DNA of 64,000 bases from Rutstroemia sp. NJR-2017a BVV2 (Eukaryota > Ascomycota > Leotiomycetes > Helotiales > Rutstroemiaceae), in contig NJPS01000076.1 in NCBI GenBank assembly GCA_002946415.1, positions 1,178,001 through 1,242,000 on the forward strand. The letters are read 5' to 3'. Every line of letters begins with the position of its first letter. The first letter of the stretch is position 1. The translations under genes were made by a program, and so were the position numbers. Under the pieces are notes generated by a model. The model was given only the letters and a program-made list of their open reading frames with translations, was not told the DNA's origin and made no database searches. Shown here one piece after another: positions 1-64,000 of the stretch.

Positions 1-622
1 TGCAAATCGTTCTCTTCTCTGGATCAAAGAATAGATCGAGGAAACGAAGAATAGAATAAAACAGGAAAACATACCAATGCTCGTGTGTCCTAACATGGCT
101 AGCATAACCACCCTGGCTAACAATTCCCGTATCCGGCCACACAGCACCATATGTATCCAATTGATGTTGGCAATAAGTCTCGTTATCATTCTTGCACTGT
201 CTGCACTGCAGACAGGAGTAGGACTGGGCGCCGACACCGACACGTTGGCCTTCTTTGATGAGTGTTACTTTCGGGCCGACGCGCAATGCCGTTCCAACGA
301 TCTCTGTAATGCGGGGTCAGTATATGCGTTTCCACTCATGATTGTGCGGGGAAAGACAGCCTGAGTCAGGAGCACGGCGACAAAGGAGGGGAAATGTTCG
401 GGATTGGAAATCCATACCGTGGCCAACGCAGAGCGGGAATTTCTGTTCACCCCATCCTCCACTGACAGTGTGCAAATCACTGGCGCAAACACCGCAGGCT
501 AGAATCTTGATGTCGACATCGTAGTCACCGAAGGGCTTAGGCTTGTATTCGTTCTTGTGGAACTCGCTCCATTTGGCTGGATCTTCGATCTGGAAGCCGG
601 TGAAGGTCTCTGGGTATGGCAT
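1..622 (-). CDS. Zinc-dependent NADP alcohol dehydrogenase (Adh6/cinnamyl-alcohol dehydrogenase type), 5' part only
   Basis: N-terminal part of a medium-chain, zinc-dependent alcohol dehydrogenase that would reduce aldehydes to alcohols with NADPH in the cytosol. Exon 1 is 418-622, starting MPYPETFTGF; exon 2 is 75-303. The intron at 304-417 has GT-AG ends, and a second donor (GTATG) begins at 74 and runs off the left edge. Spliced, exon 1 gives the catalytic-zinc cysteine in GVCASD and the junction restores GHEIVG, the second catalytic-zinc motif. Exon 2 carries the structural-zinc cysteines in SCLQCRQC plus a Cys eight residues further on. The Rossmann cofactor domain lies outside the window, so NADP preference is inferred from resemblance to the Adh6 branch. 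The next gene to the right, on the same strand, ends at 1576. Confidence 0.88.
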
Positions 623-1575
623 TTTGCGTTATGCGGAGGATAGGAAGTGTATGCGGGGTGGTAGTTGTATGGGAGAACGATCGATGCTGCTGATTGCAGT
701 ATGCGGTATATATATCCACGGACCGAGAAAGGGAAGAAGAGTGTAAAAGATAAGTAGAAAGAGCAAGCAGACAAGAGGAAATATACAGATAAATACTCCC
801 GTTCCCCCAGCCCACCATCCGCCAAGCAGACTATAGCAATAAATTCCCCAGTATTTCCCCTCCTCCGTCGCAGGCTCATCCTACCTCCATTCGAAGGAAA
901 GCTTTCACACCCCCCACTTCAGCGGGGTTTAGGTCATCGTGCGGTTTCAAAAGGGCCCTCTTAATTTTTTCCGGGGTGCTTGTCTTGGTTCGGGAATTTT
1001 TAAAAATGGCTTCAAGGAGATCATTTTATCCATGGCTTGGAATCCGGCTTTGATACGTGGGTTCTTACTCGGTAGTTAATTTTCCACCACTCACATCACC
1101 GTATTTGGAGAAGTCGGCAATATCAGAACAGGAATGTAGAAATTCAACAAGATTGATATTGCGTGGTCCAGCGCAATGCGAGACTTTTAAAAACTGTGTA
1201 CTATCTTGCTCCGACTATCTTACAACATGAATCATGAATAGAACGTAACCTGCGAGATGTATCATTGTCCCATTCCGCCAATTTCTTGCCCGGCCCTTAG
1301 CACGACAAGTAAAAGCTTTAGCAGAATGTACAACTTGAGACCAAAGTAAGCCCTTTCAAAAGGTCCAATCAATCCGCGCCTGTGAACTCCATCTCAACCG
1401 TTGAAAGCTTCGATGCTTTTCCCCTTGAGATCTCACCAAAACTCCATGCTACCTCCCACAAGTAAAGTAAGGCCGGGATATCAAGGAACTCCTACCCTAT
1501 TCGCACACACTCCTTGAACTGAAAACCATATCATACATGTCCCATAAGCAGAAATCGCGAGGCATAAAAGTAGCC
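623..1575. other. Intergenic, upstream of the alcohol dehydrogenase
   Basis: About 950 bp between the dehydrogenase start and the stop of the PHD-finger gene. It must hold the dehydrogenase promoter and the 3' end of the neighbour. Only short overlapping open frames without recognisable protein sequence are present, and I see no RNA gene or repeat. Confidence 0.6.
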
Positions 1576-4500
1576 TTACTTGAATCCTCGCCATTTCTTT
1601 CTGCTCTTTCCTTTCTTCGCCTTTGTGGCTGGCGTACCACTCTGCACGCTAGGGCCAGCTTCCGGATCAGCCAATGCCTTTACATCCTCTTCGTCCATAT
1701 CGCTGAGCTCTTCACTATCGACGGAACCGTTTGTGTGTTCGGCTGGTACGTCTTGCAAGATGCTGGTGCCTTCAGGTTGAAAATCTTTCACATACCACAG
1801 AATACCACCGTTGTTGAGAACATCCGCGCTTTCGGTCGGATTCTCGCCCGTTGATACTGGGGGCGTCGGAGGGGTGATCTGAGTAACTTCCACAGTCGAA
1901 GAATAACCGTAGGTCTCAGGGGGTGTGATACCATTGGTTTTGGTTTCTTTAACTTCTCCTGCAACTTGGATAATAGGAGCTCCCAAATCCCTCAACGCAG
2001 GATCGATCATGGAATCGACGTGAATAACATCCTCGGCATCACGATCAGCAACATCTGACATCTCAACATCTCCATTTGTGGACTCCGACTTCAATACAGC
2101 TTCGCCTTCCAGATTGGCAGAAAACTCGGTTGACTCCGGGTTACTTGCTTTGAAGGCATCTGGCACATCATCATCGTGTGAGCGTTCAGCACCATGAAGG
2201 TCTGCCAGCGCTTCTTGTAGGCCATTAGACCCTTCAGCAGGCAGCAAACAGCTTTCGAGCAGTATATTAAGATTGGCCAGCTGGTCATCAACGGGTTTCT
2301 TGAGCACATCACACTCAGCTCTAAGTGCAGCTTCCAGCATTGGTTGGACTGCTTTGATGATGCGCTTCCCAAGTTTCCGACGGTCTCGAATATCCGTGCC
2401 ATGCTTCTTATTTGGCGACATCTTTTCGATATCATCGGATGCTAGGCCTTTGGCACTTAGCGAATCGTTCATGATTGCTACAGTGAACTTAGCGCTAAGA
2501 TCTTTCGCAAAAGCACCGGTAGTAGTATAAAATCGCTGGTCTAGCTTAGCGCGAAGTTCCATAAGCCCGCTTGTGAAGACTTTCTTAATGTCAAACCTGT
2601 ATTCCGTTAGTTTTAATACATGTGAGGTCTTAGTTTAACTTACTGTAAGGCCTTCTCTACGACTGGTGGTAAGAGGTGAGCTACAGGAAAATAAATTGTA
2701 TCCACAGCATCTTTTTCGCACCGCGCGCTTTCCAGTTTCTTCTGCTCACGTTCTTTGACACTCTCAGCAAGCGCGCGAAGCTTTTCGATGTCTTTAAGTA
2801 GCAACTGAGCAAACCCTATACGACGCGCCAGTCTTTCCCTACCAACATGACCCATTCCGGAAAAGTTACGCCGTGTGATCTCCATGGAGGAGAAGCTTTC
2901 CATTTGCAGCTGAAGACGTTTGAGTAGAGCTGCACCTCTGCGGGCTTCACGTTTGAGCGTCCAATATCTACAGCAGTCGGCCACCCATTCCTTGCGTTTG
3001 CGGATCGTGTAACGCATCAAAGAATTCTCGACAGAGTTGTAAATGATTTTGGGAATGATCGGAGCGCCGGACGGAAGCTTCCAGACACCCTTTACCGGGG
3101 GCTCGTCGCTCATCGAATCTGAATTAACATAGCCTAAGACCGAACCATGGGCGCCGACCACCTCCAAGCCTTCTGGTTGTCTTCCAGCCCTGCGATGTGC
3201 TTTTGCTAAGACAGATGCTGATTCGTTGGTGTCAGCCCAAACACGACCGCGCATTGTTCTCTTGTAGAACCTTCGAGCTTCGATGGTTGCTGCCACCGTA
3301 TCGTTCTCTCGAGCATGATCATGAGGACTGTGTTTGTCGCAAAATGCTTTCAGTACAGTATTACCATCCAGTATAGCAAGAGTCCCATGATTATTCTTCA
3401 TCTTCAGGAACAGCCGAGCCCTCCGTGCACAAGTAACATGGAAGGCTGTAAAACAAGATTTATTCCCACACTGGACACAAGCACCCATAGCTTGGTTGCA
3501 AATGTAACAGTTGAGCTTCCATCTGCTCTTCGGCACCTTCTCTACTTCCATAACGGGCTCCATGAACGTAGTATTACCGAGGGAAACTTCTGGAATCCAC
3601 ATGGCGCAAAGAAGATGTGACCATTTCGACGCATTGGTTTGCTTGAATGCACCATCTGTATTCGGGCAGAAGATACAAGTCTAAGTAGAAGATTAGTAAG
3701 AGTGGATCAATATAACATGGTGTGAAACTTACAGGAGTAGAGCGGCCGATTAGTTGACACTTTCTACACATCCATTGACCTTCTGGAATAAATGGAACAC
3801 CATAGCATTCTTGATGTACAGCGAGATCACAACCATCACAGAAGACAATTGCGTTTGTGTTCTCGCAATCTCCATCATCACAAATAGCGCACTTACTATC
3901 TTGCTCTTCTCCCACTTGGGCCTCGCCATTCACCGCCGCAGCAGAGCTCGACCTTGGTCTGTGTGTCTGAGGAGGTTTTGGGTTGGGTTTCGGGATGGCT
4001 CGTTCCAAGCTGTGCCAATCTTTCTCGATCTTTGTGAGAGTGACCTCGAAGATGTGTCGCGGTACCTCATCGAGAGTCTCAGCCTTCCGTCTTTCATTGT
4101 ATTGCTGCAGCCACTTGTCATCCGCTTCGTCCATATCGTATTCGACACGCCCAAGGGGGCCTCCAATCCCATCCAAATCCTCGTTGAAATTAATATCGGA
4201 AGCTTTGATGTATTCTTGCTCGGGTCGGATAAAGACATCGCTTTCCTGGTATCCTACGTTTGCCATCGATTTGTCAACATATTGATCGAATTCTGGAGTG
4301 TCGAACTTCGCAAGCGTGTTTGTCATCCGGAAAGATGGCTGGGGTAATGTCAGCTTTTCTTTTGCGTTTGTATTGTTTATGTTAATCGACTTTGGTGTCT
4401 TAGGTGTCTTCGGTAGACTGCCGTTGAAGACTATTCCAAGGTTCGCCGCCGCTCTTGCTGCGTAAAATGCTTCGGGGTTCTTAGGTGGTCGACCAGGTCT

Positions 4501-5235
4501 TCTTTTCCCTCCGCCAGGGGTGCCCGGGATAGCAAAGGGTATTGGTACACCGTTTATAGATGGGGTTGATGTGGCGCCAGAGGGGCTTGCAGTTGTACTT
4601 TTTTCTCCTCCCTCTGTCTGGCCAAGCTTGCCATTGACAGATTCTTCGACCGATTGTGATGCGCCGGCAGGTGTGCTCGGTCTTGAAACAGGTAATCCTT
4701 CTACTTGCTCTTGACTGAAGCATAGCATTTCTTGGGTGATATCCAGATCGGGGTGAAACTCTTCCCAGCTTCGTTCTTCCCGTGGTTTATAGCCATCATT
4801 TTGCGCGACAGCAGCTGCGGCTTGCGAGGACGACCCAAATCTACTAGGAGCGGGCATTGGTGGTGGTTGTGCTCGCGGAAGAACAGTTCTTGTTCTTGTA
4901 GTTCGGTTTTCTCTGCGCGGATATACGACAGGTTGAACTCCATTCGCGGCGTTCTCCCGCCCTATGCGACCACGCGGACCAACGTAATTATATCCTCCAG
5001 GACCTGTACCACCGACCAATAGTATATCTGCGCCATGTTCATCGACGTATCTGCCGCCTCCGCCAGGACCACCTGGAACGTACCGGCCCTTTTTAGGCGG
5101 CTCGGAGACAGGATTCTTGATTACGTGATTGTCGAATCTGCGGCTCGAAGCTGAGGCGGATTTTGGACGTGTCGATCTACTGCCTGAGCTACTTGCAGCT
5201 CGTCGAGGTGTTCCTGGTGTAGGTGTCGGAGCCAT
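1576..5235 (-). CDS. nto1: Nto1/BRPF-like PHD-finger subunit of a histone acetyltransferase complex
   Basis: Nuclear chromatin reader resembling yeast Nto1 (NuA3 complex) and animal BRPF proteins, which bind histone H3 and scaffold MYST acetyltransferases. Three exons: 3733-5235, 2644-3680 and 1576-2596, with GT-AG introns of 52 and 47 nt, giving 1186 aa. Residues 1-290 are low-complexity (S/P/G/R-rich). An Enhancer-of-polycomb-like segment spans about 300-410 (DTPEFDQYVD onward). The first PHD finger is at about 446-492 (CAICDDGDCENTNAIVFCDG). It is followed, across intron 1, by the extended PHD (CIFCPNTDGAFK, HLLCAMWIPE, CYICNQ, CVQCGNKSC, FHVTCARRA) to about 620. The PHD, zinc knuckle, extended PHD order is diagnostic of this family. 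The last exon has a helical stretch after FDIKKVFTSG but I see no clear bromodomain; the acidic/Ser-rich C-terminus ends in a basic KKGKSRKKWRGFK tail. Confidence 0.9.
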
Positions 5236-6193
5236 GTTGATTAATAATATTATCTCGGCTCTTTACGCGACGAGTATAAGTGACGTGTGGAGAGAAGGGA
5301 GAAGATGTTGAATGCTTGGAGGTTGAAGGTGACAGGTTGGATGATGGCAGATTCCGTGAGGGGTGAGGCGCATAAGGAACAGGCTGCGTAAAGACACGGT
5401 TTTGCGCGTCTTTCTTGAATGCTGAGTATGGTCTATGCTGTGCGAGTCTGGATTGCTTCAAGAGATGAGCTTTTCGACAGTGAATCGCCTTCGGAAAGCC
5501 AACATCTTCAAGCAGGTAAGTCGCGATGTGGTTGCTTTTGCCAGTTATGGATTAGTCCGTGGGCAAGGGGATTAGGTAAGTTTATTTCCGATGCATCGGA
5601 CAAAATTTTCTCCGCTACGCTGTGGCACTATTCCATCGCACTAATTCAATTGGACCCCGAGCTCTCAAAGCCCTCACGTAAGGTACAGAAAGAAGACGTC
5701 ACACCAAAGGTTCTTCTGCTGCTGATGACTTTATATGAGAAATTAGCCCAAAGCCTGGTTCATGATAGAGCTTCCACCCCAGATTATTCACCTTTCAATG
5801 TCAATGTGCAAAGTTATGTCGGACTTTCAGTGCTGCGAATATTTGTTCAAAATCAAGCCTTATTTTGCTCTTTCGGACATCGGGTACACGTTTTGACGCG
5901 CGGACTAGGATAAAGAGGTTTCCTTGGCTATAATGATATCTCGCACGAGAGAAATATGTTGTGCTGGAAGTGCAGCGTTGATTCAACTAGATGGCATTAA
6001 GAAGCCGGCTCGTCCGACTCGCCCGAGATATTGGGCGGGCCAGTCGGAATAGGATCAGTTGTTGCTTGCAAGACAAAAAAAATACAAGCAATATATATAC
6101 ACTCCATTTTCTACCTCGATCTTGTGTTGAGATGGCAGATACTACGTTCTTTCTACTTATTATCAAACTTTTATCCATCACTACATTTACAAA
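5236..6193. other. Divergent intergenic region
   Basis: 958 bp between the starts of the PHD-finger gene (left, minus) and the broken dehydrogenase (right, plus). A 164-codon open frame at 5419-5913 looks like chance by composition. No RNA gene or repeat recognised. Confidence 0.55.
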
Positions 6194-7036
6194 ATGTCTT
6201 CAAAGGAAGTCATTCTGATCACGGGCAGCAAATACCGACATTGGATTCGAAATTGTGAAAGCCCTTTGTGCTTCTACCAAGGGATATGATATCGTCCTCG
6301 CAGGGCGGTCTCTAACAAAAGTTCATGCAGCCATTGATAAGGCAGTGGCCGAGTTTCCGCAGACCAGCAGCAAGCTCTCGGCAGTGCAGATCGATATTGA
6401 GCAAGATAAGTCGATCAAGAAGGCCTTCGACGAAATTCAAGCAAAGTTCGGGAGATTAGATGTTTTGGTCAACAATGCTGGTAAAATTTTTTCTCATGAT
6501 CCATATACATTACTCGAAGGCTAACGAAGGGGAGCCTGACAGAGCGTGAGATGTGGAATAGATCGTGGGATCTTAATATTACCGGATCTCAGGTCATGAC
6601 AACCATTTTCATGCCTTTGCTTCTCCAGACACAGACACCCAATCCTCGCTTGCTATTCATGACTTCCGGTACTTCATCTATCGCCAACTCGGAAAACATA
6701 GCCTTTGCGGTTAATCATTATTCGCCAAAAGGGTGGCCCAAGGCAACTTCGACGGAAAAAGCTTCAATGTGCCAGCATATCGTAGTGTTAAGACCGGCTT
6801 GAATATGGTGATGCGAGAATGGCATCGTATGCTTCATGAAGATGGTGTAAAAGTGTGGGCAATCTCACCCGGGTTCTTAGCTACAGGTCTCGGGGGGGGC
6901 AGGCGCTGAAGCTCTGAAGAAGATGGGAGCGCAAGATCCCAGTATTGCGGGAGGATTCATTAGAGATGTCATTGAGGGAGGCAGAGATGCCGATGTTGGC
7001 AAGGTTGTTACTGCAAATGGGACTCAAGCGTGGTAA
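6194..7036 (+). pseudogene. Short-chain dehydrogenase/reductase, disrupted by several 1-nt indels
   Basis: Remnant or mis-sequenced copy of a classical NAD(P)-dependent short-chain dehydrogenase. Recognisable pieces in order: MSSKEVILITG at 6194; then GFEIVKALCASTKGYDIVLAGRS one frame over (extra base near 6226, inside the cofactor loop); LDVLVNNA to 6480; an intron-like gap 6481-6542; REMWNRSWDLNITGSQVMT; LLFMTSGTSSIA; then, after an apparent 1-nt loss in the A-run near 6760, FNVPAYRSVKTGLNMVMREW with the YxxxK catalytic pair; then WAISPGFLATGLGG; then an extra G in the eight-G run at about 6892-6899; and finally EALKKMGAQDPSIAGGFIRDV to the TAA at 7036. Each interruption is a single base, and two sit in homopolymers. 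Real decay and consensus error are therefore both possible. A Zn2Cys6 regulator lies directly downstream on the same strand. Confidence 0.75.
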
Positions 7037-7537
7037 ATTATATTCAGGGTACTCGAGTTCTTGCAGTATTCACAATCTTGCCAGGTGTATTCTGATCGTA
7101 CATGAACAGTGGTCATCATACTTCTCCATCTGTTGATTGTACCGAGTTGGCACAAAGCCTGTTTTGCATAACTATATTCAATGATAGAGCGGTTCCCTGA
7201 GAAAGAGAAGTTGGCCATCTACTAGGGGGTTTGAGACTGAGATTCTGAAGCGTGGTGTGTCATTCCTATATGGAGCCGGGAGTGTAACATTTTGAAAGGA
7301 GATACGGAGTTAGTCCAATCTCGCTACCCGCTGCAAGGTTACTAACACACCTCTAATAATGTTTCTTTCTGTCCGGAGTGTTCGAAATGGGTTATTTGGA
7401 CGAGTAATGCGAAGCTAACCAAAGAAGACCCGTTAAGCGAGGAGTGTGATTAGCAATCCTGCCATCACGTTGTGGTGGGTGAGTATATAACTATTGTAAA
7501 ATCCGCCTTAATGACGTTCATCCTCCCCGCCGAAAAA
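7037..7537. other. Intergenic, upstream of the Zn2Cys6 regulator
   Basis: About 500 bp holding the dehydrogenase 3' end and the regulator promoter. No other feature seen. Confidence 0.5.
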
Positions 7538-9505
7538 ATGAATCCTGCTCAAAACCGTCGAATCACGAGGCATCGGGAGCTACGCGCTTGCATTGAGTGT
7601 CGACGACGAAAGCTGAGATGCGATCGCCATCTTCCTTGCGCTTCCTGCACTCGTAGAGATGAGGCTTCATCTTGTGCATATGCGAGGTCCGAGGGACACA
7701 GCAATGATCGTCAAAATCTGTCAGAAGCCGAGGTCAGGCTTGAACATTTAGAGAAATTGATCCGTGAGCTTTCGAAATCACAGACTCCTTCTATCCATTC
7801 CAGCACAACTCAGAGCCACAGCGGTAGAGTCGAATTCTCACCTGAATCGCTTCACAATGGGGCCACCCACTGGTCCGCGATGCTTGACGACATTGATGAG
7901 CTTAGGAGTGTTATGAGGGATCATGACGATTTCGAAGATGCTGGCACAGATTACAAAAGCTACGATGCATATGGCGTTCTTTTCGGCACCAAAAAGGCAT
8001 TGCCATACCACTATGTACTTTCACAGTTTCTACCAACGAGGCAGAAAGCGGATCGTCTGGTTGGAGCATACTTTAGATCGAAGACGGTCGCCGCTCCTTT
8101 CATCCATACCGGACAATTCCGGCGGTTGTATCAGACGTTCTGGGACAATCCTGCGACTGCCTCGCCATTATGGGCCTCTATTTTGTTCTCAATGCTTGGA
8201 ATATCTACTGATGTCCTATCAAAAACCACTGGGGCTGAGGAACATGGAACGCTCGGTCGGTATGCAACAGCAGCTGCGCATTGTCTGGTAGCTGGAGAAT
8301 ATCGTCGACCTCAAAGATTTTCTGTAGAAGCACTTCTCTTGTATGCACACGCAAAATGCCTCAGTGGAGCAGATTTTGGCCCTGATATCGCAATCCTTTT
8401 CGGGACACTAGTTCGTCTTGCGACAGTAATGTGTTATCATCGAGACGCCGACAACTTCAAAGGGAAAGTTTCGGCGTTTGAGGGCGAGATACGTCGACGG
8501 GCTTGGTCTTTATGTATGCAGCTTGATACATTGGTCTCTTTTCAACTTGGGCTACCAAGCAACGTCCAATTCCCCACCTGGGATACAAAGCCACCGACTA
8601 ACCTGTTGGACTCTGATTTCGATGAAGATACTCTGGAACTGCCGCCTGCCAGACCAGTAACTGAGCCTACCGAACTGCAGTTTTATGTTGCAAAGCACAA
8701 ACTAGTCACTGTGTTCGAAAAGATTATCCGACATACTCTTTCTGCAACTGAACGTTCGCAAGAAGAGCTCCAAGAAATAGACCAGGAACTTCGCAATACT
8801 TTTGCAAATCTTCCGGGTTGCTATCAGCCTCGGCCCATGGCCGATTCAATAGTTGATTCGCCTTCGGTGATGATTGCTCGCTTGTGTGTATGTTCTATCT
8901 ACCACAAATCGCTCTGCGTCTTACATCGAAAATACATTACTCGTGGAAATACAAACAGCCTTCGAGTGTGTTATACGGCAGCTTCAGACCTGATCAAGCA
9001 ATTTCTGGAGGTGTACAATGAGTTTGGGGTTGGCGGACACCTTGAAGCAGAGCGATGGTTCATGGGAAATATCACACTTCACGATTTCTTGCTGGGTTGC
9101 ACAACGCTGTGCTTATGCGTGTGTTATACCAAACACAGTGCTGCCAGCCCTGGGAGTACTATGGCTTTTGACGTGGAGGCGTCATTGAATATGCTCCAAG
9201 ATGCTAAGCTCATCTGTCTGGAGCAGTCGATAACCCGCAAAGATGCTAAGAAAGTTCAACGGCTTATTGAAGCCACAGTTGAAAGATTCGCCCCTCACAG
9301 CACTGGAAGCACGTCGGGAAGTCAATATCAAACAGACACTACAGAAGATTTAATAGACGAAGCAAACTGGCCTGGAATACCACCGGTCTTTGACGAGGAT
9401 TGGTCGTGCATTGACATAATGGCAGGCTCTACAGATGAGGGAGGATGGGTATTTCCGCAGCAATTTTTTGTTCCACAGGATTACGAAGCGATTGATCAGA
9501 TTTAG
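7538..9505 (+). CDS. Zn2Cys6 fungal-specific transcription factor
   Basis: Single-exon nuclear regulator of 655 aa counted from the ATG at 7538 (AAAAAAATGAAT, MNPAQNRR). In-frame ATGs at 7472 and 7511 would add up to 22 residues; I prefer 7538 because the upstream residues look unstructured. The N-terminal binuclear zinc cluster has spacing C-x2-C-x6-C-x5-C-x2-C-x8-C (CIECRRRKLRCDRHLPCASC, then the last Cys in EASSC), followed by a short coiled segment (EAEVRLEHLEKLIREL) typical of dimerising Gal4-type factors. The middle region carries the fungal-specific transcription-factor domain, marked by RRAWSLCMQLDTLVSFQLGLP. The acidic, aromatic C-terminus (DLIDEANWPGIPPVFDEDW) could be an activation domain. 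Its target is unknown; the broken dehydrogenase just upstream is the nearest candidate. Confidence 0.9.
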   Translation: MNPAQNRRITRHRELRACIECRRRKLRCDRHLPCASCTRRDEASSCAYARSEGHSNDRQNLSEAEVRLEHLEKLIRELSKSQTPSIHSSTTQSHSGRVEFSPESLHNGATHWSAMLDDIDELRSVMRDHDDFEDAGTDYKSYDAYGVLFGTKKALPYHYVLSQFLPTRQKADRLVGAYFRSKTVAAPFIHTGQFRRLYQTFWDNPATASPLWASILFSMLGISTDVLSKTTGAEEHGTLGRYATAAAHCLVAGEYRRPQRFSVEALLLYAHAKCLSGADFGPDIAILFGTLVRLATVMCYHRDADNFKGKVSAFEGEIRRRAWSLCMQLDTLVSFQLGLPSNVQFPTWDTKPPTNLLDSDFDEDTLELPPARPVTEPTELQFYVAKHKLVTVFEKIIRHTLSATERSQEELQEIDQELRNTFANLPGCYQPRPMADSIVDSPSVMIARLCVCSIYHKSLCVLHRKYITRGNTNSLRVCYTAASDLIKQFLEVYNEFGVGGHLEAERWFMGNITLHDFLLGCTTLCLCVCYTKHSAASPGSTMAFDVEASLNMLQDAKLICLEQSITRKDAKKVQRLIEATVERFAPHSTGSTSGSQYQTDTTEDLIDEANWPGIPPVFDEDWSCIDIMAGSTDEGGWVFPQQFFVPQDYEAIDQI

Positions 9506-10050
9506 TCACCGACGGCGGTGAATGCAAGTAGCTTTCAGATACAGTTGATATATATAATACCCTTGAGACCGCTATACTTAAGAGGTACGCTCTACTTTTA
9601 TTCCTCTTCTACACGCAGAAGACTGTGCGAAATGTGATTCCGTAGTATGTCAGTCACTTGCGGCGGGTCAACTGAATGTCATGCTCTGGCCAATTGATTC
9701 TAACATTTGGACCTTACACTGTCCTGTTCTACGTATGGTCATTCTTGAATGTCAATAGTTTGGATACAATTCGGTTCTCGAAGGGTTATTTTCACAGTCC
9801 CTGAGACTCCAATGCGAAAAGAGACGCAGCTAGTTTGAATCTCATTGCTTTAACATGAAAAACTACTCTGTTGACCCAGTTGAGAAGACAATTTGAAGCC
9901 AGTAGAATAACTGGATCAGGTCAACGGGTCCGCCACTGCAAGTGGGATTACCGCTCAGCAACTGTTCTACCTCACTGGCGCCAGCACCATTTAAGCGGAA
10001 AGCATTGAAATTTGGAACCCATAACCCTAGAAATTACATACATCGTTTGA
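9506..10050. other. Intergenic, convergent 3' ends
   Basis: Between the regulator stop and the stop of the minus-strand disordered protein. No gene or repeat recognised. The plus-strand open frame starting at 9942 overlaps the minus-strand gene and is read as its shadow. Confidence 0.5.
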
Positions 10051-10836
10051 TCATCCACCCAAACCACTCCCAAGCGCTCGAACACCCAAACGCAAGATCC
10101 GAACCAACCCACCCTGCCCAGCTCCTTCATCATCACTATCACCACCATATCTCGGCTCCCGATACCTCTCACGGCGCCTCGACCGATCTTCATTCCCTCC
10201 CCGCGACCTCCTACTTCTCCCGTCCCGAACTTGGCCACGACCCGAGCTACGCCTATAAGTTTCATCCGAGTAGGCTCTCCGGGTCGTTCCTCGACTACCC
10301 GGATCCACCGTCCGCCTACCGGAAGCTCGGCTACCTCTCTGGTCTGGATATCGATGTCCGGGCGACGAAAGGTACGGGTCAGAATTTGTCGTATACGGAC
10401 CGCTGGGGCGGGAGGTTCGGGGGCCGGGACTGCGAGTTTGGCATCCACAGTCGGAATCCGAACAAGCGTTGCTTTCAATTTCATCGCTCAAGGACTCGCT
10501 TGAGCGGTTGTTGTATGTGTGGTGGGAATTGGGGCGACCGGGTGCGGGGTAGCGTCTTAGTGGAGGAGAGGGAGACTGACGCGCTGGTGGGTCATGATCG
10601 CTTTCGTTGTCTGAGGAATCGTACTCACTGTCCTCATAGTTGTTGTGGGTCTGTGTACGTCGAGGAGAAGTTGTGTAATTCGAGACATATTCATCTTCAG
10701 ATTCGGAGTCTATAGATCCAGACGTGCTCGCCGAGTCGTAGCCATCATCTGATTCCAAATCATTATCTGAAGAGTCATCATAATCTCGTGAAGATCTCCG
10801 AGACGGATTACGCTGGCGGTAGTGATGGTGGGCCAT
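10051..10836 (-). CDS. Hypothetical disordered Ser/Arg/Asp-rich protein
   Basis: A 261-aa single-exon reading frame of unknown function, starting MAHHHYRQRN. Residues 15-75 are dense in Asp, Ser and Glu (DYDDSSDNDLESDDGYDSAS), the middle is Pro/Arg/Ser-rich, and 190-245 is strongly basic with RS/RG-type dipeptides (GRSRRSRGGNEDRSRRRERY). It ends in a short, possibly amphipathic helix (GLVRILRLGVRALGSGLGG). No folded domain, signal peptide or membrane segment is visible. Acidic then Arg-rich composition would suit a nucleic-acid-associated protein, but that is a guess. The opposite strand is also open for 257 codons here (from 9942); I favour the minus strand because its residue pattern is blocky and biased as in real disordered proteins. 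Confidence 0.6.
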   Translation of the reverse strand: MAHHHYRQRNPSRRSSRDYDDSSDNDLESDDGYDSASTSGSIDSESEDEYVSNYTTSPRRTQTHNNYEDSEYDSSDNESDHDPPARQSPSPPLRRYPAPGRPNSHHTYNNRSSESLSDEIESNACSDSDCGCQTRSPGPRTSRPSGPYTTNSDPYLSSPGHRYPDQRGSRASGRRTVDPGSRGTTRRAYSDETYRRSSGRGQVRDGRSRRSRGGNEDRSRRRERYREPRYGGDSDDEGAGQGGLVRILRLGVRALGSGLGG

Positions 10837-11925
10837 GCAGTAGGAAGAGCAATTGCAAGTAGTATGATTAGGGACTTATTTAACTGCCTCGGAACCCCAG
10901 AGTGGTCTATTTTACCTCAGACTGTCTCCAACTGTTAGCGGTGTTGTAGTAGACCATAGCCTCTTACTTATCATGCACGGCCTCATATCTGATACTACTC
11001 CACTTCCTTATCCGTCTTGTCACATACTGGTAGACCACGGTCTTCGAATAATCGAGTGGTCGTTGCCGGGGTTCTATGATGCTTGGTACTGCGGGGCCGC
11101 ACACCACATCGCCATTTCAACATCACACCAAAAAATCGGTCTGGCTAAGAAACTGATTATTTAAATAAAAAGTTATCTTTTGTATTCTTTTATATCTCAA
11201 CAAATTATTGGTCAATTCTTATGAAAACATACTCAGAATAGTCCCAGAAACCAGCTCTATACTTTTCGTATACATAGTACATTTTTATCTTCATTGCCGA
11301 TATTTCTATTAAATTACAAATATTTGGTGTGACATTTATTTTGGCCCCCTCGCGAGGTTAGGCATTGCGACAGGCTCCCACGGCCCCCAAGAGGTAGCTT
11401 CTGCTCCCGGTTCTCCTTAATTCCAAATACTTCTTTTCTCGAGTCAAGTAGGGTACCAGAATTCCGGTATCGTATCACATGGAATGGCTCACCGATCCCA
11501 CAAAGGTTTAAGCTGCGTGTTCCATCATGCAAGCAAGAGGCACAGAGCTAAATAAAGTAGATTGGGCATTGTGATGTACCTGATGGTACTTGTACATTGA
11601 TAAAGTGGCAGTGCGTGCAGCGGGTAGTCACGAATTCGCTATACTGTATGTAGATCATATTAGTCTCGTGAGCATACGTAGCAAAAGCTGGCCAGGTTGA
11701 TAGACCCACATCCGTGGGCTGCAGTTGTTGGAATACTGTAGCAGAAGTAGAATTTTTCAAATGAAGTAGGATAATCAACTGCACGATTATGTGGTTGTTT
11801 GATTTCTATTAGTAGAATTAAACCCATGACCAAAGACCAACTCCAATTCATACGCCAGTGCGGAGCGTTTCCCCTTCCCTCCAGCCTTGCACTTCCTCGA
11901 GTTACTCAATCCCAAATTCTCTGAC
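10837..11925. other. Intergenic
   Basis: About 1.1 kb, AT-rich at 11160-11340. Only short open frames with no recognisable protein. Contains the promoter of the disordered protein and the 3' region of the membrane-protein gene. Confidence 0.5.
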
Positions 11926-12919
11926 CTAGTATACCATCTCGTGTGATGGATGCCAGTCCCTGAAGCCAACATAGAACACCCGTAACATTGCTCCCAGACC
12001 GATAAAAAATGGAATTAGCTGGCCAGCCGAGTCCAGAGTTCCAACGCCGGATATATGGTTCCATGTTATGCTGGCCTCCACTGCTATGATCACGATGGCA
12101 ACAAAGAGGACTAATGCTGCAGCACGGAGATAGTCCATCATAGAATTGCTTCGTGAGCTCCCAAGGCTACTTCTGTGAAGAGAGAAACCCTACGTTAGTA
12201 AAATGATCAAGTAGCGTACAGACTATGGGTTTGGCATACCTTGAGGGCTTTGTAGATAGCGTATCTCGAACTGACCCCGTGGCCGAGTTTTTCCTCCGCG
12301 TAGAAAACATGTTCCAGGCGGCATATACAAATAGCAGCGACATAATCAACAACCACGAAAACCATGCGAGGTTGAAGGCACGAAAGCCCTTATTATCGAG
12401 CTCGACTTTGTTGAACGCAAATCCGAACTCCGGACAACTGGGTTTCTGCCCGCCACTTTGGAAATGGCCTGCCCAAAACCAGAGCTGGAAGCACGAAGTC
12501 GCAAACAGCAGGATGGAGAAGAGCAGATTGTACACCCATCCACGACCAGCATCGCTTTCTCTGACTTCGCCTTTGACGATCTGTATAATACTTTCAAATA
12601 GGTTGAACACGATCACGGGGATAGAAAAGTATTGGTAGCCGAAAATGAGCAGCAGAACGATGTATATTTCGGAGAGCTGGAGATTGGATGTTTGGGTTGC
12701 CAGGGCTATGAAGGTGGCCACGCTGAAAATAATGTTGGAGTAGACTAGGCCTTGAGCTTCATCGCCTGCGAGTTTGCCGTGTCGCCGTCTCGGCATCGAG
12801 GCTATAACGGTGCTGTACCATTGTAGGTAGAAACCAATGCGAATTCCGAGGCCGTAGATATCGGAGTTTCCATCGACAACGCAATCAGTACCATTGGTAG
12901 ATAGGGTACTATTGGACAT
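11926..12919 (-). CDS. Seven-helix integral membrane protein of unknown function
   Basis: Two exons, 12240-12919 and 11926-12172, joined over a 67-nt GT-AG intron; 308 aa. I start at 12919 (MSNSTLSTNGTDC) because the open frame upstream lacks a better context and this gives a short N-terminus with NST/NGT glycosylation sites, as expected outside the cell. Seven hydrophobic segments are visible: around IRIGFYLQWYSTVIASM, YSNIIFSVATFIALAT, YIVLLLIFGYQYFSIPVIVF, VYNLLFSILLFATSCFQLWFW, LAWFSWLLIMSLLFVYAAW, LRAAALVLFVAIVIIAVEASI, and LIPFFIGLGAMLRVFYVGF. A Cys-containing loop (GGQKPSCPEFGF) sits between helices 4 and 5. A Ser/Arg-rich loop before helix 6 spans the splice site. The topology suggests a receptor-like or small-molecule membrane protein, but I recognise no family motif. 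Confidence 0.78.
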
Positions 12920-14428
12920 GTTGAAATATGAAATAAATAAACCAACAGAGACAGGCCCGACAAGAACAAAACAAGACAAGAAGTTGTGTGGAATTAGGTT
13001 TGTAAATGCCCAAGCAGCAGACTTGATATAATATAACTGCACCACAGCTCATCAAGTATACGATGATACTTTAGAGAATGCACGTGCTGCTGCGCCGCTT
13101 TCTGCAGCTTGAAACAGTAAACCAACCCGAGAAAACGCAACTATCGCCGACCCAGGGAATGACTGGCAGTTGTGGACGGTATTTTAGTCCACCCATGCTC
13201 CTATCAAACACATCACTGAACCACCCAATCAACCCGGGTGCGAGGTTCTACTCCAACATCGCACTCCCTTTTCTGATGGAGTTTCAGCCAGCACGTTTAG
13301 CTTCTGTGATTACCATTGTATCGAGGCTCAACCATCTCAGAAATCTTCGAACATTTGAATGTGTGTGTTCCGAGTCGAGAAGTGGATCTCACCCCGCCTG
13401 TAGGCTGTCGTCCGCTGCGGCCAGGAACCCGAGCGCTTAGACCAAGTGCAAGCCTCCATCGATATGTCCTCTAACCAATTAATCCTGAAAGTGTGTCGAG
13501 GCTGCGACTTCAAATACTGCTCGCGACGATGTTACATGTGCGAAATTAGGAAGATGTTTCCGAAAACATAACACAGGACAACGCAAAAAGTAACGATTTA
13601 TCCAAGTACTAGACGTATAAGTTACTCTGGGCGCGTTATCGTTGACTGGTGTTCAGTCCTCTAGGCTCCGCATCTTTACACCTGTTAACACTATCGATAG
13701 CGATCTGGTGGGGTGCGTGGGTGTTCAAACCAAGTAAGCGGCGGTCAAGCTATATTTCCTTTTTTGAACCGAACTATTTGTCATTCATGCAATTACCTTT
13801 ATCAGATTTCCGTGCTTAAGGCGCAGCTTGGTAAATTCGACAAACGCTTCGGAATCCTCTCATGGTATGACTGGAGCGCATGCCCAGGCAGGCTAATTCG
13901 CAGATACCCTAAGCTGCGTCCTACAGTGAATAGCCTGGAACTGTCTGTCGTGGCTCTACTGTATAACCCGGCTCAGGCCCCGAACAATCCACAAAGGAGG
14001 TAAGTTTAGCCATAGACTTCAAGTCCGCGATGTAACTCCGTCCGCATTGGATACAGTGCTCATTCTTTCCAGCAATCAAGACGATACCAAGCTTCGATAT
14101 TGTCAAACAACTCAGTTCCTCTTTACCAGAAGCAGGGGTTGGCCCGTAAGAGGCGGGCACCATAACTAGGGATTCCCCGCCTCCAACACGGAAAGCATAT
14201 ATACTTAAATTTGACGACTCACTTGATTGACTTCTTTAGAGAGGAAACTAATTATTGCCTCTAATAACTATGCAGGCAGAACATCACGAAAATAGCATAT
14301 AAGCAGGGTAAAAAGGATACTAGATTGCTAAGTTCCTAATCTCCTTCCACTTCGTAAAACTTTCGTTTCTCACCGCAAAATATATATTAAAAATATAAAA
14401 ATTAACGAATGTGTGCCCAGATTCGGAC
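12920..14428. other. Intergenic between membrane protein and sugar transporter
   Basis: About 1.5 kb. It holds the promoter of the membrane-protein gene and the 3' side of the transporter. Becomes AT-rich near 14340-14405. Open frames of up to 120 codons look random in composition. Confidence 0.5.
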
Positions 14429-16554
14429 CTACAACTCATTCATCTTCTCTGTGCCTTCGGTCTTGTGCTCCGTAACTGGTGACTGTTTGCCATCATCGCT
14501 CATATCTTGCAATATTCTGTCCAGTCCCACTTCTCTCCTAACGGCTTCCATTCTCTCCAAGTCACCTCTTCCTACACCTTCGCTTCCAAAGACGAGATCC
14601 ATTTCTTCCACTAGAGGGTTGTCAGCATTTGTTCATTCGTCTATGCCGGAATATCGACCGCGCTTCTGAAGTTTCATGATTGAATAAAAAGGATAACTTA
14701 CATCCCAATCTGCTCGTCTCGGGAACACCCCACCAGATAAATGCCGCTCCCATATACGTCAATAGTCCGAAGAGGATATAAGTACCATAACTGATGCCAG
14801 TCAACATATCCGGAGTGACTTGGCCAACGATGAAGTTGTTCATCCAGTTACTACTGGCACCTAGCGCAATACCATATGGACGGCTAGAAAGGGGCCAGAT
14901 TTCAGCGACGAGAATCCAGGCACAAGGACCCCAGGAGTAGCCGAAATGAATAACGAAGAGCCTGGGTTGATGTTAGTTGAAATATACTAGATTGAACGAG
15001 AGAGGTAGGACATACCAAACCATGGCGACAGCAGCCCAACCAGCAGCTTTGTGTGTTTCCCATTGATCGCGGTTCTTGGCTACGATGACAGCAATGATGA
15101 TGTGGCAAGTTGCCATGCCGATGGCGCCGATCGTCAAGATGGGTTTGCGACCGAGTTTGTCAATGTAGAGGACTGAGGGGATGGTGGCGAGGAACATGAC
15201 GATTCCTACTACACCGGTAGCGAGAAGAGAGATGGTGTTGCTGGAAAGACCAAGGTCTTGGAAGATGGTGGGAGCATAGTAGAGAATTGCCTGATAAGGA
15301 TGTCAGTATCGATTCCTTCTTTTGTCGATTATTGCATTGCGAGAAAGTTAAGGAGGAGGTGGAGATAGCCCGAGAACTTACGTTAATACCTGTCCATTGC
15401 TGGAAGAACATAGTGACAGTCGCTACAATGACTCGCTTGAACATAGGTCTCGTTCTGAACAGGCTTCCAATGGCTACAAATTGCAACTTGGCAGTATTCT
15501 GCCAGCTCAATGTCTGCAAACCAGGCCACATCTCTGCGATTGTTCTCTTCTCAAACATACTCTGAGCTTTTATCTCCAAGAATTCTATCTCGACCAATTG
15601 GTGATCCATTGGTAGGCCTCTCAGTTTTGCGAGCACTCTTCTAGCCTCTTCTTCCCGCCCATGATGTGCCAACCACCTAGGACTGAAGGGCATGAAGATC
15701 ATTCCTGCAAACAAGACCAGAGCAGGGAATAACTGGAGGCAGATAGGTACCAACCATGATGCATCGGATTGTGTGTTGCCGGTTCCTCCAATATAGTTGG
15801 TGCCGTAATCGATCCAGAAGGAGATCATAATTCCAGCGCAGATAGCGAGTTGCTGTAGAGCGATCAAAGAACCTCTGACTTCTGGTGGTGCTACTTCAGC
15901 GTTGTACATTGGGACGATCATACTGAGGGATCCAACACCCATTCCGGTGATGAAACGGCCACCGAGGATAGCAGAGTGTCCGGCTGAAACAGAGGTTGCT
16001 TGGACGATGACGCCGACGATGAAAACAGCTGTGTGGTTCTGTTGTTAGTCTTGGACATGCTAACCCACTGCCTTCTCGGACTCAAGATGTATAGGTGGAG
16101 GAAGAAACTCACCAGTAGCGACCAAGATTCCATATTTTCTACTTAGTGTTTCCGCCATGAAACCACTTAGTAGTGTTCCAATCCAAGCACCAAGTTCCAA
16201 AATACTGGTCAACCATCCCTTCTTACTCTGGTCTGCAGGATTAGTGCTATCCCATTCGCCCATATGAGACATGAAAGAGTTCATTGTCAGTACGCCAGAG
16301 AAGACTCCCTGGTTGTATCCCTATCATGATAAAAAACGTAATTAGCACTTGTCTCAATCTCATGGATATACTGGAGTAGATTCTCAGAAGAGGGCCTTAT
16401 TTACATAGAGTAGTCCGCCAATGCAAGCAAATAGAGCAATACTGAAAACACGAAAGTTCTTCACAAGAGCTGCAGGCCCACTACTGCCCATGAGCTGCTG
16501 GCGACGCTCCAATGCCGCATCATGGAGACCGTGGACGGGGGCTCCACCTGGCAT
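14429..16554 (-). CDS. MFS hexose/sugar transporter
   Basis: Plasma-membrane sugar:proton symporter of the major facilitator superfamily. Six exons: 16405-16554, 16113-16320, 15382-16028, 15016-15290, 14702-14961, 14429-14610; all introns GT-AG, 54-91 nt; 573 aa, normal for fungal sugar transporters. The start MPGGAPVHGL is chosen over an in-frame ATG at 16602. Visible family marks: LLYGYNQGVFSGVLT in helix 1; GRFITGMGVGSLSMIVPMYNAEVAPPEVRG (sugar-transporter signature plus the PEVRG loop); FSPRWLAHHGREEEA (the PESPRWL motif of the family, here with F-S-P-R); QQWTGINAILYYAP in helix 7; DKLGRKPIL (loop 8-9 motif); GPCAWILVAEIWPLSSRPYG (helix 10 and the xPLxxR motif); and the VPETSRLGLEEMD end (PETKG-like). 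Substrate cannot be fixed from sequence alone. Confidence 0.93.
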
Positions 16555-19500
16555 GATGAGATTATTGTGTTGGCGAAATCGATTGAAACTGTGTAAATGC
16601 ACAAGAACAGAGGAATCGTTACAATAGTTGAGAAACAGCAGTCAACAGCCTTTTCATAGCATCTCTGAACATATACCCAGTAGCTCGTGGATCCTCTTCC
16701 TCGCAGTCCCACGAATCCTCTCTGCATATCAAAGCAGTCAGCATAGCTCCGGATAATATGATGGATAAATGGGAATGGCAAATGAAATTGAAGTGCCAGA
16801 GAAACCGCACTAAAAAGTGCAAAAACGCGGGATGTGGAGAAGCAATAACCCATCGTCGTACCCCGCATTCTGGCAAGGCCCTGTCATGTGCATTTAGGCT
16901 AAAGTCGGATAATGAGGTCCGGACAAGGGAAGGAAAATATATCACGATGTCACTCCACAGTCTGCATACACATGACCAATGAAGTCTCAGGCAGTCACGA
17001 ATTTTACGAAAAACACGGTGGCGGGTGGGATCGTGCGAGTCTGTATTGGTGCGGATCGTCATGTATACGATAAACGGTTTCAATCAAACCAATGGTCGGG
17101 AAAGATGATGCTCTTGCAGCTAGGGTTCAAGAAAAAGGACCGAGAGAGTAATGTACGAACTTGCCAGGACCACGACTAGTGACATCTGCACTTGTAAGTC
17201 CTTACGATTCTTCCGGTCCTGTGCAGTAGGTCGTCCAAGTCCCTGTCTCTTGCGAAGCTTGTGAGTTCCGCAGCTTTGGTTGATGGTACTATGTGCCTAA
17301 ACGTGATCCGACTTATCCATACTGGCAAGGTCTGGACGTAAGTGGAGAGATGACGATGTTGACCGAGTTGAGGTTTTCCAAATAGATGTAAAGTAACCGC
17401 AAGTTATGTTTAGCGGTCAGCCAAGTTATCGAACAAGTTCGTTCGGACTGCGTAGCTAACCGATAGGAAACAAGCATAAGTAGATTGAAATTTCTTGCTG
17501 CATACGTCGACAGTCTCCGAGCACACTCGAATTTCGTGTAAACGTGCTTTGCCGTCAGAATCTCCACGACTAGTGGATGGGCCAATGGCAAGGACATCTA
17601 CTTGATAATATAATTTGACAAGAAACTGTAGAGCGGTCGTACAGCGACGCAGGTAAGATGCTCCATGCAATCGCCTTATGAAGAAAGGAATATAGAAAGG
17701 GAGATGGCAAGGACAAGCTGCGTGGCTAGCAAATGGTATTTTGATATCGAAAATAAGCACATTGTACGTGAGAGCTCTGGGGGTGGTCTGATGCGATAGA
17801 GAATGCAGTAAGCAAATTAAGTAAAGGATGATTACTGCATAGCCTGCCTTACATGCCGTCCTCTCAAGGTAGTTTGTCACACAATGACTGCCTGACCTGT
17901 AGACCGCTGCAACGGCACACAGAATGGGCTGCTGTCGGATATGAATATCTTTTATTATACCAGTGCCTGCATTCATTGAACTCATCAGATGAAGATGTTG
18001 CAGTACGTGAGATAATGCATCTTGAGCAGCGCAAAGAGGCCCGAAAATGATCTTGTTTTCACAGTAAGTTATTTCCGGGGCATCGTTGATCTGGAAAGCG
18101 CAGTCGCATTCCAGTGAAAGTCGTCGGTTCAGCGGGTCTGCTCTGCAGCAGTAGAGCTTCATACTTTCACTCAGGCACTGGTCTGAAGATCACGACTCTA
18201 AGACAGAACCCCTCGAGACTTTACGACATAAATCGAATTGTCCACTTTCAACCAAGGCCGTCGACCATATTCATGGGTTTCCCACTCTACGAAGTAGGTC
18301 GCATCTTCTGCATTCCGTTCTCCCACTTTTGCCATCCATGTCGAGTTGACATTACACAATACCACTCCAACCCCATTTCTGGATTCTCTTGCCGGCCTCT
18401 GGTGGCCCTCGCGTGATACGGCATGGGGAAGGCATGTGCATTTCTCTACCATGACGCTTCGATTTCTTGCTGTCGCCAACGGAAGTGTCCCATTGCAAGC
18501 TCCCGTCTTCAGATCTAGTGAGATGTGACTAGTCATCGAAACCCGAGGATATCAACAAGCTTTTGAATCCTTCTGGCTTCTTCCAACCACGACCAAGCGG
18601 ATGGACATGGTAAATTTCCAAATTCTCGACTTCGGCAGTATATCTGAAGTCGCAATGAAGATAAGATCTGTCATTCTCAAATTACGGACCAAGTAAGGGT
18701 CTCAGCGGCTGTTGCGCATCTCCAACTGGATGAGAGCATTGAGAGGAGCACACATTGTGGGGAAGCTTGGTCGTATCTGCACGTACGGGTTCTCCTGCCC
18801 GTCATTAAAGACATTGTGATGAACTGTGGATCGACATAGTGAAGATGAAGTCTCTATAAGAAATCGTGCATCCTCTCCGACATCTTGCAGGCTCGGCGTT
18901 TAATTTGCTCGGCGGCAAGCAGTGACTAGTAGATGCGCTGCGTGAAGGTGCCGTCAGCAAGATTCCGATCGAAGGATTAAAGCACAACCGTGTGTGCTCA
19001 TACAATATCTGCATACCCATGTTTGCGCTCTGTGTCGAGAGCGAACATTTACTCCATTGCTACCTCGTCCCAGCATGGTCCACCCAATGCGGCAGAACGT
19101 GCATCTCTCGCGCAACATCAACATTAGGGAAGCACAGACCACCCCAAGGACCGTCCCCGCTCATCCCACCAACGACCAAGAAGCACACACTCGAAACGCG
19201 CAGCAGCAATCACTGGCTCCGCTATTTATGCTTCATTGGGCCGGAGAGGGCCAGGTGACATCAGGCGTCGATGGGACCTTCCTCGGAGAATATATTGCAT
19301 GATTTCCTAATCCGGTTATTCGGGTTGGTTGGTGGTGAATATTGACGATGGCTCCCCAGTTTGAAAAGGGTTTTGTTGCACGTCGGTTTTATGTCAAACA
19401 TAACGTGGCTTGATTTGACTATGCATTATCATGCTGGTGCATGTTAGTGTGGAGTATACGGGGGAGGTTCGATCTAGAGCATTTTACTGGGTTAGGATTG

Positions 19501-21138
19501 ATTGAGGAGAATTTCGCATGTTGGAGGGGCAAGAGCTCGACCGGTGAATTTATTTTGATAACTTCTGTAACTCGGTCGTTCAAGAAGAATACAAAGCCGT
19601 TGCGGAGCAGAAGTCTGGTCCGCATAAAGCAAGAAACATGAATGCAATTATAAGTGCGCAAAACGCTTAGCTTAGATGCCAGAGGGTACGCGTGTCTTGG
19701 AAGTTGGAGTGCGGGGGACCTCCCCTACACGTCTACTGTTACCTATATAAATCAATCTGGGTCTAATCTATCAACAATTGCTTCCGTTTCCTGCTCCCCT
19801 TCTCCTCCCTTCCGTCGTCCTCAAACTACCCATTAACCCATCAAGCCCATGTTGCATCTTTGGCAATAGTCTTGATGTTCACGCATGCTTCCGCTGAGTA
19901 TCAATTATTCCACCCCGGCACCCGCCCCGGAAGATAGACATGGGAAAGCGTGTCGGAAAGAGATTCAATGGACTAGCGGCGAGACTACAGGAGACAACCA
20001 ATGTATGGTATGGGCCTACGAGAGGACATTCATGGTATTAGTTAAATCTATGCAGTACAGGACAGTGGATCTATTTAATGATCACTCCAACCCATAGTTT
20101 AGTTGAAAGAGACTTACCTGAACCACTGCACCGAATCGCCCATTTGAAATGATACTGGTGCAACGGTTGAGAAATTAAGCAACATAGAGACTCGATGACA
20201 TTTCATGATATGATCAATGAATGGCCCGTAACTGGTTCTGTGGTTTTAACCTCTAGACAGTGGCACTAGCTATATCATTCAATAGAACATAATTGTGCTT
20301 GATCTAGATAGATCGATTCATTCTAAGGGGAGAGAGTAGGTCATTCATTATATGGCCTGCTCTCTTATATCAACTACCCTAATTTAGCACACCTGTGGGC
20401 TACGCTGTACAAGTGATTCTCTCCTGTAGCTATATGAATCATATTCCGACAAGTTCTCAGGACTTTGACAGTGGTCTTTCAGTATGGGAAAGCATTCATA
20501 CAACGAAGGGTCCAGTGAAGGTAGGGAGAAGGACGGGAAGAGACTAACACTAGAAGCAAGAATCTATTCACGACAGACATGAGTATATCTGGACGTGGGT
20601 GGCCTGAGTACCAACGGTTCACAAAAACATTAGGCCTGCATCAATACAAGAACTCCCACGTACTAGAATGTGTATCAATGGGATTCATATTAGAAACGGT
20701 TTAGTTGGCATCATGAGGAAACGACACTTGTTACAGGATTGGCCTTTCGAGATGATATCCAAAGGTAAGATATGACGACTAAAGGGAGGCATACTTTTCT
20801 AGGCGTATGGTTACAAACAAAGAGCACGGGATGATACATATATCAGACTGGTTGGATTCAAGTTACCAATACATCTAAACCTCATGCACGACTCGCACGA
20901 GAAATCCGAGACTCAAGACACAGGGAGCGCTGGATCTCGCCATACAAGCTATCGTATAGCTGCGGCCACACTTGATGGTATGTGTGCAAGATATGAAGAT
21001 CTGTGATAAGTGTGCACGCTCTCAAGATATCTGTAACTTCACAGATGAGAGATCCTGCGACTACACACACTCCAGTATGTTCGTTCAACTAGCACTGCAT
21101 GTGGCCGTAGCTGCTCCTGCATGCAGTTAATCTGCAAA

Positions 21139-21160
21139 GATGTGATGTGATGTGATGTGA
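21139..21160. repeat. (GATGT)n microsatellite
   Basis: Four tandem copies of a GATGT-type pentanucleotide, read directly from the sequence, in non-coding DNA. Confidence 0.85.
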
Positions 21161-21635
21161 AAGTGCAATGAATCGAAGTGAATATTGTATGAGAAGTGGA
21201 GGTGTGTAATGTGACGGACAGACCGAATATCATGTATGACCGATGAAGGTGTGTACGGAGACAAGTCCGGCCATGGAAATCGTCGAAGTAGTATTGCAAC
21301 AACACGATGTGACCTGGAATTAGTGCTGCGTATCTATCAAAACGCCGAGGAAGTTGTTTCGGTAGGTAGTACATATCTATCAGAATTCTTCCACATGGAA
21401 AAACCGTAGAGGATTCCGCCTACTCTAACAACTTACAGAAGCCTTCAATCATAACATGTACCTCATGTCTTTTCTTTATCTCGTAACTCTACCGTACATC
21501 CACTTCCCCTGAGGCTCTGTGAATCTACACTACACTACCTGTACACTCAACAACCCTTCCCTCCTATCCATCCTATCCCCCAATCCCAATCCCACCAATC
21601 CCTCCCACAACACCCACGCCGTAATCCTCCCACTA

Positions 21636-21664
21636 CCACCTCACCTCACCTCACCTCACCTCTC
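21636..21664. repeat. (CCTCA)n microsatellite
   Basis: About five to six tandem copies of CCTCA within a C/T/A-rich strand-asymmetric stretch (21520-21700). Confidence 0.85.
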
Positions 21665-24600
21665 CACCACCACCAAACGCAAACCTCAAACCCTCTCCAA
21701 ACAAGAAATCCGATCATCGATCTTACTCAGATGCTCCCTTTTGCGATATGCAACACACAATCTCGCCCTCTTATCTCTCAACTAGCAATATCAGATCCTG
21801 CGATGGACGACCAGATGACTTATCTAGTTTCGCATTTTGCGATCCTTTCTCGTGTTTCGAAACTTCGATTCATTGCGTGGATAGATAATTCCCGTGCGAG
21901 ATATGGGAAGGGGATGGAGACGGATACCAGTGCATTGGATGAAGAACTGTTGGGGAAACGCTGTGCCGCCAACCGACTGAAGGCTGAGTTGATGCGTGCG
22001 TGTGCATATGTAAGGTACGAGAGGGAAGTGATATTGAAAGAACTTACTTGGGTTACATGCAGGAAGAGATATGGACTTGATAATCAGAGCATGTTGAGTG
22101 TACTTTAATTTCACGTCTGTACGTATTATCCGCAAGTCAACAATACAAACCCACCGAGCAATCTCACCACCAACACACCCACCTAGATACGTACCTGCAC
22201 ATCAAAGTCGCAATCGTACTTCCTATCCATTCAGCACGCTAGATATAATGTAACTTAACTCACCAGTAAGGACATCCCATCCATAATCCCATCCATAATC
22301 TACCCTGGTAGCGAGCATAAGCCACATAATGTACAGGTAGGAAGCACATCGCGCCAGACGGGAAAACTCCAGAAGCCCCAGCGCAATCCTCCTTTCCTCC
22401 ATGTTTCGCCTTGGCATTTGGCATGGCAAGGTAGCACGGGAAGGAAGCGTGAGTGAGGTAAGATGGAAGAAAAGAATACGCCGCACCGCAATGCATCGCA
22501 TCGCTACTACAGCTGTCTACGTTTCAGGCGGACGGGCAGGCAGGCAGTGCGTATGCAAGACACAGTAGCGCACCGTAAAGTTTCCTGAAGAAAAGCGCCC
22601 ACGACCCGAGTTATTCTGGGCGGCAGAGAGCAACAGTCGCATACTCTCAATGGCTCGAAAACCAGCATGTGATCTACCGATCACAGGCTATTTATGCAGC
22701 AAACGAATGATTGGCAATGAATACATATTAATTAGACGCCGAAGCACTTGTGCAGACAAATTCTGCGTTGGAAGCGCTGAGTGTGCAGAACAAGTAGATG
22801 CCGAACCGAGTCACGAGCAAACCAAACGGGCCTCCTGTACGGCCAAACAACGGGCGGCGGTTGAGGTGGCTGGAATTTGGAATCGAATGGCTGATATCGG
22901 TTCGTATCGACCAAAGCGCATTAGTTTCTTTCTCATCCTTCTCACCTCGTCACGAATATGTAAGTAATTGGTAAGGAAACCACCAAAATCTAGATCCCGA
23001 AAAGCACTGAGACAGCCGGACCTCTCGACCAATAGCGACGCGCGCATCACCATGTTTCACGCGAGTGTGAACCTTGTTCTAGTGCGCTGTATCAGAAATT
23101 TCGTTTTTGTCGGATTTGGGCCGTCCAATGGATTCGGCGACGCGCTCGGTATTTGGGAATAGAGTTTGTGTTTTGGCAGCGAGAGAGCGGGAGAAAGATG
23201 GGTACGTACTTTAGTAGCTATCAGTGAACTGTTAAGTTGGTAACATCATCTCCCCGGTTGGAGAACCATGGATTGGTGCTATACTAAACCTCTATTTTCG
23301 GGATCACTGCATGGGACGTCGCACAGAGTGGCCAGTAGGAAGGCGTTACCAGATACTATCTACAAGTAAGGTCATGTAAGTCATGTAAGTAAACGCTCGG
23401 GTTCATATTGCCAAAGAACGAATGGACACGAAGAGTCGCCCAAATCAACACCTTCCCCAGAGCGCGCTTATTTGACTACGCAGGTAGGCCAGGTTAGATT
23501 TCCATTTCCTGCAGTACACCAAAAGAAAATCTCGGAAAATTCATTGCGAAATAATGTGGGAAGAAAAGAAAAAAGCATTGGTAAGGAAGCTTAAAAGGGG
23601 CTACAGTGTTGATGATCTCTTGTTTTTTTATTTTTTTCGCCGAAAATCTTATCTTAACCTTTATATTAATATTAATTTTAATATACGACGGCAGAGGAAG
23701 ATTATGCGGTCGGGGTTGCTCTTGATATCACACCGCTTTGTCGATTTGGGTGAAAAGAAGAAGAAAGGTCCAGAGCAGACAAGGCAGGGTGACTTTCATC
23801 TAGGATTGAGGCTTGAGAGAAACATCATCATAGTCCATATCGGCGTATTTGTGGCGAACGGCCAAGCACGCCCGGCCCTTGGGGAACGTTGAGAACGGGG
23901 CCCATCATATCACCATGGCCAGACCTGGCCGCATCGGGCATATTTCGTGCAAAGGTGTTTCACAATGACGATCAAACAGGTACGCAGCTCCAGGCTTAAG
24001 CTTGAAAGCTTCCCCGAAGCTGGGAGGGAGGGGATTCCATTCCATTCTTGGTGGCTGGCCAGATAGAGGTATACGCAGGAACAGATTTGAGATACGAGGA
24101 ATCCTGCCGAGGAGCCGATCTGACAACGGTGCGAGTGCTGGTTATTGCTGACTTTGAACTTTGGTTGTGGTAAGATTTGCTTATTGGGACATTCTGTGCG
24201 AGTTGTGCACGTACGTGAGGAGTGAGTCGTAGGATTTTTGGGATTGTGGAGTTAACTATGCATAGGCAGGTAGGTACTCATGACAAGGTACATCCTGTAT
24301 GTACTATTTTGTGGCTACTTCAATGCATAGCAGTTGATTGGAGAGAGAATGGAAGGGTCCAATCTCATTAATGCCGCTATTGCAACGATGATTAATGGAT
24401 AGCATTACTGCTTGCTCATCGGGAAGGTCGAGAAGGTTTAACTCAGGACCGCCACAGCGTTCACATAGCATCATCGGAGCCCAAAGATCACCATTCTGAT
24501 CATCACTAAAAACGTGAGAAATAGATGTCGACCATGAATCGAAATCCTGCGCCGCTGAATCGTTATCTAGCCCGAAATGCAACCCAAAATCACAAGCAGG

Positions 24601-27600
24601 ATGGAAATAACAATGGCATCCCGTCGCAAGCAAAGCCAAAGAAAAAAGCAGGAGCCGACTAGTTAGTCCGTCCAGCCCGGCTCGTTGCATGAATCTGGCA
24701 ATGCTTGTGATGAACATGTTTATGGCGCTACCTTCCTTCCATCCGAATGGTCATGAATGATGAAGCAAGGCCGCGAAAGCAGACAAGTTTCGAGGGGGCG
24801 AAATCGAGGCGGCCATTTACTGCGTTGCAATCGTCAACGGCACGCAAGGTCGTCACGAATAAGCGTACCTGCATTTCTGAAGCAAGCCGAGATCCCCTCA
24901 GCGTCGTTTCATGTTAAGAGATGCACCCCCTCCTTCGGGTACCACTTGGCCTAGGACGGACATGCACGCTGCATGTAGGTAGTGGGACTCGACGGGGGCG
25001 ACGGTTGACTCGCGGGCAAGAGTGCCCATTTTTGGCGTCGATGTCACATCACATTGCACCCTGGGTACTTGGACCGAAATCAAATACTTGCTGGTATCGA
25101 ACTTCCGCGGAGCGCCAGCTTCCCCCATCCTGGGAGACCATGGTCTGGCTAGTTGAACGAGTAAGTATACTCTTGTTTCAACCATTGCCCAGGGAGGGAA
25201 CGCTCAGGTCGCGCCCGCTCGTACGCAGAGGCATTTACGTTCGTTCTCGAAGCTTTGTTCTTTCTACGCTCTCGGCCGCTGGCAGAAACGGCTTCGATGA
25301 CTAGGACTCCGCTGTGACGGCACTTTGCTATCAGTGAGAAGTCCTAGGTCGAACCTATCTGCGGCTTCGAAATGAGTGAGGACATTTTCGCCTTCTCATT
25401 ACTCATCGATCAGCCGTCCATCACCATCGCATGAGTCTTCTTAGCATAGTTCTCGCCTTCTTGCACTGACGGGATCATCTACGCTTTGATATCTAACTAC
25501 TGACTGTGACTGTGAATCTTCTTTTTGTCTCTATTCATGAAAAATACTGCCGTCCGCGATGCCCTGTCATACTCCACCTTTTGCTGTCCCTTCTTCCCTC
25601 CCTCACCCACAAAAAGGTCGTTCTTGCCTGCCTCCCAAGCCGTTAGCTCCCAAGTTCAAGAATAGAAAATTCTCCTTCTCCCCTCTTCGACCTTCCCCGT
25701 TTCCACACTCCGAGTCCCCAAGCGGTAGCACTAGCCCCTTTGGTGCAGTTCAGGGAAAAACACACATCCGTTTGGAACTGGGATCTTCAACATTTGGTAC
25801 CACTTGCACACTAATGTAGGTACGGCCTCCACGGCCCCCCTGCGTACAGGAGAGTTATTACGGCGTGCCTGCGTCTTTTGCACAATCGTCATCACTTAAT
25901 CAGACATGTTCTTCCGAGCGCAGAGCAATTTGCATAGGGAGGAACCACAAAATCGGCTTTTTTACCGGTGGGTGAATGCTGTAGTGTGATGCAGTGCGCA
26001 AGGTTATGCGGAAATTACATGTCGAATGGGGAAGAGGACCGGGTCCAAAGTGGCATGAGAGTTGCTGCCTGCATTTGCTGGTTGACATAATCATGTGAAC
26101 CCCTAAGCAAGACATTTGGGAGAGATAGAATACCGTAAGAAGGGAGCCAAAGCAGAAGGAAGAAACGAAGGAACGAACGACCTTCTGTGCAATGAGAAAC
26201 AGACTCCGAGGGAATATGTTTCGAATCTCGTACTTATTATTGGAAGAAAGCGTTATCGTTGTCGGATATGATAATGATGGTGATAATATTGTTTTGCTTA
26301 ATGTTGATCTTAAGTTCTAGAGTTCGCTGATCAGCTAGGTAAGCAGCCCCACCTAGCACTAGCCTGAATACCCTGAAACACAAACTCTGTTTAATCTCCT
26401 CTTTCTTTCTGTCTCCCTTCGGTCTGTCTGTTCGAACGAGCGCAGAGGAACGGAGGGAAAGCTCAAGCTGACCGATCGGGGGGGAGAGGGAACGGGTGTG
26501 GTGACATAGCTCTCCATTAAAGAGGCAAGTATCATTCGCTTGTGCTTTGCCTCGCTCCTGTTCACACCTCGCTCTTACTGTACAGTGCTCTCTCGCACGA
26601 AATACAGACGTGCATGCATGGCTGATGATGGGAAAAGAGAGGCGCGAGGAGGGATGCTGATGCAATGGTACGGTAGGTAAGGGAAGAACTAGAAACAAGC
26701 GCCAGGAGCAGCGTGCGCCGCGTGCGGTCATATCCCTTGGTTGGCGTAGTAGCGTATCTTTTCTCAAACATGCAGGCCCTGAACGGAGGGAGAGGTGATA
26801 ATGTGCCATTCTGCTTGACACGACCGACAGGGGGATTTCGAAAGGGAAAGACATGTCCTGCACGGAAGTACCGCCGCTAAGCTCAAGATGGATCGACGGT
26901 ATTGTGTTGTACCGGTCAGTATCTGAATCTGGTGTGTGCAATTAGGTTATGGGCGGCAAGCATCGCATCGTATCGGGCTTTGCTGCATGTTCTCCGGAAA
27001 AGAGCGAGAGAAACAAAATAGCAATCGATGCGATACGATGCGCTGGTATGTGTGGTGTTGGCTACTACTTGCGGGCTTCACAGGACGCAGCCGGCGGGTA
27101 GATTGTATTACAGAAGGGCAAGTATTGGTTAAGAAGTATCCAAACATCAACAACAGATGACTTCTTTACAGCTGGCTAGAGAAAAATACCAACCATACAG
27201 GCATAAAGGCGCGCAACCTATGGTGGTTATTATTATACTGGCTGCCGCTGTAATGAATCTGCCCAATAACCAAACAACGATGCCCTAGCGGTTATATTGT
27301 GGAATTCGGCATGTTGAATGGCTCGCATTGTGCAGCAAGTACATAACGCTGGACGAAAGTAGTCGGTGCCGCTTTGTGGCATGAATAATCTAATGCCATC
27401 TCATCGTCCAAGAATAACGTCGACGCACGAGAGGGAAATAATCGAAACTAGGACAGCATTAAACCGAATTCAGACCTCCTCGGATATATTCTATTGCTCA
27501 TCTATGCCTAATCCGAGCAGAAATCGAAGACATATTACCTCAACAAGAATGCGCATCCATTCGGTTATCTGTGATGTCTCAGGGGAACATCTCGGAATCA

Positions 27601-28270
27601 TTTTCAATAACGTTAAGGCCACAGCGAACAATAGTCTTTCGCTCTCGTAGTCTAGTATGTCTGTACGCGGTGCTCTAGAAGACTAGAAGGAAAAGAACAT
27701 CCACTTTGCGATTCGCTCTCGCTTCTTACAGCCGTTTGGGTGTTAGGGAGAGGAACGAACGATTCACTTCATCTCTTTTCCGGGTCGAAGGAAAGGCAAA
27801 GGAAGAGAAAGTAACTTAAGGTTAGAACTTAGAAGGAGACGAAGATGAAGAAGTAATCCGTCCTGCCTGGTATATACCCTGCTCTGTCCAAACAACCTTT
27901 TGTGGCCTGACCATTCCCCCAACCGTTCAACAACGTTTTACAAGTACGATTCAAGGCCCTGGTTCAAGAAATCAAGAAGCTCGAAGCGGCGAGATCCTAA
28001 AAAAGTAACAGCAGCACGCACGATTCGACTCAACGCACGAGTATTTCCCTTCGGAGTTGCTTGGTGCTGGGTGCTTGGTGCTTGTTCGCTCTTTTACCCC
28101 CCTTGTTTGTTGTTATTCTCCACCCAATTTTTGGTCACTTGCACCGTCCTGTGCCGTACCTTTCGGCGGCCCATTATTTCTTTCAAGGGGCTAAGAAAAG
28201 AACCGGTGCGAGCGAGTGTGTGTGCGTGCCAGAGAAGAGGGAGATCTTGCTTGTGCGTGCTGCTTCTAAG

Positions 28271-28296
28271 TACGGATTACGGATTACGGATTACGG
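28271..28296. repeat. Tandem 7-bp repeat, unit TACGGAT
   Basis: Three perfect TACGGAT units plus a partial fourth. Located upstream of the ste12 leader. Confidence 0.85.
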
Positions 28297-28679
28297 AGTA
28301 CATACTGGTACATACTTCGTACATAACCATAAGCTACCGTGGCTACCATACTTCGTGCATTGTGCGTGCAGGAGGGAGAGCTATTTTGGAAAAGCACGCA
28401 CCACCATCCACCATCCCCCATCCATCGTCCAACCAGCAAGGAAGAATCGAGGAAAGAAAGCTGGAAGAGGGAAGGAGAAAAAGACACTTGCAGCAGGTAA
28501 TCCTGGAGCATTTTCTGACATACCTTACCCTTACCATACCATTCTATATCAGCAAGGTACCCACAGCGCACCACCCCAGCAAAAGCAACAAGAACCTTGA
28601 AGAGAGCCGAGCAGAGGAGAGCAGAGCACAGCAGAGGAAAGAGCCAAAGCAAAAAGACAGCGATTGATCCTAGAGTGCT

Positions 28680-30052
28680 GGCTATTCATGAGTCTGTCTA
28701 GTCAGGAAAGAAGCTAGCAGCAGGAAAGACAACCCAGTCGCGCTACCTAGGAAATCTACGAAGGTACAATCGCCCATCGCCCATCGCCCACGGCCACCAG
28801 TGCACCAGCTACCACCCTCCACCCACCCACCACCACCATCTACACACGCGCATCTATCCACCCTTCCCTGCTCTCCCCTCCCCTCCCCCCTCCCCTTCCC
28901 TCTTTTCTCATCCAACAACGTCCTTCCTTGGCTACATTTCTTTACCCAAAGCGACCCAAAGCGGAAAAAGCGACGAAGCCGACCACCGTAGGGCCCTAGT
29001 CAACCGCAGCCGAAGCAGACCGGCTTTCTCAAACGACCATTCACTACCAATCTTCATCTTAAACCAACCCCCCTCCCGTGCCTGCTTTCTTCTCCCATCT
29101 CCATCTCAAACTCGATTCACAATCCCCATCTTCTCTTACATCTCTCTCGTTGTTGTCGCAGGTCGCTCCCGTTACCCTCTCGGAATCCATATTCCCAAAG
29201 CATCGCTGCTTCTTCTCTTTTCGACCGCACCCGTGTGTCTGTGTGCTGGATGCTGGTGCTCTCTGTTTTCATCCGAGCGTACCTTTTTTCTCTTCTCCCA
29301 TTTCAGCCGACCGAACCAAACGAATTTCCCGCCCACACGCCCACCCACGCCCACGCCCACTCCTCCCACACCCACTCCCCCCAATTTTAGAGACCAATTC
29401 CTACACTACTTTTCTCTCACCTCTGAGCTGAAACACTTCGACTTCTCTACTACTTTACTACTCTACTCTTTCCTTACAACCCACACCCACACCCACCCAC
29501 ATACCCATCCACTACTTACTACTTCCTTGTCGTCGCTCGGAATTCTATTTCGTCTCTTTTATTCCCCATCTTTAATTTGTATCCCGCGACCTAGACGGCC
29601 TTGCTCCAGCAGCTCTTTTATTTTATTACTTCTTCCTCCCCGTCCGCTCGTCGTTTTCGATCTTTGGAATTTTTCGAACCCAAGTGTAGTTGAGTTCTAG
29701 CTGGCCTCGAACCACCCCCTTCGGACGTCAACTGTTTCCATTTGGTATATCTGATCGGAGCAGGCCCTCCTTACCAAAACATCAAACCCTTCACGTAGAG
29801 ATATCCTCCCCGTAGGACTGTCCGACACTCGCTTCTTCCGTCAATTCTACTTCCAACCTTCCAAGGCCACACTACTGCTTCATCGACGTCGCCGGTTTTC
29901 AGATTACCCCTCAACATTAATCAATACGTCCCATACTTCGACACACTTTCTGCTACTCAGCCTTACGGCCTCTGACATTTTGTTTCGATCTGTCGCTGAT
30001 TCATTCGATACCCTATCCTGCTGTTCTCGGGTCGTTGTTTCGACTCAATTGA
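28680..30052 (+). promoter_or_regulatory. Pyrimidine-rich promoter/5' leader of ste12
   Basis: The plus strand from about 28800 to 29900 is strongly enriched in C and T, with runs such as CCCCTCCCCCCTCCCC near 28880 and CACCC repeats at 29335-29500. Long CT tracts just upstream of the start are common in highly regulated fungal genes, so I read this as core promoter and long 5' leader. Several upstream ATGs open frames here (for example 29078 and 29233), so translation of ste12 may be damped by upstream ORFs unless the leader is spliced. The exact transcription start cannot be seen. Confidence 0.45.
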
Positions 30053-32484
30053 ATGGCGCATATGATGTATTCCCAACATCATGCGACGATGGCTCCTCCG
30101 CAAAAACCAGAAACCTTCATGCTGAGCAGTGAAGCACAACAAAGTCTTCCTCAAGATGCTCAAGTAGCCCTCCAACAAGTTGACAACTGTAAGTACAACT
30201 GATACCACCAACACCTTTTTATTTAGCATTGCTGACCCTCGCTTTAGTAAAATACTTTTTAATATCTGCTCCCGTTGACTGGACACCCGACCAATACATT
30301 CGACGATTCCTTTTACCAACAGGCGAATATGTCTCTTGTGTATTATGGTATGGCTACGCGCAATATTGAATATGTTCTGCGGCGATTCTAACAATGGTGT
30401 AGGAATAACCTCTTTCACATCTCCGGCACAGATATCGTAAGATGTCTGTCGTTTCGATTCCAAGCCTTCGGTCGCCCGGTTAAGAACTCGAAGAAATTTG
30501 AAGAAGGTATCTTCTCGGATCTGCGAAACTTGAAATCTGGCACCGATGCCTCACTCGAAGAGCCAAAGAGTGGTTTCCTTGACTTCCTGTACAAGAACAA
30601 CTGCATTCGAACACAAAAGAAGCAGAAGGTTTTCTACTGGTATAGTGTCCCACACGACAGACTTTTCCTCGATGCGCTTGAGCGCGACCTGAAGAGGGAG
30701 AAGATGGGACAGGAGGCAACGACCGTGGCTGTCAATGAGCCAGCGCTGTCTTTCGAATTCGACTCGTCGCAATCGTTATTCGAGCAACTCACCAAGGCCC
30801 AACAAGCGAACTCCTCATCCTTCTCCGCTCAGCAACCATCATACTCTCAATCGCAATCTCAGTCGACATCCCCAGTGATGCGAGCAATGGACTCCATGCC
30901 TCCTCCGCAAATGATCCCACAAGCAATGGCCATGCCAGAAGAAATGAACCAAATGGCCGCTTACCAACAAATGACCATGCAACAACCACAAATGCAACAA
31001 CAGCATGTTGTCAAGAGGGAACCTGATTTCGGACGCGTTCAATACAATCAAAATGGTGTGCCGATCTCACAAACACACCAGCGACACGCTTCCATGCCCG
31101 CGTATGGATTGGAATACTCTCCTGCACCATCATTTGTCTCATCGCACTACGAAGATTACAGCGCTCGTGGCATCTCGTTTGAACCTATCACCCCTCCTCA
31201 ACAAGCTTTGGGCATGGGTGCTGAACCAGCATACATTGCCAATGAAGAGACTGGTCTTTACACGGCTATTCCAGACCACATGGGTGGTGTCAATGGTCTC
31301 CACACAATGATGCAGTTGCCTCCGTCAAACTTGTCCGGACCTCAATTCTCGCATGCCGCCAGAGGATACCCATCAAACAACGTCTACTCTGTTATTGAAG
31401 GATCACCAACCTACAAGCAGAGAAGACGCCGCTCTTCCATTCCTCCTGGAGTTGCCTCAATTGTGGCGGCTGCTACAGCTGCTGGACAACACGCTCATCA
31501 AGCTCACCGACCTTCAGATTTGAGAAGATCGATCTCTACATCTGTCGGGCCTGTGGCTGAAGGTGATGAGTCTGGTGACAACTCCCCACCTGGACTTACC
31601 TACAGCAACCAGATCAACCAGATATCGCAACATCACAAGGATCTCCTTGAACTCTCCAGACATGGCACCCCTCTCTCAACTGTCGAGGACAGCCCTCACA
31701 TGAACCCATTGTCTTTGCAGCAAACTGATTTCCAGTTGAACAATGACGATCTTTCAGGTGATAGTCCACTTGATCATTCCCCTCAACGACGACACATGCA
31801 AGGACCTAGTGGAGTAGTCCGAAGAGCACGAAGTGCCACAATGATGGAACTTGGCCCTTACCCACAAAAGTCTCACTCCTGCCCAATCCCCACTTGCGGT
31901 CGTTTGTTCAAGCGTTTAGAACATCTCAAACGGTATGTTTCTACTTTTCTTTGTCATATAATTTTATTTGTCCGGCTGTAGTAGATCAGGCCGCTGACTT
32001 AACCCCTCCTCCTAGACATGTGAGAACACATACACAAGAGAGACCCTACATCTGCCCACATTGTAGCAAAGCATTCTCCCGCTCCGACAACCTAGCACAG
32101 TATGTTATACATTTTTTTGATTTACAATCCCCACACAACATGAATTCAGCAAAGCACACAACACACTCAGCAAATTGTGTCAACTCGACAATTTTCGGTC
32201 ATATACTAACTTTAATTTCTAGACATCGCCGCACACATGACCGTGGTGACGGATCAGAAGGTGCCTATGGCAGCTACAGTGGTGAAGAAGAAGAATACGA
32301 GGGTGAAGATCACCTTGGACCCCTCGAAGATGCTTCTCCCAATTCCGAAAATGGCTACCTTCCTCAAAACATGACTTCGAATTTCGGTGGAATGCCGAAC
32401 ATGTCTATGGGAATGGTTGGTTCTGGTATGGCTGCCCCCAGTCAGCTTATCAACACACAGCAACTCATGCAGCAACAAATATAG
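30053..32484 (+). CDS. ste12: Ste12-like homeodomain/C2H2 transcription factor
   Basis: Nuclear factor at the end of the Fus3/Kss1-type MAP-kinase cascade that controls mating, invasive growth and, in plant pathogens, penetration. Five exons: 30053-30188, 30248-30347, 30403-31932, 32016-32099, 32223-32484; 703 aa. The STE DNA-binding domain occupies about residues 45-160 (LKYFLISAPVDWTPDQ, RRFLLPTGEYVSCVLW, then NNLFHISGTDIVRCL and FLYKNNCIRTQKKQKVFYWY). The centre is Gln/Met/Ser-rich. Two C2H2 fingers close the protein at about 570-621: CPIPTC...HLKRH, split by intron 3, and CPHC...LAQHRRTH, split by intron 4. Finger-bearing Ste12 is the filamentous-fungal form; budding-yeast Ste12 lacks them. 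Exon 4 is 84 nt, a multiple of three, so it can be skipped in frame. The RRRRSSIPPG region is a plausible MAP-kinase contact area by analogy. Confidence 0.95.
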
Positions 32485-33750
32485 AGTTCAATTCAAACTC
32501 CGCATCTACGACGCCATGAAATAAGCCTTTTTTTCGACCTCGGATCTTCACCACTTAGTCGCTTTTGACACATTCTATACCTCACACCCACCTTGTATAT
32601 GACCTTTTTAGTCTTCTTCGGATTTTTTTTCACTTTCGTTTCCTTTACTGCATAGCCTTGCGAATTCTATTGTACGTTAGACATCGTTGCTGGCTCGCTG
32701 CAACCTATGTTCATAGGGCTGCTTTCCTATTATCATCTTTTAGTTATATTTTTTATGGTTTCTCTAGGCGCTACGGCCCCTTTTCTGTCTTTGATTCGGG
32801 ATTGATGATCGTCATGATGGATTATTTTCTTTTACGAAGAACAAAAAGGTACTTCCTGTCTGTGGGCAGGGTTTGGACTCTGGGGAAAATGGGAATGTCT
32901 ATACCTTGGAACTTGGGACGCGGTGGCAAAGGCCAGAAAACAACACTTTTCGAGATCAATGTTCTTGATCTTGGTGTGGAGTTCTTTATGGAAATGTGTG
33001 TGCGTGTGGATATATGTATGTTTGTTGGGTTAGGTTAGGCTGGACTGATTTTTTACGATCAGTGTGCTCTCTATCTTAGATGATGGGGCAAGATAGGTCG
33101 AGCACCTGGTTCTTGTAGCTGGGTTTTTTTCTCTCTTTGGGTGGCAGGTTTTTGATACTTGATCTAAAAAATCGGGCGGAGTGTTAGGGTTAGGGATGGG
33201 AGGATGAAGGAAGGGAAGGAGTGCAATTCTCCTTGTGTACAATCAGAAAATTTTCGGTGTTTCTTAGTATATGTGTGTGCTTTATGTGGTTGGTTGTTGT
33301 CTGATTTGGAAAGTGCTTTTGGGATGAATGGTGGATGGATGCGGTGGGAAAATGAAGATGAAGATGATGGAGGAGGAGATTACAGACAGATGAACAGACA
33401 GAGAGAAATATAGACTGCATTATACCCAAGATCTTGGTTTCATGATTGATTGATCGATTGTTGCTACTGCTTTGATGGTGATTTTGTGGTGATGATTTAG
33501 GGTGACGGGTTTAGGTGACGAATTTTAGGTGCAGTGGAGAGGTGAGTGAAAGAGCTAGCTAGTTAGTCTACGGTGCTATGGACAGTATGAGTGAGGCTTA
33601 GGGTGGAGGTGGGAGTTGAGTGCGGTGAGGCTTCTGTATCTACCCTATCTGCTTGATGGTGTGAAGAAAAGGATGGAGGGGGGGGAGGCGCATAGATGGA
33701 TGAGGGAGGTGAGAGATGGGGCTGAGGGGGCTGAGGGGATTGGGGTCATT

Positions 33751-33776
33751 GGGGGGGGGGGGGGGGGGGTGGGGGG

Positions 33777-33810
<34 letters not shown>

Positions 33811-33838
33811 GGGGGGGGAGGAGATTGGGTGTGGAGGA
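33751..33838 (+). repeat. Long poly-G tract
   Basis: Nearly pure G on the plus strand: runs of 19, 8, 30 and 8 G separated by single T or A bases. Such tracts can form G-quadruplexes and are hard to sequence, so the run lengths, and any frame through them, are uncertain. Confidence 0.9.
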
Positions 33839-34001
33839 GGGGAGAGGGGGGGAGAGGAAAGTGGAGAGGGAGAGGGAGAGGAAAAGTGCGGAGAGGTTGC
33901 GGGATGATGGGGGGGAGGGGGAGGAGGACGAGTCGATCCCGGAGAGTATTCTTCCCAGGAGGGTCGAGGCTGATTATGAGGCCGAGGCGAGGGAGAATGG
34001 G

Positions 34002-34049
34002 TATGCGGTGCAGGAGGGGTATGGATATGCGGTGCAGGAGGGGTATGGG
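34002..34049 (+). repeat. Two-copy 24-bp tandem repeat in a G-rich open frame
   Basis: Two 24-nt units differing at one base; in the frame that ends at 34094 they encode YAVQEGYG twice. The surrounding frame (33825-34094) has a protein-like C-terminus (IPESILPRRVEADYEAEAREN) but no safe start because it runs into the poly-G tract. Confidence 0.75.
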
Positions 34050-36094
34050 TATGGGGAGAGAGGGGGGAGGCAGAGGGATGGGTATTTTGGGTAGGGATGG
34101 GTGGGGGAAAAGTGATGATTAATAAATACTCGGAAGTAGATCGAAGTATTGATCACCAAAAGTACATCACTTGATGTTCGCGTTCTATCTTATAGCCATC
34201 TCAACTGCATAACGCTGTGCGTTTACTTCAGTTCAGTACTTTATGTTTGATCGAGCATTCCTAAATACCTCTTCTGCTTTATTCTTTATACTCTTCGCTT
34301 CGATTCGATTCTTGCGTTGCATAGTTAGTCAATCTGTAACTACTGTACCGGCTGTAGTCAGTCCAGTCTGACCTTTCTCTTACCGAGAGTTGTGCTGAAT
34401 CTTTTGCCTTTGCGGATATATAAATATCGATTCAAGCTTCTTCGAGATTGGAGTTCGGCATAGCGTGCGTGTGTGCGTGCGGGGGTTGGAGTTGGTGTTA
34501 TATATATATTTCTGGGGGCATAAGGGGGGCTCTATTATTTGGTTTTATTTTGGTTGAGATGGATGGGTAGTTTTGAGAGGAAGGAAGAATGGTAGAATGA
34601 AAGAAATATTGTTTTTGAGAAAGGAAGAATGATAGAGGGAAAGAATGAAAGAATGTTTATGAGAGAAGCAGAGAATGATATGTTAAGCAAAATTGAACTG
34701 AATTTAATTGAATGGGTCGTTTTTCTTCTCGGAAGCAGTCGCGAGTCTTGATGGAACTGTCCTGAAGTGCTCGGCCTGGCTGCTGGTAAAAGTTGACTTC
34801 GGTATCGTGCGTGGTGCTTTTCTTTGGGGTAGAGTATTTTGAGGTGTATTTGCTCGCCGAAGGAGAGGCGAATGGGGGGGCGAGGGCGAGGGGTGGGAGA
34901 GGTGGAAGGGGAGAAGGCGCGGTGGGTATAATTGTGGTTTGGATAAGGGGATAAAGAAAGTAAAGTACTTGCGTTCGATATCAGTTGAGAAGAATTGGAT
35001 GAGCTATTGCTTTGGTCCGTAGGGTTCAGTAAGTGCGGTGGGTGCGGTGGGTGCGGTGGGTATAGATGATCGGAGTGAGGCTGCTTTGAAGCGAGATGGT
35101 AGGTAGGTACGTAGGAAGGGAGGGAGAGGGGAGGATGAGGGATGGAAGTATATGAATGAGGAAGGATTGTTCAGAGAAGGAAAATAACAGCCCTGGAGAA
35201 CGCCTATACTTCGTAGATTCAATACGCACTCGCCGTTGGGAACCAAGTCCTCGCTGTTCAGCGCACTAACGGGCTACGCGTCGCGTCCGTTCGTCCGGCA
35301 AAAGTCAACTCAACTGGAGGGCAAAGATCTCCGGGGCATCTGGGGTTTGGGCTATCTCTTCTTATTCCACGACTAGTGGGATATTTGGGGTAGAAAGCTT
35401 TCTTTATGTTTGATGTGGTGTTGGTTGGTCGGTGGGGGTTGTGATGGATAGATGAGATGGGCGTTCGGATAAGGTTGATTGACGCTCTTTAGCGTGTGAA
35501 CTCTAACTCCGTCTGTATTTTTGCGCAACGGGACATGGGATCCGATCAGATTAAATTCGGGATACTCTTTCTTCGTTTTACTTTTCTGGTTCGAGATATA
35601 TTTGAGGTTGGGAGATGGTGGTGGAAAAGGAATGCTTGTTAAGTTGGGACATGCACGATTTTGTCGAGACAGCGGGGAGGGGGGCAAAGCGGGGTTTGCA
35701 GATACAGTATTGGCCAAGCAGGCACCCAGATTGGACTGACCGGTATCGACGTGACATCCAGCGCAGGATAACTATTTGTCTTCATTATCTGAGTTACCGG
35801 AAGATGGCGTTAAATCTGGAGAGAACTGAAATGGAAGGCTTCCGTTTATGGAAGCAACCCTACATATCCCACGTGACCCCGTCGTACACCCCGCACCCAA
35901 CTTCTACCCAACGACACCTCTTCGGTACAGAAATAACAGGCCGATAAAAATACTCAAAAGACATTCAGACAACGAAAATATTACAATCTCTCAGAGCCTT
36001 TCGGATCTTCATTTGATAATAACAACCAGCCATAGTATATTGTCCCAAACCGGGCTTTTTCTTCTGCCCTAGACAGCCTACCTCTGCACGAGCA

Positions 36095-39000
36095 ATGTCC
36101 TTCGGCTTCTCAGTAGGCGACTTTCTTGCAGTAGCGTCACTAATAAATGAGGTTATAGTCAGTCTCAAAGATGCAGGCGGCGCCGCGGCGGATTACCAGC
36201 AGCTAATCGTGGAGCTCCATGGACTTCAGCGGGCGCTAGACAGCATTGAAAATCTTCGCGTTGATGCAGGCACACCACAAGCAGAAAATATCAATAATTT
36301 GAAGGTCACGGCGCTTGGCTGTCGATATGTGTTGGAGGAGGCTCTAAAAAAGCTTAGATCTTATGAGAGTTTGAAGTTGGGTCAGAAGAGCAGTTCTTTA
36401 GGTGAGTGGCAGTGTGACGAAGAATTCTTGCTTATTTCCTTGATCTCTAGGTCTCCAAGTTAGGAATATTCATTGTAGCACTATGGGGCATAGGGGTTCT
36501 CGGGACTTGTAGAGCTACATCAAATTTTCAATGTATGAGAAACGTGCGAAGAATGAATACTGATATCCCGCCCTTGATACTAGTTGCAGTGTCTGGCAAG
36601 AAGATCAAATGGCAAATCATGATGAAGGAAGATGTGGATGCACTGAGAACTCGCCTGAATTCTCACACGAACTACTTGAATATGAGGCTTTCAACCGAAA
36701 TATTGTATGTCAACGAGTCAAAGACTATTCTTGGATTGCAGGCTGCTTACTCTACATATCTAGACGAGGCACATGTGCTGCAACTGCTCGAGCCGATAAA
36801 AGTCTCGGGGTCGTTACTCAAAAGCTCGAAGAAACTCGTCTGGACGTTCAAGGAATGCGGTTCGACTTAGAAGAGAATAAAGTGGGGGAAATTCTTGATT
36901 GGGTCTCACCACTGAGGATGTACGATAAGCAGCAGGATACCTTCTCTCGACACCAAGAGGAGACAGGAGGTTGGCTCTTGGAGACGCCGGAATTCGTCAG
37001 GTGGCTAGAAAACCAGAGCTCGAGTGCAATACTCTGGTGTCCAGGGCATCGTAAGTCACTCATACAGTCATATTGACCGGATAGCTGGCAGATACTGATA
37101 TTAGACAGCCGGCGCTGGTAAGACTGTCATGAGGTATGTGCTCGCCGTACTACTCGGAGTAGTACCGTACTAGTACGGCGGTAAACGAGTAGTCCACTCC
37201 TTTACCGCCTCGGATTCTTAGCTGATGCTTGTTAGCTCCATGGTGGTCAATCATATCCAAACGAACTTCCAGAGCCACAATGTCGGGGTGGCATTCTTCT
37301 ATTGCGATTACAAACAGAGCCCGACTGCCTTCAACATACTGTCCAGTATAGCTAGACAACTAGCTGAAAAGGGGCAAGGTCTCGGAATACTCCCTAAGCT
37401 CTACAAGGAGCATAACAACGGCAGCAGTAAGTTGTTATTCGAAGAGCTTCGGACTATTTTAGTAGCTCTCTGTGGAGCATATGATCAAGTCTACATTCTT
37501 GTTGATGCACTTGATGAGTGTCCTCTTACTGAAGAAAGGACACTCGTCCTTGATACGCTAAAAAGGATACCACAGCTGTCTGTCAGAACCTTGATCACAA
37601 GCCGACCGAATTTTGAGGATATCAACTCAGCACTAGTAGCAGATCCTCAGATCGAGATTATTGCACGAGATGTCGATATTAAATCATATTTGAGGCACAG
37701 GATCAGAGGAAATCCTGCGTTTTTGAAGCGAATAGCTAAGGATGATTTGGAAGAACAAATCATCGATGAAATTACGAATCGAGCTTGTGGGATGTACGTA
37801 TTACTGGCTATTTGACCTTGAATATGCTGTGCTCGGCATGGTCTCATCATTCTGACGATTCAATCATTTAGGTACCTTATGGCGGTTCTCCAGATTGAAC
37901 GAATCTTGACTGAACGTACACCAGCCAAGATTCGTAAAGCGCTTCAAACACTCCCGTCAAAACTAGAAGCGAACTATCAAGACACACTTGAACGAATCAG
38001 GAAACAGGCCGAACCTGATAATGAATATGGCATACGAATCCTTCAATGGGTCTCAACGTCTCAGCGACCCCTGGGTGTCAAAGAACTCTCTTTAGCATTA
38101 TCCATCGAGTGGAGCGATGATGAAGAGCTACCGCATTCTATTGATCCGGAAAATGAACCAGATCCCGACAGTATTGTAGATGTTTGTGGCGGGCTTGTTA
38201 TTATTGAGCCCTCCAGCCAAGAAGTCCGACTTGTACACTTCACAGTCCAGGAGTTCTTTAGCAGAAATTCATTGGTGCTCCCAGATGCTCACCACGAGAT
38301 ATTTAAGACTTGTCTTCTATATCTGAGCTTTGATGATGTTAGTAAACAATTGGAAGATTCTTTCGATCGCGGTTGCAAAGAGGGATACAAAACCTATAGA
38401 TATCTCTTGGCCCAAGACATTACTGAACGTGCTCGAATGCCTCACCGAACACGCAAGAAAGAGAGTATATTGGATCTTGAAGGGCGTTTGCCCCTCTTTA
38501 ACTACGCAGCCTGCTTCTATCTCTCCCACGCTCCAAAATCGTCCCTTCGGCCAAGTCTGGCGAAGCTCTTCACCCTCTTGTTCAAGTCTCGGCGCATGAT
38601 GATAGCATATTCTATTGCGCACCATCACTTGGGGCTTCATTATTATCTCACACCCGACTCTGAGCTCACTGGCTTACATGTCCTCGCCACCTTAGGGGCT
38701 CCAGCGCTAGCCTCACTCTATCTCGAGATCTACCCCGGCGTGGATCCCGCAAACAAGAGCGGAAGAACGCCTCTGCATTTCGCGACGGTAGCAAAACAGC
38801 TCCCAATGATGTCTTATCTCATCTCCAATGGCGCGGACGTAAACACACAAGACGTAAACGGCATAACGCCATTATTTCTCGCTGTGGGGACTATTTTCGT
38901 CCGCGGCGTAGAGCTTCTTCTCGCAAACGGCGCCGACGTCAACAAGAATGCCGGAAGGGATTTCCTCGGCAGCCAGACCGCGCTCCATATTGCCGCGAAG

Positions 39001-39318
39001 TGCGGAAATGAGCACTTTGTCAAACTCCTGCTGGAGAGGGGTGCGGATGTCGAGCGGAAGACGAATCTTGGTTTTACGCCGCTGCTGGATGCTGTTAATA
39101 AACGTCATGTGGGTATCGTGAAAATACTACTTCAAGCGGGGGCGAGAGCAGATGTGAAGGATATTGCGGGGAGGTCGGCGCTCTTGTGGGCACGATTTGC
39201 TGCTACTAGTAGTCCGGAAACTGAAGAGAACGAAAAGAACGAAAAGAGCGATGAGGGCGATGCCATCATTGAACTTCTTCTTGAAGCTAGGGCTTCGACA
39301 AACGGAGAGCAGGATTAG
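36095..39318 (+). CDS. NLR-like STAND protein: N-terminal helical domain, NACHT, ankyrin repeats
   Basis: Fungal NOD-like receptor, a family tied to heterokaryon incompatibility and non-self recognition. Six exons: 36095-36401, 36584-36704, 36764-37050, 37109-37133, 37236-37793, 37872-39318; 914 aa. Residues 1-150 (MSFGFSVGDFLAVASLINEV...) look like the alpha-helical N-terminal domain of fungal STAND proteins; the exact subtype is unsure. NACHT: Walker A GHPGAGKT at about 237-244, built across introns 3 and 4 by a 25-nt exon; Walker B YILVDALDE near 333-341; a sensor-like LITSRP follows. A winged-helix part (RILQWVSTSQRPLGVKELSLAL) comes next. Four to five ankyrin repeats fill about 700-880 (SGRTPLHFATVAKQ, NGITPLFLAVG, QTALHIAAKCGNE, LGFTPLLDAVNKRHV, AGRSALLWA). 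Exons 2-4 are short and were placed from frame and splice signals, so the least certain part is residues 95-250. Confidence 0.85.
37143..37209. repeat. Series of inverted repeats inside NLR intron 4
   Basis: Within the 102-nt intron (37134-37235): GTACTACTC (37147-37155) pairs with GAGTAGTAC (37157-37165); CCGTACTAGTACGG (37165-37178) is a perfect palindrome; CGCCGTACTA (37143) pairs with TAGTACGGCG (37171); GGCGGTAAA (37177) pairs with TTTACCGCC (37201), with an inner GAGT/ACTC stem. Most of the intron can therefore fold on itself. Confidence 0.85.
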
Positions 39319-42300
39319 TTCATATAAGTTGCCCTAAAGCTTTGCTACAACCAAATCATCTAATAATCCGAGATTGGTATGATATTCAACTTTTTCTTAG
39401 TCTCCTTTCTCCTCAATTGTTTTGCGTGTTGTGAATAAAATGGTGATTTTGGGTGATATAGCCCGATATCACAAATAGGCAGGTTTTTCCTGACCCAAAG
39501 AGGCTGGGGAGACTTAGATATTTTGCTTCACTCAACGATGAAATATTTCAATCCAGTTGGCAAGTCGGTCTTGCTCGGTGATATTGGGGACAGGAGCATT
39601 CGTATGACGTTAGATTAGCTAGACCAACTATGTAGCCTTGGCCGATGTATTACTCACAATAGGCAGTTATTTAGTGTTTGTGTAAGTGTGTGTATTCGTA
39701 TTGAATCATTCATATCATGTCTCTTTCTCTTTCGAGGAAGTCTAAGCCTGAGGCTAGGACTATGGTGAAAATTGACGTTATGCAGTACGAAGTAGGAGAG
39801 CGCGGCGCAGCACAGTAATTTGCGGAGGTTAACTCCCGTCGCACGAATGAAGACACCGGAGAAGGAAGGGGTCAATGGTGGTGCACGCGATGGAGGATGC
39901 TAACTCGGTACTTTACGAGCAGGTGGGTATGCCAATCTATCTGCCTTATCGACAAGAGAAAGATGGGAAATCCACTCACTCGGTGAACGAGGAAACAGAG
40001 TGGAGCCAGAAATTTAAACGACTACTTCGTACAGTAAAGCGGATCCACTCACCACGTTTTCTCGCTGACTCGGATTTGGGGCATTGCCATCTTCCTTGTT
40101 CGTTCCTGGTTTGTGGCTTTTAGGCTTTTTTGGTGCTGGAGTTTTACCGGTACAGAAGTTGCTGGGTGGAGTAGTGGTGTGCTAAGGATAGAAACGGTGT
40201 AACTAATGAACTAAGTTACTGGGTCGCTAGTGCCCTTTGCTCGTACTTTTGTGACACCCTACGGACCACGGTACCTGTCCCTAGGGCTTTGCTTCCTTCC
40301 TTCGTTCCTGACTGTGGTCGAGCCTCACCATTTCTCGCCTTTTCTTTCCGGAGGATTAGAATATGTAAGACGTGAAATCTAATATGAGGTCATATAATGT
40401 ACGACGATGTCCAATGAAATCCGAGATGTGCGTAGCCGCGAAGAATGGGGGCGGGCAGCGCGACGTTTCGCTAGATGCTTTTGAAGAGACTGGCCGCGTG
40501 TGTGGTCGTGTTGCAGAAAATACTGATGGTTAGTGAAAGGGCACGGATAGATGGTGTGCTAATTGGCGGCGCAATCGTTCATTTAATCCTGTGATCTGCG
40601 AATACGGGATGTGGTCGTCTGGGGCTCGCTTGGATCCGTATTTGGCTCTGCTCGGTGGGTGAAGAGCTTTGGGGCCAAGGTAAGGTAGGGATGGAAATAA
40701 GGGATGAGTTAAAGATACTGTGAGAATAAACGGATTTTTCTCCGTAGGATCCGGACAACTTTTTCGGCACAAGGAACTGGGGCTGTTCTTGTCTAGTCAG
40801 TGGCCGGGCAATTTTCGAGGCTTTTTTGAATCACACACTGCGTATTGATACCACCTATCAACAATGAAAGACACTATTGATAGTTGGAGGGGCAGTGATA
40901 GTACGCGGTTGCGGCAGGAAGGAGGAAGGATGGAAGAATACAAGCGTGCCTAGCGACGGACATACCTGCCTGAAACAGACACCTGAAGTCGGCCAGGAAA
41001 ACCGAACGGCAGCCGTGAAAAGGTTTGAGGTGACATGATATAAGATAAGCCGAAAATAGAGTATTTTATGTCCTGGAATAACTGGCAGCAACACGGTTGG
41101 TGACAACGATGAACAGTGCTTGAAACACTCGTAAAAATCAGTCGAATCGAATCATTGTTATCATCTCGCAGCTCCTCACAGTTAAGTGCTGACCTGACAG
41201 GACTCGAGGAGACTCGATTCGACTCGACTCGGTGCTACCGACAGATCAGATGGAGAAGTTGCAGCACGGGTAAGGCTACCAAGATTTACAGCCACACTCA
41301 TTTCATTTCACGAGTAGTCGGTGGGGGGAACGAGAACTGCTAATTGGAACCCGCAAGGCATCACTGACCGAGTCGGGAAAAGCGAGAGCTTCGGAGTAAG
41401 CTGACAACTACTACAGTACAGTAGTGACCCCACTTCAGCACAGATGCAGTGCACCGTAGGGGAGGCCTGTATGGAGACAGTATCAAACCAGAACCTCGGT
41501 TTGAGGAGAATTCCATTTTAGCCAGTTCCGTTCTGGTTCACAGTTTCGCAGCGAACTATTCATCCCATACCCCCCTGGTCGGAAACGTTTTCTCATCGTT
41601 TTCGGTTTCTGAAGGGTTGCATTGGAGATACCTGAGATGAAAATGTACCGCTGGTGAGTGACGTGCATGGCGACCGGGCGTTCCAGCATCCCTCGAACTG
41701 CACATCAAAAGACGCCAGTGTGCCTGATGGGGAAACATGGACATGGGGAAAGCCACTCACTGTAGTGACATATCTTGGCCGATACAATGCGCTTTTTTGC
41801 CCGAATTACAGTCATGTCATGTCATCTATCACATGTGGAGGATTAGGTGGAAGTACGCAGTCACCGAGAGAGAAAAGAGTAAGAACACAACGAAGCAGTA
41901 TCCCGTAACTACTGTGGGACCGGATGTTCATGGTCTGATTGCTTAGATTTCTTACTACTTTCTATATCGAGCAATTTCGATTATGAATTCGTCTTACATT
42001 AAGACTTTCTCTTCTCCTTACTGCTTACGGTCGCGCGGCTGAAATCTTTTTTCTTCGAAAATGGGTTTTTTCTGCTCTTTGTTATGAACTGCCCCCACTA
42101 TTCAGCCAATCGATCAAGGGGTCGATGCGGACCGCTGCAAGTGTGGAGTTCGAAATAGATTTTGGTACCTACCGTGCCTAGCCAGGGATGGGATGGGAAA
42201 GATCTGTCGACTCTGTCTCTCTTCTCATTGGTCATTTCACGAGTATTCTTCAGCAGACATTTACGAAAATGCTTGTCTTGTTCACAGAGTCTCATTCTCT

Positions 42301-42751
42301 ATCACTTTAACATGATTGCTCCGACTTCGCCCAGAATGGGTGATGTTGAACCTGGTGGGTCTTGTGGCTTTCTAATATCAATTTCTTTGGCACATTCCAT
42401 TCAGCTCACAGTTACTCAGCCCTAAGGACTAGCAGAGTCCCCCCCTAACCATCAACGACGTCGTTTTTTTTCCACCGTGCTTACATTCTTTCTTAAATGC
42501 TTCGCATTCCATGAAACGCCCATCGGTTGTTTGCATAAGTTCCAACATCTTCGTACGTGAAAACGTCTTCCGTAAAACTTTACTGTATTACACACCTTTT
42601 GCTTGTGGGATTGTCCTTTCACCAAGTATCCCTAGCGCCAACTTTGCTGACTCGGAACTCATTACCTGATTCCAGTACTACCGGCATCAACTGATAGTTG
42701 GTTTGTGGGGTATCACGAATCTCCACGTGTGTTTCGATACCACCTTTCAGC
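39319..42751. other. Intergenic between NLR and GMC-hydrolase genes
   Basis: About 3.4 kb without a recognised gene; open frames reach only about 87 codons and look random. Short GACTC/GAATC direct repeats occur near 41145-41230. The right end holds the promoter of the GMC-hydrolase gene. Confidence 0.5.
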
Positions 42752-45700
42752 ATGGCTTCCGCGGAGCCGACTCCTTCGCCTGTAACAGTGAACGGGGAAC
42801 ATCAACGACCTCATGAAGGCCGACATGGCGACAAATCAAACGATAGTCACAGTAGCTTAAGGCCCGAGATCAGCGACAATCTCAGCGACAAAGATAGCAC
42901 AATGGGTGGATCTATCGATAGTCTTTCACAAAATGGCGCCAATGGCTCTCCACACACAAGTCCAGCGTTGAGCGACGACGCGCCTCGTTTCTCAAAATCT
43001 CATCGCATTGAGTCGTTCGGTGTGAGGACGACAGCTCCGGGAGGACCACGAAGCAGAGCACATGCTAAGATCAGAACATACACCGATGATCTTGACAGCA
43101 AAGAATTCCCACGTATCTCGAAACCAGTAGAGCTACTGAGGAATTCTTACGATACAGTTGTGATCGGTTCTGGATACGGTGGATCAGTCGCAGCTAGTCG
43201 GATGGCTAGGGCAGGTCAAACTGTTTGCTTACTAGAGAGAGGGAAAGAAAAGTGGCCTGGAGAATATCCTGCTGGTTTGGCTCATGCCGCCAGTGAGCTT
43301 CATGTCTCGGGAAATTTTGCACCTGGCTTCTTGCCAGGCATGATGGTAGAAGAAGGCGATCCGACAGGTCTTTACCATCTCATTTGTGGTAGAGGTCAAA
43401 ATGCTTTCGTTGCAAACGGATTGGGCGGAACCAGTCTTCTAAATGCGAATATATTCCTCGAAGCCGACGACCAAACGCTAGCAATGGATTGCTGGCCGGA
43501 AGAACTCAGGCGGGAGGAAGAATTAAAACCGTACTACAAGCGCGCAGCAGACGTCTTAGAACCACACAGTTACCCCGAAGATTGGCCAAAGCTTCCAAAG
43601 TTGACCTTACTCGAAAAGCAAGCAAAAATCCTTGGTATGCAAGAGAAATTTTATCGTCCAAAGCAAACGACACGCTTCTTGGGTGGACCAAACAGTACGG
43701 GAGTGGAGATGTATCCGTCGGCGTTGACTGGTATGGATTGTACTGGTGTCAACGACGGGAGCAAGAGTAGTACTTTGGTCAATTACCTGGCTGATGCCTG
43801 GAACTGGGGAGCAGAAATGTTCTGCGAATGCGAAGTAAGATACGTCCAGAAACATCCGGAGCAAGAAGGCTACCTGGTGTACTTCGCGTGGCACGGAAGT
43901 CACAGGGGTAGCTTCAAAACAAACATCTACGAGGATCTCATGTGGGTCCATGCGAAGAAATGTGTATTCCTTGGTGCTGGTGCCATTGGTACTACTGAGA
44001 TTCTTCTTCGCAGCAGGAGCTTGGGAATGAGCATGAGCGATCGCGTCGGCAAGGGAATGAGCGGAAACGGTGACATGCTCGCTTTCGGTTACAATACCAA
44101 CGACGATGTCAATGCCATTGGTAGAGCTTCGCCTGCAGCTGATAACCCGATTGGTCCTACTATTACCGGTATCATTGACAATCGAGCGGGTCATGAAAAT
44201 CATCTGGACGGATATGTGATTGAAGAAGGAGCGATACCGAAAGCGCTTGCTCCTCTATTTCAATTCATGCTTGAAAAGCTCCCAGGAAGTGAACCGCCGG
44301 AAGATCTCAGTCAACTAGAGAAGCTCAAACACACACTTGCATCTGCAGGAAGCAGATTCCTTGGTCCATACTACAAGAAGGGAAGCATTGAGAAAACACA
44401 GGTTTATCTCGTCATGAGCCACGATAGCAATCAAGCAATCCTTACACTTAAAGACGATAAACCTCTTCTTGAGTTCCTTGGTGTTGGTCGAAGCGATCAT
44501 GTTAAGAAGATCAACAATGTTCTCAAGGAGGCGACAGAGGCTGTTGGTGGAACATTCGTCAACAATCCATTCTATGCTGCACTTGGGCAACAAGAAATTA
44601 CCGTTCATCCCATTGGCGGTGCTTGCATGAGTTCAGACAACACCGCGCAATACGGTGTCACGAATCACTTTGGTGAGCTTCTTACCGGACATGGCAGCGA
44701 GACTTATCCTGGCCTCATCGTCTCAGATGCTTCAGTGATCCCCACCGCTCTTGGCGTCAATCCATTCGCAACAATCACAGCATTAGCCGAACGATCAGTT
44801 GAGCATGCTGCAAAGAATATTGGTCTTAACATCGATTACAAGACGGAGAACGGTCTGCTAGATTTATTCGGCAAGCCGAAGTTCCTTCCACCTCACCCGC
44901 AACTTAACAGTGTCCAAACTGATGAAGTTGTGAGAGCGACAGCGATGGTCGATGAGACTTCAGATTCGAAAACAAGTGGATTCGGGTTTACTGAGGTTAT
45001 GGAGGGCTTCATTCATGTAGGGCCGAATTTGAAGGGTGATCATAGAGAGGATTATGAGATTGCTGCGAAGACTGCGAGGGGGCTTTGTGAGGCTTCGAGG
45101 TTTTTCTTGAGTGTTAAGGCTTTTGATACTCACAGAAGTAAGTTTTGTTTCTTCGAGTATTTTCAATTCGCTAACATTGGTCTTTAGTTGTCCATCGAGC
45201 AGATCATTCTGCGATGTTGACTGGCACATTCGTTTGTGCGTCATTACCCGGAAGTCCATTCATGGTACAGCGAGGCGATTTCCATCTCTTCAGTGTTGAT
45301 CACCAAGCTCCGGGTACACGTAACTTGACATATGACTTCGATATGACTTCTACGGAGGGCAAGCAATTGCACTTCCATGGATACAAGATCGTCGACTCGT
45401 CGGTAGCGCTGGGACCATGGAAGTTCTGGAGCGCTGCATCAACTCTCTATGTTACTATCTCCGAGAAAGGTAACAGCAAAGCTATTCTCGGACGTGGCAT
45501 GATGCACATCGAGCCAAAAGCATTCCTCTCCCAGCTCTTTACACTCAAAGCAGTTGGTACCAATTTCTGGTCCCGTCTCCAGTCTACCACAAGCTTCATG
45601 ACCTTTTTCGCCAAACAATCCGCCAACCTTTTCTTCGCCCCCTTCACCTACCTCCAATACCCATCTGTCACCTACAGTGGCTACATCAACGATACCCCTC

Positions 45701-46949
45701 CCGACCAAACCATCCAAATCGTCGCCAGCGACGGCGTTCAGACCCTCCTTCACATGTGGGAACCCCAGAACCCCACCATTGAAACCAAGAATCTCTTCCT
45801 CATCCCTGGCGCCTCAGTCGACCACCAAATCTTCGCCCTTCCAACCATCGAAGTCAACGCCATCAATTACTTCACCCACGCCGGCTACCGCTGCTTCGTC
45901 ACTGTGCATCGTATCTGCCAGCTCATGGTCGCAGAGGACAACTGGACGACTTTCGATTCCCGTCTCGATATCAAAGCCTGCTTGCAATGGATCCGCAAAC
46001 AGCATGGCCATGATCCTATCTATACTATTGCGCATTGTATGGGTTCGGTGGCGTTCGCGTCGGGTCTGCTCGATGGTACGATTCCAGCGAGTTGGATTCT
46101 GGGCGTGACGTGTTCGCAGGTTTTCATGAATCCCATTTGGGCGACGTTGAATCTGGCGAAGGCGATGGCGGGTCCGATTCCGTTTGATAAGCTGTACAAG
46201 CTTTTTGGAGGGAATTGGTTCTCGTGTTCGTCGACGAAAGAGGATTCCTATTTCCAGCAATTGGTCAATCAGTTGTTGAGGTTTTATCCAGACCAGAGAT
46301 GTGAGATTTGTAATAATGTCTCTTGTCATCGCTGTTCGTTGATTTTCGGCCGGTATGTTCCTCCCCTCATTCAGCCCCTCTTTCTAATCTCTTTCTTTTC
46401 TGCTTTGATTGTTGCTTGCCTGAATTAGTACTAATATATTTGGTTTACAGTCTTTGGAATCACAATAACCTCAACGAAGCCACCCACCGACAAACCAACC
46501 GTTTCTTCTCCGGCGTCAACATGACATGTCTGCACCTCCTCATGCGCATGGGTGTTAAAGGCCACGTAACTGGCAACGCGCCCTTGTTCCATCCGCTCAC
46601 CTCCTCCAAGAACATCCGCCGATTAAAGAACATCCCATTCTTCCTATTCTCCGGCTCCGATAACAAAGTCCTGACCCCTGAAAGCACGACCAGAACACTG
46701 GAGATGCTGAGAGATGAATTGGGCGGGGAAAATAGCTTGTATGAACGCATGGAGATTAGAGGGTATGGACATCTGGATTGTTGGATGGGTAGGGAGGCCT
46801 ACAAGGATGTGTATCCCGAGGTTAGGGAGAGGGTCGATAGGGTGGTTAGGGGCAGGGAGTATAGGTATGTGGAGCCAGTGGGTGAGTGGGATGCGGTGGG
46901 ATTGGGATTGAGGGCTGGGGAGACGCTGGAGGGGAAGAAGAATAAGTGA
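42752..46949 (+). CDS. GMC-type (cholesterol-oxidase-like) FAD oxidoreductase fused to an alpha/beta hydrolase
   Basis: Bifunctional 1349-aa protein. Exons 42752-45137, 45188-46352, 46451-46949 (introns 50 and 98 nt). I start at 42752 (MASAEPTPSP), not the in-frame 42698, as it opens the Ser-rich disordered leader (1-125). The FAD dinucleotide fold is at about 133-165 (VVIGSGYGGSVAASRMARAG, then ERG). The GMC C-terminal half has HPIGGACM near 619 (catalytic His region) and NPFATITALAERS near 669. This resembles the cholesterol-oxidase branch. From about 800 a linker and beta-rich segment leads to the hydrolase domain: oxyanion/strand region FLIPGASVDHQ, nucleophile elbow AHCMGS with Cys1079 where most relatives have Ser, acid in FSGSDNKVLTPES (about 1254), His in GYGHLDCW (about 1290). 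No signal peptide, so probably intracellular. Substrate is unknown; a sterol or other lipid oxidised then hydrolysed would suit the fusion. Confidence 0.88.
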
Positions 46950-53106
<6,157 letters not shown>

Positions 53107-53730
53107 TCCTAGAATGACTGTTGTAGTGGATTGCTGCTGTGATTCAGGGGGGCGATGGTTGCAGGGCTCGCTGATGACCTATTTCTAATGGTGATATTGT
53201 ATGAAATTTTCTAATCTGGGCTGTAAGTTCCCATCCTTGGGTTATCTGATACATGGCACATATTTTTGATAACTAAAAATGAATTTTAATGGTAGTTAAT
53301 CATGTGAAAGAAGTAGATTGTTTGTGAGGGCTAAAGGGGTGATGTAACAGAAGCTTCTTCTTAACCTATCTTATATCAGTTCGTGATACTAGAAGCTCGA
53401 AATACTTAATGGCAGACGGAGCAGCAGAGCAGGGTACAGTAAGAAGTGATCTAGTGTAAAGTTTTGCGAGATGATCGAGCCAACTTTTGGCTACTCGTGG
53501 GTAAAGTTGACGGTATGAATGTTATTTATGGTTTTTTTTCATCTCAGCGGTTGTCTGGTACCCTTCTCAATGCACAAGCTATCCTTATTAATGTCAATAT
53601 ATCATGGTCCACGATTCATCCCATTGGTCCCATTTTCTACATATTATAAACTAAAATACAATCCATTCAATCCTTCCAAACTCCACCACTCAGTCACCTT
53701 CATATCCATTCATCATGTCGCCCAGATTCT
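53107..53730. other. Convergent 3' intergenic region
   Basis: About 620 bp between the stops of the GH32 gene (plus) and the repeat-peptide gene (minus). AT-rich; no gene recognised. Confidence 0.6.
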
Positions 53731-54901
53731 CTATTGTCCCTTCGCAGCCTTAGCTTTCTTAGCAGCAATCTGGGCCTCGGTGTGATGCGGTTCACGTTCC
53801 TCAACAACTACATCACGCTGCCCCTTAGCAGCCTTGGCCTTCTTAGCAGCGATCTGGGCTTCGGTGTGATGGGGTTCGCGCTCCTCGATTTCGACGTCAC
53901 GTTGACCCTTGGCTGCCTTTGCTTTCTTTGCGGCGATTTGAGCTTCGGTGTGGTGGGGTTCACGTTCTTCAATTTCGACATCGCGTTGACCTTTAGCAGC
54001 CTTTGCTTTCTTGGCAGCGATCTGAGCTTCGGTGTGGTGAGGCTCACGTTCTTCAATCTCGACGTCGCGTTGGCCCTTAGCAGCCTTAGCTTTCTTGGCA
54101 GCGATTTGAGCCTCAGTGTGATGCGGCTCACGCTCTTCAAGCTCGATATCACGTTGACCCTTAGCTGCCTTAGCTTTCTTGGCGGCGATTTGAGCTTCAG
54201 TGTGGTGTGGCTCTCTCTCCTCTACGTCACGCTGGCCCTTTGCTGCTTTAGCTTTCTTGGCAGCGATTTGAGCCTCAGTGTGGTGAGGCTCGCGCTCCTC
54301 AACGTCGCGTTGACCCTTGGCAGCTTTCGCTTTCTTGGCGGCAATTTGAGCTTCGGTATGGTGAGGCTCACGTTCCTCAACATCGCGTTGACCCTTTGCC
54401 GCCTTGGCTTTCTTTGCAGCAATCTGAGCTTCGGTGTGATGAGGTTCCCTCTCTTCAACATCACGCTGACCTTTGGCTGCCTTGGCCTTCTTGGCGGCGA
54501 TCTGGGCTTCGGTGTGGTGAGGTTCTCTCTCCTCTACATCACGCTGACCTTTGGCGGCCTTTGCCTTCTTAGCAGCGATTTGAGCTTCGGTATGATGAGG
54601 TTCCCTCTCTTCAACATCACGTTGACCCTTTGCTGCCTTTGCTTTCTTAGCGGCGATCTGGGCCTCAGTGTGATGACGCGTGATAAGAGCTGGGATATCA
54701 CGAGCCAATTTTGCGGCGATGTTGGAAGGCTATTATATGTTAGTTCCGTACCTGGGAAATGTGTCCGGAATGTAAACATACAATTGATTTCTTTTCGAGA
54801 GATGCAGCGCCAAACTCAGCGGGGAGAGCAAGAGCGGTGGCCAAGGGACCGAAGAAAAGTAGGCCCAAAGTGACCATACTCTTAAGGGATGGAGTGTACA
54901 T
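53731..54901 (-). CDS. Secreted tandem-repeat polyprotein; candidate RiPP/Kex2-type peptide precursor
   Basis: Two exons, 54782-54901 and 53731-54729, over a 52-nt GT-AG intron; 372 aa. Residues 1-21 (MYTPSLKSMVTLGLLFFGPL) form a clear signal peptide, then a short pro-region containing EKKS. Residues 59-372 are 12 copies of the 18-mer HHTEAQIAAKKAKAAKGQ, identical in all 12. Eleven spacers separate them: RDVEEREP six times in the N-terminal half, then RDIELEEREP, three RDVEIEEREP and RDVVVEEREP. The repeat is basic (five Lys), Ala-rich and able to form an amphipathic helix, with acidic spacers, as in propeptides that mask cationic peptides. There is no Lys-Arg or Arg-Arg site; one Lys-Lys sits in each repeat and single Arg flank the spacers. 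Codons vary freely between copies while the protein does not. The gene is divergent to a UstYa-family gene, which suggests a modified-peptide precursor. It could instead be a structural or antimicrobial secreted repeat protein. Confidence 0.85.
53734..54675 (-). repeat. Coding minisatellite, 12 units of 78 or 84 bp
   Basis: Six 78-bp spacer-plus-repeat units, five 84-bp units and one 54-bp first repeat without a full spacer. The longer units all lie in the 3' half of the gene (lower coordinates) and differ by a two-codon insertion in the spacer. Third codon positions differ widely between copies. Confidence 0.92.
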
Positions 54902-55986
54902 GATGAAGGTTAGGGTGGTAGAGAATGATTGGACGAAAAATATCAAATGTAAAGTTCAAAAGAGGGAAAACTGGCCGGCAGTAACGAATGGAAAGTAAGG
55001 AATGGAAGGAAAGCTCGTGTGAGAAATGGTGTGATGATGAATGAAATAAAATGGAGAAAGTATGAGAATGTTAGAGGGACTTTATACATACCAAGCCCCT
55101 AGGTAGACAAAATGTACCACTTTTCCTGATGACATCGGTATATTGGGGTCGCTGTCTCGTCGACCGGACATGTTGTGATACTTCTTTCAGGGATGTGAGA
55201 CGAGCTGTGAATGATACTCGCGTGTGATGGTTGCGGATAGATGCATCCTGATTCCATTATCATAGAATGCGCATGGTCTCGGTGGTGGGAGAATGGCCAT
55301 ATCAAGGGTACCTGTCAAGTATCAAACGTCGGTAGCTCCCAGAGGAAATCCGCAAGATCAGACGGAGGAGGTTGAGCGTCGAGGCATTAATCATCGCGAG
55401 GCTGACCCGATGAGATGGAAAGAATAGCCTTGATGGGTCTGTATGCAGATTGACTTTCAATTCGCTCGTATTTCTCTCCCGTTTCCATTTCCCTCCCAGG
55501 TTCCCCATACTCCATCCAAATGATCCCGCCAAGATGTGTCATGTGCAACCCAAAACCTAGCGTGTGTTATGGACTCCAAGCAACTACCGATAGCGCCACT
55601 GAAAATAGGCTTGTGGGGAAATTATAGGCTGTACCTACCATGCTTATTTTAACCGACCCTGTTCCCTTTTCCTGCGTTTGATCCTCAAACATCACAATGT
55701 TCGGACGATACGAGTTTCTCTATGCGCGGACAGTCGTCGCCGACCGGACCTTCTTGAAAGAGACTTAGTATTGATTTAATTACTCTTTCCATCTGGACTT
55801 GCTTGTTATCATCGCGAGTAGCTGTGTTTTGTTGAACCTTCTCTTCGTTCCTTCATCGCTGGTCGTGTTGTTTCCTATTCTACCTTCATTTCGTTCACGC
55901 TGCTGGTCAAGCCACTTTTGCATATTAGATACCCTCTTTAATCATTATCCCAATCCGAATAGTAGAGCTTTGGAAAGACCGCAGCA
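54902..55986. promoter_or_regulatory. Shared divergent promoter region of the peptide precursor and UstYa-like gene 1
   Basis: 1085 bp between two divergent start codons, with only short open frames. A shared control region is inferred from the arrangement; no regulator site was identified. Confidence 0.5.
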
Positions 55987-56976
55987 ATGCCAGCAAAGTA
56001 TAAGAGAGTTATCGGTGACGAAAAGTTCATCGACGTGTCACCCGGCCGAACATCTGCAGAGAGCACAGATTCGACATTATTAGAGTATGAAGAAGGAGCG
56101 GCCGAAGTATCATCAACAACGAGGCGACAGTACGATAACAGGTGGATGTGGTTGGTACATGCGGTGCTGTTATCATTCTCATTTGGCCTGTTTACATCGG
56201 CATATTTCACGAGGGTATCGACACTGAGACATGTACAGGAGTTCTCAGCGTGGTGTAAGTCATCTTCACTGTCTATGGAAAACGGAAAAACTAACCATTT
56301 CGATAGCACCGGCTGCAAAAGCAGTAGAATATGAAAGAGTGAAGTTCAATAATACGATGGGAACTGGATCACCATATGTTGGATATGGCCCGGAAGTGGA
56401 CCGAGCATGGAGAGCCATTTCTTACGATGGTAATTTCTTTCATCTGATAGTCTCCACTGCAGTGCATTCTAACTCTTAAACAGTCGGCGATCAAATGATC
56501 ACACCAGATAAACTGGACGTAATTGGCATGCCCGACACGCATCTCAAAGTCAAGGACCCAAAAACTGGCGTTGAAGGCTACCGAGTTGGGTTAGAAGTAT
56601 TCCACCAACTTCACTGCATCAATCTCCTCCGCCAAGTCACATATAGAGATTGGTATGAGGATATCAGTGGGGAGTTCAAGGAAGGCGCGGAAGGTCTACG
56701 GATGCATACAGGTATTGTCCCCGTTTCCTCACCATGGTAATCAAATTACTGACAAACCAATTTACAGATCACTGTCTAGAGATTTTACGTATGAATGTTC
56801 AATGCAACGCCGACGTAGGGGTCTTCACATTATATATGCTGGAAGGAGATCCAGCTCCATGGCCTGAGTTGAACTCATGGCACGTGTGCAGGAATTTCGA
56901 CGCAGTCCTAGACTGGGCGATGGAGAATTCGATTGGAATTATGGAGAAGCATGAAAATAATACCATTAGTCGATAG
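55987..56976 (+). CDS. UstYa-family (DUF3328) oxidase 1
   Basis: Four exons: 55987-56254, 56307-56429, 56484-56711, 56768-56976 (introns 52-56 nt); 275 aa, usual for the family. UstYa-type proteins are membrane-anchored oxidases that cyclise or oxidise peptides in fungal RiPP pathways (ustiloxin, phomopsin, asperipin) and also act on some other metabolites. Visible here: a cytosolic N-terminus, a single membrane anchor at about 52-72 (WMWLVHAVLLSFSFGLFTSAYF), a family-like GYGPEVDRAWRAI segment, and both HxxHC motifs, HQLHC at 171-175 and HTDHC at 205-209. Between them is the usual YRDWYED. The C-terminal part is rich in Trp and acidic residues (WPELNSWHVCRNFD). It lies divergent to the repeat-peptide gene and 749 bp upstream of a second family member on the same strand. 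Function follows from the family; the substrate is inferred from neighbours. Confidence 0.9.
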
Positions 56977-57725
56977 CGCATCATGATTTTGTACATAAAT
57001 AGAATCTACATAGGAACCCACCTTCCATTATTCGAACACTCCTCGCAAAACTCCCATCAATTCTACTTCATCAATGTTAGTAATCCCACGCGTGCATCAA
57101 AATCACCCCCCCCCAACCCCTACCCCTTTCCCGCTTAGCCCCACTTCCCCAACGAATCACATCACCCGCATCGCGTTTGAGAAGACGAGCCGCTAACCAA
57201 CCTTACCCAACCCCCAGCTGTTTTACATCAGATAAACTCTGTGCGAAATGCAACGTGCTGTAACCAGATCAATTCAACCGGCAGCATCTTGCGCTCCCGG
57301 CATGCAGAAAGTCGTGCCGATATCTGATGTCTCAAGCTAGACGCTTGGTTTCGGAAGATGATGATCGCATTGCCCATCGTGATGGTATATTGGCAAGATG
57401 GGATGGGATAGCTGGGATGCGTGAAACTGTCAAGATTAAGGATACCAAGGACGGGTGTGGCGGCGATGGGGTAGCCTGAGTGGTGTGTGCTCTGTTTCGT
57501 ACCTTTTTCTACTGCTGTGGCATTTTTGTATACTGTTCGATATCCTCGCGAGCAATTGATTTGTTCTCTATTCATTCTTTTCTACACAGCGGAGACAGGT
57601 TCTCGTTAGTACGTGTGCCGGGTCACCTTCTTTTTTAAAATTCAGTGTATACAATTATTATTATTTTTTTCTAAAGACTGTTGCGGCTGTTACTCGTTCA
57701 CATCTCCAGTCTCACAACCGCCATC
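56977..57725. other. Spacer between the two UstYa-like genes
   Basis: About 750 bp with C-rich runs near 57105-57125 and a T-rich stretch just before the next gene (57635-57675). Presumed terminator of gene 1 and promoter of gene 2; nothing else seen. Confidence 0.5.
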
Positions 57726-58760
57726 ATGTCTCCCAAGAAAGAATCCTCAACCTACACGCCCCTCTCCGATATAGAAGATGTCGACCTTGAGAACGACTCC
57801 GACACGACTCTGGGCTCCAATCGATTTCCTTCTACATCTCCCAAACCCACATCTAGACGGCGCTCCCAACATACATCACCAAGAACCGCAAGAATAGAAT
57901 GTCTTCTCGTCTGGGTACGCTGGGGATCTGTAATTACTCTGCAAAGTCTGATATTATTTTTCTTGCTGAAAGAGAAGAAAAAGGAAGTGCGTGATGGCGA
58001 TGAAAGCTGGGGTCTGGCGGATACAGAAACGGGCGGTGACATTAATGGGCTTTATGTTCCTCGTGAGTCTTGACCATTCTTCCTTGATTGATGGGAAGGA
58101 ATATATGCTGATTTTTCCATTTTAGAATCACATAAATGGACGCTCCTCAAGCCAGAAGAATCCATATTCGTGCCGAATATGACGAGTAATGATGATCGGA
58201 TGGATATTAGACATAATTGGGACATGTTGATGCCATGTAAGTAATTATTCTTGGAATGTTATGGGCGAGGATAAATGCTGATGATTTGTAGTGGGAAGTG
58301 GTACCGTGAAGATCCCGGACTACGAGCAGCATCCAATGTTGGGGAAGCCCATCGTGGATGATCCCATTCGGTCTGGTCCAATTTTTGAAGCATCGTGGAC
58401 TCATGCACTGCACTGTGTAAGTTTTTTTCTTACGTCCCTGGATTATTTCCTCGCTCCAGTTCGCCCCGCTGACCATATTCTCAGCTGTACTACACAGTCG
58501 ATACCTACCACCAACTGGTGATCTCGAACGGCACCACATTTGGTTTCGACGGCGAGCGGAATGATATGCATGCCTCGCATTGCTTTGAGTATTTGCGCAA
58601 CCAGATATTATGTATGGCAGATATGACTTTAGAAGGAAGTGAAAGCGTGCTAGATGCGACTGGTGAGGGGCAGGCACATGTTTGTAGGAATAGGCAGGAG
58701 GCAATTGAGTGGATTGAAGGGAGGAGGGTTGATGATATCCAGAGTATTGTTGGACCTTAA
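57726..58760 (+). CDS. UstYa-family (DUF3328) oxidase 2
   Basis: Four exons: 57726-58062, 58126-58236, 58292-58416, 58485-58760 (introns 55-68 nt); 282 aa. The ATG at 57726 (MSPKKESSTY) follows the only plausible leader. An acidic, then Ser/Arg-rich cytosolic N-terminus of about 60 residues precedes the membrane anchor (VRWGSVITLQSLILFFLL). The catalytic part has both HxxHC motifs, HALHC at 187-191 (last codon is the end of exon 3) and HASHC at 220-224 (ASHCFEYLRNQILC). Between them lies a Tyr-rich LYYTVDTYHQL. It differs strongly from oxidase 1, so the pair is not a recent duplicate; two distinct UstYa proteins are also found in ustiloxin-type clusters (UstYa and UstYb). The C-terminus has the Arg/Glu-rich RNRQEAIEWIEGRR. 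Confidence 0.87.
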
Positions 58761-59215
58761 ATCTGGTAGAAATGTAATGAATCTAAGCAAAGACTGATTC
58801 TTTGAGTATTCGGGCTATGCTGTGTGACTGTGTCTCGCCCATCAAAGACTGAGATGCAGAACTTGTCAATCGCTTGCGTGCCACTACTACTACGTGTAGG
58901 TTTTATCAAATTCATCTAGTCTGGAATGGCAGAACATATAACATGGGTACTTGTGGTCCCATTGAAGAAAACTGGTCTCCCACTCCGATCGGTTAATGTT
59001 GCATCCGTGCTATGTTTCTTCTTTAATTACCATGAGCTTTGTGCGAAGATTTTGTCTCTAGTCGAAGATGTATATTCAGCATGAGCAGGCTTGCATCTGC
59101 TCGAGCTTTGAGCCATCAGGCGAGTAGACCTGATCAAGAGGGTTGTCTATCATCATTTTCTTTAGGCTTCGCCGCTTCATCCAATTCAAGCGTACTGTAA
59201 GGTTTTTAAATCCAG
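58761..59215. other. Convergent 3' intergenic region
   Basis: About 455 bp between the stops of UstYa-like gene 2 and the orphan gene on the minus strand. No gene seen. Confidence 0.55.
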
Positions 59216-61337
59216 TTATGCAAACAGGTTGTCATCAGTTTTCCTATCAACAATTTCGAAGCGGCTTCTCATGTGTTCCATCAGTTCTTTAATATTCAGG
59301 TGAACCGGTTTCGCGCTACTAGTAGCATTCGCCTCGATAACTACATTTTTCTGACCGTGCGGAAGGTAGCTTGCAAGCCTTGACTGAGCCACTCTAGCGG
59401 CAAAATATGAGGGGAGTTCTTCATACGTAAATTTGGTCTCGAGTATACGCGTGGGTGGTCGGCCGACTGCATGAGCAAGTCTGTCCTCTAATATAGCTCG
59501 ACACCATCCGAGCACTGGATAAGCTCGATAAGAAATGTAGCTTCGGCTTGAAAGATCGTTGTATAAATCTGCTTCTGCTTTTTCGTCCGTAGCAAGGAGA
59601 TATTTAGTCAGTATGACTTCAAGAGTTGAAATGTTATCTCCCATTACAACTTCCAAAACGTCTGTTAGCTCATGAATTAGATCATTAGGTACTTTGGAGC
59701 GACAAATCAGTTCAGCTAAGCATGTAGCTTGCATGTTATAATCGCCATTTTCCCGAGAGACATTCATGGCGATGTTTATGGGTTCGTCGTCATCGTCCGC
59801 TCGCTTGATAGACACCCAGCCTGGGTTTTCTGTTCCTGCTGGGATGTAAATAGGGATCGTTTCTGTGGGTATGGAGATACCAGCAAAATCTTGGAGGTAT
59901 CTGAAGTCGATGTGTTTTAGAAGTTTACTCTTCGAGGGAATATCCGAAGTCGCTTTTCTCCTACGCTGTTCCACGTTGTACACCCATCTTTGGTATGGTC
60001 TCGAGTTTAATGCTTCAGAATTGAGCGTTTTCATGTCTCCCGCCACCTTCGCGGCGTGTTTCAAACACCAATCCACCTTGGGATAGTATTCAACTAGGGG
60101 CTCTACGCAGCTTTCCACCAGGGTATTCAGAATTTCGAGTATAGCCATGTGCGATGACTCATCACATTCAGCAAGACTCCAATCCCCAATGAGTTGATCC
60201 AAGCAATCGGGCTGTCGGCATGATTTTTCGAAAAATAATAACCATATAGCTTCTGATCCAAAGAAACTCAGACCTGCGCAGAAAATATCTTTGAACTCCC
60301 ATATCCGTCCCTCATGCACAAGCTGATGATACACAGCTAAGCAGAGAGGGGTGCTGTTCTCGATCCCAAAGTCGACGCTCAGGTTTGATGAATGTCTGAG
60401 CTTGGACCGAATACAGAAATGATTCTTGTAGATTTGTAACTGTCATGCGTAGACTGTTAGTGAAATTCTCTTCGTTCATGCTATAAAGTCATACTTCTAT
60501 ATATGCATCTCCAGATTTGGACTCAGCACTGAAGTGCGAGGGCGAGGTTTTGTCGGATACTGGGTTTTCTTCGATAACCCTCAGGGAATCCATCAAATCA
60601 CCACGGTGGGCAATGCTTGCGCAACTCACGATCAATCGAAAATTCCTCCGGTAAAGCTCGATGATTTCATCATTATCGCTCGATCCGGCCTGGGATGATT
60701 TGATGAAGTCTTGATCTTCCGCAAACTTTATAACACGATGTATAGCCCCTTGCTCCAGTAGCATGTCGACATATTCTACCGCGATTCTTGGGTCTTTGAT
60801 ATGATCAATCAGAGTATTTTGAAAGTGCTCCTCCGCTCTTTTGAAAAGACCAAAACGCCTGAGGCGGGCAAACTCCTCAAGATCACTATCAATGTCAAGC
60901 TCAAGGCCTAGCTCAAAATGAATAGTTGTATCTTGGGAGACAGTTTCATGACGCCGCAATGTGCATGTGCGCGGAGATTCCATATTCTCGCGCATTCGAG
61001 CAGTGGGTTTTCTCGAGTTCCAAGTTTGTTGCTGCGGCGTCCTATCCTCTTTTTTGCTCTCTGTATCACTTGCGTCCGAGTACAAGTCCGAGTCCGACTC
61101 CGACTCCAATCTCGAGTCCCGTCCTTCCGGAAGACTCTTTCCCGCCTCATTAACTTCATCTTGAAAATAGACGCTTTTTGATGGTTTGGGCACTTCTTCA
61201 GACGATTTATGTTGCTTAATCTCATGTGAGGCGGAAGTTTTGGAAGCCCTTGGCCCAGCAGTCGACCCATATCCACTATCAGCGCCCGTTGACTTAGCAT
61301 ATCCACTATTCCCTGACCTATTATCTCTACCATCCAT
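59216..61337 (-). CDS. Large orphan protein with disordered N-terminus and helical C-terminal region
   Basis: Two exons, 60495-61337 and 59216-60439, joined in phase 0 over a 55-nt GT-AG intron; 688 aa, start MDGRDNRSGN. Residues 1-140 are low-complexity, with a Ser/Asp cluster (RLESESDSDLYSDASDTESK). From about 150 the chain is predicted mainly helical, with repeat-like pieces (EEFARLRRFGLFKRAEEHF; VEYVDMLLEQGAIHRVIKFAED) that could be TPR-like. The second half is long, Leu/Glu-rich and without a motif I know. No signal peptide or membrane helix. I do not recognise a function. It faces another orphan gene across a 345-bp shared promoter. Confidence 0.8.
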
Positions 61338-61682
61338 AGCTCAATATTTTTCGAATTTGCAACAGAATTAAACCCAGTAGAAAATCTTGTAACGAGAAAT
61401 TTTGAGTGAGGCTGCCAATTCTGTTTTCAGCTCTAGTTACAATGCTGCAAGCACAACTCGATGGGGAAGTTTTGCCGTAGCTCTGTGCATACATCTGCAT
61501 AAATCAATTGGCGCTAATGCAATTGGCAATACTGCCTGCCTGATATATCGACGATAAGGAGGCTGAGGCGCTGCGCCCATGAGGCGTATCCTAAGGCTGT
61601 AAGCATGTTTTCCCCTCGATATTTTGCAGATTTTCGACTTATATCAGATTCATGATTCATCATCGATAAATTCTCCAGCGAT
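61338..61682. promoter_or_regulatory. Short bidirectional promoter
   Basis: 345 bp between two divergent starts (61337 minus, 61683 plus). It can hold little besides the two promoters, so the flanking genes are probably co-expressed; this is inferred from spacing only. Confidence 0.55.
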
Positions 61683-63188
61683 ATGGCGTCTATGGCTCCA
61701 CAACCATTGATTTCGCGACGATATGGAAGATCTTTGCTGAGCTGTGCGCCGACACCAATGACATTTTTGAGTCACAAAGAAATAGGCAAGGTCGACGTTG
61801 ACTGTCGACTCCGTCTTTCGAAGTCTAAGTGGGGCGTGATCGGGAAAAACGAGAACCCTGGAGGTATCATTTATTTGGATCTTAACTTCGACCAGCCAGC
61901 GGATTGTAAATTATCGAGCGCGAGTGTGTCCGTTACTCTAGAAGAACATCGGGTTTTTGAAGAAAACTCGTTGTTTGCCACAGATCAGTTTGGTCCTAAA
62001 AGGCTGACGGGAGAGCTCTACGAAGTACCAGTAACAAAGAATTACCGCTTTACTCCCCATGTGGATGTCCTTGGCGCTGGTGCAGGCGGTATTGGGATAG
62101 ATACATCGAAACGGAAGGTCCTGAGCAGCCGATGGTCATTTACTGGGCAGCTGCTTTTTGCAGAGGATAAAGATGATGCTACTCGCGAGAAAGTGTACAG
62201 GAGGCTAAAGTGGGAATTGACGGAGAACAAACTGGAGAGTCGAGTGTTACACAGTAATCTGTTCCACGCTGGATTCACGATTGAGCACGAACGGCAGCCA
62301 TTCTACCTCAAGATTGAAATCGAGGGGAAACTGAGGAGAACAAAAGATCGAATCATGAATCGGCTAAAATTTCCGCCGAATAGCCAGAAGAAAGACGGTG
62401 TGTCATGGACCCTGATAGATCCAGGCGTTCCGGGAAAATCAAATCGCAGTCTAGATGCATTAGCAGATGGCTTGTCCAAGGCTATGGAGATGGAAAATCT
62501 CCAGGACATACCCATGCAAATGCCGGAAGCTTTACCAGTGTCTTTCACGGAGCCAGTCCATACTTCAATTCTAAAGAAACCTAGCTACCTACCATTGAAC
62601 GGTTTGGCCTCTGGTGGTACGGAACAGTTATCAGGAAGACCGATCCGTACTGCTGAACAGCTTCTGAGCTCACTGCCGGCATCTCAGCCCCTAAATGACC
62701 TTAGTGCGAGTTATTTGAACTCACGAAACCCAAATTTCTACAACTCTCAGACTGTGCAAAGCATCGAATCGTCTAGAAATGGAAGTGAAGCAGGTCTCTC
62801 CACGACGCACAACGTGGAGGGTACATCAAATTCGTCAATCTACTCAACTCAATCGATATCAACTGCATGCTCAGGTCCTCCGTCTACCACGAGCAAGAAT
62901 GACACTTCAATCGAGGATACCGGGGATGTGAAGGTGCAGGAAGACGACTTGCAAGAACTCCTGTCCAGGTTGTCAAAATCTGTACCGACATTGTGCTGGA
63001 GCATTCTTATGATCTTACAATTTATCGACTGGCTTCAGCGGATACCAAAAGCTCTCAAAGTTCAATCTCAGCTACCGGTTACCGATCGAGTTTTAAAAGA
63101 AGAAGGAGAAAATGGACGTTTGGATTTGCAGAGGAGACGAAGACTGAGGACAAATACTGAAGACATAGGTGGAAGGTCGACAACTTAG
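61683..63188 (+). CDS. Orphan protein of unknown function, 501 aa
   Basis: Single exon starting MASMAPQPLI. The first 250 residues look folded and rich in beta-strands: VDCRLRLSKSKWGVIG, GIIYLDLNFDQPADCKL and VSVTLEEHRVF, then RKVLSSRWSFTGQLLF and a charged segment FYLKIEIEGKLRRTKDRIM. Alternating hydrophobic strands with a Gly-rich loop (LGAGAGGIGID) suggest a beta-sandwich, but I cannot assign a family. Residues 250-430 are Ser/Thr/Pro-rich and disordered. A hydrophobic stretch near 435-455 (VPTLCWSILMILQFIDWLQ) could be a C-terminal membrane or amphipathic segment, and the end is basic (RLDLQRRRRLRTN). Together with its divergent neighbour it may form a two-gene unit. Confidence 0.78.
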   Translation: MASMAPQPLISRRYGRSLLSCAPTPMTFLSHKEIGKVDVDCRLRLSKSKWGVIGKNENPGGIIYLDLNFDQPADCKLSSASVSVTLEEHRVFEENSLFATDQFGPKRLTGELYEVPVTKNYRFTPHVDVLGAGAGGIGIDTSKRKVLSSRWSFTGQLLFAEDKDDATREKVYRRLKWELTENKLESRVLHSNLFHAGFTIEHERQPFYLKIEIEGKLRRTKDRIMNRLKFPPNSQKKDGVSWTLIDPGVPGKSNRSLDALADGLSKAMEMENLQDIPMQMPEALPVSFTEPVHTSILKKPSYLPLNGLASGGTEQLSGRPIRTAEQLLSSLPASQPLNDLSASYLNSRNPNFYNSQTVQSIESSRNGSEAGLSTTHNVEGTSNSSIYSTQSISTACSGPPSTTSKNDTSIEDTGDVKVQEDDLQELLSRLSKSVPTLCWSILMILQFIDWLQRIPKALKVQSQLPVTDRVLKEEGENGRLDLQRRRRLRTNTEDIGGRSTT

Positions 63189-63697
63189 GAGAGCATGAAG
63201 TCGAGGTAGGAAGACCCACACCTAGAGCTGCAAGATTTTACTAACGTTAGGTCAGGAGTATTTCACGGCGAATTCAGCAGGAGGAGGTCATTCCTTTGTA
63301 GCTAGAGAATGCTGCTTTTTTAACAATTACGTGAGCATTACTTACATTTGGTCCTACCATAAATATGTCTTGGATACTATCTAACGATACTTATACAGTG
63401 ACACTCTGTGGGATTTTGAAATATATACGATATACACACTGTCTCTTTCATCTACATGAAATCGCACAAATACCAGCGCAAGACCATAGGTTTAAATGAG
63501 CGTTAGAAATAATATTTCCTATGCTTGGCAATTTCTATCAGTTTCAATGGTCCTCGTGATTAGGCCTAGTTCCTTCTCCGCAGAACTCGAATCTGATTTG
63601 CCCGTCAGCTAGTTGAGTTGGAAAAGCAAAGATCCACTTCATTCTAGATAAAGTTTCTAGACACTGCTTTGGATCAACTTCTGGCTGATGAGTCCTC
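63189..63697. other. Convergent 3' intergenic region
   Basis: About 510 bp between the orphan gene stop and the methyltransferase stop. AT-rich; the 63-codon minus frame at 63544-63735 partly overlaps the methyltransferase exon in another frame and is treated as a shadow. Confidence 0.55.
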
Positions 63698-64000
63698 TCA
63701 CGCTCTTCCGACGTCTCCTTCCCAGACAGCTTCAATAATCCCCAATCTACTACCCTCCGGAACCCAAGCCTTCACTTGCCCAAACCTAGCATCGGCACTT
63801 CGGAACAGATGGTCCCAGTCGTCAGCATCCCGTTCTCGAGAATTGAACAGTGAGAACATGATCATATCCATATCCCTACTCTAAACATCAGCATTTCTAT
63901 CAACATCTCACGAACAAAGAAGCATACCTTGCAGCCCTCTCCCTGAGAATTGGCGCCGTTCCGGGCTCCGGAAGCAAATGATCATAACAAACTACCTTCG
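63698..64000 (-). CDS. O-methyltransferase (class I SAM, family 2 type), 3' end only
   Basis: C-terminal part of a plant/fungal-type O-methyltransferase that methylates hydroxyl groups of small molecules using S-adenosylmethionine. Two exon pieces: 63928 to beyond the right edge, and 63698-63875, joined over a 52-nt GT-AG intron. Spliced, it reads VVCYDHLLPEPGTAP (the strand and loop after the catalytic region), RERAARDMDMIMFSLFNSRE, then DDWDHLFRSADARFGQV and a closing PEGSRLGIIEAVWEG. That is the standard ending of this family (DL-D-hydrophobic, NSRER, then PEGS-IIE). The SAM-binding motif is outside the window. It is the only small-molecule tailoring enzyme besides the UstYa pair on this side, about 5 kb from them. 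Confidence 0.83.

What the first reader, a model, noticed from the sequence alone, without database searches (positions are those of the whole stretch)
53731..58760. Candidate undescribed fungal RiPP locus: repeat-peptide precursor with two UstYa-family oxidases
Seen: a signal-peptide protein with 12 identical repeats lies head-to-head with a gene encoding a membrane-anchored protein with two HxxHC motifs (HQLHC, HTDHC), and a second such gene (HALHC, HASHC) follows on the same strand. Known: repeat precursors plus UstYa/UstYb oxidases define the dikaritin-type RiPP clusters (ustiloxin, phomopsin, asperipin, epichloecyclin). Inference: this locus makes a modified peptide. The 18-residue repeat differs from the known cores named above (YAIG of ustiloxin, for example) and is longer, so the product would be new.
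Basis: partly seen in the sequence, partly recalled or inferred. Interest (0 to 1): 0.92.

Follow-up and report, generated by a model that had tools for sequence, protein, structure and literature searches.

The report
Fungal di-histidine repeat-peptide oxidase cluster
A fungus related to Rutstroemia carries a gene for a secreted-type protein built of twelve identical small peptides next to two peptide-oxidase genes; this type of cluster was already catalogued in fungi without a known product, but its cutting sites predict a peptide that begins with two histidines, which can be tested directly.

Summary
A two-exon gene (54901-53731, minus) encodes 372 aa with 12 identical HHTEAQIAAKKAKAAKGQ units, head-to-head with a UstYa-family gene (55987-56976); a second follows (57726-58760). 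Both exceed Pfam's UstYa cut-off. 'Undescribed' is only partly right. Relatives of the precursor occur in four ascomycete classes, and 9 of 15 on long contigs share a contig with a relative of one or both oxidases. Genera, di-His motif and neighbours match published KEP type G-3 (Umemura 2020: 64 proteins, 20 genera, 57 near DUF3328), product unknown. Added here: (1) in 150 of 151 HHTE units the residues back to the preceding Arg are whole XA/XP dipeptides or none, the Ste13 trimming signature of alpha-pheromones, against 0 of 45 before the other repeat type; the mature peptide should begin His-His. (2) 21 of 24 precursors also carry a Trp unit; it is absent from this gene and its two nearest relatives while the oxidases are kept, so the His-His unit is the likelier substrate. 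(3) The repeats here hold no Tyr or Trp, so Tyr-ether dikaritin chemistry cannot apply. Cutting, modification and role are inferred, not shown.

The parts
53731..54901 (-). Repeat precursor gene, 372 aa; exons 54901-54782 and 54729-53731
   Evidence: Spliced reading and 12 exact 18-aa units; 23 relatives
53734..54676 (-). Tandem array of the 12 HHTEAQIAAKKAKAAKGQ units with spacers RDVEEREP (6), RDVEIEEREP (3), RDIELEEREP (1), RDVVVEEREP (1)
   Evidence: Tandem Repeats Finder; unit and spacer list
54902..55986 (.). Intergenic stretch between the divergent start codons, a possible shared promoter (inference from position only)
   Evidence: Gene models
55987..56976 (+). UstYa-family oxidase A, 275 aa, exons 55987-56254, 56307-56429, 56484-56711, 56768-56976; HQLHC and HTDHC
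   Evidence: Gene model; PF11807 185.7 bits; 96% to a Rutstroemia sp. protein
57726..58760 (+). UstYa-family oxidase B, 282 aa, four exons starting 57726, 58126, 58292, 58485; HALHC and HASHC
   Evidence: Gene model; PF11807 59.3 bits; 96% to a Rutstroemia sp. protein

Best explanation
A three-gene cluster of the published KEP type G-3. The precursor enters the secretory pathway (inferred from its start). A Kex2-type protease cuts after Arg, a Ste13-type dipeptidyl aminopeptidase removes whole XA/XP dipeptides and Kex1 removes the C-terminal basic residue, so that one precursor gives up to twelve copies of HHTEAQIAAKKAKAAKGQ with a free His-His start (inferred from sequence, strong). The two UstYa proteins, anchored in the same secretory membranes, oxidise the near-invariant HHTEAQIAAK part (inferred, moderate). 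The sameness of the peptide across four fungal classes fits a shared signalling or metal-handling role better than a fast-changing toxin (inferred, weak).
For: All 12 units identical in protein while 17 silent sites vary. Spacer rule met by 150 of 151 HHTE units in 24 proteins, 20 distinct spacer strings besides the empty one, against 0 of 45 DEFGPW units in the same proteins. Positions 5-10 of the unit are constant in 145-151 of 151. Oxidase neighbours: 9 of 15 precursors on contigs of 20 kb or more share a contig length with an A or B hit, several with neighbouring locus tags. Umemura counts 57 of 64 G-3 genes near DUF3328. The genome has a Kex2-type hit and a DPP-IV-type gene. Trp unit lost, oxidases kept.
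Against: I saw the dipeptide pattern in the sequences before I tested it. Units in one protein are related, so 151 is not 151 independent cases. The window's spacers hold only single Arg, not the usual KR or RR. Xylogone and Scytalidium have their best A hit on another contig than the precursor, and 6 of 15 long-contig precursors showed no partner. No expression, peptide or enzyme data were available. No Tyr or Trp, the usual target of studied UstYa cross-linking.
Confidence: 0.6

Rival explanations
1. The product is a linear, unmodified pheromone-like signal; the UstYa proteins act on something else.
For: Ste13-type spacers are the mark of alpha-pheromone precursors (PMC6339444 passages), which are not modified further; no Tyr or Trp in the repeats.
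Against: Oxidase genes recur beside the precursor in several genera, while Umemura found 100% of yeast mating factors and 98.6% of fungal pheromones without DUF3328 neighbours. The sequence has no Cys pair or PYGxPxG core of ascomycete pheromones.
Confidence: 0.22
2. Kex2 cuts at the KK inside each unit, so the product is the short HHTEAQIAA, and the Ala/Lys tail is discarded.
For: KK is a known lesser Kex2 site (PMC6339444 passage); conservation falls after residue 10.
Against: Residue 11 is Glu in 101 of 151 units, so the KK pair is not a feature of the family; single-Arg sites precede units in many relatives too.
Confidence: 0.1
3. The repeat protein is a structural or surface protein that is not cut to peptides, or a surface-active one like Rep1.
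For: Secreted repeat proteins of this kind exist (Rep1, PMC9769878 passage).
Against: Exact XA/XP spacer parity has no reason in an uncut protein, and differs between the two repeat types of the same proteins.
Confidence: 0.08

Closest known systems
KEP type G-3 (#6), Umemura 2020, PMC7329392
   Same: Di-His motif, DUF3328 neighbours (57 of 64), ascomycete genera including Rutstroemia; 6 of my 10 named precursor genera are in its list, none in the list of G-8, the other di-His type
   Different: I could not see its logo figure or sequence table, so identity is by genera, motif and neighbours; the window form lacks the Trp unit of most relatives and uses single-Arg spacers
Dikaritin RiPPs (ustiloxin, phomopsin, asperipin-2a, victorin)
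   Same: Secreted-type repeat precursor beside UstYa-family genes
   Different: No Tyr or Trp in the repeat; Ste13-type spacers, which Le Marquer 2019 says are not predicted for ustiloxin and phomopsin precursors (passage); no tyrosinase, S41 peptidase or methyltransferase among the 20 ORFs scanned
Ascomycete alpha-pheromone precursors
   Same: Repeats after a basic site and XA/XP dipeptides
   Different: Unrelated peptide; oxidase neighbours
Basidiomycete pheromone-like KEPs
   Same: Ste13-type dipeptides, and Umemura reports 17 of 76 with DUF3328 neighbours (passage), so the combination is not new in itself
   Different: Other peptides, other phylum
Noursin, a bacterial His-cross-linked copper-binding lanthipeptide (PMC10206099, abstract only)
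   Same: Precedent only: a modified His peptide can bind copper
   Different: Unrelated enzymes, sequence and organism

Membership tests
KEP (Kex2-processed repeat protein) | Signal peptide | tested here: inconclusive
   By inspection of residues 1-26 only; no predictor run
KEP (Kex2-processed repeat protein) | Several near-identical peptide repeats | tested here: met
   12 identical units
KEP (Kex2-processed repeat protein) | Dibasic KR, RR or KK sites between repeats | tested here: inconclusive
   Spacers of the window hold single Arg only; KK lies inside each unit. In the 24 proteins 85 of 151 units follow KR or RR
KEP type G-3 | Di-His motif, DUF3328 neighbour, listed genera | tested here: met
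KEP type G-3 | Match to the type's own sequence profile | not testable with these tools
   Figure 5 and Table S2 are not held
Dikaritin RiPP | UstYa-family oxidase beside the precursor, with both HxxHC motifs | tested here: met
   motif residues invariant or nearly so in 32 A and 28 B proteins
Dikaritin RiPP | Tyr-bearing core that can be ether-cyclised | tested here: not met
   One Tyr in the whole protein, at residue 2; no Trp
Dikaritin RiPP | Modified or cyclic peptide product | not testable with these tools
   Needs mass spectrometry
Alpha-pheromone precursor | XA/XP (Ste13) dipeptides between basic site and peptide | tested here: met
   11 of 12 units after R-EP, the first directly after R; 150 of 151 in the family
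Alpha-pheromone precursor | Peptide like known pheromones (two Cys, or PYGxPxG) | tested here: not met
   The unit has no Cys, Tyr, Pro or Trp; pheromone features from PMC6339444 passages

The most novel reading that the evidence does not exclude
UstYa oxidases act here on a Tyr- and Trp-free peptide whose free His-His start is set by Ste13-type trimming, installing a His-centred or backbone modification; the product is a conserved copper-binding or signalling molecule shared by at least four classes of ascomycetes, a pheromone-like branch of fungal RiPPs rather than a toxin.
Probability: 0.25. Interest if true: 0.82.

Novelty: new variant of a known kind. Interest (0 to 1): 0.55.

Why it matters
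Among the types of Umemura's Table 2 whose genes mostly lie near DUF3328, G-3 spans the most genera (20), and no product was named in what I read. The spacer parity gives an exact predicted start and hence exact masses to look for. The lineage that lost the Trp unit but kept the oxidases says which repeat to examine. If true, it would extend UstYa chemistry beyond Tyr-type cores and join pheromone-style trimming to RiPP oxidation.

Tried and rejected
Structure: models of close orthologues of A and B (P0024, P0095) were weak (mean pLDDT 63.0 and 64.3). They put a confident helix at the presumed membrane anchor and the two motifs of each protein on two successive helices. Foldseek of the A model against PDB gave no match at E 0.001 or below (B was not searched), and no solved relative of A was found by sequence (best E 0.42; none). 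No claim on fold or metal site is made.

Other repeat precursors near other UstYa loci of this genome: a script over fetched loci L001-L049 found only this one, but it is uninformative. Flanks were about 1.5 kb, and the loci fetched with this cluster's own oxidase A (L034, L035) did not show the repeats either.

Trp unit elsewhere in the genome: one search found nothing, but its composite query failed to find even this window's own HH units, so it shows nothing. No second gene of the HH type was found: one search hit only this gene, on contig C74 and again on C50.

Literature: HHTEAQ, HTEAQIAAK, TEAQIAAKEA, DEFGPW and EFGSWV occur in 0 papers of the held open-access library; sequences printed in figures or supplements would be missed. 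UstYa with copper listed nothing on UstYa enzymes that I judged relevant by title. Papers on Sclerotinia, lichens, Trichoderma and Venturia (PMC6941272, PMC12048977, PMC7099791, PMC9632046; passages only) do not describe this peptide in the passages seen.

The DEFGPW unit does not follow the direct spacer rule (0 of 45). Allowing a Gln start fits 43 of 48, but that rule was made after seeing the failures.

Full report
What is there. On the minus strand a two-exon gene (54901-53731, intron 54781-54730) encodes 372 residues with 12 exact copies of HHTEAQIAAKKAKAAKGQ. The eleven spacers are RDVEEREP (6), RDVEIEEREP (3), RDIELEEREP (1) and RDVVVEEREP (1). Divergently, 55987-56976 and 57726-58760 each encode a four-exon protein with two HxxHC motifs, both UstYa (PF11807) at 185.7 and 59.3 bits, cut-off 25. 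In alignments of 32 A and 28 B proteins, H171, H174, C175 and H205 of A are invariant and H208 and C209 nearly so (one relative has a gap there); all six motif residues of B are invariant.

It is under selection. The 12 DNA units vary at 17 of 54 sites, all third codon positions, with 4 to 13 differences per pair and no amino acid change. At least 26 changes are needed, and 21.6% of random single changes would be silent.

Host. The best matches of A and B are proteins of Rutstroemia sp. NJR-2017a, strains BBW and WRK4, at 96% identity, so the window comes from a Rutstroemia relative (Helotiales, Rutstroemiaceae). The assembly has 43.4 Mb in 79 contigs.

Relatives. The protein search gave 23 precursors at E 0.001 or below; only the 7991 candidates sharing most words were scored (sequences). 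Thirteen of the 23 bear a species name, from 10 genera: Botryotinia, Ciborinia, Xylogone, Scytalidium, Talaromyces, Capronia, Fonsecaea, Varicellaria, Icmadophila and Trichoderma. Members of Leotiomycetes, Eurotiomycetes, Lecanoromycetes and Sordariomycetes were looked up. The search finds proteins that share exact words with the query, so it favours conserved ones.

Processing rule. For each HHTE unit in the 24 proteins (window plus 23) I read back to the nearest Arg. In 151 of 151 the stretch is even in length, and in 150 each second residue is Ala or Pro: 58 EP, 29 empty, 25 EA, 12 DP and longer ones such as DAVADPEAEA. The exception has no Arg upstream, so the read ran to the protein start; it still ends in EP. 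I noticed the pattern before testing it. The other repeat type of the same proteins serves as a control: 0 of 45 DEFGPW units meet the rule. Arg follows Lys or Arg in 85 of the 151 and another residue in the rest, one case having none. This is the logic of an endoprotease cut followed by Ste13 removal of dipeptides, described for alpha-pheromones (PMC6339444, passages) and seen by experiment for other KEPs (PMC9769878, passages). It predicts His-His as the start of the mature peptide. With a Gln start allowed, 43 of 48 D(E/D)FGPW units also fit, which would give a second product beginning with Gln or pyroglutamate; that rule came after the failure.

Conserved part. Positions 5 to 10 are A, Q, I, A, A, K in 150, 150, 150, 145, 151 and 151 of 151 units, and the tail varies from position 11 on. 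H1, H2 and E4 are fixed by the way units were picked. Measured to the next Arg, or to the protein end, with trailing basic residues removed, 123 of 151 segments are 18 to 22 residues long.

Lineage difference. The Trp unit (DEFGxW) is present in 21 of 24 precursors and absent from the window, Botryotinia narcissicola and Ciborinia camelliae, all Sclerotiniaceae or Rutstroemiaceae. The window keeps both oxidases with intact motifs; Ciborinia keeps A (69%); Botrytis tulipae has an A relative (78%) and B. cinerea B relatives (76% and 70%), though I saw no precursor of those two species. The simplest reading is loss of the Trp unit while the oxidases stayed for the HH unit.

Processing enzymes. 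The genome has one P_proprotein hit (Kex2-type) and a DPP-IV-type gene on two overlapping contigs. That does not show that they act here.

Literature. Umemura 2020 (PMC7329392; sections 6 and 7 read, other passages) lists G-3: 64 KEPs, 59 strains, 20 genera including Rutstroemia, 57 with DUF3328 within 15 genes, di-His motif. Six of my 10 named genera are in that list, none in that of G-8. The figure and the table of sequences were not seen. The paper also notes that pheromone genes almost never have such neighbours, but that 17 of 76 basidiomycete pheromone-like KEPs do.

Limits of the cluster. To the left lie two GH32 ORFs; to the right are ORFs without a Pfam match. Twenty of the 48 ORFs of at least 150 aa were scanned, besides the three proteins themselves; no tyrosinase, S41 peptidase or methyltransferase was among them. 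The unscanned ORFs could hold one.

Verdict. Real and intact, of a catalogued type whose chemistry I found nowhere described. Shown: anatomy, selection, family, spacer parity. Inferred: cutting, His-His start, oxidation of the HH unit, role. The copper idea rests on recalled peptide chemistry, with only a bacterial precedent seen in an abstract.

Noticed in passing
window 30200-35000: The window's contig C74 joins two other contigs of the same assembly: 200-base probes at 10000, 20000 and 30000 match C25, those from 35000 to 56000 match C50 in reverse. A 68-base G run (33751-33818) lies between. A misassembly or a structural variant; the peptide cluster itself lies on C50 as well.
   Followed up: partly
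G000:C34:1021121-1031909 and C58:584424-590629: Dense groups of UstYa-family hits; the genome has 79 UstYa matches (exon by exon, some duplicated).
   Followed up: no
window 36564-39315: NACHT-like (NPHP3_N) and ankyrin-repeat ORFs, possibly one gene of the fungal self-recognition kind.
   Followed up: no
window 49607-53103: Two adjacent GH32 ORFs (invertase or inulinase type) directly beside the precursor.
   Followed up: no
window 30392-31978: STE-type transcription factor ORF, about 22 kb from the precursor and possibly on the other side of the doubtful contig join.
   Followed up: no
proteins P0002, P0004-P0023: Most relatives encode a second peptide type, DEFGPWDSTEDEFGSWVD or close, which seems to begin with Gln after dipeptide trimming (43 of 48): one precursor, two different products.
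   Followed up: partly
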